Assembly: GCA_017506865.1 (NCBI GenBank)
Contig: JAFCMP010000523.1
Location: 248,001 to 312,000, forward strand
Direction of reading: 5' to 3'
DNA length: 64,000 nt
DNA from: Tribonema minus
Lineage: Eukaryota > Sar > Xanthophyceae > Tribonematales > Tribonemataceae
Shown here: positions 1 through 64,000 of the stretch, piece after piece
Numbering within the stretch: position 1 is the stretch's first letter
Layout of the letters: each line of letters begins with the position of its first letter
Notes under the pieces: model-generated
The model's input: only the letters and a program-made list of their open reading frames with translations
The model's database searches: none
Told to the model about the DNA's origin: nothing
Made by a program: the position numbers and the translations under genes

Positions 1-186
1 GCCATCAGTCCCTTGTTTGCACTTTCATGCCCTGGCATGCACCCCTGTTGACCCAATGGCTCTGTCTCCCTCTCACGACCCGCGCGCGCCCGCAGCGCCG
101 GCGCCGGCCGCAGCAGCACCGAGCGTGCGGCCATCCATCGTCTCGGCGCCCACCGCGCGCCACCTCCTCTTCTCGCTGTCGTTGCC

Positions 187-1052
187 GCCAATGGACGACG
201 ATGAAGCCGTGCCGACGCCGCAGCAGCAGCAGCAGCAGCAGCAGCAGGGACCGACGCCACGGCAGCAGTTGACGCCGCGGCAGGACGTGACGCCCCGGCA
301 GTTGCCGCCGCCGCGACAGCAGCAGCTGGTGTACCAAGAGCAGTCGCTGTTTCCTACATTGGTGGACACCAGTGACGCGCCACTGCCGACTGATGGATGC
401 GGAAGTGCTGCAGGCGGGGGCCGCCGCAGCGGCTGTGGCGTGCGGTGAAGCATAAGTGGGGGTACTGCGATAAAGTGGTTCGCGGTGCCCTGCTTGTGGT
501 GCTGGTAATGGCAGCTATTGTTAAAAGTGAGCACAAAAACACTGCGCACGGCAGGCCTGGTGCCGCTGCATTGTCTCTCTTGTTGGCATTGCTTGTGGCT
601 GACATAACTTTGCTAATTCGCGAACGCCGTGTCCGATTTGGCATCTCGGACCTTGTCGCCATTTTAAAAAGCAGGTGCATGTCGCGTCAGAAGTGCCATC
701 TGAACGGCATCGGCGAATGCAGGCAGTTGACAAAGTCGTCCGCTGGGCCCTTCCCTTCTCCTTCTTAGCCCCTGGAGTTGCCCCGTGGGCCCTTCTCCTT
801 CCCCTTGTTGGCCCTATGGGGGGCATGTAGAGGGGAGTGGCAGGGGATTGACACAAGTGTCTGTCTGTAAAACGGCGTGGTCATACCTCAGGATCTCTCG
901 GCTCACACATGTGCTGCAAGCCAAGCCTAGCTCATTCCACTACTTCCACCTTCAAACTTGGCTCATGGTTGGAGTGTTTGGTGCTTTCATTGGCAATGCT
1001 CTTTCTGGACATGCACCGCGACCAGCGAACGAGCGGTCCCAAGCAGCAGAAG
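187..1052 (+). CDS. Possible multi-membrane-segment protein gene, fragmentary model
   Basis: I do not recognise this. An open frame (397-674) encodes two strongly hydrophobic stretches, about residues 29-44 (VVRGALLVVLVMAAIV) and 54-75 (AALSLLLALLVADITLLI), and ends at a plausible donor (AG|GTGCAT at 675). A second hydrophobic stretch in another frame (WLECLVLSLAMLFLDM, about 966-1013) is followed by a charged tail and a good donor (AAG|GTGAGG at 1053). Upstream, frame 17-447 carries a nine-residue Gln run and Thr-Pro-Arg-Gln repeats after an in-frame Met at 190, which looks like a disordered N-terminus. I could not join these pieces with matching phases, so exon borders are uncertain and the gene may be broken. 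Hydrophobicity and donor motifs are seen; one gene on the + strand is inference. Confidence 0.3.
220..247 (+). repeat. CAG trinucleotide run (9 units)
   Basis: A perfect CAG run of nine units that would encode polyglutamine in the open + frame. Similar CAG/CGG tracts recur at 2000-2060, 4350-4412, 12310-12355 (as CTG), 54205-54240 and 57180-57237. Confidence 0.9.
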
Positions 1053-1099
1053 GTGAGGACCTGGCTGCATCGTGTGTGGCCGAGACGGTTCTGCAGGTA

Positions 1100-2135
1100 G
1101 TATGCAAACTGCGCAGATGAATACCTGCGGTATGTCAGGCCTCAGATTGCGGCACAAGGGGCCTTCTAAGTGTAATACTACACTGCGGTACTGGCATGAG
1201 CATTGCCATCAGGCGAAGTCGACGCCAATCTTGACGTTCGAAGCAGTTTAAATGGCATTTTGCAGCAAGTCAGGCATACAAATGTGAGTGGGTCACGAGC
1301 GTGCGTGCAGCGGTGGCAGTGCAGCTGAACTGCGTTATGCGGGCGTGTACCATGTGTACATGTGCAGCAGTAATAAAAAGTACATGTGCAGCGTGCGGCA
1401 GCTCTATGTACGGAGGCGTTACAGTGCAAGCGCAGCAGGCAGCTAGCTGCACTGCGTCCCACGACTAAGGGGGGATGAGCGTGTCCACTCCACAGCTTTG
1501 CTCAACAGGCAATTGTACTGTATACAAGGGCACACAAATGACGTCTATGCTCTCACATTGTATCCAGCAATATTGGCCAAGCCTTTGCCCTGGGCCACGC
1601 ACCGCATTGCGCCCCGCAGTTGCCCAAGCGCCTCTAAGATCATCCCGTTGCCGATTGGCGCTGGTATTAGCATCAGCACATCGTCGCGCATGCCCGAGGC
1701 TGTCCAGCGACTATGATAGTGATCGCTGAGGCGAGCAACGACGTCAGTGCTCATCACTGGACAGTGTCGCCAAGCGCCGCGTCCCACTATAAGCTATTAT
1801 ACATACCCCCCTCTGGTGTACATGCAGGTGCACATATGTACAGGCACTGCTGACGTGCGCTCATGAACCGGGCAGTGGCGCCTATCATATTCAGTGCAGC
1901 TCATGAGAGGCACACCCCGTTGCAGCGCCGAATGAGGCGCGCTAGTAGGTCTCGTGCGTGCCGGGTTGGCCTGTGATGCACAGGACGCCTGAGTGGTGGC
2001 AGCAACAGCAGCAGCGGAAGCGGCGGCAGCGGCGGCAGCAGCAGCAGCGGCAGCGGCAGAAGAAGTCATTGGAGGAGCTTCCAACGCTAGTGATTAGTAA
2101 AACCATGCGTATGCATACTATACTATTGACAGCGC
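1100..2135. other. Spacer between possible membrane gene and PFK 3' end
   Basis: No gene I can support. Both strands have open stretches around 1545-1720, one ending at a stop after PMPEAVQRL-like residues on +, but neither has family resemblance or clear splice sites. A mixed CAG/CGG tract lies at 1999-2061. The PFK gene on the minus strand ends just downstream, so any + gene here would be tail-to-tail with it. Confidence 0.5.
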
Positions 2136-5100
2136 TCAGCTTTGCGCGCCACGCTCAGCAACAACGCCCTGAGCCGCCCGGGCAGCGCGGGTCAGGGTTA
2201 GAAGTAGAGCCTTGCAACCTGCAACGACTGCAAGCAGAGCGACGCAGGCCGAGGTGAAAGCGTGGAATTTTGCACTGAGTCAATGTACGTGAAGTACGCA
2301 TACGCAGCCTTTGTGAAGCTAAGACTTGACAATACAGGTTGCACATGGCAAAAACCGGCAGTACAAAGCTCAATTGAAGCATGCCTTCTGCAGCACTCAG
2401 TCAAGACGCCCAATAGCCTTCATGGCGCGCATGCAGTGCCACCTACTCGTACTTGACTCATACTCACGCTCCCAGGTGCGGCCGTGCGGGTTGAGAGACT
2501 TGGGGCTGTTCTCTGTGATCTCCGTCATGGGTATCATACATGTCCTGTTGTTGCACACGCCCGCGCAAAAGGCAGTGTAGCCCGCCATCACACCATGCAC
2601 GGCATTCTGCGCCAGCTGCAGGCACAGAATCTGGGGGGCTCAAGAGCGTGCGGCGAGTGGGGGGGGGGGGGGGGGGCTGCACTGAGATAAGTTGAATCGG
2701 AGGCGCCCATGCAGCGGCATGCAACTTTCACAACTGTACACGCAGGTGCTCGCCCACCTCCCTTCATCAGTGCTACACCATTTCGACAGGTCATGCAGCA
2801 TGGGGGGGGGGGGGGGGGGAGTTACGAGGCAACAGAGGTTGAAGTTGAGTGTTCTGAGACCACATACCGAGAGGCAGCAGCACGTTGACAGAGGCGCACG
2901 ACACCTTTGTGCGCGCGACGACTGAACCTGCAACAACCTCAACGCACCTGGTCAAACGCGTTGGCGGCGACGGAGCGGACCGCGACGCTGGGGTCGATGT
3001 ACTTGACGGTCACGGGCCTGCACTTCCTCTTGAAGTACGCCTCGATCTCGCACTTCAAGAAGGGGCCGATCGAGGGGGCGGGCTGGCCGGCGGCGCGCGC
3101 CTCGGCGGCCGCCTCGCTGAGCGCTGGCTGCCCGGCGCCGTCCGACACGACCACGACGGCGTAGCCCTGCTTCTTGACGACGCGCTCCAGGTGCGGGAGG
3201 CACCCCTGCGGGGAGCGTCCCCGATGAGCAAGCGCGTATTGAGGTTGGGGCACTGAGTGGACGGATAACAGGAAAAAGGGTGCAGTTTACGTTGATCGTC
3301 CTTTTTCAATCAGGTGGCCCGTTGCCGCGCGTGCACCCCTCCCTCACACACGGCCTGAGCATGTCGCAAGCACCACTCACTCGGAGCTCTAATGACATGG
3401 TGTAGCCCTGCTTCTTGACCACGCGCTCCAGGTGCGGGAGGCACCCCTGCGAGGAGCGTCCCCGATCAGCAAGCGCGTGTTGAGGTTGGGGCACTGCAAA
3501 CTCGACGCAAACGACAGAAATAGAAAACGTGTACAGTCTACACTACTGCTCCTTTGAATCAGGTAGCCCATTGCCGCGCATGGTGTACGCATGTGGCAAG
3601 CACTGCTGAGCTTGAATTATGCAGATGACATCCCGCTTTTCTGCGTGCGACCATGCAGCACCCGTCGATGGATGGCGCTGGCGTGGGTATAGTGACTTCT
3701 AAACTGTAGGATCAGTGGGCCTGCCCCCAGGTTGCGCTGACATTTCAGCTTCGTGGGTGGTGCCGCAGCGCTGCTAGCAAAGGCGAGGCAGGCACATATG
3801 CCACCGCGGGCTTGCGCACAGTACCTATGGCGGCACCGAGAACCGCGCGTTGACAGTTGAATTCATCTGCGCTGCTGTGTGCGCCAACTGCAGACGAATG
3901 AGTTGGCGCTGCTCTGCATACTGATGTTCATGCTCTCCGCGAGTCACCCATGCCCAAATGCAAAAGCAGAGGCCCCGCACTCGCGCAGACACAGGGCACG
4001 CCTGTTTGTGCGGAAGGTTCCACTGATGACGTGGCAGCACCCGCGCGGGCTGCAACAGCGCAGCAAAGCGCACCGCCCCTCGCCCTCATCGCGTGACCAG
4101 CAAGGCCTGGATGCAGACGCGTGTGCAAAGCGAAGCGCGTGCCATGGCGCGCATGCACGCCTCGCTGCCGCAAACGCTGTGACTAGCGACGTGGCAGCAG
4201 ATCAGCAGAGCAAGTTGCAGTGCTCAGACTCACGTTCTTGCCCTCCAGGACCACGGGCACCTCTGGCACCAGGCACAGGTCGACGTCGCCCGACGCCATC
4301 GTCGCGTAGGCGGCCAGGTAGCCGGTGCTGAGAGCACGCAAGCAGTCATGCAAGCGGCAGCAGCAGCGGCAGCAGCAGCAGCGGCGGCAGCAGCAGCAGC
4401 AGCAGCGGCGGCGGTGGCGTCAGCGCGCAAGCCTCTTCTCACTGTCGGGCCATCAGGAAGAGGCACGTGCAGGTGTGTGAGCCGATGCAGTGCGCTGAGA
4501 CAGCGCCACTGGCCACGCGCTTGCAGCAGCAGGCTCGCGTAGCCCTGCCGCCTTGCCTTGCCGCGGGCGTGAGAACATATGTGCATATGGTGTGCGCAAG
4601 CGCTTTCAGCCAAGGGTCTCAGCAGCACCAGTAGTAACCATCATCAGATTTATCAAAATGCATTGCAGTGTTTGGAGTGTTGAGCTCTGGCATCACATGC
4701 AGTACACGTATTTTCATTACCTGCGGCCCATCAGCTTCACAATGCCGATGCCGTTCGGCACGTTGCACTTGGCCTCGATGGTGGCGCAGCGTATGGCATT
4801 CTGCGCCGCTTCCACCGCAGTCATGAAGCCGAATGACCTGTCGATGATGTCTGTGACCACATGGACAATGAGGGCAAAGTGATATACTTCTTGAAGTAGA
4901 TGATTGAGGACTGGTGGTGACCATTGCCAAGAATAGGCAGTGCACGTGTGGAAAGTCCCAAACAAACAGACAGACAGCGTGAAAAATCAGCACTCAGTAA
5001 GTGACTCAAGTTTGCTGCACTTTTGATGAAGCATACAAATGAGGGGTTAGAGGGTGTGCACTGCACTGATTGTACTCCTTGGAAACTGCAGCATGAACAC

Positions 5101-8100
5101 GCAAATCAAGCTCCGCACGCATCGGACTCCACTCATGAATGTCATTGCTAATGGACAGGGTCTGGCAGCGCGAACCTGTTAAGCAAGCTCTGAACGAGTG
5201 GGACTCTACTCACCAATGTCGTTGTTGACGGACTTGGGTATGCCCGCAATGGACACGTTCCAGTTGAGCGCTGCGCACTCTACGGCGATGCGGTGCGCTC
5301 CGCGCTGCGCGCCGTCGCCGCCGATCACGTACAGCTGGCTGATCTGCGGCGCCATGGCAGCAGCGGTGTTGCGGAGCGCTGGGTAATGAGGCAGTGCTCA
5401 CGTAGTGTCGTGAGCATATGGCATGTACATAGGTATGTAGGTATCTGCTTCACGTTCCGTGCGGTGGGGCGCCACTGCAATTGGCGCACGGTGGTGTGCT
5501 GATAGCCAGAAGCGTCATTACTCGATGCGATACTCATTGTATGTTTCAGGTGTGTCTGCAGCATGTTGTACTTGCAGCTTTGCGCTGCATACGCCGTGGC
5601 TATACGGCGCGTCCCGCACAGCGCTGCACTTGACGCCCATCACATGCAGCTGGCAAATCCGCAATGAGACCCAGGGCCACACTGGTACAACAGCACACAC
5701 ACACACACACACACACACGACCTGCAATCTTCAGCGCTCCCTCGACATCAAAGCTTCACAATACTTCAAGTACACTACCTCAAACAGCCCAAGTTGCCGC
5801 CGCCGCAGCGCAGCGTGCCGCCAAGCGCAGCACTGCAAAGACTCGTCGACTCAGAGTCGCAGCGGGTCGCGTCGCCGCAACGCGATAGCGCACCTCCTTC
5901 CTCTTGATGAAGTCCATGATCTTGTACAGGTCGAAGCCGCCGGCGGCGCAGCCGAGGATGCTGCCGGCGCGGTGCTGCAGCGACTCGCGCCCCGACACGT
6001 CCAACGCGTCGTCGTGCAGCTCGATGACGGGCGTGTGCGGGTTGTGGAAGCCGCCCCAGCCGCCGCGCACCCCGTACACCTGCGCGCACACGGACGGGGT
6101 GGGGGGGTTGGGGGGGGGAGGGGGGGGCCATTGTTTGGTTCACTGCATCTCGGTATCTGTACGACAGCCTAATTTGATTGTTGCTGGCACCAGCAGCAGA
6201 GGCCAGCGGAATGCCTGTTGATGAGCAGCGGTACGACCATTTGCAAGGACTTGCCAAGACGTGAACGCTGTCCTGACCGCTAGGGTAGGCACACAGTGCC
6301 CGTCCAGTACAGTTGAACTTCGAGCAGGCGGCGGCGGCGGCATGATATGAGTTCAAGCGAGTAGATGCGATCTTTTGCGGTTGTAGCGCAACCAATGCAA
6401 AGGAGGTGTCACTCACGACGTCATCCGCTGGCGGCCCACAATATTCATGCAGCATTGCTCGGCTGCAGCAGCGGTGAAGTGTCAAACTCCTCACTTCTAA
6501 TGCTTGCAGACGCGAAGCGATTGCACGCGCTCTGAGCGCACTGCCGCATTATTCACCAACTTTTGGGCTGCAGTGGGAGCACACATGCTGATCACACACG
6601 CCAAGTATTTGTGAGCGAGCGCGCTTGCTCCGCTACCGGCGCGTCACCGCGAACAGCCCCGCCGCCGCACTTTGCAGCTGTCACAGCGCGCGCAGCCGTG
6701 TGTGCGAACGTTGCATGGACATCAGCGACAGCGAATGAGCCAGCTGCGCACAACATACGCCTACTTAGCGCACCAAGCGACAATCGGCAGCGACTGCTGA
6801 GTCACGAGCACAAGCCGCACGTCTAGTCGGTGCATGGGGAATGTGAACTTCAAGCATGAAGTCAGCAGCGCAGCGCGCGCGGCGTCACCTTCTGTGCGCC
6901 GTAGATGGTCGTGAGCGTGTCGCGGAGGTGGTGGATGACGCTGTTGAGGCCCGGGCACAACGTGCCGCAAGTCACAACCGCCGCGTTCACCTTGACGGGG
7001 TCGAAGTGCAGCTTCGCGCGCGGCCCTGCGGGGGGGGGGGGTAGGGTTAGGGTTTGGGGACTGCTGCGGTTGTGCATGCCAAATGAGCGGCCAACGGCCG
7101 CGTTCGACCTGCGATTTGGCACTTGTTCTTAGAAGGCTCTGCCGGAGCTGACGTGCACATTTCATCACTGAGCAGCGAGCTTGCGGCAGTTACAGCACAG
7201 TAGTTGCGATCGCCGGGTTGTGCCGTACTTCACAGCTGCACAGGGTTGAAGTGCAGGTGTAGCACGGGCTCTTGCAGCGCAAGCAGCGGTGGCGCTTCGA
7301 CCGTGGCGCATGCACAGCGCGCAGTGCAGATGGCGCATACACAGCCCGCAGTGCAGGTGTCGCACAGGCTCTTGCAGCGCAAGCAGCGGTGGCGCTTCGA
7401 CCATGGCGCATGCACAGCGCGCAGTGCAGATGGCGCATACACAGCCCGCAGTGCAGATGGCGTTCACGTAACTGGCCACTTCACAAAGCCACCCTGCGCA
7501 GCAAGCGCAGAGCGCGCGGTTCTTGCATGTATGCATGCGAACAGTATGTATGCATCTGTGTCGCACAGTAACCCACACCAGATACACGGCAGGCAGCGAC
7601 TCTCTGTCGTCCTCACCAGCGCCGGCACGCCAAGACAGCGACGTGCTGCTGCGCGCAGCCTGTTTGCGGACGTCAGAGCCAATGCAGAGACACCTCTACA
7701 CCCACACGAAGTGGCGTTGAAAACTTCAGTTCACTGACAACTTCAACTTCAACATAAAACTGGCGACTTGCCCACGCGAAGGAACGCCTTTGCAACCGGC
7801 GCCTTGCGCTCGTCGCGCACAAGCTCGTCGATGATGCATGACGTTGACAACTTCAACCTGGCACTGACAACCTCAACATACTGGCGACTTGCCTGCCCGG
7901 AGAAACGCCTTCGCAACTGGCGCCTTGCGCTCGTCGCGCACGTGCTCGTCAATAATACACTCCGTGTCGCCCGTGAGCCTGTTATAGTACGTCGGCTGGC
8001 CGCTGGTGTTGCTCTTGATCTCCAGGTTGGGCACGCCCGCGGACGGCAGCTTGGCGCTGAGCCGTGGCACTTGGCACAGCATAATGGTGGTCAGCACGAA

Positions 8101-9170
8101 GCTGCGCGCGCGGCGCGTGCGTAGCACCGGGGTGGCGTCAGTGCGACACAAAAGGGGGTAGGTGTATGTGACGACGTGCGGTCTACAGGTGGCGCATTGA
8201 GACAATGGCGAAGGAAGACGGGTGCGGTGTGATCTTGATGTTAGCGGCACATGGCTTGAGCGTTGTAGCGCACGCGTGCCGCAGACGTGCGTCCTCACGT
8301 GTGTCCTCACCACGGTCGGAGGCGCGCTGGCGCAATGCCTGGCCGCAGGCGGAACATGCTGCACGGTGTGGCAGGCAGTGCGCAATGGGGTGCAGGGTGC
8401 ACATGTACACGCTTGGATCTGAGCGAGCTCTGCTCGAAGCGGACACTTTGCAGGACTGCGGGGTCCTCCTGACGACGGCGCGTGACGTCTGTCTGATGGG
8501 AGCAGTGGCCAAAGGCGACCAATTCCATTGCTGCCGACATTGCTTTGGCCCACAGCTGTCCACAGGCTTATGGTGCATTGTCAGAATGCATGGGTGTGCA
8601 TCTCTGATGTTCTGAGCAGTGGCGTAAGTGTGAGGCATGCATGTACCTACGGGTGACAACCGTAATGGAACTTCAGCGGCAAAGCTGAGCTAAGCAAAAA
8701 TATGTCCGCTTGCAGCCTTGGCTTCGGACAACGACAGAGCTATGACTCCCTGCAAACGAAAGAGTGACTGCTCTTGAGAAGACACGACGGGCTCGACTGG
8801 CCTTCTGCCGACTGGCTGGGCAAGTCCAGCAAGAAAATGTTATGTGAAGTACTGATCTAGTCCAATCTAGCTCAACAAGAAAGTCCTCCCACGTTGTAAC
8901 ATGACACAGGTTTTTGTTGTGATTGTCAAGAATGCTTGCTTGTTTGATCCGTACGACGCGCGTGCGATCAGACCAGTGGATACGTGAGCATCGTGACAGC
9001 ATACTACAATAGGACCATCATGTTACGCTGGCAGGTCATTGTAGGCCTCACTTGGTCTTAACTCGTCCCACGCCAAGCAGGGGCTCCTCGTCCAAGATGC
9101 TGCCTTCCGGGCCCAGCATGAATGATTTGCGTAGCCCAAATTTGGGCACAGGGGTGTTGTCTTCCTCCAT
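2136..9170 (-). CDS. PFK: Plant-type ATP-dependent 6-phosphofructokinase family protein, probable pseudoenzyme
   Basis: Ten exons (9170-9052, 8101-7893, 7025-6889, 6079-5894, 5343-5214, 4850-4721, 4327-4234, 3205-2948, 2615-2468, 2218-2136) join in phase to 497 aa, near the usual size of plant PFKs. Family landmarks in order: [10 protein letters not shown] (plant N-terminal motif), [85 protein letters not shown]. The Gly after GGD is typical of ATP-users. PFK phosphorylates fructose 6-phosphate in glycolysis, but several catalytic positions are replaced: PKTIDND is PKSVNND, LGTSRGG is [13 protein letters not shown] is FMTAVE and CGGLCPG is CGTLCPG. I therefore infer weak or no catalysis, perhaps a regulatory subunit. 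The 8101-7893 exon ends at a GC donor. The first exon (start [10 protein letters not shown]) is supported only by phase; the last exon is the weakest call. Confidence 0.85.
2655..2819. repeat. Two long G runs in PFK intron 8
   Basis: Two runs of about 16 G (2660-2676 and 2803-2819) lie in the intron between PFK exons 8 and 9. On the coding (minus) strand they are C-tracts upstream of the exon 9 acceptor at 2616. Confidence 0.85.
3165..3496 (-). repeat. Duplicated 5' edge of PFK exon 8 (acceptor plus exon start)
   Basis: The real exon begins at 3205 after an acceptor preceded by CCCCAACCTCAATACGCG. A near copy at 3400-3496 repeats the intron end, the acceptor and about 42 nt of exon ([15 protein letters not shown]), then diverges into a frame that stops within some 30 codons. 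The copy lies in the upstream intron. If its acceptor were used the protein would be truncated. Confidence 0.9.
4347..4415. repeat. CAG/CGG trinucleotide tract
   Basis: Interrupted GCAGCAGCGGCGG-type repeat lying in the intron between PFK exons 6 and 7. It is open in several frames, so shadow poly-Ala and poly-Gln frames here are not evidence of a gene. Confidence 0.85.
5692..5718. repeat. CA dinucleotide microsatellite
   Basis: About 13 CA units in the intron between PFK exons 4 and 5. Confidence 0.9.
7251..7460. repeat. Tandem repeat, period 100 bp, two copies
   Basis: Copies 7251-7350 and 7351-7450 differ at only a few positions (for example GTAGCACG versus GTCGCACA, and CCGTGG versus CCATGG). 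They lie in the intron between PFK exons 2 and 3 and contain no exon sequence that I can see. Confidence 0.9.
7744..7961 (-). repeat. Duplicated 3' edge of PFK exon 2 with its GC donor
   Basis: The real exon end ([17 protein letters not shown], donor at 7892) is repeated at 7744-7838 as [17 protein letters not shown]. Both copies keep the same GCAAGT donor. The spacer carries CTTCAAC motifs. The copy sits inside the following intron. Confidence 0.92.
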
Positions 9171-10346
9171 TGGCTTTGAGTATTGCTCTCAGTTGCTTGT
9201 TAGGCGAGATCCCGCTACAGCAACTGTGCCGCAGATTTGGGTATTGCTCTCAGCTGCTTGTTGGCGAGATCCCGCTACAGCTGTGCCGGAGATTTGAGGT
9301 TGAAGTTGAAGCTGACATCAGAAGGCGAAGGTTTTTTTATTGTTCAAACGCCGTTGACAACATATCGCACACGTTTGTGTTCGAAATCCATGCAGGACCA
9401 TATGGTCCACGTCTTGCGTTGGCATCACTTCCGAAGTTCTTGATTAACATGACTATGACTGTACAGATACAGATAGCACACAACTGTCAGGCAGGCACAC
9501 TATGTACGTGCAACAAGTGGCAGAAACACATTACAGAGGATGCTGTTCGCAAACGAATTCATTTTCCTGTTCCTCTCAACGAAGGGCAGCAGGTCTGCTG
9601 CTGCGCATCTGCACACAGCTGCATGCAGCTCCTACCTGAAATCACGTAGCAGAATCAGATGTAATATCGTCCACTCTTGAATAAGCTTTGCTCAGTCTCC
9701 GGCTGCTGCCGCTGCCACTGTTGTCTGTGCGTTACAGTAGCCCAGGGACTTTGCATGCAGACAGCATTTTTCTACCAGCATGTTGAGGTTGCTCTTCTGG
9801 CAACGGTGCTGCTACTGGCGGTGCGCCTCTGCAGCGCATTGCGGCCAATGGTTCGCTTGCAACTGCCAGTACTGGTGCGCACGCTGGGCCGGGCCGTGTA
9901 TCCTTGGCCAGCTGCTGAACATGCACGTTAAGCTGCAGCACGTGGTGCTACTAATTATGCTTGATAGCACACCCACCATCCTTCGCGCAGGCGGAGCAAG
10001 GCCATGCTGTTTTGTACTGATGCAGCAGCAGCTAGTGGACGGGGTGGTCTGCCGTCAGTGCCACCGCCACAGCTGCCAATGCTGTCACCCCCATGTTGCC
10101 GCCGCTGCTGCCGCTGCAGCTGGCGGTGCTCGCTATGTGCTGCTACCGCCTTTGTCGCCGTCGCCGCTGCCACCGCCACTGGCGCTGCTTGCTGCGTGCT
10201 TCGCCGCGAGGATTTCCTTATCAGCCTGCCCGCAGGCTGGCTGGAGTGGCACCCGGGCTAAAAGCACTGCCTTTCGGACCGTCGCTCTGCCTTGGATCTC
10301 ATGCCCACCCTTTCACGGCCAGACTCCTTAGTACCCAGTTCACCAA
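9171..10346. other. Spacer upstream of PFK, with a direct repeat
   Basis: Contains an imperfect direct repeat of about 55 bp (9180-9236 and 9240-9294; shared core GCTTGTT..GGCGAGATCCCGCTACAG), then GCTG-rich low-complexity DNA at 10020-10200. I see no gene. The PFK promoter should lie in the first few hundred bases; I could not pick a TATA box. Confidence 0.5.
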
Positions 10347-12313
10347 TTATGTCAGAGCAGCGGCAGCAGCGGAAGCGGTCGCAGCTTCTGCCGCCGCTGC
10401 CGCCTGCGCTGCGCGCTGAGCGCTATACACCTTGTACTCGGCCTCAAACCTCGAGCGCATCACCGAGTTCAGTGCGTAGATGTCCGCGCGGCGCCGTGCC
10501 TTCTCCTCCGCGGCGCGCGCGCGCTGCTCCGCCGCGGTGGGCTGCCTGACCTGCGCTGTGTCGTCGTCCGGCGAGCCCTGCGCGCATCAAGTAGAGTCGG
10601 CGAGTGAGTCACGAGTATTGCAGCCCCCGCTCTTGCAATATTGTGAGGGACGCTGCGCGATGCTGCTGCGCAGTTCCGCTTGCTTCCAGAACACCTTCAT
10701 ATATATGCGTGTGGCAGCTGCCAGCAGGCTGTCAGGATGGATTTGCCGTGCTTGGTTGTGCAGCGCTGCCAAACCGGTAGCATCACATGTACTCTGTCTG
10801 CAGCTGAAAGAGTGTTTGTGGACAGCAGGTGAGAGGCAATTGTCATCAATAGAAACAGAAGTCATTGTGGGTTCTGTTCTCCCCAAAAGAGGTCACGGCG
10901 ACGGCGATAGGAACATGCAGGTGCTATACTCACGCAGAGCACCCGAGAGTGCGCTTGCACACCCGCCGTAGGCGCGGGATAAAGTACAAGATGAAGCTGA
11001 GCAGTGTAGCACTGAAACAGGTGGCTTTGTTCTTCCACTAACTGGATGCGCTCCTGCTGACTGCCTCTCTGGCAGCACATCTCACCTTGGCTTCATTTCT
11101 GCTTAGGGTTGGCACGTGCGTAGATAGTATATATACGGTATATTGGTACATACGCGTATATATACGCGTAGACGCCGAAACGGGGCGTATATTCGCGTAT
11201 ACGCTTTTGCACCGCTGTGGTGCTCACGAGCGCTGCCCGTGGCCCAGCGCATGCCAAGGGTAAGGTGGCTAGGGCTATCTGGGGGCCAGAAGCGGAAAGG
11301 CAGGGCTGAGCGGTGGTCTCAAGCCACAGAAGGCGCCTGCACAGCCTGAACTTGGCAATTCAGTGGCTCAGGCAGCTTCGCACCTGGCCAGCAGAGCCTG
11401 CATGAGCCTTCACGGCTTGTTCTGTCGGTGATGTGAAAGAGAACGATGGGAAGGGAGTCGCTGCACATGCTGACAGACACGCTGCCCTCTGACGAGGCGC
11501 AGCTTTTCAGCGGCACCATGCGGTCGGCGCACTCAGGCCGTAACCAAGCTTCTTTTGGCATTTCGGCCAACTTCAAGAAAATCCCACACTTCAAGTGTTG
11601 CTCTGATGACACTTTATGAAGGCAATTATTTCTAGTGTCTGCATGTCTGTGATCAGCACCCTGAGCCCGTTCGAATGCACCTGGTTTCAGAGAAATCTAG
11701 AGACGACAAGTCGTCGTAGCGAGATTTGGCTTTGTCAGATACGCTAATATACGCAGTATATACGTATTGTACGCCAAAAATACGTATATATGCGGGTATG
11801 CAAAATCCAAATATACGCAATGTGCCAACCCTATTTCTGCTGCTACGAGTGTTGACCTTGCTGCTGCCACTCCCATGTTTGCCGGCACCGCCAGCCGAGT
11901 CGCCATTCGTCCGTACAGGGGATGTCGTGGCATGCTCTACCGTCTTTGATCCGCCTGCAGCAAATGTACGTGTGTAGTCTTCAGCACCAGGGACAAGCAC
12001 AAGCTCGGGGCCACAGATGGTCGCATGCACACAAAAAGCGACTGTGGTTGGCATTGGGGTCATGTTGTGGCAGACGGTGGAGGCCACTGACACACATGCA
12101 CGTAGGGTACTTTGCACTTGTCACACAAGTGGTGCTGCATCAGAGGCGCTTGAAACGCTCACAGGTGTTTGAGCTTATCGACCTGTTCTGGATGGATATC
12201 CGTTTTGCTTGCTGTGTACCTCCAGAGAGCCGACTGCGTGAGCTCATGCATATGGGGTGCACCTTTCGGGCTGGAACTGGTGTTGACGCTGTTGCTGGCG
12301 TTGACGCTGCTCG

Positions 12314-12355
<42 letters not shown>

Positions 12356-12725
12356 AAGTGATGTTGGCGACTGTCGATGGCCGTGAGGTACCGGCGGTGA
12401 GGTCTGCGGTCCGACTTGCTCGCAGCCCAGCCACCGCCCTCATGCGTCCATTCGTTGCTCGCTTGGGGCCTTCAGCACCAGGCACCTGCGACGGCGTGTC
12501 CCCTGACGCCGCAACGGAGGGTTCAGCACCAGACGGCTGCCCAAATGATCTGCTCCGACATCTGCGAGATGTCAAGCTAACTCGGCGAGGCGCAGTCGGG
12601 CTCTTCCTGGCCTCGTGCACACTCGGTGGCACAGTATTGTCGGCGACGTACTTGATCGGGCTCTTGATCACCTGCTGCTGCAATGAAGACGCAGCAGTGA
12701 GATGCACGGCCGTCATCCTCGTCAA
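10347..12725 (-). CDS. Unrecognised gene interrupted by a hAT-like insertion
   Basis: The minus strand gives three coherent coding pieces. The piece 12725-12170 encodes a disordered Ser/Pro/Arg-rich segment with a 12-residue Ser run and ends at a donor (CACCT|GTGAGC). A second begins after TTGCTGCAG near 11958 (GSKTVEHATTSPVRTNGDS...) and is split by the element at 11104-11833. Skipping the element and one target copy, the exon reads on to NEAK and a good donor (AAG|GTGAGA, about 11090). The last exon, 10577-10347, is in phase with that donor, encodes a charged helical stretch (KARRRADIYALNSVMRSRF) and ends in an Ala-rich tail. I cannot name the protein. The join between the first two pieces does not match in phase, so an exon may be missing. 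As it stands, read-through into the element meets a stop. Confidence 0.4.
11104..11833. mobile_element. Non-autonomous hAT-like DNA transposon, 730 bp
   Basis: Perfect 12-bp terminal inverted repeats (TAGGGTTGGCAC at 11104-11115, its complement at 11822-11833) are flanked by an exact 8-bp target duplication, TTTCTGCT, at 11096-11103 and 11834-11841. An 8-bp duplication and short inverted ends are typical of the hAT superfamily. Both subterminal regions are full of TATACGTATA-like motifs, as expected for transposase-binding repeats. The inside (11320-11612) has a 97-codon open frame on the minus strand that does not resemble a transposase or BED zinc finger, so the element depends on a helper elsewhere or carries captured DNA. 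Confidence 0.88.
12310..12356. repeat. CTG trinucleotide run
   Basis: About 15 CTG units. It codes for poly-Ser in the minus-strand frame and poly-Leu on the plus strand. I prefer the minus reading because it continues into polar, natural-looking sequence. Confidence 0.85.
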
Positions 12726-13373
12726 CTGTCAACTGCTGTTCAGCACATATTCATCATGATGCAGTTACATCGAAAACGGCTTGCACGCGGCGCGCGGGTT
12801 TGCGCGGCGGAGACCACAAAGAATATACTGATCGTGCATCCAAATGTTGCATACTGAGCAGTATGATTCCTGCCTTCCATAGAATCCATCGACGCTCTTT
12901 CATTGCAAATCCAGACGAGTTCTTTCTGCTCGCACACGCAGCAATTGCAAATGATGGTGTGTACTAACAAGACAAGCACATGCAATGTGATCGCGCAGCA
13001 GCAGCAGCAGCAACGCAAGCTCCACTGATCCACAGCACATGCTTCTAAATTGAAAACAATAACTCACATGCAGGACAGAGCAAGCGGATGTGCCGCCACT
13101 TCGCCTCTGTGGCTCTCGTGGCTGCTGTATCGTGAAGCTCTGAGCCAGCTGCCGCCGATTCGTCAGTGCCGTGACAGGGCACTTCGCGCGGCGCGCAGTG
13201 AACCACCGGGACCGCTCGCGCGCGACCGTAGTAAAGACACCAAAACTGTCCGCGCGTGACTGCTGTGGACACACCCGAGATGACGCGCACCGCTGCTGTA
13301 AACACACACTTGTTTGTACATACAGGGCTCTAGTGTAATGATCGCGCTCGCATCGCAACGCGCCCCCCTTGTT
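12726..13373. other. Spacer downstream of the MATE gene
   Basis: No supported gene. It lies between the MATE stop and the 5' part of the unrecognised minus-strand gene. A minus-strand TGTAA lies near 12766-12770, too far from the MATE stop to assign with confidence. Confidence 0.4.
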
Positions 13374-16300
13374 TCACGCAGCCGGCGCGGTGCGCGCGCG
13401 CTCCTGCCGATGCCGTCTCAGCGCTCCGCGGTTCACCCACGCGACGCGGCCCGTGAACAGGAAGGCACGTGTGATCTGGTACACGTAGAACAGCTGCCAG
13501 ACCTGCGGTACAGCGAGCGTGAAACGCAGCGTCACGTCAGGCATATGGTTAGTCCTGAGATGCGACGTGGCGAGCGCATTCTACTTTGGTTGCATGATCA
13601 CAGAGGAGGAGCGGTATGCTGCAGGCAGACGGCACGAATGACAAGCGCCCAATGACATGGGGAAGCGCCGTCGAGGCGACGCAAGCCAGTGGAGCGTCGC
13701 CGCATGGAGTTGAAGATAACATGGTGAGCAGCAGCACGGGATAGTGCCACAGTAACAAGACACTGGCACTGCAGGCATGGAATTTGATCACCGGCGGCGC
13801 ATGCAGGTAGGTAGGTGTGAGCAAGTGCACATGTGGAGCGTCACCTGCGTGAGCGTCAGCCCCGGCTGCCGGCGCAGCACCATGAAGGCGGTGCTGAACC
13901 CGACGCTGCAGAAGGCGTAGATGATCGCGAGCGCCTTGACGTCGCGCTGCGCCGTCATGATCCCCTGCACAAGCGCAGCAGCAGCAGCGGCGGCGGCAGC
14001 AACATGACGCATGAGACCATCGATCGCATACGAGGTGTACACAATGAGCTGTGCTGCGGAGACGACAGCTGTACAAAGCAGCACCCGATAGCCGTTGCGT
14101 CCCGCGCCCAACTGCAGTTCAGCATTAAGGACAACTTCAACTTCAACAAAGTAATGCGATGATTAACGGAAGACGTTGTGTTTTGATGAGCGTGCGGACG
14201 CGCATACACAACTGCAGATGACTCTGCGTTGCATGGCGTCACCCATGCCACACTTGTAAAAATGCCTTGCTGAGCCGCATTGCGTGTCAGGACATCCAGG
14301 AAGCAGCGCCTGCTGAAGTGATCGCGTGTCATGACGACTGAGAGCAACCCAGCGTCTTGAGCATGAACACATGGCGATCTGTGCGACTTCAGCTTGCGTC
14401 TCACAGCTGCCACGCAGTAACCTGTTGTCGACCCTTGCTCGAAGCATGAACAAGCCCAGATGACACTTGTCAGCACCATCATCACGCTCGCCGCCAAGAG
14501 GAGTCAACGCCATGTCGCAAAATCACACTACGTACTGTACGTCCAACATACCAATCTGCAATGCATCTATATTACGAGTACCTACCTGCAAGAGCATGCT
14601 GCCTGCGTGCGTCGCCAGGATGGTAGCATTGATCCAGCCGACTTCGCGCATGCTTGCCCACACCGCGGCGTTCGGCGAGAACAGGCCGGGCAGAGCTGTG
14701 GGGATTGCCCACGCAATTCCCGCGTTGCACAGCCCTAGTATGGCGGCAGACTGCGGGAGCGCACAGGGGACGAGCATTGGGGGGGGGGGGTGTTGAGGCG
14801 ATGATGTTGAGGTTGCTGCGCGGAGGGGTAGCATGACGCGCTTTGAGCGTGTGCATCGCGGGCGCACGACGCTGTGCGGCCGTGCGCAGACCGGGTGCCA
14901 TGCCATGTCATTGCGCGCCGCAGTCGCAGCGAGGTTGTTGAGCATCAGCAGCGCATCAGCAGACCCCCCACCCGACCAACGGCCCTCCGCTCGTAGAGAG
15001 CACCACTCGGCCATCACGCGTCTTGCAACAGCTTCTGCACGTGGGGCAGCACCGCTCCTCAACTCAAAAACACCCTACTTGTTGCAAGCACACACACAAG
15101 CCATCGTTGCCCCGCCAGCCCGCAACCCCGCTGTCATGCCCACCGAGCCCACACCACCCCAGCATCAAACCTGAAGCATGTGCCCAAGCAGCGTCATCGC
15201 GCGCGGTGTGAGCTTAAGCGCCGCGGGCGGAGGCGGCTTGACCGCCTTCACAGCGTCGCCCGCGCTCGCTGCGGCGCCCGCCGACTCCGCAGCGGTGGCG
15301 CCGGCGATGACTGCAGCGGTGCGGAACGTCGCGCCCGTGATGGCAGCGCCGGCGGCGGCGCCGGCGGCGGTCGCGGCGGCGCGCTTGGCGGCGGCGGCGG
15401 CGCTCCTGATGGCGGCGATGCGCTCTGCGGGCGGCAGCAGCGGGAGGAGGTGAGCAGAGACACCGAGGCGGTGATGAAGCATCGCTTGAGGGTTATTGTG
15501 AGACACGGTGGCAGTTGTAAATATTCTGGGCAATTTCCTTGCACATGATGAGTGTGTCACTGCGCAGTCGCGCTGGCAGCGCGCAGAGCGCCTGGCGGCA
15601 ACATGTGTGGCGAACGGGAGCGCCAGCCCCCGCGCCTGTACCGCAGCAGCGGCGCCAGCCCCTCACACCAACGACGCAAGCGAGACAATACCACCGCACC
15701 TCGCCAATCCCTCCGCTCATTATTTACGGCTTGTGCGCAGCGTCGACGCCGTCTGGGTACCCGCAGCGGCAACTCTGCGTCAGCGCGCCGCAACGGCAGC
15801 ATCCCGACACCGCCATCACGCATGCGGCGGAGGTCGAAACGCACCTGTAACGATGGCAGTGGCCTTATGGGGGGGGGCGGAGGTGGCGGCGGCGCGAGCG
15901 GTCGTCACGTGCAGCCGCGAGCGTGCGCGCGCCCGCGCCCCCGGCCGTCGGCGCTCCAGTAGAGGCGGCAAGTACGACTGCACCGTCTGGCTGATGGCCT
16001 CGCCGATGGGGCAGCCGAGCAGGAACATGCCGTAGATCACCTGGAGCGGGGGGCGAGGGGCAGCAGGGGGATTGGGGGGGGGGGGGGGGGGGGTTATGAC
16101 TTGTGGCACGGGTCGTTGGCGGCGGTGCGCGGTTTGCGTGCTAAGACGTGCAAGATGTCACTTGCGCTTGCAACATCGGGGTGATAGGCTGGGTGGACGC
16201 GCAGCATACTGAGCATGCACAATTGGACCGCCGAGCACATGTCGGTGACTCACAGGTGCCAAGGACATGGTCACATCCGACTCAGCAGCGTTGTTGAAAT

Positions 16301-19300
16301 CCAGTGCCATGCTTGCGGATCATGCGTCACTCATGGCATCGTTGCGGTTCACAGACTCCAGTCGTATCACAAAGGGCCAGCGGTTAGTAGTGCCGCGCTG
16401 CTGTAGCAGCGTCGACTGGTGACCGGTGCGCGTGGCCTGCTTTTAAGGTCTGCAGCATGGCCAGTACCACACCCCGGACACATGCAACTGCGCACACACA
16501 CATGGCGGCGTGAGCATTGAGACAGGTGCACACCGCAGCGTGCAGTTCTCCGCAGGCACCTGGAAAGCGCATGCCGCTAGCGCATCAGCTGGACCTCCCA
16601 CGGTCAACGACGACGTCGCGCCTGGTGCACAGCCAGCGCTGCCGCGCCAAAGTCGCCCAAAAGCTCAATGGTGACGACGACGCGTCTTGCGCGCTGCCAG
16701 CACCGCCACGCCGCAGCTCCTTACAACTATATAAAGTTTGCTATTGAAACTTCAACAATGGTGACGCACCTGGTGCGCCGCCAGCGCCGCCGTGGTGCAG
16801 CCGCTCGCCGCCACCGTCACGAAGAACGTGGTCGCGGACTGTCCGACGATGGCCATGGAGATGGGCGCCCCCAGCCCCAGAAACTCCTTCATGCGCTCCA
16901 GCGTCGGCAGCTGTGGGCCCTGTGGCATGCGCTTGAGCACTGTCGCCAGCAGCATCGCCGCGCCGAGGTACTGTGGGCGGGGGGGCGCATGAGGGAGAGT
17001 CAACGACCACGCCCGCGTGCATGATGGAGCCGTGCAAGTTGAAGTTGAGTGTCCACAGCCGTGCAGCGACTCTTTCACGGTGCGTGGCGGCGTGAGCGCT
17101 GCCACCAACGGCAGGATTGTGTGGACAGCTGCACGCCCGGTGGCATGCGCCTGAGCGCTGTTGTCAGCAGCATCGCGCACTGGTGTTGCCACGGGGTCGC
17201 AACGGGCGGCGCGGGCGCAACTGAGAGTCAATGGGCACATCCGTCTCCATGTGTGACACAACTCCATGTGTGACACAAAAAGTTGGCTGACCGCTGCGCG
17301 CTGGCAATTGTGATGTGACACAAGACGTCGATGGACGCATTGGCTGAGCAATGCAAACAGTGTGGCATCACTGCAGCCGGTGCCATACATCGAGGGTAGG
17401 GGGGGGGACAAGACGGCGCAGTTACGGTACGTTCAATCGAAAAAGTAGATGCAACACACTTCATGTGCTTGAAGAGCGAGGGATAAGACACACGCACGCT
17501 TGACTCGTTGAAGCATGGCTTGTCTCTAACCCTAATGCTAGCAAGAGCTGGCATCGCAAGCTGTTCGCACCGGCTCTACGCAGCGTTGCAGTGCCAGCTG
17601 CATCGGACACCATACCATTCAAGTGATTTTGTGCGCAGCATGCGCTCTGATGAGGGTAGCATCTCTGTCGTACAACGCCATGCCACAACAAGAGTTGAGG
17701 TTTTAGTGTACTTGAAGTACTGTTAACAACTATATACTTCTATTTACAGTTGCATCGCTGCATCTCGATACTCTCTCTCTCTCTGCGTGGTGTCATTGAC
17801 AGAGCTGCCACGCACGGCGCCACTGCAGGCCATCTGGCGCCACCCACTACCCACTGCAACGAACCCCCGTCTCTAAACTTCAACACCAATCTCAACAGTA
17901 GCCTGCAGCGCACCTGAGCAGCGGTGGTCGCAGCAGCAGCGCCCGTGATCCCCATCCCCAGCCCCAGCACCAGCACTATGTCCGCCACAAGATTGGTCAG
18001 CGCGCTAACGCCGCACGCCTCCAGCGGCGTCTTGATGTCCTGCACGAGAGCGCGGGGGGGCAGGGGCAGCGGGAAATGTTGGCAAACGCGCAGTTGCAGC
18101 TGCAGCGTGGGTAGCGGTCGCTTTTGGGTGTTGTGCCACATGTGCCAGAAGCGCTGCGCTTGACTGCAACGGCGTGACAGTATAGTCAATGCATTGCGCT
18201 GCGGAGTAGTAGAGCACTTGCCTGCCCTCCTCCCACACAACTAACTACACACGGCCCACAGTAGCATCGCAAGGTCAGCCTTGTCATGGCGTGCAACTGC
18301 ATTGCAGAGACCCAGAGAAGCAATGTGTTCATCAGGAACTGCCCAAGGCCCGCTTGCCCTTGAGCAAAACACACACCACGCTCAGCCTCCCCCCCCCAGA
18401 GCATCGCTGCCGCCGGCGCCGCCTCCGGTTCTGCGTAACAGTGACAGCTCACTGCCGCCCAACATTGCTTCACCGCACGCGCCTGCCCGCCTTTCACCGC
18501 ATGCGCCTTCACCGCACACGCTCATGCGCCCACCTTTCGCGCGAGGCACGCCCCCTGCAGCGCCATGGTGAGCGTCACCGCTGGAAATCCGAGCGCGCGT
18601 ATGCGCGTGTACTCCAGCGCGTACGGCAGCACCTCCGCCGCGCCGGGCGCGCTCCCCAGGAACAGCAGCAGCACGCCGCGGCCGCGCAGCAGCAGCGCCG
18701 CCGTGGTGGCGGCGCCGACCGCGAGCGCCACGAACGCGCCGGTGCACGTGGCGGCGTCCGCACGCGCGGGGTCGCGCTCGGCGCGTGCCGCCGCGACCAG
18801 CGCTGTCGTAACTGACGCTAGGAAGGTGTAGACGTCTGCGGTGACGAGGGGGGAGGGGGGGGGACGGGGGGCCGTGAAGTGGTTGATGCAGTGAAGGGGG
18901 CAGTGGGTGCTCAGGTCATCGCACTGCATGCGATGGTGCTTGGAGTGCGGGCGGGCTGCGGTAGGCGCACGCAGCAGGCAGGTGCCCCGTCATAAGACTT
19001 CAACGTAGGTGTACGATGTGCCACCATTGACGACCACCTGACAACATTAGCTGCGATCTTTGTCTTGACAGAAGAAGTATGATGCATGACAAAGTGCTTG
19101 CACATTGTTGTTTGCGCTTTGTTGTGCTGCATCAGGATGCAGCAATGGTCTCTTCACAGCAGCCTGCCGCAGCAGCAATGCCAGCAGCTTATAACGCCAG
19201 GCGTTCAACAAGCAGAGTCGAAGTGGACGCAAGTCAGCTTTGATACATGGGCTGTGGTATATGATGGCACTGAAACCAGTTTTGACGCAAGCTGATGAAA

Positions 19301-19962
19301 CGCAGCAGTATGTGAGAGACTCACAGGAGATGTTGTCGCACACCGATGTGCCAGGCCCTAGCGCTGCCAGCTGCGCCAAGCTTCTCTTCCCCACCACACT
19401 GGTGTCAATGAGGCTCATCACAGGATTGCTGCAAAAGGCAGTCAACAGTTGCGTCGCAAGTTGGCAAACATGACAAGCTTCCGCAGAAGTGAACGCAGCC
19501 CGTACATTGGTACTGACAACGCGAACGCCGATGGTGGACATCAATGCTGCTACATGGTTTTCGGACAGAGATCTGGTAGGACGAGCAAGCAAGGGGTTCA
19601 CTCGCAACTCACCTCAACCAGATCACCAGCAGCGGCAGGGTAAACTTCACAAGTTCTCTGATTGTAACATGGCCATCAGAGTCCTGCAAGTCCTCGTCCA
19701 CCCCACCCGCCTCCACCTCCGCTGGCAGCTCCACTGCAGATGCAGATGACTGCAAAGCTAGCCTCCTCCCAGCGCACCTTCCGCGGCGGCGATGCAGCGC
19801 AGCATCACTGCCGTGTGCGCTGGCATGGATCCTGCTGTTCGAGGGAGTGGTGCAATGCTTCGCAGCCGCGCAGGCTGGATGCCGCGGGCCCACGACGGCC
19901 GGGCGGCCACTGAAGGCTGCTGCGCCAGCGCACAGCGCCAGCAGCGCCGCCGTAGAGCGCAT
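13374..19962 (-). CDS. EDS5-like MATE family transporter, probably plastid-targeted
   Basis: Ten exons (19962-19613, 19428-19325, 18835-18534, 18039-17914, 16970-16770, 16040-15845, 15424-15171, 14750-14586, 13964-13845, 13502-13374) join in phase to 648 aa. MATE carriers export organic compounds by cation antiport; EDS5 moves salicylate precursor across the chloroplast envelope. Landmarks: an Ala/Arg-rich N-terminus without acidic residues (about 1-70, transit-like), IRELVKFTLPLLVIWL, NPVMSLIDTSVVGKRS, LAQLAALGPGTSVCDN, MALQGACLARKDIKTPLEA, LGLGAPISMAIVGQSA, CPIGEAISQTVQSYLPPLL, then GIMTAQRDVK near the C-terminus. These follow the EDS5/DinF branch rather than typical plant DTX proteins. Between SQTVQSYLPPLL and LTPRAMTLLGHM lies an Ala/Arg-rich insertion of about 115 residues. 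An EF-hand-like loop (LQDSDGHVTIRE, first ligand missing) precedes helix 1. The substrate is not shown by the sequence. Confidence 0.88.
16060..16094. repeat. Long G run upstream of MATE exon 6 acceptor
   Basis: More than 20 consecutive G on the + strand, which is a C-tract on the coding strand about 35 nt before the acceptor of the exon starting at 16040. Confidence 0.85.
16906..17180 (-). repeat. Diverged copy of the 5' edge of MATE exon 5
   Basis: Exon sequence 16908-16960 (encoding AAMLLATVLKRMPQGPQL) reappears at 17126-17177 in the upstream intron with about 80% identity by eye, again next to an acceptor-like CAG. It is older looking than the other exon-edge copies. Confidence 0.75.
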
Positions 19963-20205
19963 GGTGGACTACGTTACGTGCGTTGAATTACGCACGAACG
20001 TTGATCGTTAACAAGGCTTTTTTTTACGATCGATCTCATTCTCTGTCCCGGAGGGACAAAGCGCCGGGCGGGAGCAGACGCAGCTGGTAGGCGCGGTTCG
20101 AGGTGGGCAAAACTCAAGAAAGAACCTCCAGAGCCTCGGCACGCTTGCTGTGCCATCACCTGCAACCATTTTTTGGTTTGCAAGGTGAACTGAATCTCAG
20201 ATGGC
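19963..20205. promoter_or_regulatory. Shared promoter between divergent MATE and RNF10 genes
   Basis: Only 243 bp separate the two predicted start codons, so both promoters must lie here or overlap. It contains two perfect inverted repeats: GTGCGT-6-ACGCAC (19979-19996) and TGTCCC-3-GGGACA (20045-20059). It also has several ACGT cores and a T8 run. Function of the repeats is inference. Confidence 0.6.
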
Positions 20206-23200
20206 ATGAAGAAAGGATCCAAGGCCCTTGCAGGGCTCGGCTTCGAGAGAGGAGGAGGAGGAGGATTCGAATCGAACCAACAGCGCTTGCTCATGTCGTC
20301 CAGCGGCGGCAGTGCGGGGAACAGCCAGCCCGTGGCGCGGAGGAGGGACAAGCAGGAAGGGAGAGGGGGCCATTCCAGAGCCTCCCGGCAGCAGCAGCAG
20401 CAGCAGATCATCAATGGCAATCACCTGCTTAATTTCAAGGTACTCCGACTTCCGAACTGCACTCATTTCATGGGACACAATTCTCTGGTGGATCATGCCA
20501 GCACATCGACCGAGATAGGGGGGTAGAACCGCACCAATGCTTGTGAATCTTGCGATGCTGGTGCAGTGTGCGGGTTCATTTCATGGCATCTTGTTTAGCA
20601 CCTGGCTGCTACTGGTTTGCCAGGGAGTACTGTGCAACGTCAATTTCTTCAACTTCAAGTCCATGCCAGTTTCCCACCCATGGGACATTGTTCAAGTTCT
20701 GTGAATCACTGAACGGCACGTTGTGCCAGTGATGTGGCATTATGCCTACGCCTGCTTGACTGAGTGCTGGTGCCGCTATAGAGTGCAATGCGCCTGCTGG
20801 TGCTCCAGCGTCTGATATGTCTGCTGCTGCTGATGCCGCTGCCGTCGCTGCCGCTGCTGCTGCCATCCTGACCGCTTGTTAGCACTACGACGAAGCACGC
20901 CTCAAGGGAGAGGACAGACGCGTCTCGCGCTTTGCACCACGCAGGAGGCGACTTTCAGAGGGTGGCATCACATCTCGCGAACAGTTTTTGCAGGTGCGTG
21001 TAAAGCAAGTCAGTTTCTCAGCCTGATGGGACTTGGCCGACAATGCACCACACACCAGATGTCCTCAGCGCCTGCTACCTTAAGCGTTTTACTACTGATA
21101 ATTATGCCGCAGTGTCATTTGGCGCAGTGCTTGAGACACTGCTGGGCTCATCAGCGACCACCAAGTGCAACCAACACTCGCTGCATGGCTGCAAGCAAGT
21201 CCGGCGATATGTACAAGGCCTTCATTCAGCACCTTATCCCATCCTACTGCCCAACGTCCCACCTCCACCTCACGCAGGCCAACTTCCAGTTCCTCCTGCT
21301 ACCGGGCACGAGCCTGGAGCACAGGTCTTTCACCAACGCAGACGTTGTAGTGGACTGGGAGAGTGTCGAATCGGTATGCCTCATCCAGGGGGAGGGGGGT
21401 GAGGGGAGCGGGGGGGGTGGGGGGGAGGGGGAGGCGGGGTGGCGGTGCCCGATTTGCCTGGAGCACCCGCGCTGCCCCAGGATCACGCGCTGCGGGCACG
21501 GACCGTTCTGCGCGGTGTGCATTCTGAGGGTGAGAACGCAGTGCTCAGCACGCATGGCTGTGCAGATAACTGCCCATTACCGCAGCCCAGTTGTACGTGC
21601 AGCGTGGCACGATTGCATACTTGGTCACATGAAGCTCCTAATGGTCGCTCGCGTAGCGCCGTGCATACAGTATTGTACACTGGGGAACATGGGAAACGAT
21701 CGGAAACCTGCCTTGAGTTCAGTCGGGTCGCCTGCAGCGTATCGCGATGGCCCAATGTGATTTGTGAGGCTTACTTGCGGGACAGCACAGAAAGCACGCT
21801 GATACACCCATCACTTGCAGCGTATCGTGATGGCCCAATCTGATGTTTGCGGCTTGACTTTCGGAACCGCATAGAAAGCACGTTGATACACCCATTCACT
21901 GCTGCGTGGTGCAGACAAAGTTGACAAGTGCCTTGTTGGGGAGAATATAATGTTACTTGAAGTTGAAGTACACTGACCGGCATATCAAGCTGTATATAGA
22001 GTATTGCAACAGTGCCAGTCAGCTGGCATGGTGTGTAGCAGACAGCGTGGCAGGGCGCCATTGGCAGTCAATTGCTCGCAGTTGATGCAGTATCACAGCC
22101 GCTGCGCGCCTGTCATGCTCTCGCTGCGAGCACAACACAGGTGTGCAGCATCGCAGACCATGTGTAGAAGGTTACCAGCTTCAACTGCCCATGTGGTAGT
22201 ACACAGGTCCGCAGAAGCACTATGAATGCAAAACGCTGTAGTACACAGTGCATGCGTCGTCACTGTCCAAAACATGACGTTGCTGATGCCCTTATGTCAT
22301 GCGCCGCTCCGCTGCCGCTGCAGCACTTGGGGGGCGAGCCGTACCGCCGCTGCCCCATGTGCTTCGACAACGTCAGCTGCGACAGGCTTGCCGGAGCGCT
22401 GCTGCGAGCGCACAAACCTCCTGTTGCCGGCCAGTCCGCCTCTTTTGTGCTACTCCTGAGAGACAAGGTAATCAAATGCAGCCTGATTAGGGAGCTCACA
22501 TTTCGTTCGCTACGGCAGCAGGTTGGCAGTCATCTTGACGTTCTCCTGCTCGGTTGGCAACTGACGGTGTCGCCTCAGCGCCGTGCGCAAACTTCTCCCC
22601 CCTGCTGTTTTCTGTACCGTGTGTCAGTCAAGGCGGGTGTCGCTGACCTGCAAATGTGTGTGCCATATGCTGCGCGCAGCTCAGTGCTGCTGCCGGTGCT
22701 GCTCTGCTCAGCAGCATGATATGCATGCCTCATGCACTTCGCACCACGCACTGCATTTGAAAATCCTGTCTTCACAGCACCTTGCCCTCTGCGCTCGCGC
22801 CACAGGAGGAGCTGATACCGCGAGGAGTGGATCGCTGGGGAGGTGGCTCATGCACAGCCTGGTGCCCCAAAGAGGGGCAGCCTGCTGCCACGTTCTCCCG
22901 CCTGGTGCTCGCTAAGGTGCGTGCAGAAGTGCTGGTCCAACGCGACTTGTTGCGCTGATGCGTCGAATTGTGGGGTGCATTGGGTGTTCTGCAGCACAGT
23001 TGTGTCATGCTTGTGCTGCATGGTGCGGTCTGGTATGCGCAATCAGCCACTGCTGTCCTCACAGTGTTCAGATGCCAGTTGATCAGGTGGTGATGTTGAC
23101 GATCTGTATTGCAATGTACCCGCACCACCATTGCTACGATCGCACGCGCTGACCTAAAGCACGCGTGCCACCCACGCCGCCGGTCCCGCGGCAGCCTCAG

Positions 23201-26200
23201 CAGCTGCTGCAGAGAATGGCTACGGAGGATGCGGAGCTGGCGGCGTTCAGGGAGGAGTCTCTCGCAGGGTACGTGCCAGTGTGTCTTTGCTTCAAGGGCA
23301 TATATACCCTGTTGCTGACAATCAGTGGAAGTTGTACGTGCTCGCAAGTCACAATCACAAGTGACATGCGATCTCAAGTGACATGCCATCTCCGCTGCAG
23401 CCACATTGGCTTGTTGATTCCTTGATTCCTCAAGCAATCACAAGAACCAGTGTGTGAACGCTTAAGGTGCCCCTGATCACAAGCAGCACTGCACGCTGAT
23501 TGCCCCCGCCCACCCCCCATTCGCCTCTCGCTCATCAATACATACCCTCGCTCCATCTCCCTCCACTGTCGTGTCGCGCGGCAGCGGCGACACGGAGTGG
23601 CTCCCCTACATATCGCAGGCGCGCGCCCTGCTCGTGGAGCGCCGCGCGCAGCTCTCTGCCAAGGGCGCCCTCGCCCTCAGCCCCACTGCCTCGCCCCGCG
23701 CCAACAGCGCCCCTCGCAGCGCATTCTTCACCAAAGATGGCGGCAATCACGGCGCCGAGCGGCGTTCCTCGCGCTCGCCCGCGCGCCGCGGCGGCAAGGG
23801 GCGCAGCGGCGGCGGCGGCGACGGCACGCAGCTCGGCGGCAGCGCGGCGGCGCGATGGGGGGATGGTGGCGCGCCAGCCACGCCTGCTGCTGCTGCCGCT
23901 GGCGCTGCCTCGGCGAGCGCTGCTGCGTTGGAGGGCGAGCACGAGGGGGGCGGCGCCGCAGCGAGTGTCGCGGAGGGCAGCGACGGCGGTGGCGCGGCTG
24001 CTGCGAGCGGTGATGCCGCTGATGTTGTCGAGCGGGAGGGTGGCGGGGAGGAAGACGGGAGCAGCGCGGCGGCGGCAGCAGGAGCAGGCGACGCTGAGGA
24101 ATACGGCAGCGGTGCGGTGGCGGCGGCAGCGGCACCAGGCGATGCGGGAGGCACGCGGGGCGAGGCGCTGCACCCGCCCGCGCGCTTTGCGTTCTACCAG
24201 CTGGAGGACGGGCAGTACGCATTTATGCACCCGCTGAGCATGCGCTGCCTGTTGGAGGAGCACGGGCTGGGGGGCGGGTGCGCGCTGCCGACGGCGCTCA
24301 ATGCCAATATTCTCGAGGTATGTATGTATGTATGTATACACAGGGGCCTTGGCGCCGCGCCGCAGCGGTTTGCGTAATTTGCGAACGTATTCAGCAACGG
24401 CCGGCAAAGGCAGGAGCTGTACCTCCTGACGTGTTCCTATCTCCTCCTCGCCTTCGCACAGATAGTGCGTTGACATGCAGAGACCCAGCAATTACTGAAG
24501 GGAGTCACAGTATCGTTCTTCAACTGATGACTCTCCTGCCGCCATCGTTTCACAGTTAATGATCAAAGTTCGCGCTGTGGACAATGGCTCACCGGCAACT
24601 TGCCGGCTGCAAGGATAGTCAAGTGATGTCGGTTCTCACTGCCGCTCATACACTCTGTTCAAACTTCAAAGTGCTTCTGCCCCGGTCATGATCTTTCCTG
24701 CTGCCACGCACCCTTGCGCCATTGCACAGCATCAGAGGTGCGCACGAGAGCATGCACGCAGCAGGCCGGGTACTTACTTTTTGCCTGCTTTGCAAAATAT
24801 GTGTATAGACAGCGGTGCACGTGCAGCTGTCGCCTGTGCCAGCGGGCCACGGCGCATCAGCTCCTGCACTACGCTAAGCGGTGCCTGTTGTAAAAACACG
24901 CCCCGTCCCTCCATCTTGCCAAGTTGACATCAAGTTGACATCATCGCCTTCGTGTCGACCACGCTACCGCTTTCAACTGCCCCGCAGGTTGAGACATTCC
25001 GACTCTCGCAGGACCTCCGGCGCCGCTACGCTTTTCTGGGCCACCTCCCTGAGCACTGCAGCGTGATGTTTGTGGAATTGGACCTGGCGAATCAGCTCTC
25101 CGACCAGGTACGCCGAAGCGCCGTAGCTCATGGGCACTTAAGCAGCAAGCATGGGTCATGACGCGCGCGTTGCAACAGCAGACATACCTTATCCAACCCG
25201 CTGTGTGAAAGAAACGTTTGTATGCTGGGGGGACGCCTATGGTTGCGCATGAGTTGCGTGCAGGATGCAGGGTGCCGCAATTTATAACGTTGACAACGGC
25301 ATGATGGAGCCGTTCAAGTGGGAGCAACGGAGCTGCCTGAAGTGATGCCACCACGTCTCGTGTGGCATACTTCGCTTAGCAGCTGCCTGGGTGAAGCAGC
25401 ACCCGCTGTTTGATTGTAGTGGCAGCAGCAAGCGCTGAGCACTTGTGCGGTGCCTTTGTCGTCCCTTTCCCCTCAGAATAAGTTGACGGCAAGTTAAGGT
25501 GCTTTCGTGGCGCCCGTAGCTTACAGGTGCAGGTGGTGCTGGGCCTTGGCCGATGCACACAAACACTATGGCACCGCATGCAATACAAGCACACCCCCAT
25601 CAGGGCCCTTCATTGCCAATCTCATCCTCCCCCCCCCCTGCCCCCCCTCCCACACACACACACAGACCATCGAAAAGTACGGGCCGGAGCTGCTCAAGCG
25701 CAAGCGCCGCCGCGACGCCGCGGAGAAGCTGGCACGGCGCGAGCGCGCCGCCGCCGCGCGCGCGCGCGCGGGAGCGCGAAGACGCCATGCTGGCGCTGCG
25801 CTTGGCGACCATTGACCTGGACGGCCCGCCTCCAGGGGCTTCCACAGCCCCCCTGAGCCCCCCCCCTGACGGAGGCGACGCCGGTTCGCCCGGCAGCGGC
25901 GGCGGAGACGCCGCTGCTGCTGCTGCTGCGGACAGCCCTTCCACATCGCCGCCGCCGCCGCCGCCAGCGCCGGCGCTGTTCAACGGCAGCACGGCGTCGT
26001 TCGCGCGTGTCGTGGGGCGCGCGCCGAACGCCGTGGACGACTTTCCGGCGCTCGGGGCCGCGGCGGCAGCGGCGGCGGCGGCAGCGGTAGCGAGCGCGCC
26101 TGCGCGGCCCGCAAGCGGCGCGGCGTCGCCCATACTGGCGGGCGCGTGGGGCAAGCAGCGCCTTGCCCCGTCGCCGCTGCTCGGCGGCGCGGGCGGCGGC

Positions 26201-26338
26201 GACGCTGAGGGCCCTGCGGAGCTGGCGCTGGGGACGCCCGCGACGAGCGGCAAGAAGCGCGGGGGCAAGGGGAAGGGCGGGGGGAAGGGGCAGGCGCTGT
26301 TCTCGAACGCCGGTCAGCGCGGGGGCGTGGGCCGGTGA
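20206..26338 (+). CDS. RNF10: RING finger protein 10 (RNF10/Mag2)-type E3 ubiquitin ligase, frameshifted
   Basis: Nine exons: 20206-20439, 20883-20993, 21278-21529, 22324-22467, 22806-22916, 23195-23268 (start uncertain), 23585-24317, 24988-25107, 25666-26338; about 817 aa. RNF10/Mag2 ligases ubiquitinate ribosomal proteins during stalled translation. Family signatures: NHLLNFK before a basic stretch, SREQFLQANFQFLL, VVVDWESVESV, RING CPICLEHPRCPRITRCGHGPFCAVCILR...YRRCPMCFDNV, FAFYQLEDGQYAFMHPLSMRCLL, DLRRRYAFLGHLPEHCSVMFVELDL, and a basic helix (ELLKRKRRRDAAEKLARRER). An in-frame TGA at 20191 supports the start. Oddities: the RING has one extra residue (C-x-H-x3-C in place of C-x-H-x2-C), and the last exon needs a frame change within a GC-dinucleotide run at about 25750-25771 to reach the conserved C-terminus (VDDFPALG, GKGQALFSNAGQR). 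The DNA length is off by one in three, so an error in the run or a recent mutation are both possible. Confidence 0.87.
21730..21902. repeat. Tandem repeat, period about 86 bp
   Basis: Two copies of a unit starting GCAGCGTATCG(C/T)GATGG (about 21732-21816 and 21817-21902), in the intron between RNF10 exons 3 and 4. No exon sequence is included. Confidence 0.8.
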
Positions 26339-27983
26339 CGCGGCGCCGCACAGCGCTGTGCTGTGTACAACTTCTATCGGTGCTGCTGCACCGCTGTGCC
26401 AGGACGATACCTTGTTGGCGGGACTTAGTCGTGCTCTCAGCTGACACCCGCAGATGCATACACTGCCGGCGCCGCATGAGCGACAACAGTTGCAGATCGG
26501 GCGCTCTTGCGGTGACTAGACTGGCCAGGGCTACGGCTGCCTGAGCATCCATCGCCAAGGGGTGCTCACTGGACACGGGAAGCACTGAAAACCAAGACCT
26601 TTGAAGAGGAAGAGGAGCAGCCCCATGTACCCCTACAGTGACAGCAGACCCTTCATTTGCTAGCATTGGCACCATACACGAATGCTCTACATAGGTGCAC
26701 CATTCACAACGCAGGTCAGCAGCAGTAAAAAGGTACTGCGTTGTGTACAGGCCATTGCGCCATGCGCTGGCTTCGTGTTGCAAGCTCAATGGCATGGCTC
26801 ATCACATCTGTGCTGGTCCACCCAGATTTTTCATTGCAGCCTGTTGCAATGTGCGTTGTGTGTGATGACCTGCCATAAATGATAGCCTGCTGCACAACCT
26901 TCAATGGCACGTCACCTTTCAGCCTCATGCAGAGCCCAATCTGCCGCTCTTGGGTAGCTGCACTGATGAAGCACAGGTACTCCTTTCGTCGCAGATACAA
27001 AGTGGGGTGGGGCCAGCAGGGTGCAATCGGATGTTGTGCTTGTGCCATCACAGTGCATGCTGAAGTGGAGGTATGCACATTCAGAAGCAGGCACGTGGTT
27101 AGGGCAGAGACGTGTGCATGCATTGCCTGGCTGCGTGCGGCAAGAAAAGTCATGCACGCCACTAATTCAGATGTCAATCGAAGCCTGCATGGGGGCTCTC
27201 GCACAAGAAAGGAACCATCGTGGTGTCATTACTATTACACCACATGTAAAATTCAGTGTCGATTGTACTGCCATACATAAGCTCAGCACCACATAAGCTC
27301 AGCAATTGCACAAACAGCATGGTTACCAGTGCATTGAAGCGATGCGTGAAGCAGCACAAGCGATGCAAACGGCGCTTGCGGACATGGCAAGCAAGCATCC
27401 TTCTTTAGACAAAAGTGCACCATGTGCCCAGGTCAGTGCTCATTCCTTGATGCATGACAATGACAACCTCAGATGGCTCGGTGCCGCTGAATGCCGCTTG
27501 CCCATCTCCATTGCACAGCACAGATGCTGCGCTGAGTACCAGCAGGTGCCGCATTGCATCCTGATCGACGGCGCCAAAGTGCCAACGCTGCTGTTCGCTG
27601 TGATCCACATGGCACTTCTCAGGAGAGACCTGCCATCCCACAGCACAATCTCGACACGAGCCGTTGCATTATGCCAGCAGGCGTATCAGCAGCGTCACTG
27701 CGCTACAGCTGGTCACTGCCTCAGCGTCACTCCTAAGCCCGGCGCGTGTCCGGCAAGCCCTCGCCGCTGACTCCATGGGGGGCCTCGCAGGCACGCCGCA
27801 AATCGCGGTGTCGCCGCGCGCATGCTGCGCCGCGCGTGCTCCGTGTCACGGTGCTTGCTGTCCACTGCTGCCGTTCACCGGCTTGACATGTCGCCACTGA
27901 TCTGCAGTGACGCTCTTGGCGCTGCTGGAGCCCCCTGCCGTGCTTGTGCGGATACAGTGTGTGTACTCAGTATACTGACTGTA
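26339..27983. other. Tail-to-tail spacer between RNF10 and the CS-domain gene
   Basis: Both flanking genes end here. I find no coding stretch with family resemblance. There is a small tandem duplication of ACATAAGCTCAGCA (27277-27305). Confidence 0.5.
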
Positions 27984-30900
27984 CTACGTGTACTTGACGC
28001 CGCCCATGAACTTGGTGGGGTCCGGCACGGCGCCGCTGAACTCGGCCTGCGAGAAGTCAAAGCCCGGGTTCTGCGCAGCGCAAAGCACGGCGCGCGGTGC
28101 AAGTCAGGAGCGAATGGCGTGTGTCGTGCGCCGTGTACTGTTGCAGTGCCCAGTGAACTGCCCAAAGTCTGCGCACGATGAGCAAGTGACAGGCTGCGGG
28201 CAGGTGCTGGATGAAGGCGCGCGTGCCGTGCTCCATTTGATGTGCAGAGACTGAGGTCAGGGGCCGCCAGTCGCGCTCGTCACCGGCCCACAGGGCGCGA
28301 TTACAGGCGTCGTTCTCACAGCAAGCGAGCCACCGTGCCTTTGAAGCGCAGCGACGCAGCTAGTCAAATGATGACCAGTAGCAACACAGTAAGTCAAATG
28401 GTGACCAGTACAATCAAGTCCAACTGCTGCAGAGGCGCATGCCCGCACCACGCTCTTGCGCTCGCGCGTGCGCTGACGAAAGCGCAGTGTCGCGGCAACC
28501 CCCGCACGCTCTCCCTCTCTCTCTCTCACCTCCTCCTGAAACCGCTCCAGCATGAGCTTCTTCTGCATCTCCTCGCGCGTGAGCGGGTCCGCTGCCTGGC
28601 CACTGCCTGCGAGCGCGCCGCCCCACGTGCTGCCCTTGACGGCCTTCTGCAGGTTCAAATTGAGCTCCCCGCCCTCTGCGGCAGCATTGCATACATGAGC
28701 GAGGTCGTGGCTGTTTGTATCGGTGGATTGTGGGCGCCATGCGTACTGCTCCGTGCAAATTTGTGGTGGCACCATGATCAAGTCTCCGCCGTTCAATGAT
28801 GATGGCGATGCAGAGCAGCAGTGAGCGTAACAGCAAATGTACGCTGTCAGAAGTGCGCACAGACAGTTTCGTGATCATAGCAACCCTTACAAGCTGTAAT
28901 GTGACCACCGTGCATGCAGGCAGTGCCCAACTCAAGGCCCTTTACCACTGCGCTGCAATGCAGACCGAGGTAGAGCTGACCGCTGCGCATTGTGCGCTGT
29001 CAAAGAGTCGTCACCACTCTCATGTCCTTTGCCGCCTTGCAACTGCAGCTTCAGCACTGCGCACCCGCAGTGCGTGACACGGCTGTATGCCACCAAGGCT
29101 TCACGCCAGCCTCGAATGCAGCACGAAATATGTCATGGCGCACTTTCAAGGCCAGTGCTTTAACGCACTGACGCACGGCAAGTCTGCGAGCTGGACACGG
29201 CACAGCCATGAAGCAATGATGACATTTCTGCAACTGACTGTCTATGTACACAATGACCGTACATGTATGCAGTTCATCGCTGCCGTGCGTCGCGACCTTC
29301 AACCCTGCGCACACGTCGCTGTCTCACATCACCGACAGCAGCGCTCACCCATCATCCAGTAGCTCTCTGACACCTTGACAGGGCCCCACGTGTCCTCCTG
29401 CACACGGCACAAAAGCAGCATCATATGCGGCGCAGCGAGTGAGAGACGCCGGCAGAGGCAGTGCGACAACTGCCACCAGCATTGGCCAAAATGCGCTGCA
29501 ATACGCAGGAAACCCCTGTGCATCAGAGCGTTCGTCGGCGTGCAAGGGCGACGCCTCATGCATGTGCGCCACTGTGGCGACGGTGCAGGACACGTGCACT
29601 TGAAGTTGGTGACACTCCTGAAGTGGGAGGCGTCAGCAGGACCATGCCGCTGTGATGCGCGTGCTGCCGATGAAAGACGCGTCTGTGTAATGGGCTGCGT
29701 ATGCGCAAGCAAGGCTGCAGTTTATGTGCGCTGGCGTGCCTCTGTGAGCGTTCGGCGCTGGCTGCCTGCACTGCCTCCTGTTGGCAGTGCCGGTCAAACT
29801 GGCGATTGCTCAAGACCGAGGAGCGCAGGGCGGAATCGTGCATGTTGAGTTTTTGTCGTGGTGACGCTACTCATTCTATGAAGTTCATGCGGCCACTGAA
29901 GGCAGGGTAGCAAGTTTGCCAACAGACAGCCGCGACATGAAGGCTGATGACGGCAGCGGCGCACACACGGGTGTAGCTGTGGTGCTCACATGCGTCGCAT
30001 ACAGCCGACTCCCCTACAAAGTTAGACCCAAGAGGTCTCTTCAGTTGTATTTGACCTCCGCTGAAACTGTTTTACGCTGAACTGTTCAAGGTTCAGCAGT
30101 GAACTATCACCGCCCAACAGCAATGCAGAAGCCTCAGCACGGCGGTGACGCGCCGCAGGAGCAAAAAACACATTGCTCAGCAGCTGCGCGCTACAGCTGC
30201 GCTGCACATCGCGCAGCACCACGTCATCATACAGAGAGTCACTCACGTCTATGAACGGTGGGTTCCCCTTGATGCCCTGCAAGACGCCGAGACGGAGGTG
30301 CCAGAGCGCACAGAGGAGCAGGCACCGCAGCACAGGTAGCAGTTGGTCAGAGCCTTTGGAGAACACCTGCTCGCAGTGTCGCACACCCAATCTGAACCTG
30401 CCACTAGCCTCAGTGACTACCCCAGGGCGGGCATGCGAGTCAAACAATGACCCGTAGCACGCACATGGCGTGGCCATTTAAGTGTCAAATCACGCCCTTC
30501 TGTTATGCGCAGCATTTGGCACAAACCAAGACTGGCAAACATGAAGCACAGCGCAAGAAGATGGTCGAGCAGGCCACAGAGGGGGGGGGGGGGGGGGGGG
30601 CGTGGGGGGGCTTTACTAAGTGCACGCCAATTATGCCTCGCACCATCAACAAACGCATCGATTCCACTTCATCTTGAACACCAACTTCACCTTCTGAACA
30701 TCAACTTCACCTGTGAAGTTGATGCATGTCAAGAACGACCTCACTTGTGACCACGACCTGCACTCCGACCGCCGCTCCTCGCAGAAGCAGCTCGAAGAGA
30801 GGCTGCGCTGCTGCGATGATCACACCGCATGATGCGCCACCATTGCCCACGGGGCTCACTGCGCGCGCTCGCGTAGGTGAACGCGCTCAGGGCGCTGCGA

Positions 30901-31955
30901 CATCGCGCAGTCGCAGGTGCTCACCACAGACAGGTGCGTGTGACCGATGGAGCACTGTATGGCGCTGCTCGCGACGCCCGGCGGCGGCTTCACGTAGATG
31001 TTCACCTCCTCCAGAGACTGCGGCGGCGGCGCAGTGCGCACGGCACAAACACCAGCGTCAACAAGCAGCGGCGGGTTGAACATCGTGTGGACATTGTCCG
31101 TGGGGGTTTGCAGCTTGAAGCGACACAGAGAGCCAAACTTGAAACGAATTGCGGTGCAGATACCACATGCAGTATCGTGTGATCGGTGCAACGTTGTTGA
31201 TCTACAAGTTCGCAGAAAGTGCATTGATGGGCAGGCGCGTGTTTCCACAGTACGCAATTGCACACTGAACATGTATGTGCAGATGCAACCCGATACCTGC
31301 TTTGGGTGTACATACATCTTCTACAGCACAGCCAACTCGCATGAAAAAGCACCCAATGGGTCAGATGCCATGAATGGCCCGGTACCAGGCAGCGTAGGGT
31401 CGTGCGGCTCAGCACCTGCTGCGAGACCACGCACGCCCAGCAATGGCAATCACTTTTGAAGGACCGGGTGCTGGGGACAAGTGCTGCTGCGAAAGCAAGC
31501 ACCGATCCAGTACCAAACAAACACATCAGTCATATGTGCTGTATGGGTTTTTGCAAAGGGAACACCATCGCCATCATCAACTGGTTCAAGTTGCGCACGG
31601 GCTCTACAAGCTGAGCCTCTTTCCGCTGGCATACCTGCTCCCACTCGTAGATCTCTCTGCCGTCGTGTTGGAAGCTGATGCGCCCCTCTCTGCCCTTCGT
31701 GGAAGCCTGAATCTTTTGCACACCAGTGCCGCTGCCAGCACCGCCACCGCCGCTGCTGCCGCCGCCGCCGCTGCTGCCTGTCAGCTGTTGTGCGTGCTGT
31801 TGAGGCTGCAGGTAAGGTTCTGTATCCTGCTGCGAAGCCGGAGCGGCGGTCCTTCGCTGCGCCGCAGCTGATGCGAGCGCGGCAGGTGCAGCATCAGCAT
31901 CGCCTTCTTCGTCGCTGGATACGTCTATCTTGTCAAACCTGGAGTAGTCCACCAT
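27984..31955 (-). CDS. NudC/CS-domain co-chaperone, NUDCD2-like
   Basis: Six exons (31955-31635, 31017-30925, 30276-30247, 29397-29349, 28675-28530, 28070-27984) give 241 aa with all phases matching. NudC-type proteins have a p23/HSP20-like CS domain and act as Hsp90 co-chaperones; NUDCD2 also stabilises dynein-regulator partners. The start MVDYSRFDKIDVSSDEE is typical of plant homologues. Residues 60-85 are Gly/Ser-rich linker. The CS domain runs from GREIYEWEQSLEEVNIYVKP through GIKGNPPFID and SESYWMMEGGELNLNLQKA (about residues 99-185). The C-terminus carries LTREEMQKKLMLERFQEENP then GFDFSQAEFSG, diagnostic of the NUDCD2 branch. Exon 3 is only 30 nt and codes for exactly GIKGNPPFID. The gene is divergent from the small heat-shock gene at 32723, suggesting shared control. 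Confidence 0.9.
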
Positions 31956-32722
31956 GGCTCTTTCTGATGACAACACGGCCAAAGGCGGGACCTGCACCAG
32001 ATACGGTGAAGCAGTCATGTCTGCTGTGTTTGGAATGTGGTGGCCACATACCAGGCCAGATCTCAACTGATGCAGATGGTCATGAGCACATGACGCAGCA
32101 GCACTTGATGTGTTCCACGCTGTGGGGTTTCAGAAAGCTGATGGCTGTCTGTTAATACGTAGGGGGTTGAATGTACAGTACGGGCACCAGCACAACGGAC
32201 TCAAGTACGGACCCAAGCGCAGCTTTGTCGTTGTCCAGCTTGTTGTGCAAGGTGAAAGCACAGTGCTGAGATCCGCATTGCAAGCCGTAATTTTTGTCGC
32301 AGGCGCGCAGCAACTTGGTGGTTCATACCACTACAAACTCGCCAGGAAAGTCAACAAATCAACAAGGTGAAGCTTTCATGAAGTTCGAGTGCGAGCTTGG
32401 GTACAAGGAGTTACCATACCTGCAGCCATTCACAAGGCCGATCTTCAAATATCAACGACCACTGCTGCAGTTTGGTACGATCGCCGTAGTAAAGCAGCCC
32501 ACCCTTGCACCTTACACAGAAGCGCGAACTTCAACCTTTCAAAAACCAAACTTCAAAAGCACGCTCCCGGGCGCGATCCTCTGTTCCAGAACTGGGCCGG
32601 TGTTCGAGAACTCGCCGTGCTCTAGATCGCTATGAAGGCGATTGCAGCGTCCCCGTCACCTCAACACAACCAACGACAAGTAGAAGACAGTTTAATCCTA
32701 CCCAAGCCAAGCTACTCTCATC
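31956..32722. promoter_or_regulatory. Divergent promoter region, CS-domain gene and sHSP 1, with heat-shock elements
   Basis: The 767-bp region between two start codons. Near the sHSP side are two TTCnnGAA heat-shock half-site pairs, TTCCAGAA (32584-32591) and TTCGAGAA (32603-32610), 19 bp apart. The same pair with the same spacing occurs before both other small heat-shock genes, which supports function through heat-shock factor. Confidence 0.75.
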
Positions 32723-33721
32723 ATGTCGCTGAGCCACCGCCCACAGGACCGCTTCAGGACTGGATTCGACAGGCTGCTGCAGGTAAGCGTAAGCATGTGT
32801 GCACGACGGATGTAAGTGGATCTTGGGCTCGTCTGGCAGCTGCAGCCTGGGTAGCATCGAGCCTGATGCAGCATCCGGCAGGTACCCTGTTTTTGATGAC
32901 GACTCATTCGTTCCTGCAGCACCAGCAGCTCACAATGATTGCGCTACCGCTCCTCGCCTTTGCAGGACTTCGAGAACGACTTCCTGTTCCCGACGGCCGC
33001 CCTCAATTCCCTCCCTCTTGGCGGCAGCATGGTCACTCACCGGGGCATCGGAGGCCTGCTCAGGACCGACCTGAAGGACACCGAGACCGCCTTTGAGATG
33101 AAGGTGGACATGCCAGGTGTCAGCAAGGAGGAGATCAACATCAACGTAGACGACAGCAACAACTCCATCACCATCACAACGGAGAGGAAGGAGGAGAAGA
33201 AGGAGGAGACTGATGGCGGCTGGCTGGTCAGGGAGAGGACCTTCGGCAAGGCGCAGCGCACCCAGGTCCTGCCGCAGACGGCCGACCTCAGCAAGGCCCA
33301 GGTGGAGCTCAAGGTGGGTAGCCTTGTAGTTCACTGTTTGCTGTTGTCCCTGTTGTCTTTTCCATGGTAATAAGGTTGTGTTGCGACTTCTGGCCTCATG
33401 CTTTCATATGCTCCCATCCTTACTTGCTTACCCGTTGGCCCGCGCTTGCAGCTGCTTGCGTTCGATAGGTGCACCACTGGCGTCTGGAGTCGAATACTTA
33501 TCAAGTAGGCAACTTGAATGCAGATGCTACTCTGTGGTGCCCTGGTGCTGACATAACGTGTAGCTCTTTCTTGGCAGTTTATTTTGCATCGTGCACCTAA
33601 TGGTAACCCGAACCCTACACCGTCTGCGCTCATTTTTTGCTTGCTGCTGCAGGATGGCACCCTTCACTTCACTGTGCCCAAGCGGGAGGTCCCAGGCAGC
33701 CGGATGCTCACCATCAAGTGA
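32723..33721 (+). CDS. Small heat-shock protein (HSP20/alpha-crystallin), copy 1
   Basis: Three exons (32723-32782, 32966-33313, 33653-33721; 60, 348 and 69 nt) encode 158 aa. Small heat-shock proteins hold unfolding proteins in an ATP-independent way. The start is MSLSHRPQDRFRTGFDRLLQ, followed by a short N-terminal arm (DFENDFLFPTAAL). The alpha-crystallin domain runs from FEMKVDMPGVSKEEININV through SITITTERKEEKKEE to DGTLHFTVPKREVPGS, the consensus I motif reading GTL instead of the usual GVL. It ends directly after MLTIK, so the C-terminal I-x-I extension that helps assembly in many relatives is absent. Copies 2 and 3 have identical exon lengths. A TGTAA at 33843-33847 is a plausible poly(A) signal. 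Confidence 0.93.
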
Positions 33722-34790
33722 AACAGATCGTACAGCGAGCTTGGGTATTTGTGATGTAGTGTTCACTGTGTTCTGTACGGGGATGCATCTCTTCGGGACC
33801 TTGGAGCCCATGAACCTGTAGTGACAGTAGTAGTGTAGAAAATGTAAACATGTAGTACTATAGCCTACAGCCTGAGGTTGAAGCACTGCATCAGGAGACC
33901 TGTTAAAATAGGTAATGCCGGCTGTTCCTGCGTTTGCCGAGGCACCGCTTGAACACTTACACTTCAGTTCAGCAGTGCCCGCATCCTCTAAATACAAGCG
34001 TACACCATGGCCCATGCCCGCCACGTGAGAGTCAATTTTGTCACTGTGCCTGTGCCTTTGCATCATTTTGTCCTTGTGCCTGTGCTCCCATTGCAAGAAC
34101 TGTTGTTTTTGTACTGTGAAAGTTGCTGTTGGTAGTGCCAGGTGCACCAGTAAACACCTTGGGTACTAAAGTATGCGAAAGTCGCGATGGCAAGCACCCG
34201 CTGCATTTTGCGAAATGTCCACGACTTAGGTCATGGGAGCTGGTTGTAATATCACTGGTGCAGCCCGTGTGAAGTTGTACCGATGCTGCCATTTGATGCA
34301 TCGGCGTCATAAGTGGCGCCTGCGCATTCGGCATTGGAAGCGTGTTATGGGCCATGGCCGGATGCATGTGCAGTGCGTGCCACGTGTACGCATGTCATGC
34401 ACAAAGAATACAAGCACCTCGCAGCCTGCTGAAACTTTTGTCTCACTGAAACATCACAGCCTGGACCACATATCATGCCATGCCTTTCTGCAACAAATTG
34501 ATATGGTTCAACTGCTGTGGCGGACATGGCTAAACGGCACCTCCCCCTCCACTACATCCTCATCCATCAGCCCGCCCGACTTAGACTCCGCCATATGTGT
34601 CATGTGTTGCAAAAAAGTCCTTGTGGAGCTCTTGACATAACATATACAATTGCAGAAGGTGCTCAAAGAAGGATGCCATGCAAACTGTCGACGGAACTTC
34701 AACTAGTTCAAAACTTCGTTTCGCGCTCTGGGCTACCGATGGGGTTGGTTTGGATTAGCGACTGGAGCGAGGAGGAAGCAGCAATTGGCC
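33722..34790. other. Spacer between sHSP 1 and POLA2
   Basis: No gene found. It holds the sHSP 3' region with the TGTAA at 33843-33847 and, at its far end, the POLA2 promoter. No repeats worth noting. Confidence 0.5.
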
Positions 34791-37700
34791 ATGGCTGCCG
34801 TGTCAAGCACTGAAGTGCTGCAGGCTTTCAAAAGCAGAGTGCAGAAGGCGGAGCTGACCGCCCTGGAATCCCAGCCGGACTTGCTGGAGAGTTGTGTCTC
34901 CCTGTGCACGCGATTTTCATTAAAAGTGGATGACCTGGCAAATGAGTGGGAGGTAAGAGGAAATTTGATGTTAGCAACGTCGTAGTTCCACGCAGTGTCG
35001 GTACCATGCCTTCATGACGAGGCACCAGCTTAGTCTACAGGCACATAATCTTCACCAGCGTGTTGGCAAACTGCCGCTGTGTCCAGTTCCTTATGCACAG
35101 GTTGAGCAAAGCCTCGCTGGTGATAATGTAAACATCACTTGTATCTCAGCAGCGCTGCACAGGCGGCGTTAGCTGACCGTCATAGCTCTCTCTTCCTGCA
35201 CTGCTGGTGAATGACGAGCACACGGACCACGACACCATGACAGACAGATTTCACATATATCTGTACTGTCGAAATTCGGAGCAGCAATGCGGTGCTGCAG
35301 TTTTTGTCATGCACATGTAGATTACGCAAAAAGGTGTCAGCTCTCACTGTGCCTCCCAGCCCGTTGCCACCTGTGCAATGCGAATGCTTAAGCTCCGACG
35401 ATGGATGAGGCACCAGCGATGACCTACCCTCTGTCTGATGCCGCAACCCACCTGCATAGTCAAGGCTGCCTGCTGTATGTTGAAGCTTGACATGCACACC
35501 ACACACTAATCGCCACTCACGATGATCAGACCTGGTTGAACCTATAGTGTATGACCCCCTCTTGGCAATGAAATCCAGTGTGAATGATGAGCAAGTATGC
35601 TGCTAACCAGAAAGTGTCGATGACTCATTCATGTCACAGCCGGAAGGGTTGCTGGCGACACGGTGCCTACCGAAGCGACAGAGCGTTACTGCTGGCGCCT
35701 GAAGCAAGCACAGTGGGAGAGAACATTGCAAACGCAGACTTGGGTCCATCATGCCATGCAGATGCTGGGGATGTTTCGTTCACACAGCAATTTCTGGTTG
35801 CCTTGCAACATCGCTGTCCTCCGAGACCGTCATGCATGCGACAGCCGGCCGACGGCTCCACCATCATCGATGCAGATGGCACTGACCATTTCTGACGGCC
35901 GCCTTTCAGCCGCACACACCACCTCCCTCACGACTCTGACAACAGTCCACGCCGCCGCCGCCGCCCGCATGTACGTATGCGCCCGGCCGCCCGCAGGCCT
36001 ACGCCTGCAACGACCAGGCCGCCAAGCTCTCCTCCGCAGGCCTGGCGCAGCTGACGGCGCTGCTGGCCAAGCGCAGCGCCAGCAGCAGCAGCGCGCGCAA
36101 GCCGCCGCAGCCGTCGTCGGCGCCGCGGCGCCTCGTCACCGCGCGCCCAACGGTCTCGCCGCCGCTGCTTACCAAGGAGAGCGCGGCGCGCGCGCTCGCG
36201 ACCCCCGTCCCCTCGCACCTCAAGCGCCCGCTGCCGGGGCTCATGAGCCCGCCCGGCAGCACTGTGAACAAGGCCGCGCGCACCGGCGCCGGCGGCTTCT
36301 CCAGCCCCGCGCCGTCGTTGTCCGTGCAGCAGACGCCGGTCGCGGCGCGCAGCGGCGGCGGCGGCGGCGGCGGCAGCGCGGGCAGCGCCGGCGCGGCGCA
36401 CATGCCGCAGGCCGCGTACGCGGACCGCGCCAACGCCGGCGCGCGCGTGCTCGAGTACAACCCCTCCAAGCTGATGCACGCGGGCGCCATCGCCGCGGCC
36501 GCCGCCGCCGCGCCGCCGCCGCAGCAGCGGCAGCGCTGCTCCGTGGAGCCGATTTGTGGCGTCGGCGCGGCGGCGCGCTACCGCTACATGTTTGCGCCGC
36601 TGGAGGAGCGCTCGCGCCTGCAGGAGGCGGCGCTGCTCGCCGCGACTGCGGAGCTCGCGCGCGCGCACGCGCTCGGCGAGCTGACCCCCGTCGGCGTCCC
36701 GCGCCAGGAGGAGGTGACGGTCGTCGGGCGCGTCGTCTGCGAGAGCGGCGAGGGGCGCATGGGCCGCGCGAGCGCGCTGCTGGAGGGGTCGTGGCGCGAC
36801 AGCGGCGGCGCGCGCGCGGCGCTGGCGCTGGACGCGCTGCCGTCGTTCGCGCTGTTTCCGGGGCAGGTGAGGCGCCGCTGCGGCGTCTGCGGGTTTGCGT
36901 AGCGGGTTCGGCGAGCTGCCCTCTCGGGCTGGCTCTGGGTGTGTGTGCGGCAGAGGGCACGAGCATCGCATGGGTTGAGTCTATACGCGCAGCACAGCGT
37001 TTTCTGTGGTGCCGCCTCAGCCTCGCGTACTCGCGCAACTTGCGTTCCGCCCGCCTGCGCACCACACCCGCAACTGTCAGAAGTGCCGCAGCTGCCACAA
37101 GCTGCAGCGCTCATCACGGTGTCTCGCTCACATCGCCACTGCTGCCCCGCCCTGTGCGCAATGCCTGCAGATCGTGGCCGCGCGCGGCATCAACAGCGGC
37201 GGCATGCGCATGGCCGTGCGCGGGCTGCTGCCGGGCAGCCCCGCGCCGCCCGCGGCGTCGCCGCCCGCGGCGCTGCTCGCCGCGCAGCGCGACGACGCGC
37301 CCGTCACCGTCGTCGTCGCCGCCGGCCCCTACACGACGGACGACAATCTCGAGTACGAGCCGCTGAACGACCTGCTGGCGCACGTGCAGGAGACGCGGCC
37401 CGACGTCGTGGTCCTCATGGGCCCCTTCGTAGACGCGGAGCACCCGCTGATTGCGGCGGGCGCGGCGGCGCTGCCGGTGCCCGGCGGCGACGGCGGCGGC
37501 GGCGGCGGCGACGCGGCGGAGCCCGTCGACTTTGAGACGCTGTTCCGGCTGCGCGTCTGCGACAAGCTCGAGCGCGTGCTGGCGGACCCCGCGCACCCCA
37601 CGCAGTTTGTGCTCATCCCCTCGACGCGCGACGCGTTCCACGACGCCACGTACCCGCAGCCGCCATTCGCGGACGCCGTCGCCGGCGGCGCGCCGCTCGG

Positions 37701-38244
37701 CATCGGCGAGTACGCGGACGACGCCGTGTACACGCTGGGGCTGCCACGCGACGCGCGCGTCGCGTGCCTGCCGAACCCCGCGGCGTTCGCCGTCGGCGGC
37801 GCTGTCTTCGCCGCAACGAGCGCCGACTCGCTCTTCGACCTGTCATGCGAGGAGGCGGCGGGCGGCGCCGGCGGCGCGCCGCGCCTCGCGCGCCTCGCCG
37901 ACCACCTCCTGCAGCAGCGCTCCTTCTACCCGCTGCGGCCGGCGCGCGCGGGCGTGCCGCTGGACCCGCGCCGCGCCGCCGCGCTCGCGCTCGCGCCGCG
38001 CGGCGCCGCGCCCGACGTGCTGCTGCTGCCCGGCCGGCTCGCGCAGTTCGCGCGCGACGTGCGCGGGTGCGTGTGCGTCAACCCCGGCGCGCTCACGCGC
38101 GGCGGCGGCGGTGGCACGTACGCGGCGCTGGCGCTGCACCCGCTGCCGCGCGCGGAGCTCGAGGCGGCGGCGCGCGACGCGCCCGACATCGCCGTGCCAC
38201 ACGGCGTTGCGCAGCGCACGGCGCTGGAGGTGCGCAGAATATAG
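34791..38244 (+). CDS. POLA2: DNA polymerase alpha subunit B
   Basis: Three exons in phase 0 (34791-34952, 35997-36866, 37171-38244) give 701 aa; human POLA2 is about 600. The subunit tethers the polymerase alpha-primase complex at replication origins and is needed for primer synthesis. The small N-terminal domain is in exon 1 (LLESCVSLCTRFSLKVDDLANEWE). A Pro/Ser/Ala-rich linker follows (to about residue 170), then the OB-fold region (ARYRYMFAPLEERSRLQEAA, VTVVGRVVCES). The inactive calcineurin-like phosphoesterase domain fills exon 3 (INSGGMRMAVRGLLP, DVVVLMGPFVDAEHPLI, QFVLIPSTRDAFHD, ACLPNPAAF, CVCVNPGALTRG). The extra length is Ala/Gly insertions. The start has a good context (GGCCATGG). 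The protein ends ALEVRRI, like relatives. A short exon in the 1-kb first intron cannot be excluded. Confidence 0.93.
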
Positions 38245-40522
38245 GGGGGGGGGGGGGGGGCGTGCAGTGCAGAGCGTGCAGGAGTGTGCGGGGTGAGCAA
38301 GGGCTGCGGCGGCCGCATAGAGGCGCGGCCGCGTCTGCACGGTCGCTTGCGCGGGAGCGATGCGCGCGCCATGGCCGGAGCATATGAGGCTGACTCAGAT
38401 GCTGGGTTTGCCGCTGCTGCAACGTAGACCGTGTCGCCGCCGCGTCTGCACGGTCGCTTGCGCAGGATCGATGTGCAGGCCATGACGGAGCATACAAGGT
38501 TGACTTGGATGCTGGGTTTGCCGCTGCTGCTGCGTAGACATCGCGGCAGCATAAACGGGGGCCGGCAGCAGCGGGCAGGCAGGCGCGAAGGCGCGGCGCT
38601 CCCCAGTGGCAGCGGTCGCAAGTATCCGGTGCTGCTTGCGACCAGGGCATCGTAGCACACAACTGTTTTCTGTTGTCATATTCCTCGTAGCACCTCTGTA
38701 AGGCTGTCGCCTCTTGCTGATGTGAATAAAACAATGGTTCCTCTTTGTGTCTGCTGCTGTGTCAACCATCACGCTTCACATGGAATACAATTCATTACTT
38801 TTCTGAGTCGATGCAGGGCTTCGATGCTGTGACAGCCACAGCGCGCAGCCAAGTAGTGGTCACTTCTTGCACTGCAGCACCAATTATCAGTTGCTCCTGG
38901 CGAGCGGAGGGTATGGCAGAGTCTGTTGCATATGTGTCTGCTTGCAGTCCTTTGTCTGCTTGCAGTGCTTGGAGCGCTTGCTGCACACTTTGCGGATTCA
39001 CAAACATACTTGCAACTGATACTTCGAGGACTTGGAGTAGAAATACATGATGGCGTATCATGCGAGATTGCCCAGTGGAAGGGATGGGGGGGTGGTAAGT
39101 GATGAGCAGGAGCAGCTGATGAGCAGGAGCAACCGGGGCTGCTTAGTTTCAGCGGTCAGGGATAGTATTAGGGTTAGTAATGTACGCCGCATGATGCGCG
39201 CTCTTCAAGCAGTGCCGCTTTGCGCGTGCAAGCGAGTAGCGGCACGGTGGACGTCAAAGCACTTTAGGTGACAGCTGAGTACAAATCTGGTGGGTGCAAC
39301 GGTTAACTTGAAGAGTCTTGCCACCAATCGTCTCGATGTAGATGGCAGTGATCAGCTAGCACTGCCGCATCATGTTCTTGATCAAATGATCAAAGACCTG
39401 GTGGCGTGAGCTATGATCCATGGCACCGTGCAGCTGCAGATCTCTTGCAACCACTCACAGGCACTTGCTGGGTCCCGGTAGAAGCTGGGTGTGTGTCAAC
39501 AGCATCATGAGGCTGGCGCAGCCCAGTTTTGACAACGCTGAGCATACTTAAGTGTGCTGCTTACTACTGTTCTCAATATTGTGCCAGTGCAGCATTGCAG
39601 CAGCAGAGAGTAGCATGCAGCACAGTGCTCGCGGCCAAACATCACCCATCAAAGTTTCCAATTGCGCATTGACATTTAACATGCATCTCCTTCACCTGGT
39701 GGACTACCCAGGTGCTAATTTCTGGTCACAATGCAACGTTTCGACCATGTAGCGCTCTGCGGGTCACTGACGATTGCCAATCACGCCATGTGTACTACTA
39801 GGTATTCTGTTCATTCTTTCTCAGGTAGGAGGGGCAGAGCGTGATGCTTTCGTGTCCATCGTAGCTGTGCTGCACAACGGTAACTGGGCCAACAACACAA
39901 CAAGCGATGCAACATGTTTGTAGGCTACAGGCGTCACCAACATATACAAATGGCAGGCGATCAGCAGTCCAAAAATGACAAGCCTAGGTGCGCGGCGCAG
40001 GCAATGACGTCAGGTGATCATGAAACACACGGAAGCAGCAGTCATGACCTAGGCAACCAGGCAACCTGACAAGCACGCAAAAGACGGAACCACAGTCATT
40101 GATGGGATTGCGCACTTTATTATTTCTGTGTGCCTGCAGTCCTGACCTCCCACAAATGTGAAGGTGGAGTACGCCTGCACTACAAGACATGACAAACTCT
40201 ACGGCGCCGTTTGCGGCTCGCCCACCAGGGTATGTACTTCAAGTGCAATTGTCACTAAGGTATACCACGTGTGGCAGCTGATGGTGCTCGAGTCCATGTG
40301 CAATGCACTTCAGCCGAGCCCGAACCGCATGCACGCCATGGCGGCACAGCACTGAGTGACAATTATATGCTACATGTACTACTGTATGTTACACCTGATA
40401 TTACGTGCAGACTGCTGCAGCCGCCCCTACCGTGTTTGATCATGCGTCTTCGATTAGTGCAGCTCCAGTTGTGACGGTGTCGCGCGTTTACTTGATGTTG
40501 AAGTTGTGACGGTGTCGTGCGT
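38245..40522. other. Spacer between POLA2 and sHSP 2
   Basis: Starts with a G run (38246-38260) directly after the POLA2 stop and a tandem repeat at about 38320-38560. A TGTAA at 38697-38701 is a candidate POLA2 poly(A) signal; one on the minus strand (TTACA at 40389-40393) fits sHSP 2. The rest shows no supported gene. DNA from about 40200 on is related to that at 42910-43080 and belongs to the sHSP duplication. Confidence 0.55.
38320..38560. repeat. Tandem repeat, about 103-112 bp, two copies
   Basis: The unit begins GCGTCTGCACGGTCGCTTGC (about 38330 and 38442) and ends with GATGCTGGGTTTGCCGCTGC before GTAGAC. Differences are single bases. It lies in the POLA2 3' flank, probably within its 3' UTR if the TGTAA at 38697 is used. 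Confidence 0.85.
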
Positions 40523-40535
40523 TTACTTGATGCTG
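40467..40535 (-). repeat. Duplicated 3' end of sHSP 2 (stop-codon region)
   Basis: GTTGTGACGGTGTCG(C/T)GCG plus TTTACTTGATG occurs twice, 34 bp apart (40469-40498, 40503-40532). The second copy overlaps the last codons and the TAA of sHSP 2; the first lies in its 3' UTR. Confidence 0.9.
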
Positions 40536-41569
40536 AGCGTGCGGCTGCCCGGCACCTCCCTCTTGGGCACGGTGAAGTGGAGCGTCCCGTCCTGCAGCGA
40601 CAGTAGCACGAATGCACATGATGAGTTAGAGGTGATGTGCCGCATGTGCTGGTGCAGGGTGCCAGTCACGCATGCGCTGTTCCATTGATGCTTACACTGC
40701 CAGGCAGCCGTGAAGCATTAAGTTTGACCTGTTGCATGCGTCAACAAGCACAATCATGTCGGCAGGTGCTTTCAGAATTGTGCAGGGCGTGCAGGGCTGT
40801 GTCATGGACATGCTGCCATCGCACCGGCTACATGGCACTGCAGATGCACCGTGTAACTGACAACTTAAAAGGCAGAAACCCAGCAACACAATGCACACAG
40901 CTTATACGGTCATGTCCACAACGTGTTGTAATGCAATCCAAAAGCTCACTGTGAAGTGTTCCCACCTTGAGCTCCACCTGGGCCTTGCTGAGGTCGGCTG
41001 TCTGCGGCAGGACCTGGGTGCGCTGCGCCTTGCCAAACGTCCTCTCCCTGACCAGCCAGCCGCCCTCGGTCTCCTCCTTCTTCTCCTCCTTCCTCTCCGT
41101 TGTGATGGTGATGGAGTTGTTGCTTTCATCTACGTTGATGTTGATCTCCTCCTTGCTGACACCCGGCATATCCACCTTCATCTCGAAGGCGGTCTCGGTG
41201 TCCTGCAGGTCAGTCCTGAGCAGGCCTCCGATGCCTCGGTGGATGTTCATGCTGCCGCCAAGAGGGAAGGCAGTGAGGGCGGCCGTCGGGAACAGGAAGT
41301 CGTTCTCGAAGTCCTGTAAAAGGCGAGGAGCGGTAGAGCGCACGGCGTGAGCTGCAGTTGCCGCGAAAAACGAGCAACATGCTTCGCCTCTCACAACCAC
41401 ACATACTTGATGGATGCTGCGTCAGGCTCGATGCTACCCAGGCTGCAGTTGCCAGACGAGCCCAAGATCCACTAAAAACCATCGTACAACGCGGGGCACG
41501 CGTGCTTACCTGCAGCAGCCTGTCGAATCCAGTCCTGAAGCGGTCCTGTGGGCGGTGGCTCAGCGACAT
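40523..41569 (-). CDS. Small heat-shock protein (HSP20/alpha-crystallin), copy 2
   Basis: Exons 41569-41510, 41313-40966 and 40591-40523 (60, 348, 69 nt) encode 158 aa nearly identical to copies 1 and 3. Differences include MNIHRGIGG, LQDTETAFE and EETEGGWLV. The third exon ends SRTLSIK. It is a chaperone of the HSP20 family with a complete alpha-crystallin domain (PGVSKEEININVDESNNSIT, VPKREVPGS). It lies in direct tandem with copy 3, about 2.6 kb away, and shares with it the promoter, introns' ends and 3' flank, so the pair arose by segmental duplication. Its promoter carries paired heat-shock elements. Confidence 0.93.
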
Positions 41570-41910
41570 GATGAGAGTAGCTTGAGCTGAGTAATATGTA
41601 GCTGTCTTCTGCTTGTCGTTGGTTGTGTTGAGAGTGACGAGGACACACTCGCCCCCGCTTCAGCGATCCGGAGCAACGGCGAGTTCTCGAACACCGGCCC
41701 AGTTCTGGAACAAGGATCGCGCCCAGGAGAGTTCTCAACGGTTTGTAACCGCCTTTTGTCTGCGGAGAGGAGGAAGCCTTGCGGAACACAGGCACTAGAG
41801 TAGGAGGTGCGATGGGTGTAGGTGTCGGGACACGGTGGAGGCAGCAACAACTCCAGCCATTCACGGAGTGTCGGCATCTGTTCTGAGCAGTCTTACAGCA
41901 AACTCGCATC
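41570..41910 (-). promoter_or_regulatory. sHSP 2 promoter with paired heat-shock elements
   Basis: TTCTCGAA (41684-41691) and TTCTGGAA (41703-41710) are spaced 19 bp apart, as in the other two copies. The flanking GATCGCGCCC block and CTCAACGGTTTG are shared with copy 3. I see no clear TATA box. Confidence 0.75.
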
Positions 41911-42045
41911 ATGTCAGCTTCAGTAGAAACACACAAGTCCCCTGAGCAGGCATCGACAGCTGATGGTGGCCTCAGAGAATCAGATGACAGCTGGAACTGC
42001 GAAAACCAGAACAGTTCGACGGTGTGCCTTAGTTTCATTTCCTGA
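41911..42045 (+). pseudogene. Truncated copy of the 5' end of the PH-ankyrin-WW gene
   Basis: An ATG here opens MSASVETHKSPEQASTADGG, which matches the start of the gene at 44489 (MSAAVERHTNPEQAATANG) for about 20 codons. It then diverges and stops after 44 codons. The fragment was carried along when the sHSP with its divergent promoter was duplicated. It could still be transcribed from the heat-shock side of the promoter. Confidence 0.85.
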
Positions 42046-43149
42046 GGGCGTTCACTTCTTATTTGTGAGTGCATGCACATGTGCCTTCAAGCACTTCAGT
42101 TGGTCAAAGAAGGGGCCATCAGCAAATCTCCTGGCATGTGGGCTGTCACTGTGTGATTGAAGCTGCTGTATGAGCAGCCAATAACACAGCAGTAGCGGTG
42201 GTGCTGATGAGCGGAGCGATCCGAAAGAGCGAAAGTGATAGCTGGCGCAGCCTGAGCACCTGGGCCTTGGCTTTCGGGTCAGCTCGCACTGCCTTGGGGA
42301 TATCAAATGTAACCGTTACTGCACTATTTCAAATACTTGCTTCACATCTACACATCAGCAACCACACACAATACAGCAACACCATTGCAACAACTTGAAC
42401 CGGGCGGTCACAAGATCTGCTGCTTGGTTAGATGGGAGAGTGCGATGGATCATTTTTTGAGCATCAATGCCACCGATTTGCACAAACTCACTAGAATAGC
42501 AGCAGAAGGATTTGATCATGTTAGACTCAAAACGTCCCAGCAGGTGTTGATGCAGACGATTGCGAGTGAACACACGAACATCAACAGGATGTGCTCAGTT
42601 GCATGCGGTCGGCGAATGACATACTTCGACATCATGACGACAACATCACCAATGATTGTGCGCAGTAAGGTGGTGTTGCGAGCATCACCACAAAATAACA
42701 ATCACAATGGCCAACATATGTACATGAAACTTTAATGGCAGCCATGCACGCCTATGTGCTGACGCAGCTGACGAAAATATACCACAAACAAGCAGGCACA
42801 AGAAAAACACCACTGTCACTGAAATGTGCTCCATCTATTATGTATTGAGTGCCTGGGGTGCTCCCGTCTCTCAAAACGGAGACAGGATGTGATACAGTAG
42901 GCAGAGAGAGAGAGAGCCGTTTGCGGCTTACGAAGAAAACTCACTATGACTACAGCGTACCGGGACCAACAGCTGCTGATGTTACCAAGGTCCACACGCA
43001 GCGCACTTCAGTCGAGCGTGGCCCGCGTGCGTGGCACGTCATGGCAACACAGCACGAACTGGCATTTGTTGACTATTTCAGGCACTATGGTACACTGAAC
43101 ATGCTTGCAGATTGATGCAACAAATTCCTATCCTGCCGGTGCCATGTGT
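42046..43149. other. Spacer between truncated 5' fragment and sHSP 3
   Basis: No supported gene. AT-richer than the flanks. 42910-43080 is related to the 3' flank of sHSP 2 (shared GCCGTTTGCGGCT and CACTTCAG(T/C)CGAGC), marking the duplication border somewhere around 42.1-42.9 kb. Confidence 0.55.
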
Positions 43150-44125
43150 TCACTTGATGCTGAGGGTGCGGCTCCCGGGCACCTCCCTCTTGGGCACGGT
43201 GAAGTGGAGGGTTCCATCCTGCAGTGACAGCAGAGCGTGTGCACAAGATGGATGTGTGAGAAGTGACGCGTTTGCCAGTGCACGGTACCAGCCCGCAAAA
43301 ACAGCGGTGCTGAGCATTGCAGAAGATTATGCATTGTTACTGCCACCTCGCATCGCATGCACTGTTACTTGTTCTATTGGCTCTGCTGACGACATGACCA
43401 GACAACAAGCCAGCGACATGCTGATATGTGAACACATGTCAAACAATAGAGGTGAGCAAACATTCTACTACACAGTTGAGTCCACAGCATGATGCAATGC
43501 AGTCCAAAAGCTCAGTGTTGTCCATACCCACCTTCAGCTCCACTTGGGCCCTGCTGAGGTCGGCTGTCTGTGGCAGGACCTGGGTGCGCTGTGCCTTGCC
43601 AAAGGTCCTCTCCCTGACCAGCCAGCCGCCATCAGTCTCCTCCTTCTTCTCCTCCTTCCTCTCCGTTGTGATGGTGATGGAGTTGTTGCTTTCGTCTACG
43701 TTGATGTTGATCTCCTCCTTGCTGACACCTGGCATGTCCACCTTCATCTCGAAGGCGGTCTCGGTGTCCTTCAGGTCGGTCCTGAGCAGGCCTCCGGTGC
43801 CCCGGTGAGTAACCATGCTGCCGCCAAGCGGGAAGGCAGTGAGGGCGGCCGTCGGGAACAGGAAGTCGTTCTCGAAGTCCTGCAAGGCGAGGAGCGGCGG
43901 TAGGCATCGTCGTGAGCTCCAGTTGCTGCAGGAACGAATGAGTCGCCATCAATAACAGGATACCTGCCGGATGCTGCAGCAGGCTCGATGCTACCCAGGT
44001 TGCAGCTGCCAGACGAGCCCTAGATCCACTTACATCCGTCGTGCAGCACACATGCTTACGCTTACCTGCAGCAGCCTGTCGAATCCAGTCCTGAAGCGGT
44101 CCTGCGGGCGGTGGCTCAGCGACAT
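43150..44125 (-). CDS. Small heat-shock protein (HSP20/alpha-crystallin), copy 3
   Basis: Exons 44125-44066, 43879-43532 and 43218-43150 (60, 348, 69 nt) encode 158 aa, start MSLSHRPQDRFRTGFDRLLQ. The arm reads SMVTHRGTGGLLRTDLKD. The alpha-crystallin core is as in the other copies, and the end is SRTLSIK. It is divergent from the large PH-ankyrin-WW gene (44489), with 363 bp between start codons. It is an ATP-independent holdase by family; compartment is not evident, as no targeting peptide is seen. Confidence 0.93.
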
Positions 44126-44488
44126 GATGAGAGTAGCTTGATTTGAGTAGGATGTACCTGTCTTCTGCTTGTCGTTAATTGTGTTGAGAGTGACGAGGCC
44201 CCTGCATCGCCGCCAAGCTTCACGATCAGGAGCAACGGCGAATTTCTGGAATACCGGCCAAGTTCTGGAACAGAGGATCGCGCCCGGGAGTGTTCTCAAC
44301 GGTTTGTAACCGCCTGTCTGAGAAGTGTGTGTGAAGCCTTGAGTAGAGGAGGAAGCTTTGCGGAACACGGGCACTAAGTAGAGAGTGCGATGGATGCGGC
44401 TCTCGGGAGGCGGTGGCGGCAGCAACAGCTCCAGTCATTCACGGAATGTCGGCATCTGTTCTGAGCAGTCAGACAGCAAACTCGCATC
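44126..44488. promoter_or_regulatory. Divergent promoter of sHSP 3 and PH-ankyrin-WW gene with heat-shock elements
   Basis: TTCTGGAA occurs at 44244-44251 and 44263-44270, 19 bp apart. The shared spacer means the + strand gene may also respond to heat; this is inference. The block is closely related to 41570-41910 and to the sequence before sHSP 1. Confidence 0.75.
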
Positions 44489-45356
44489 ATGTCAGCTGCA
44501 GTAGAACGACACACAAACCCTGAGCAGGCAGCGACAGCTAATGGTTTCCCCAGAGAGGCAAATAGGCAGCGCGCAGACGTGTTTGTGCCGCAAGCCATAG
44601 ACTACGACGGACATGCAGTCGGAGGAGAGGGTTTGAGCGCGGTGTCCGGTCGTCGCAGGTCATCTGTGGCAGGAAAGGCCGGTCCAGCGTCACAGCCGCC
44701 TGTCGCAGTCGCCGCAATGGCGTTTGCAAAGCAGCAAAACAGGGACGAAAGCGCTCAGCACATGCCATCACTGGCTGCAACCACAGCCAAGGAGGGCGAT
44801 GTTGGCGCTGCGAATGAATTAAGCGATCTAGGAGACAGCGATGACGAGCGCAGCCTAAGCACTTTGGGAAACAGCACCTTGGACACCTTCCAGGGCGATG
44901 GTGGCGGCAAACACGACACCACAGCCGTGGCAAAAGTCGCAACAACACCTCTAGGCAGAGCCAAAGCCTACGCCAGTGGCGACTTGGAGCACAAGGGCTC
45001 GGGTCACGGCAACACCGCCTACGGCTCCGACAGCGTGGAGGGGAGCAGCAGCGAGGACGATCACTCCGACTCTGACGGCAGCGGATCTGATGCACCACGT
45101 GCGCAGACGCCGCAGACTGCGCACACCGCACAGCCTAGACTGAGGGGTGCGGCCGCCGCAGCGCCGCCGCCGCAACTGCAGCGCAAGCTCTTTGGGACAT
45201 CGCCCCTCGGGCGACGCAAGCCGAAGCGCGTGCCCATCTCCCCAGACGCCGAGTCTCGTGCATTGGAGACGCCGACTGCGCAGCAGCAGCAGCAGCAGAG
45301 GGGCTTCAGGACGCCGCGGAAGGGCGGCGGGGGCGGCTGGGGCGGCGCAGAGGAAA

Positions 45357-45390
<34 letters not shown>

Positions 45391-47502
45391 TGCGCAGGAC
45401 GATCGCGAGCGCATCGAGGCGGAGCTGCGCAAGCTGCAGCGCGAGAACGAGGTGTTGCGCAGCGAGCTCAGCCCGGCGCGGTCGGCGTCTGCCGCGTCCG
45501 TCACGGGGCGGGGCAAGGGGGGGCGGAAGAAGCAGGGGGCGGCGGCGGCGGCGGCGGCGCGGCGCGCCAGCGAGAGCATGGGCGGGCTGGACGCGGCGAC
45601 GGTGGCGGGCGCGCTGCGCTCGGCGCACTCCACCGATGCCAAGGTACAAGCGCATGACACTGTTGTCGAGTGTGGGCTCGTGCCTCGAAGCGCTCGAGGG
45701 ATGCACGCGCGGGTTCGTAGAGTGTGTTGGCAGATATGCACAGGTCACTCACAGGGGTTCACCGTGATGGCGTTGAGGGTGGGTTACGAGAGTGATCCGC
45801 TCATCATGCTGTACTGCGTTGGTGTTGATGTTGGTGATCGACGCACCACAACACGCAAAGGCAGAGACTGCCAAAGGCTGCATGCCCCGCGTTGTGAACA
45901 CGGGCTGCAGATGGAGAGAGTCTCTCATGGAACCTAGGCTGCTGCGGCATGTCTGGCAAATCGTATCCCTGTGAACTACACGCACGCACACGCTCAAGAC
46001 ATGTCAGCGTTTGGTTGAGATATGCTGCGCACACTACTGCAGCCGTCAGTTGTCAGTGCCAACAAAACGGGACTTCCATCAATGTTGAAGTTGTTCTTGC
46101 ACTGCCTGCCCGCCCATCATCATGTGCGATGTGACGGTGCCGCAGTCCTTGTGATCTCGGTGTGTGATGCAGGCATGCGGCACAATCACAGCTGCCGCAC
46201 ATCAGCGCTCACCCCCCTGACACCTGGCCATGCACACATTACGCCGCACACGACCAGCCATTCGCGCACACTCCATGAAAACGCAGCACGACACCTCCCC
46301 TGTAACCCCCACCTGCCCAGGCGCGTGCGCGCGAAGCGGAGCTGCTGCAGGAGATAGAGCGCCTACGCGGGCTGCAGCTGTCCAGCGGCAGGAGCGCCGC
46401 CGCCGCCGCTGCCGCTGCCGCAAACGCATCCACGCCGCGTGGCCCGTTGGCAGCGGCGCGCCGCCCGTCCGAGGAGATTGCAATTGCCGCCAGCCTGCCG
46501 CGGCTGCTCTACGAGGGCGGCTTTCTATGGAAGATGCCGTACCACAAGAGCGGCACGCCCAAGCGGCGCTGGTTCCAGCTCATGCCCGCGGACGGCCTCG
46601 TGCTGAACCGCCGCGGCCGCGCCGTGCTGCCGGGCATGAACGCGGAGGGCGCGCCGCCGGTGCGTGCGCAGCGCGGCGCCGCCGCAGCTTGCGTAGAGTG
46701 CTGCTGCAGCGCTCGCCCTTCAGTGCTAGGCTGCTGCATTTAGCCATGTCCACGCCAGGTAGCTGTTGCCGTATGTGCGATCAACAGCGTTGTACGGAAA
46801 GTACGCTGTGACTGCTGCGGCTGAGCGGTGCTGCCCGGTGCTCTGAGACTGTTGAGGTCGCCGGCGCGCACAACCCGTACGGCTGGCAGTGGCGCATTGG
46901 ACGCTCGCAACGTGGCGAGCTGCTGTGCAGGGCAGCAGAGGGCGTAGCGCTGGTACCAGTGCAGCAGCAGCAGAGCACGTGATGCCGGCAATCGATTTGC
47001 TTACACACAGGAGTCGGCTCATTCCTAGCATCCCTTTCCGTGTCCAAGGCACCCGTCTTGTTCCCCGGCTCTGCCTGTACAGTCATGCGCACATCTTGTG
47101 ACGGCGTCCTCACAGCTCTGCAGGGCACAGCATCCACTGCCGCAACTGATCCCATATGGCGCCCAACCGTCTCGCAAAACGCAGGCCGCCGCCGGCGCCG
47201 CCGCGCGCATCGCCCTCCCCCTGACCCTCGTCTGGTTCGACCCGGACAAGAGCGTGCGGCGCGCGCCGCCGCGCGAGCTGCTGCTGGGCGACGTGCGGAG
47301 CGTCACCGCCGGCCACAAGACGGCGGCGTTCTGGCAGCACATCGCGCTCGGCGCCGGCACCGCGGGCCTGCCGCCGGCGGCGCTGTGCCTGTCGCTCATC
47401 GCGGCGGACCGGACGCTGGACGTGGCGGCGGCAACGCCCGCGGACGCGCGCGCGTGGCGCGACGCGTTCGCCGACGTCGTGCGGCGGCACCGCGCGGGCG
47501 AG

Positions 47503-47533
<31 letters not shown>

Positions 47534-49655
47534 CGGCAGGTGCGCGTGCTCACAGCGTCGATATGCGGTGTATGCAGCGTTGTGTGTGTGATGTGGAGTA
47601 GGGCGGCGGCGGCAGCGGCGCGGCAGGTGTGCGCTCGCAGCGGTGTGTGTGTGTGATGCGGGGTAGGATTCGGCGCCAGCGCAGGCGGCGGCCGCGGTCG
47701 CAGCTGCTGCGGCGGCGGTGCAGGCGCATGGCTCGGGCGGCGGTGTATGGGGCGCTGGTGATGCCACCACGCCCTGCGCCCTCGCCCATGCAAGCGCCGT
47801 CGCGGATGCCACTCGCGGCAGGGTGTAGGGAAAGCGCAGACACATGACTCAGAGCAGCAACTGAGTTGCGGTGAGATGTGGTTCTGCAACAAACTTCAAC
47901 TGTACCTCCCCGATGACACTCCCGCCAACGCCCTAACCCCCGGTCCGCCTGCCTCCCCCCGCCTTGCGCTCGACAGCCGCAGCGGCGGCGGAGCTGACGC
48001 CGGACCAGTGGCGGCAGCGCCTGTTCCTGGCGGTTCACGCAGGAGATGCTACAGCTGTGAGCGCTGCCTTCGATGCCGGCTGCGCTGTGGATCTGGCGGA
48101 GGCGGGCTCCATGGACACGGCGCTGCTGTCGGCGTGCAGGCTGGGCAACGTCGAGGTACGTGCGTTACACAACACTGGTCGGTGTGCAACTTATATTTCT
48201 GATTGGTTCACATTCGAGGGGCGAGAAAGAGCATATGATCAGCATGTATGCACATTGCCACGTCTGTACACATATCTCGTCGGAAGGTTACACAATGCTG
48301 AAGCAGGGTACATAATATGCGAAGTGGACAACATCCAGGGTGCTTCGCATGCGCAGACATTCATTGTGCAAAGCACTGTTGTGAATAGCATACGAAGCCC
48401 CTACACTGGAAAGTCAGAACCGATTATATCCCAGCATAACTTTGAAAGCTGCACAATCTGATGTGTAAGGTGCAGGTATCACACGGTGCCCGGTGTGCAC
48501 CCACCATGTCTTGATATGCATGTACATCTGAGACGAGGAGAGGCGCCGAGCCTCCATACTCAGCGTTGCCGCACATCTAACTTCAACTTGCGCGCGCCGC
48601 GCGCCACGCCACGCGCCCGTACGCACGCACCCCAATCGCGCCGCACCGCCGCCGCCAACCCCACCTCTCGCCGCCGCCGCCGCTGCCGCCGCCACGCTGC
48701 TGCCGCGCCAGGTCGCGCGCGTCGCCCTTGCGCGCGGCGCCAAGAACGACCCCCACCCGCAGTTCGGCCAGACGGCGCTGCAGGCCGCCGTCGCCAACGG
48801 CCACCTCGACTGCGCGCGGCTCATCCTGGAGACGGCGGCGCCGAGCGCTGCTGACGCCGTCGTCGCCAACCACGAGGACCCGAACCGCGAGACGCCGCTG
48901 CATGTCGCGGCGCGGCGCGGCGACGCCGCCGCCGCAGCGCTGCTGCTGCGGCACGGCGCGGATCCGTTCGGGCGCGATGGCGGCGGCGGCACGCCGCTGC
49001 ACGCCGCCGCACGCGCAGGTGCGTTGACGAGATGGGCACGCTTTTTGCTGCCAGCTTCCCCTACACTGTCCGTTGGTGTGGAAGCAATGTCAAACCGGCG
49101 CGCGCAGCTGAAGTTTTTAGCGCGCAACTTGGTCGGAAATGGTGTCCACAGGGCCTGATGAGCAATGACCAGTTACACAAGCGGACGGCCTTGCTGGGAA
49201 TAACCGCAGGCTCTTGCGCAGGCGGCGTGTACCATATTCAATTCGTTGCCCGCCATGCTGTCAGCTGCACCACACACACTGCAGCTGCAGCTACGCGCCG
49301 CTGAGCAGCATCACACGTTCACCGCGCCACTCCTGCACCTCCCATCACTCCCTTGCCCTCCCCGCAGGGCACGCCGACCTTGTAGCCACGCTGCTCGACG
49401 CCACAGGGGCGCACGACGAGCTGCTGGAGGCGGCGGACGCGCGCGGCGCGCGCGCGCTGCACGCCGCCGCGCGCCACGGCCGCCTCGACGCCGCGCGCCT
49501 GCTGCTGGAGACGGCGGCAGCGGCGGACGCGGCGGACGGCGCCGGGCGCACGCCGTACGCGCTCGCGTACGGCCACGGCCATCACGCACTCGCGCGTCTC
49601 ATTCAGGAGTACGCGCCGGCGCCGCAGCCGCAGCCGCAGCAGCGCAGGGCCAGCA

Positions 49656-49686
<31 letters not shown>

Positions 49687-50767
49687 TGGCAGCGGCAGCA
49701 TCCACAGCAAGTCCAGCTCGTGGGAGATACTGTCGCCGCCGTCGTACCGCGGGCGCAGTGGCGGTGGTGGCAGCGGCGGCGGCGGCGGCGGCGGCGATCC
49801 GTCCAGCGATGCGCTGCCGCGGCCGGACGGTGTGAACCACGGCGCCGGCACCTCGCCGCTGCTGCGCGGCTCGCGTCGTGACAGCGATGGCAGCGGCAGC
49901 GGCGGCGCCACCGCAGCAGGCACTAGCTACGCCATGGGCAGAACGAATCGAGGCGGCGGCGGCGGCGGCGACGACGATAGGAGCTGGGGACGGCAGCACG
50001 TGCCCAATCTGACGCCGCAGCTGTGGCAGTCGTACCCGGATGGGTCGCAGACAACACGCGCTGCCGCTGCTGTCGGCGGCGGCGGCGCGTGGCCACGCCC
50101 TAGTGCTGCTGCTGCGGGCGGCGCGGCGCCGGTGTGCTACACTGCGCGTGGCGGCGGCGACGGCGCGCACAGGTCAGGCTGGACGCGCGACGCTTGCGCT
50201 TCGCGCTGCACGCTGCCTGTCGATATCAGGGGGACAGTTTGTAGGATGCACTTTGTGACGGCAGACAACAACGATGCTTGCCCTGCTTTTGTGTCGATGT
50301 CTGCAATCGCGCTAGCGCAGGCGCAGCAGCAAAGGCAAGTGTAGACCGTCCGCTGCTAGTAGATGCAGATGGCATCACAACACTGGTGCTCCTGCAGCAG
50401 CGGCGCTGCGCAACAGCCGCACAAACCGGTGGTGGCTGTGCCCGGTCACTGGCATGCACCCATCACCGACCACGCTGCGCGCTCCCTTGCCTCCTACTCA
50501 ACAATCTCAAGCAACACGCACCCCTTCGCCGCGCCCTGCCTCGCCAGGTTCACGTGGGAGGCGGTGGCGCCCGCCAAGCAGCAGCAGCAGCAGCGCAGCA
50601 GCCTCTTCGACGGCCTCGACGTGTACGTGCAGGGCGCGCGCCGCCCCGCCGCGGAGCTGGGCTACGGAGCTGCGCCGGCGCTAGAATTCCCCTACGCAGA
50701 CACGCCGTCCCCCTCTGTGGCCTCCGCATACAGCGCCGGGCCCGCCTCCCTGTCCCCCTGGGCAGTC

Positions 50768-50818
<51 letters not shown>

Positions 50819-52408
50819 ACGTTCTTCGGTGCCAACACGGCGACGCCGCGCGACGCGCAGCTGCCGCAGCAGCGCGCCGAGCAGGTGCTGCAGGATGCGG
50901 CAGCGCTCGGCGGCGGTCACGCGAACGCCGACGACGGGGGCCTCGCGTGGGGCGCACGGCAGCACGCATGGGGCAGCCACGGCGGCAGCAGCGCCGCCGC
51001 CAGCGCCGCAGCCGCCGCCGCTGCCGCATCCACGGGGGACGGCAATGGCGGCAGCAGCAGCGGCGGCACGTCTTTCGAGCTGAATGGAGATCTGTGGTGG
51101 GCCTACGTTTCCAATGAGGGGTACCCCTACTACATCAGCGAGACGAGGGGGGAGAGTCAGTGGGAGGATCCGCGGGAGGCGGTGACCGCGGCGCCGCCGC
51201 CGCCGCCGCCGCTGCCAGTGGAGCCCGCGGCGCTGGCGGCAGCACTCAAGGCGCACGGCGGCGGCAACAGCAGCGGCGCGGGCGGCAGTGGCGATGGCCC
51301 GTTGGTTGTGCAGCCCATTAGGCCTGTTGCCGTGCCCGTTGCCATCAAGGTCCCGCGGCTCACGCTCCCCAGCACGCCGCCGAGCGCGGCAGCGCGGCGG
51401 TCGCCCACGGCAGCAGTCCGCTCGCCGAGCCGCACAGGTGAATCATGAACTGCGCTTGCGCATTGTGGCGGTGCTCTTGACGTTGACATGACGGCTGCCA
51501 AGAGCACGCTGCGCGGCAGCAGCGGCGCATGCAAACTTTGTGTAATGGTGCACTGGCACTGAGGGAGTCTGGTGCAGAGAGTGCTCTGCACGTGGTCTGC
51601 TTGTAGCGGCTGCATGCTACTTGTGAATGATCGGCGAGAGGTGCTCACGCGTCGCTGTGCAGCAGCTTCTGCCGCCATACGCAGGCCTCGCCCCTCCTTC
51701 CACCTGTTGCATCACACTGCACATCTGCCGCACAATGCTCATTGGACCCGCTGTCCATGCTTCCCGCACGAACATTCTTTGCAACGGGCAAGCACCTGAG
51801 CCAGAGACTCATTCATGCACTGGCATCCTCTGCACCGCTCCGCAGGGAGCCCGCCGCTGCCGCCGCCGCCGTCCACGCCGCCGCCGCAGCAGGCGCGGCG
51901 CGCGCGCAGCCGCAGCCCCAGCCTGAACCCCGGCGATGCCAGCGGCGGCGCTGCCTCTCCGCCATCCCGAAAGCGCAGCGAAGCCGGCAGCAACCCCGCC
52001 GCCGCCGCCGCCGCTGCCGCCGCTGCCGCCGCCGCCGCCAATGCGGAGGGCGCGCTGCCGCAGCAGCAGCACCGGGGGCGCGAGCGCGCGTCGCCACGGG
52101 AGCGCAAGCACAGCGGCAGCAGTGAGCCGGCGGGCGCAGAGCGCGCCCCTGCTACTGCTGCTGCTGCTGCTGCCGCTGCTGCGGACAGCGCTGCCGCCGC
52201 CGCAGCGTCCAAGCGGCCGGACAGATCACAGGAACGAGCCTCGCCGAGAACTGTCGCGGCGACACTTGAGCTCGCGGAAGCGGCAGGTGCTGCCGCGCCC
52301 AAGTCGCCAGAACGGGGGCGCGAGCAGGCTTCGCCGCGCGGCGGCGTCGCCGCTCGCATTGCTGCATTGGAACGCTCGCAGAGTCCGCGAGGGGCCAAGG
52401 GGGAATGA
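44489..52408 (+). CDS. Large scaffold-like protein: coiled coils, PH-like domain, ankyrin repeats, WW domain
   Basis: Eight exons (44489-45643, 46321-46659, 47185-47539, 47977-48155, 48712-49018, 49368-50172, 50548-51437, 51846-52408), every phase matching, give 1530 aa. Residues 1-300 are acidic, disordered. Coiled coils are ERIEAELRKLQRENEVLRSE (about 310) and AREAELLQEIERLRGLQ (about 388). A split PH-like domain spans about 440-605: LYEGGFLWKMPYHKSG..KRRWFQL, then LVWFDPDKS and RTLDVAAATPADARAWRDAF. About six ankyrin repeats follow (620-855: [60 protein letters not shown]). A WW domain sits near 1225-1258 (WWAYVSNEGYPYYISET..SQWEDP). The C-terminus has SPS/RSRSP-type repeats (SPSLNPG, ERASPRE, SQSPRG). 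PH binds lipids or proteins, ankyrin and WW bind partners, so a membrane-linked scaffold is inferred. I know no named protein with this order. Confidence 0.82.
47505..47655 (+). repeat. Duplicated 3' edge of exon 3 of the PH-ankyrin-WW gene
   Basis: The Gly-coding end of exon 3 with its donor (GCGGCAG|GTGCGC at 47540) recurs as GCGGCAG|GTGTGC at 47628. Both are followed by a related tail (CAGCG..GTGTGTGTGATG). The period is about 88 bp. Confidence 0.85.
50772..50818. repeat. GGC run encoding polyglycine
   Basis: About 15 GGC codons within exon 7. Shorter runs in the same gene are at 45358-45390, 47504-47530 and 49659-49685. Confidence 0.9.
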
Positions 52409-53584
52409 CAGTGTCCCCTTATCACGGCCCCTCGCCCGCAGAACCGGTCGTGGCTACAATTAGCTGCGCCTGAGAGTTGCGAGTCGGGCTTGGCCCTTGT
52501 GATGTTGAGAGGCATCCGTGTAGAAAGTCTTTGCATTTGAGGTGCAGTGCAGCGGGCGTTGCGACGCGGCGCCTAGTGTTGCTTCTGTTAGTGGCGGTGG
52601 CGACGCAGTAAACTCGTTTCATGTTTGTACAACGAAGAAAGAACAAGGAAGAAACAACTGTCAGTCAGTGTGCCGCTCACTGTGCTACCGGCGCGTAACT
52701 GTGTCGCGCTGCTTGTGAGCATTGACCCGCATGCCACACACCCCATAACGACCGCGTGCGTGTGCTGCCGCCGCTGCGCCTGTGTGTGGCATTCCGCACA
52801 TTGAAACCGGCCCTGTGACGTTGAGGGGCACTGAACACAAGACTCTCGGATGCAGCGCGCCTGAGGCGTGCCACACCGATGCAGGCGACGACACGACGCA
52901 CGCAATGAACGCACGGCAAGTACAGGAAAGAAACAGCAGCGGCACAACGCGCGTGGGGAGGCACAGGGGGACACCGCACTGCAGATGCATATCTGTCATG
53001 GGCTGTGATGATCATTTGCCGCTGAGTAAGTCTGGGGCGCGCCCCCTACATGGGGGAGTGCCGCAAGGTGCAAAGACGATGTTGCTTCTGTTGTGTTTTT
53101 TCGGCACTGCTTCTCGGCGCCTGCTACAAGGACGGAGCGTCGGAGTACGTGGAGCGCTGCTGCGGCCGCTGTGCGCGCGCATGACGGCCAATGGTGGCAT
53201 TGCTCAACGCGCACCCCCTGGAGCTCCCACAAGTGACACCTCACACGCACGCTGAAACACCGGCAGGCGGGCAGGGCAAGCGACGTGAAGCAAGCGCGCT
53301 GCCGCATGCTACACGCACTCAAGGTGCGAGACGAGACAAGCGCGGCAGCACCTCTGTGCGCCACACAGGCGGGACGGACCCCACCGCCACCACTGACCCT
53401 CCCCCCCTGCCCTGCCCTCGTCCACGCCGGGGCCGGTCCACCGCAGACAGCGCCATGCATGCGCAGATGGCAGCAATACATGCCACGTCCTCTCTCGAGC
53501 GGTGCTACACGCGGCCCTCGTCGCGAGCGCCGACCTTGCAGGAAAGTTTCGAAACGTCATGCGAGCGGTGCCGCCGCCGGCCCC
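52409..53584. other. Tail-to-tail spacer between the PH-ankyrin-WW and TOP1 genes
   Basis: I see no gene. Long open frames here are on both strands, Cys/Arg/Ala-rich and without family resemblance. I did not find a convincing TGTAA close to either stop. Confidence 0.5.
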
Positions 53585-54209
53585 CTAATCCATCTCCTCC
53601 TCCTCCTCCTCTTCTTCTTCCTCATCGTCATCGCCCTTGCCCTTGGCCTTGGCGTCAGCGTCGTCCGCGACTGCCGTAACCGCCTTGGGCTCGTCGCTCG
53701 ACTCCGCGGTCACCGCGCGCAGCGTCTCAAAGTCAAAGCGCCAGTCCGGCGGCACGTTCATGGCCCAGACAAACTTGTCGCGCAGCGTCTTGGCAAAGAT
53801 GCGCTCGATGGGGACCTCGTTGCGCTTGCACCACGCGACCGAGATGCGCGGGTCCATGTAGTTGATCTTGCTTGTGCCGAGGGAGACCTGTGCGCGAGGG
53901 GGGGTTGGAGTAAAGAGTAGGGTCAGTTTGATCAGAACTAGATTTTAGGGTTAGAGTCGGGCTGATGTTGCTCGTGCTGAGTGAGACCTGACGCCTCGCG
54001 CTCCGCTGCTGACTGCGCACGCGGCCGTTGCCACCTTCTCACCTAGCCCCATCCCAACCCTAACCGTAGCCCTAGTTGGGACACTCTCTCAAGTCAGCAC
54101 GGCACCCGCCGCCACCGCCGCCCGCCTTGCACTATTACATGCACACGCTTCGACAAGGCACGAGCGCGACAGCCGCCGCAGCAGCAGCGCCGCCGCCGCC
54201 GCGCGACAC

Positions 54210-54240
<31 letters not shown>

Positions 54241-57194
54241 GCCGCCGCCGCCACCGCTGCCGGCGCCCCACGCACCCACCTCCTTGTTCTGCTCCTTGTC
54301 GCGCAGATCCACCTCCATCTTCTTGAGCTTGGTCGTCCAGCCCTCTATCTTGCGCTGCAGCTGCTCCTCGGACGGCGTGTTGGCAAACATGTGTGAGCCC
54401 TCAAACTTGCGCTGCGTGAGCTCCTTCTTGGCCGTCGCGGCCGCCTCCGCCAGCTTGGTGGCCGCCACCTGCGAGCGTGCGCACGACGCAGTGGCGCATC
54501 AGCGCAATGCGGCTGCAGACACATCTGAATCTTGTTTTTCGGATGCTCTTTATCATGAAGCTCCCTTGATGATGACACATGACTGCAACATTATTCAAAG
54601 TTTGCGTGTGCTGTTGAGTGTTTTTCAAAGGAGGGGCTCGCAGCCGCTCAGTGCTGTCCCTCGCAGCATATGCACAATATGGGGCACTTATTGCGCACAT
54701 GCAAAAATAGTATAGTGATGGACAAGGGGCGCTTGTGCTCTCCAGTTGCTGGTGGTGCACTTCGCGATGTGATAACAGTTGCGTACTGTATATACGTACT
54801 AGCTAGTGATGCCCACTGGCGGACATGGGTAAACTTGATTGCGCCAACAAGCGTAAACTCCACCCTTCGCATTCGTCATTTCCAATATGCCAACTAACTC
54901 ACCTCACAACCTGATTATCAGTGCTTGTAGCTTTTGTGCGGTCCTTCTCGTGGGCAGGAACACCCTGCCATCAATCACAAATATCCACAGGCTGCGGGGC
55001 ACGCTGTCACACAAGCCGCTGCAGCATTCCCATCGACAGCAGTTGCAGCAAAGCTGCAGCGCCAGCCCCTTGGTGCCACACGAACCCATGCTGACTCAGA
55101 CTCTTGCAACTCTGACCCTATCTTGATAAAAAGGCATTGGCTTCACGTGCATCAAGCGCGGCTCTAAACCACTGAGCCCCGCGTCTCTCCCACATCACAA
55201 CTGCCACTTACAAGTTTACCAATCGGTCATTGTTCACAGTGGCGGCGCTCACCTTCTCTTCGCTGGTTGTGGCGTTGGCCTTTGCGTCCTTTGCCTTCTG
55301 AATCGCCGCTTTTACCTGCATGCGTTGAAGAGGAGCACGAAGCACGATGCGCCCATGCTAATCAGACTTGGTGGGCGAAGGCACTTGCGGAACACACCGT
55401 TGAGCGGACGGGAGCAACGCGTGTCCATGCAATACGCGGGTGTATGCAAGTGAACAGGAGGGAACTGGCGGGTGCCGTGGCACAGTAACACTTTGCACTT
55501 CAATAAAAAGCAATCACGCGTCTCGGCAGTTCACTTCACTTCCGACCAGGCAGGCAGCCAGCTTCTGCTGCGCTCAATGCACCGGACCAGTCAGGCTGGC
55601 GCTGTAAACTAAGAGCACGCACCTACCGAGAGCATACAGCAGAAACAATGAGCTAAAGCATGCCATGGCACTCAACTTTCAGCCATCCTCCACGTCCTGC
55701 AACGAAACGCGCCCTAAGCTGTTAGTGTCATCCAGACCTTGCCCTACTTGCCCAGCCTGAGACACGCCGTGGCCTGTGCCTCAGCCAAAACTTCAATCCT
55801 ATTCCCGCTACTTCAACACGTGTGCACAAAAACCTCACCTTCTCCTCGTCGTCGTCGGCGTCCTGCGACGAGCCCCTCCCCTTGAGCGGTATCTTCTTGG
55901 CCTTGCCGTCTTTCGCCAACTTCAACCACGCCTTGAGGTCCGCGCGCTGCTCCTTGACCTTAGCCACGCGCTCGCCCAGGTTCTCAAACGACTTCAGCAT
56001 GGCGCCGCTCACCGTGCGCTGGTGGTTGCAGAGGATGGCCACCTCGCGGTTCGCGTTGTTGTACTCGACAACCTGGGGGGGGGGGGAGAAGGGGGAGGGG
56101 TCAGCGCTGGGGCTGCATTTAGGGCACCACGTTTGCGTTGTTATACTCAGCAACCTGGGGGTTGGGGGGGGAGGGGGGTTTGGGGAAGGGGGGGGGATAT
56201 GAGCGCTGGGGTTGCATGTGGGGCAACTTATGAGCGCGGCCCGATGCACTGGTTCAAACCGCTCTCTGCGCGGCGCTGTCAGAGAAGAACGCCACGTTTC
56301 GCAACATTGTCAGACCCAGCAATGGATTGTCGCAGGCCTCATCTGCAAGCCAAGACGCTAGCTGCCAAGCTAGCGGGCCCACACTGAATTTGTCACGCAG
56401 ACACACACAGAACACGCACGCGGGAGGAGGGGCGCAGGGGGTGCTACACTCTCATTGACATGTAAACACGAACAGAACACGCGCGCGTGGGAAAAGGGGT
56501 CACAGCAGAACAGGACCGCGGGGGGGAGGGGGCGGGGGGGGGATGACGCACCTTGGCCTGCACAGTCATGTTCTTCAGCGCGTCTGCGCTCGGCAGCTGC
56601 TGCTGCAGCGTCTCGCTCGCGTTGTACGTGCGGAAGACCTTGGCGCTGAGGCCGGGCATGAGGCTCTGCAGGTGCTTGTTGAGCGTTGTGGGGTCGATCT
56701 TCTGGAAGACCTGCAAGACACATGGAAGGCAACGCGCGCGCTGATGCTGTGAGAGGGGCGAGACTGTGCGTATGCGCCAAAGCAGCACACACGGCGCCGG
56801 TGGAGCTGTGCAGAGTCTCTCACAGGCGGGACTGAGCATGAGTGCAGAGCGGGACACAACCGGCACTGGCTGAGCGATGCAGACCGCATACAGTTCCTGC
56901 ATGACATGTGCTGATGACGGTGGCGCACACGTCGCACCACACCTGCCGGGCAATGGGCCAGGATCATTGACTCATGGCGTTGAACGCATATGGCGACATC
57001 TGATTCAGCACTACAGTGCATGAGGACACAAACGCTGCAGCAACGACGAATTCTCGAACACATCTGTTGCCTCTAGTGCTCTGCAGGTCGCCCGCACAGC
57101 AAGTGGCACTGACCAACTCCACGTGCGCACAGCGCGCCGAGTGTGCACGCCTGCGGAGCGTTGCCTCAGCAGCGGCAGCGGCAGCAGCAGCAGC

Positions 57195-57237
<43 letters not shown>

Positions 57238-60200
57238 CGCTGAGCAGCGCCGCTGCGCGCCTGCGGAGCGCTGCCTCACCTGCTCGGCGGGCTTGCGCCC
57301 CTTGCAGAACGCCGTGAGGTTGTCGAAGACCTTGCTGCCAATGTCGCCATACGCCGTGAAGTCAATGTTCTGCTTGAAGAGCATGGAGTCCTTGCCCAGG
57401 AACTCGAGCTCCATCTCGCGCGTGCCGGCAGGGCCGAACGTCATGTGCTCGACGCGCAGCGTGCAGCAACCGACCGTGTCCGCTTCGTCCTCGCCCTGGC
57501 GCGCAGCGAGTCAGCGAGTGAGTGAGTATATGAGTAAAGAGTCGTGTGCTCGACGCGCAGCGTTCCGCAGCCAACCGTGTCCGCTTCGTCCTCGCCCTGG
57601 CGCGCAGCCAGTCAGCGAGTGAATGAGTGAAGAGTCATGCGCTCAACAAGTAGATGAATGAAAGAGCAAAGCCAACATCGCAGAGCGTCATGGTATACAC
57701 GGACAGCTTCCAGCTTACGCCTCGAAATTCACGGAGCAATGCTGCTGGGCAGGGCACAGCCCTCACCTTCTCGCCGCCGACGCGCAGCGCGAGCTCGTCG
57801 ATGAGGTACATGGTCATACATTACATGTACTTCAAAGTATGCTGCTTCTACATGCTATATGCTGCGTACAACTTGATGTTTGCGGAGCGTTGCTGCTGCG
57901 CGATGGCAACACTCACCTTCTCGCCGCCGACACGCAGCGCGAGCTTGTCGATGAGCCACATGGCCGTCGCCAGCTGGCGCATCTCGCTGGTGCTGGCGTT
58001 GAGGCCGCGCTCGTAGTTGCGCCGGATGGCATCGATGTGGCCCTTGAGGCGCATGGCCTGCGCGCGCGCGCATGGGCGGGCACGGGGCGCACTTCAACAC
58101 GTGCTATCAAGGCTGTTTGTGAAGCATGTTGTGCATTTGCTCGGGAGCGGCGAAGGGGGGCACATAGCGGACGTCAACAGGTGTAATTAAGGCTGCTTTG
58201 TGAAGCGTGATGTGTGTTTCCATGGGAGCGGCAAAGGGGGGCACGTTGCGCCGGATGGCGTCGATGTGGCCCTTGAGGCGCATGGCCTGCGCGCGCGCGC
58301 ATGGGCGGGCACGGGGCGCACTTCAACACGTGCTATCAAGGCTGTTTGTGAAGCATGTTGTGCATTTGCTCGGAAGCGGCGAAGGGGGGGCACATAGCGG
58401 ACGTCAACAGGTGTAATTAAGGCCGCTTTGTAAAGCGTGATGTGTGTTTCCATAAGAGCGGCAAAGGGGGGCACGTTGCGACGGATGGCGTCGATGTGGC
58501 CCTTGAGGCGCATGGCCTGCAAGCGCGCGTGGGCGGGCAATGGGGCGCGCTTCAACATGTGCTATTAAGGCTCTTCGTGAAGCGGGATGTGCAGTTGCAC
58601 AGGAGCGGCCGAAGAGGGGCGCGCAGCAGCAAAGATGCGCGACAGAAAGCGCGACAGTAGGCTGCATGTGAGGAAGGGGCGGAGGGGGTTCTATGGCGCA
58701 GCAAATGCTAATTAGATGTTCGCATCTGAAAAAACGCCACAATGCAGGAGATACTGCGTTCTCGCCACAAGGCGGCGGGGACTCACAAAATCTAGAAGTT
58801 CACTTTCAACAGCGAAGCTGGAAACCATTCGTGCACGCACGCCGGCTGCAAATGAATTCTGGCGCACGCGCCCACCTTGTTGTACTTCTCCATGTCGCTC
58901 TTGCCCTTGAATGAGGAGCTCGCGCTGAGCATGGCGTACTTGTTCATGTTGTTGATGTTCTCCTTCCACGTCGACAGCCACGCGACGCCCGGGTCGTGCT
59001 GCACGTTGCCCCACGCAAAGCCGGGCACGGGGCACTGTGGCACCTGCGCAAGAAGGGGTAAGGTTAGAGTTAGGGTTGGGGCTTGTGCTGTACATTGTTA
59101 GGGTTAGGGATAGGGATCGCGCTGCACGTTGCCCCACGCAAAGCCGGGCATATGGCACTGCGGCACCTGCACAGGTAGGGAGTGCGCGGAGACGCATTTA
59201 GCATTGGTCACAGTGACGCAACTTGCAGTACCTGCATGAACTTGAACACTGTACTGAAGCGCTCAGCATCGGTCACAATAGCGCAACTTGCAATACGTGA
59301 AAAAACGGCTTCGAGACTTTACCGAGCATGATCACCGCCGCCACACCATTTCCGAACGTCATGGTCTCGGTGGCCTCGCCTCGGCCGCTTCGGCGATTGT
59401 TTGTGGCGACCTGCAACAGGTGCGTGCGCTTCGCAAGCGACACCACAACTGTTGCACACGCTCCCGAACGTCATCACCGAACTTCGCCCCAGCCTCCTTG
59501 CCAATCCACACTCCATCACGCAAGCACGGCTCTCAAGCATCGGCACCAGTGTCGCACACACACCCCGAGCGCAATACCATACTTGTTCAAATTTGTAGTG
59601 TCACCTCACCTTGGCCTCTTCGCCGATGTTGACGGTGACCTCCGACGGATAACGCGCGCTTCTTCAACTTGCAATCATACTTTCAACTTTAAACTTCAAA
59701 TATGAAGTAGCAGCACATCACCTTGGCCTCTTCATCAATGTTGACGGTGACCTCCGACGGGTACGCGTGCTTCTTCACCTTGCAATCATACTTCAAATTC
59801 AAACTTCAAATATGAAGTAGCAGCACCTCACCTTGGCCTCTTCGCCGATGTTGACGGTGACCTCCGACGGGTACGCGCGCTTCTTCAGCTTGCCCGTCTT
59901 GGGGTGCTTGCCGCGGCCGCGGAACAGCCCCGGCGGCTCCATGATGAAGTTGCCCACCTTCTCCAGGTGGCCGTCCACGATGGCGAGGCCAAACAGGTGG
60001 AAGCGACGCTCCTGCAGCAAGCAAGTGGGAGAGTCACCAGTTGATGTTTTAACTTCATCTTTGAGGTTTCCATAAACGCCGGAACACATTTCGTGAGCAG
60101 CGGCGCGGCGAAAAGCAGCGATACGGGGCAAAGTGATCACGTAACAGTTGATGTGTGATGAAGCGCGGCGAATCACACATAACGTGGCTCGTGACGGCAA

Positions 60201-63200
60201 ACGTTTCGTAGGTGGTGACAGAGGGGGTCACATGGTGACCGTCGGCACGCGGCGGGGTGGCGGGAATTAGTGCCGCCACACCCCTCGGTGTAGGCGCTGC
60301 AGGACAACTCGCATGTGATGGAGCGCTGAAGCATGGTTGAAGCTAGGGCTAGCTGACCCTGACTCAATGATGGCCTAAGGGATTAGGGTCAGCTCAAGCG
60401 GTGGATGCAAACGCGAGCATGGACCTCACAACGCAGCAGCAGCACCAGCCGCACCGGTGCACCGTTACCTCTGCCGATAGAGGCAGCGAAGGCCTCATGC
60501 ATGCCGGGAGAAACCTGTGACAATGCGTATGAGCTGGTGCGTGCCCGAGCGCGCTGGCAACATTGGTCTCTCCGCGGAGCGCAGCAAGGCACATGGCGCC
60601 CCAGCGCTACGCTTTCGCAGCCCCCCGATGAAGCGACTCCGCATTTCCACGCCCTACCCTGCAGAACCATCACAATCCCCCACTGTTGACAAAATGCGGT
60701 GACCGCTGCTTCAGTATGCGCGTCCTTACACGACCTGCGTCTGCAGCGCGCCCGCCGCCCCTCACTCCTGAGCCTCACCCGTCAACCGCTCATAACCCTT
60801 TTCTGATGCCCTGCCCCCCCCCCCCCCCTCCCCTGCCCCCGATAAACCACCCGTCACCCTTCATCAATCCCCCCCCCCCTTCCCCCCCCTCCCACCCCTT
60901 GCGCGCGCATCAGCCACACCAGCTGAGCACTGCCACGACGGCGGACGCGCGCGCGCGCACCTTCTCCGCCTTGGCAGCGGCGCGCTCCCCGTCCGTGGCC
61001 GCCTTCTTGATGAGGCGGCGCTGCTGCAGGTGCGCGCGCATCGCGCCGAAGTCGCACTTGTCGAACTTGGCGTTCTTGAGGGGGTGCCCCGTCGGCATGG
61101 ACTCCTTCCAGTCGCTGAAGAAGTTGGCGCTGAAGACCTTGGCGGTGGCGGCGTCGCCGAGCTGCGCGAGCCATGGTGAATAAGCAAAGCAGCGGGGGGT
61201 GAGCACTGCTACTTGACGGGGCTGTCGAGCCTTGCATCAGGGTCGAAGCCCATGAAGTATGTCAACATTGTGGTTTCATAGAAATTTGGACATGTAGTCG
61301 TGGCGTCGCCGAGCGGCGCGAGCCGTAGCGAATGAGCGCAGCAGCGATGAGCGGAGGAGGGTGAGCGCTGCTGCTTGACGGAGCTGTCGCGCCGGGGTCA
61401 AGGCCGATGTACTTCAACATCACGGTTTGATTGGCACGTTGAGCCAGTGGCCGCGGCGTCGCCGAGCTGCGAGCGCGCGCAGCGAACCAGCGCAGCAGCG
61501 ATCACAGAGGAGGGTGAGCGCTGCTGCTTGACGGAGCTTGTGCGCCGGGGTCAAGGCCTACGTACTTCAAAATTGCAGTCTGATTGAACCAGTGGTGGTG
61601 GCGTCGCCGAGCTGTGCGCCAGCGCTGCAAACGAGCGCAGCAGCGATCAGCAGAGGAGGGTGAGCGTTGCTGCTCGACGAAGCCGTTGAGCCTTGTCGCA
61701 AGCTGCATCGAGGTCAAAGTCTTTGTACTTCATACTTGCGGTTTCATGGCACTTAAACCAGTGGTCGCCATGCTGCGAGCGGAGGAGCGCAGCAGTGACC
61801 AGCGGAGTGCGAGCGCTGCTGCTGGACAGAACTGCGAGCCGGGTCTGAAGCCGTGCCGCATCGTGGGTCAATGTGTATACTTCAAAGTTGATGTTTGACT
61901 GGCACTCGACCGCAGCTACGCAGGCAAGCGGTTAACCTCAAAGGCCTTGACAGCACTTCGACGCTGTTGACATAGCGCGGGGATCGCAAAGCACAGCCGC
62001 AGGCGGATTCTGTGCCGCTCTAGCTACATACATGCCCATCACCCGGGGCCCGCAGCAGATGGATGGCAGCATGTAAGCAATGCTCAGACTGCCAGCTTGA
62101 CAGCCTTGAGCGGTGACAGAGTGGTGCGCGGCATGCAATGGCAGCATCGGCGCAGGCAGGCGCGCCGCACAGCGCGGCAGCGCTCTACAGCATCAGCGCG
62201 CGTGCTGCAGTGCACTGCGGCGCCACGACAGCTGCAGTTCACAATGTACCACAGCGCGCCTTTGCACGCACCGCCTGAAATGGTGCGCGCACGCACTTTT
62301 GCCCACAACAGAACCCGACAAAGGACTCAAGTGGCAGCGCACCAGCGGCACGTCACTTCAGCACGCCGAGCAATGGCGCTTGACCATCGCAACTGCAATC
62401 TGTTCCACATCTATTCACGCTCATACCTTGAAGTGCAACGGGATCAGGGCACTACAGCGCGGCCCGAGCTGAGTTTCCGGCGCCAGCCAACACAGAGTGC
62501 AGAACATATGGTGCTGCAACATGCAGCTCCCCCCCCCCCCCCCCCCCCCCCGCGCACACTGCGCACCTGCGGGCCGTCCAGTGGCACGTCCGCAAAGAAC
62601 GTGGCAATCTCCTCGTCCTCCGGCGACAGCTCCATCTCCTCCCCGTCGTACATGAGCGGCACGCCGTGCGGCTCGTACTCGTCCGGGAACGACATGCCGT
62701 TGTGCTCCAGGTGGCTCCACTGGCGCCCCGGCGCGAGCGGCGGCTCCTCCCACCATTTGTACGCCTGCAGCACCAGCGGCAGCGGCAGCAGCGGCAGCGG
62801 CAGCAGTGGCGCGCGCGGGGGGAGGGGGACGGGGGGGGGCTGAGCCGTGTGCCCTTGCGAGAGTAGGTAGATAGTTTGCGGTGCGGGCGTGCCGCACGCG
62901 CTTGGACAAGCGGAGGGCGCCGGCATGAGCGACTGAGCAGCGATGCTGCATACACAGGCAGTTGCAGGAGCGCAGTGTGCGCTGTTTCAAAACGAAGCGG
63001 ATGGAGGGAAAAAGGTGATGACACATGCCGTCAACATTGGTCTCAACAAAGGGGACGGGGGGGGTGACCACACCACATGGCCCGTTGTGCAACTCAAATC
63101 GATGCAACTTTAAGAGAGCACCGCGCCAGACCTCTCCGTTTTCGACGCCAGCATGTCAGGGGGGCCGCAAGCCCCCCACTGCCATCAGAGTCACATCCGA

Positions 63201-63580
63201 GCTTCCGACCGCACCTACCGCAAGTGCACACACATCTACTTCAAGTGCCTTCGCGTCGGTGCACCTTCATGGCGTGGTCGAGACGCTCCAGCTGCGTGGA
63301 GTCCTTGAACTTGCCGGCGGGACGCTCCGCCTTCACCTTCGCCGCCGGCTTGCGCGCGCCGTTGGCGGCGCCGCTCGCGCGCTTCTTGGCAGGCGCAGCG
63401 GCCGCCTTCGCCTGCTTCTTCCTGCCGTTGGACGCTGCGGAGGCGGCCGGCTTGGCCTTGGCCTTGCTGCTGCCGCTAGCCCTCTTCTTGGCGTCGGCGG
63501 AGGGGGCGGGCTTCGCTTTGGCCTTCTTTTTGACCTTGGTGTCCTCGAAATCGTCGTCGTCGTCGTCCTCGTCGTCATCG
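53585..63580 (-). CDS. TOP1: DNA topoisomerase I (type IB), 5' end unresolved
   Basis: Twelve exons: 63580-63265 (start uncertain), 62764-62567, 61161-60961, 60011-59832, 59043-58876, 58057-57917, 57495-57280, 56710-56552, 56072-55839, 55315-55253, 54468-54280, 53887-53585; 683 aa from exon 2 plus a Lys/Ala-rich N-terminus. It relaxes supercoils in the nucleus by nicking one strand through a 3'-phosphotyrosine. Core: [94 protein letters not shown], linker coiled coil, then [10 protein letters not shown]. All five catalytic residues are present (human Arg488, Lys532, Arg590, His632, Tyr723). The tail is acidic (ten Glu). Every intron between exons 1 and 12 is phase 0. The first exon begins [15 protein letters not shown]; its initiator may lie past the window. 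Confidence 0.95.
53940..54075 (-). repeat. Telomere-like CCCTAA units in TOP1 intron 11
   Basis: TTAGGGTTAG at 53945-53955 and CCCTAACCG / CCCTAG at 54056-54074. On the coding strand the first set lies about 60 nt before the exon 12 acceptor and offers CTAAC branch-point-like cores. Confidence 0.7.
56046..56160 (-). repeat. Duplicated 5' edge of TOP1 exon 9
   Basis: Exon start (coding [10 protein letters not shown]) with acceptor at 56073 recurs at 56128-56155, in the upstream intron, with a C-tract and CAG again at the edge. The period is about 81 bp. Confidence 0.85.
57178..57240. repeat. CAG trinucleotide tract
   Basis: An almost pure CAG tract of about 20 units in the intron between TOP1 exons 7 and 8, ending just 40 bp from the exon 7 donor. 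Confidence 0.9.
57442..57645 (-). repeat. Duplicated 5' edge of TOP1 exon 7
   Basis: The exon start ([10 protein letters not shown]...) plus acceptor and intron tail at 57442-57540 is repeated at 57541-57640; both contain GTGTCCGCTTCGTCCTCGCC. The period is about 100 bp. Confidence 0.92.
57763..57962 (-). repeat. Duplicated 3' edge of TOP1 exon 6
   Basis: The exon end ([11 protein letters not shown]) and GTGAG donor at 57911-57960 recur at 57765-57815 downstream in the intron, with the coding sequence [11 protein letters not shown] intact. Confidence 0.92.
58015..58560 (-). repeat. Three copies of the 5' edge of TOP1 exon 6
   Basis: The acceptor and exon start ([14 protein letters not shown]) occur at 58021, 58250 and 58480, a period of 229-230 bp. 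Only the first leads into the full exon. The units also share CTTCAACACGTGCTAT and CAAAGGGGGGCACG. Confidence 0.93.
58984..59170 (-). repeat. Duplicated 5' edge of TOP1 exon 5, with telomere-like spacer
   Basis: The exon start ([15 protein letters not shown]) at 58986-59046 recurs at 59115-59169 (shared GCACGTTGCCCCACGCAAAG). The spacer is rich in TTAGGG-type units (59063-59115), which are CCCTAA on the coding strand just before the acceptor. Confidence 0.92.
59600..59885 (-). repeat. Three copies of the 3' edge of TOP1 exon 4
   Basis: The exon end ([14 protein letters not shown]) and donor occur with the real edge at 59832 and copies at 59722 and 59610, period 110-112 bp. The copies are in the intron after the exon. 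The spacers contain CTTCAAATATGAAG. Confidence 0.93.
60814..60898. repeat. C runs in TOP1 intron 3
   Basis: Several C runs of 8-14 on the + strand, i.e. G runs on the coding strand, 65-150 nt downstream of the exon 3 donor at 60960. Confidence 0.8.
61148..61870 (-). repeat. Array of four to five copies of the TOP1 exon 3 acceptor region
   Basis: The unit includes GGCGTCGCCGAGCTG, i.e. the first 11 nt of exon 3 and the acceptor, then a run of GAGCGCAGCAGCGAT and CTTGACGGAGCTG. Copies start near 61150, 61309, 61455 and 61599, with a degraded one near 61750. The period is about 145-158 bp. Confidence 0.88.
62528..62551. repeat. C run next to TOP1 exon 2 donor
   Basis: About 23 C on the + strand. 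On the coding strand it is a G run starting some 16 nt after the exon 2 donor (GTGCGC). Confidence 0.9.
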
Positions 63581-64000
63581 CTGTTTTGGCCGTGCAGCAG
63601 TACGCGGCGGAGCAAGACGTGAGAGACACAGCGGCGCTGTGTCCATTGGAAATGAAGAAAACTGCCCTGCTGTTTGCGCTGGTTCCCGTGGTGTAATTGC
63701 GTGTGTGTTCCCTGAGATGTCAACGGGAAACAACGATTTACCTGTGGATGTATCCCACTCTGTCGTGCAGAGTCATTGTACACTTTCAGGAAGCATTTTG
63801 TTGGTGTAAGTTTCCAGTGTGTCATGCGTGTCATGCGTGCCGCCGAGCCGGCGCGCATGCGATCCTTCCCGCATCGGTGTCAGGAGCACTGCACCGGTGC
63901 CGCGGTAGCACGCAAATGTGTAAATCCGAGAGAAAGCGATGGGTGACAAAGCACGACTCAGCTTTTTTTACATGATTTGGTGGCGCGCTGTGCTTGGCGT
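63581..64000. other. Window end, upstream of TOP1 exon 1
   Basis: The minus-strand frame stays open to 63858 but loses topoisomerase character above 63581, where an acceptor-like CAG follows a weak pyrimidine tract. The initiator exon or promoter of TOP1 is here or beyond the edge. Nothing else is recognised. Confidence 0.4.

Follow-up and report, generated by a model that had tools for sequence, protein, structure and literature searches.

Many introns of Tribonema minus hold stacked, decaying copies of the neighbouring exon edges

Why should the introns of TOP1 in Tribonema minus hold repeated copies of the neighbouring exon edges, splice site included, and is this peculiar to one gene? We addressed this question in a 245-kb sample, made up of one stretch of 64,000 nucleotides (the window) and 19 further loci, with gene models made in this analysis.

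Exon-edge copies in TOP1 and across the sample

The first-pass annotation had named seven exon edges of TOP1, which lies on the minus strand, as having copies in the adjacent intron. Such a copy was found for 7/7, that of exon 9 being weak. Head-to-tail arrays were detected by TRF, and the best pairwise repeat between 55500 and 64000 scored 136, against 14 for the best of three first-order Markov-resampled sequences. The features of the locus are listed here, followed by two copies in other genes of the window.

55839..56072, minus strand: TOP1 exon 9, acceptor 56072; exact match to annotated protein P0001
56131..56156, minus strand: single, weak intron copy of the exon 9 start, 26 nt; offset 82, identity 0.85, score 18
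57280..57495, minus strand: TOP1 exon 7 (annotated protein P0001)
57440-57628: TRF array in TOP1, period 101
57541..57596, minus strand: single copy of the exon 7 start, 56 exon nt, 91%; period 101 (TRF and alignment)
57767..57813, minus strand: single copy of the exon 6 end, 47 exon nt, 91%; GT retained
57917..58057, minus strand: TOP1 exon 6 (annotated protein P0001)
58016-58619: TRF array in TOP1, period 229
58245..58286, minus strand: first of two copies of the exon 6 start, 42 exon nt, 98%; period 229
58475..58516, minus strand: second of two copies of the exon 6 start, 42 exon nt, 95%
58876..59043, minus strand: TOP1 exon 5 (annotated protein P0001)
59114..59166, minus strand: single copy of the exon 5 start, 53 exon nt, 89%
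59380..59432, minus strand: third of three copies of the exon 4 end, farthest and least similar, 52 exon nt, 77%
59602-59893: TRF array in TOP1, period 110
59610..59672, minus strand: second of three copies of the exon 4 end, 62 exon nt, 97%
59722..59783, minus strand: first of three copies of the exon 4 end, 62 exon nt, 92%; period 110
59832..60011, minus strand: TOP1 exon 4 (annotated protein P0001)
60961..61161, minus strand: TOP1 exon 3 (annotated protein P0001)
61139..61834, minus strand: exon 3 start array, three copies at offsets 152, 305 and 450; AG retained in 2/3
61302-61683: TRF array in TOP1, period 153
3399..3446, minus strand: copy of an exon start (acceptor 3205) in another gene, 48 exon nt, 96%
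17121..17176, minus strand: copy of an exon start (acceptor 16970) in another gene, 82%

The window also contains weak edges outside TOP1 (such as donor 46659, 67%, and acceptor 5343, 71%), and in the whole sample at least one copied edge was present in 11 of the 26 genes tested, so the pattern extends past TOP1. Known TOP1 exons were recovered by the gene finder, a two-strand version with fixed lengths, which also called intron copies as exons. Before any counting, 14 predicted exons matching larger neighbouring exons were removed and their introns merged; at L011 the removal of two such exons disrupts the reading frame (2 stops), and one of the two may be real.

Usable exon-edge probes numbered 241, the other 45 of 286 borders having a short exon, low complexity or a short intron. 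At our main cut-off (score of at least 36), a copy was present in the edge's own intron for 32 of the 241; there was none in the introns of other genes (0/4820 comparisons, maximum score 31), in the same exon's other intron (0/200) or on the reverse strand (0/241). A laxer score of 28 gave 39/241 for the own intron, 2/200 for the exon's other intron and 3/241 for the reverse strand. The copies are local and lie on the same strand, and the earlier proposal that introns grow by duplication across exon borders is supported, the duplication being recurrent.

Introns at copied edges are also longer, with a median of 1024 nt vs 556 nt at edges without a copy, and repeat-free intron length is alike in the two groups (medians 437-617 vs 475). 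Repeat arrays make up 19% of intron bases, and border arrays 16%, in the 122 introns examined. The repeats are tandem by TRF at its strict setting, which gave 28 merged records of period at least 60 in the 245 kb. Comparison of loci by BLAST returned 45 matches, just one of which (48 nt, L013:6568-6613) falls inside a border array. We also considered a dispersed element or motif as a source; TTGAAGT is frequent in the introns, but its flanks are unconserved, and in places it forms short tandem hexamers.

Decay and layering of the copies

It had been stated that each copy keeps its splice site, which is nearly right: AG or GT is retained in 60/73 copies across the sample and in 9/10 TOP1 rows, with AG present in 26/29 acceptor copies and GT in 34/44 donor copies. 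Such retention, and the lack of any stop codon among 975 copied codons (5.5 expected), which we leave as an oddity, would suit a role as decoy sites, maintained for the regulation of splicing. However, splice dinucleotide bases are retained at 90/100 (50 of the 66 copies), against the approximately 91% expected neutrally from a copy-branch divergence of about 0.087, and the splice sites are thus not conserved above the neutral rate. In the 53 of 66 copies that passed the filter, mismatches in the exon part at codon positions 1, 2 and 3 are 101/1038, 88/1043 and 180/1037 (9.7, 8.4 and 17.4%), which argues for one constrained copy, in the exon, and one free copy, in the intron. Frame-shifting gaps occur in 18/53, and the copies are skipped in the TOP1 gene model and in one transcript-derived L012 protein. 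The copies decay like junk, as unconstrained DNA, and the earlier suggestion of decoy or cryptic sites kept by selection is unsupported; we consider such a role improbable.

Tandem repeats are prone to misassembly, and the copies could in principle be assembly artefacts. Their divergence from the exon reaches 29%, however, with distinct substitutions and gaps and in a regular age order, and they are present on several contigs, so that an artefact is scarcely credible. The order is clear: in 14 of 17 multi-copy arrays the most similar copy is that nearest the exon, where 6.4 would be expected (permutation P 0.00035). The youngest copy lies next to the exon, and it appears that borders were re-duplicated and older copies displaced inwards.

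Since exon-sequence tandem copies adjoin introns, one might ask whether the introns arose in the first place from a duplicated exon stretch with AGGT in it, as in the Rogers model. At the 31 borders, however, the nearest copies are found 35-315 nt into the intron, counted from their own border, and bring that border's intron flank with them, the exon's other intron is without copies at score 36, and no intron is bounded by two copies of one AGGT exon stretch. An origin of this kind is very unlikely. The intron part of the duplicated unit is at least 45 nt at 16/16 acceptors, but among the 15 donors it can be as short as 9 nt (P 0.036). It is as though acceptor copies had to come with upstream splicing signals of their own. 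Multi-copy arrays are not significantly more frequent at borders (16/32 border vs 7/19 intron-only, P 0.40, after removal of 2 of the 21 listed intron-only arrays, for which no enclosing intron matched).

We suggest, with a probability of about 0.72, that these introns lengthen through recurrent tandem duplication, which is tolerated at exon edges since the exon-attached splice site stays in use. Tandem duplications, mostly of approximately 100-230 bp, would arise all over the genome. If a duplication straddles an exon-intron border, splicing would still use the site attached to the whole exon; the protein would therefore be unchanged, and an extra exon edge and splice site would be left in the intron, where, under no constraint, they would decay. 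When the border is duplicated anew, the fresh copy would adjoin the exon and the older copies would be moved inwards, so that introns would lengthen from both ends.

Exon-attached sites are in use where this is checkable, namely in the TOP1 gene model P0001, from which the copied segments are absent (a gene model, not RNA), and at the exon 7/8 junction of L012, where a transcript-derived protein (P0170, Trinity assembly; 117/117 residues identical) is without the copied 24 residues. We infer that in vivo splicing takes the outer site at nearly every border. When human minigenes with long flanking introns carried two identical 5' sites, splicing went exclusively to the upstream one, proximal to the exon (PMC9225289). 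This cross-exon proximity rule, shown in human cells (PMC9225289) and not in Tribonema, would explain why a duplicated site deeper in a long intron is ignored. Exon definition is probably what makes the duplications tolerable in Tribonema. Under intron definition, preference would go to whichever copy is closer across the intron (PMC9225289); such border duplications would therefore be harmful, which counts against our explanation.

Placement of arrays at exon borders

The claim that repeats cross exon borders more often than chance holds for arrays, but the difference is small when windows are counted. With gapped detection at three thresholds, border-crossing arrays were 37/56, 32/51 and 32/48, against 30% in simulations that placed duplications in repeat-free introns only and excluded those spanning a whole intron; a gene bootstrap gave 46-70%. 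Two-copy arrays alone gave 16/28 (P 0.002), and 18/34 remained when TOP1 and L012 were left out (P 0.004 against 30%, 0.03 against 36%). By contrast, a nearby copy was found for 14.6% of 60-nt windows at exon edges, 11.5% inside introns and 10.4% between genes, which argues against a large excess or strong targeting. Among strong ungapped arrays, 23/29 crossed borders vs 8.0 expected from our first placement null and vs 11.5-11.8 with the unit equal to the period; an ungapped simulation put 42% at borders for this score, and the first null had made the excess look larger.

These figures bear on whether borders are true hot spots, duplicated through a break or re-copying event linked to transcription or splicing, one end of which lies approximately 35-60 nt inside the exon and the other in the intron. 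The roughly twofold excess by gapped detection and the strong ungapped arrays speak for this idea, as does the narrow range of the exon breakpoints, the exon part falling within 35-62 nt at 65% of 31 borders vs 29% simulated. However, the window rates differ little, TRF at the strict setting found 8 arrays crossing borders (one, at L006, a coding repeat) vs 8 intronic ones, and tolerance rules alone could restrict the exon part. The arrays are moreover concentrated in few genes, and independent events are therefore fewer than the count. We regard hot spots as doubtful. It is likewise a tentative thought that T. minus borders are preferred for tandem duplication with one end a fixed 35-60 nt into the exon, that splicing or transcription directly steers DNA copying, and that introns add layers at both borders as a tree adds rings. 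The twofold border-crossing excess over uniform placement is nevertheless seen, and growth by tolerated duplication leaves it unexplained; a purely random neutral process predicts neither this excess, nor the 35-62 nt exon part, nor the absent stops.

Relation to known systems

Introners are single elements copied into many genes, and the Tribonema pattern resembles them in that introns are changed across many genes of one genome. Tribonema copies are, in contrast, private to one border, none recurring in other genes' introns. With ordinary minisatellites they share head-to-tail copies of regular period by TRF; unlike those, the unit holds an exon edge and a splice site, coding constraint acts on one of the copies, and arrays that cross a border are roughly twice as frequent as simulated. 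A Drosophila study, to judge by its title, reportedly deals with novel intron positions arising by sliding or tandem duplication. There, too, tandem duplication near introns alters gene structure, but it concerns moved or new intron positions, whereas Tribonema has stacked, skipped exon-edge copies. In the potato RdRp gene, an intron-exon structure was duplicated with its 3' splicing signals (PMC4974935). Tandem duplication at the gene level yields extra splice sites in both cases. Here, in contrast, existing introns lengthen, no new intron being shown, and they do so repeatedly, at 5' as well as 3' borders and in 11/26 genes, with copies that appear to be skipped. We found no published description of such a border-copy pattern in the open-access literature searched.

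In genomes of this kind, false micro-exons may be a risk for automatic gene prediction, as the 14 such calls by our own predictor illustrate. Intron lengthening is usually ascribed to transposons or to small insertions that go unseen. In Tribonema introns the layers of growth are readable, and the order of events is given by similarity. The stacked, decaying copies of an exon edge and its splice site that many of these introns hold look like a record of lengthening by repeated small border duplications.

Copied exon edges in TOP1 and in a wider sample

The T. minus genome comprises 158 Mb in 554 contigs, with the window at C520:248001-312000. Joined exons 2 to 9 of the minus-strand TOP1 gene gave a 499-residue query with 100% identity, over its whole length, to the NCBI entry JKP88DRAFT_169920 (Tribonema minus); all eight exons have a length divisible by three and start at a codon boundary. 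The first-pass annotation had reported that seven TOP1 exon edges are duplicated, splice site included, inside the adjacent intron. Copies were found at all seven, the one at the exon 9 start being a weak 26-nt match from the ungapped repeat finder alone, and most were common to TRF, the ungapped repeat finder and local alignments between exon edges and introns. The exon 3 start copy scores under the cut-off of our edge-probe test (60-nt exon edges aligned to introns, a copy counted at a score of at least 36), which counts five TOP1 edges. Repeat coverage is 34-70% in the five TOP1 introns that bear copied edges, and 0% in the other five listed.

The sample outside the window consisted of 19 stretches of at most 10 kb each from other contigs, and with the window amounted to 245 kb, or 0.15% of the genome. 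The genes were modelled by us: a hidden-Markov gene finder, seeded with TOP1 and retrained on its own predictions, returned 29 genes, and 143 introns and 286 borders remained once 14 predicted exons, each a copy of a larger neighbour, had been dropped. A copy in the edge's own intron was seen for 32 of 241 usable edges (15/117 donors, 17/124 acceptors), and 11 of 26 genes carried at least one. No probe reached a score of 36 in 4820 comparisons with the introns of other genes, and the counts were 0/200 against the same exon's other intron and 0/241 against the reverse strand. Density was uneven, from 9/16 edges in the L012 gene (by Pfam, glycosyltransferase family 20 with CBM20) through 5/20 in TOP1 to 0/16 in locus L008. 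Pfam matches to NifU, Flavodoxin_2, UCH_1 and Glyco_transf_20 back several carrier genes, three of the seven proteins scanned being without a match. Cathepsin X relatives, one listed as 'Vauche...', align across 99% of the query from locus L019, which was built without the copies. We found no description of such a habit in the open-access literature searched, which is weak evidence of novelty.

Other repeats and genes

Telomere-like GGTTAGGG stretches lie in a TOP1 intron (window:59060-59130), and the words ACCCTA and GGGTTA are in excess in introns (ACCCTA 35 vs 19 expected); together these are possibly marks of break repair. In the introns of all loci there are 73 sense-strand occurrences of TTGAAGT (7.2 per 10 kb), and in exons there are 2; some instances are short tandem hexamers. 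Locus L006 (C1:20001-30000) is GC-rich (69%) with few predicted introns, and contains a ribonucleotide reductase small chain, besides an AAA ATPase match too weak to reach its cut-off; our guess is that it may be an endogenous giant-virus segment. Further features were as follows.

window:32723-33313, 40966-41313 and 43532-44125: three closely similar copies of a small gene, the product of which resembles a small heat shock protein
window:11104-11833 and L010:3076-3805: 730 bp repeat in inverted orientation, 99.3% identity, a dispersed copy of recent date
L008, L012, L020, L022 and L023: common dispersed element of about 70-170 bp, in both orientations

Origin of the copies and a probable excess at borders

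Copies lie on the same strand and at the same border as their source edge. At 31 borders, the nearest copy stands a median of 162 nt away (10-90%: 110-229) and includes a median of 48 exon nt. The most similar copy is the nearest one in 14 of 17 arrays with at least two copies (6.4 expected, P 0.00035). When neighbouring copies are compared, the second resembles the exon more than it does the first copy in 19 of 31 cases, with 9 the other way and 3 ties. This order points to successive duplications at the exon end, not to a single burst, and bears out the earlier proposal that introns grow by duplication across borders.

The further proposal, that repeats cross borders above chance, held in part. 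By array, gapped detection in 122 introns gave 37 border and 19 intron-only arrays, against 30% border (549/1831) in a uniform-duplication simulation with similar detection. A hand-tallied gene table gave 32 border and 21 intron-only arrays in 15 genes, or 60% border (gene bootstrap 46-70%), and 18 of 34 arrays were at a border with TOP1 and L012 left out. TRF gave 8 crossing and 8 intronic arrays at a strict setting and 16 and 11 at a lax one, several intronic arrays (e.g. 61302-61683) being judged clipped border arrays and one crossing array, in L006, a coding repeat. By test window, however, a nearby copy was seen for 14.6% of exon edges (32/219), vs 11.5% of 2949 intron windows, which contain copies themselves, and 10.4% of 1195 intergenic windows. 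At stricter scores exon edges lead (10.0%, 4.9% and 4.9% at score 60), which constraint by itself could explain. The two tests thus differ in the size of the effect; in this 245 kb sample, a roughly twofold excess of border arrays over uniform placement is likely, though not proven. It could reflect targeting or survival, and the concentration of exon breakpoints at 35-62 exon nt (65% of 31 borders vs 29% simulated) fits either.

Decay and tolerance of the copies

Were the copies decoy or selected splice sites, as had also been suggested, they should be kept. In 53 of the 66 copies found, the others having been removed by a score or position filter, copy-exon mismatches at codon positions 1, 2 and 3 were 101/1038, 88/1043 and 180/1037. 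A free copy (t) beside an exon free at third positions only would give about t, t and 2t, which places t near 0.087. A copy branch of that length predicts survival of 91% of splice dinucleotide bases, and 90/100 survive (50 copies; donors 47/56, acceptors 43/44). Together with frame-shifting gaps in 18/53 copies, these neutral values speak against decoy or selected sites, and nothing in them indicates retention of the copies. Two observations fit unconstrained decay imperfectly: the near-complete survival of AG in acceptor copies and an unexplained lack of in-frame stops (0 in 975 copied codons in all loci vs 5.5 expected; P 0.0015 on the assumption, not satisfied here, of independent copies).

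One transcript-derived protein spans one copied border. In human minigenes, as described in PMC9225289, when two identical 5' sites compete under exon definition, only the site that lies closer across the exon is used; with intron definition the preference goes the other way. The long introns here (median predicted length 523 in the 245 kb sample) fit exon definition, without proving it. The intron part of the duplicated unit goes down to 9 nt at donors and is at least 45 nt at every acceptor, a difference to be expected if the site joined to the exon has to retain signals of its own.
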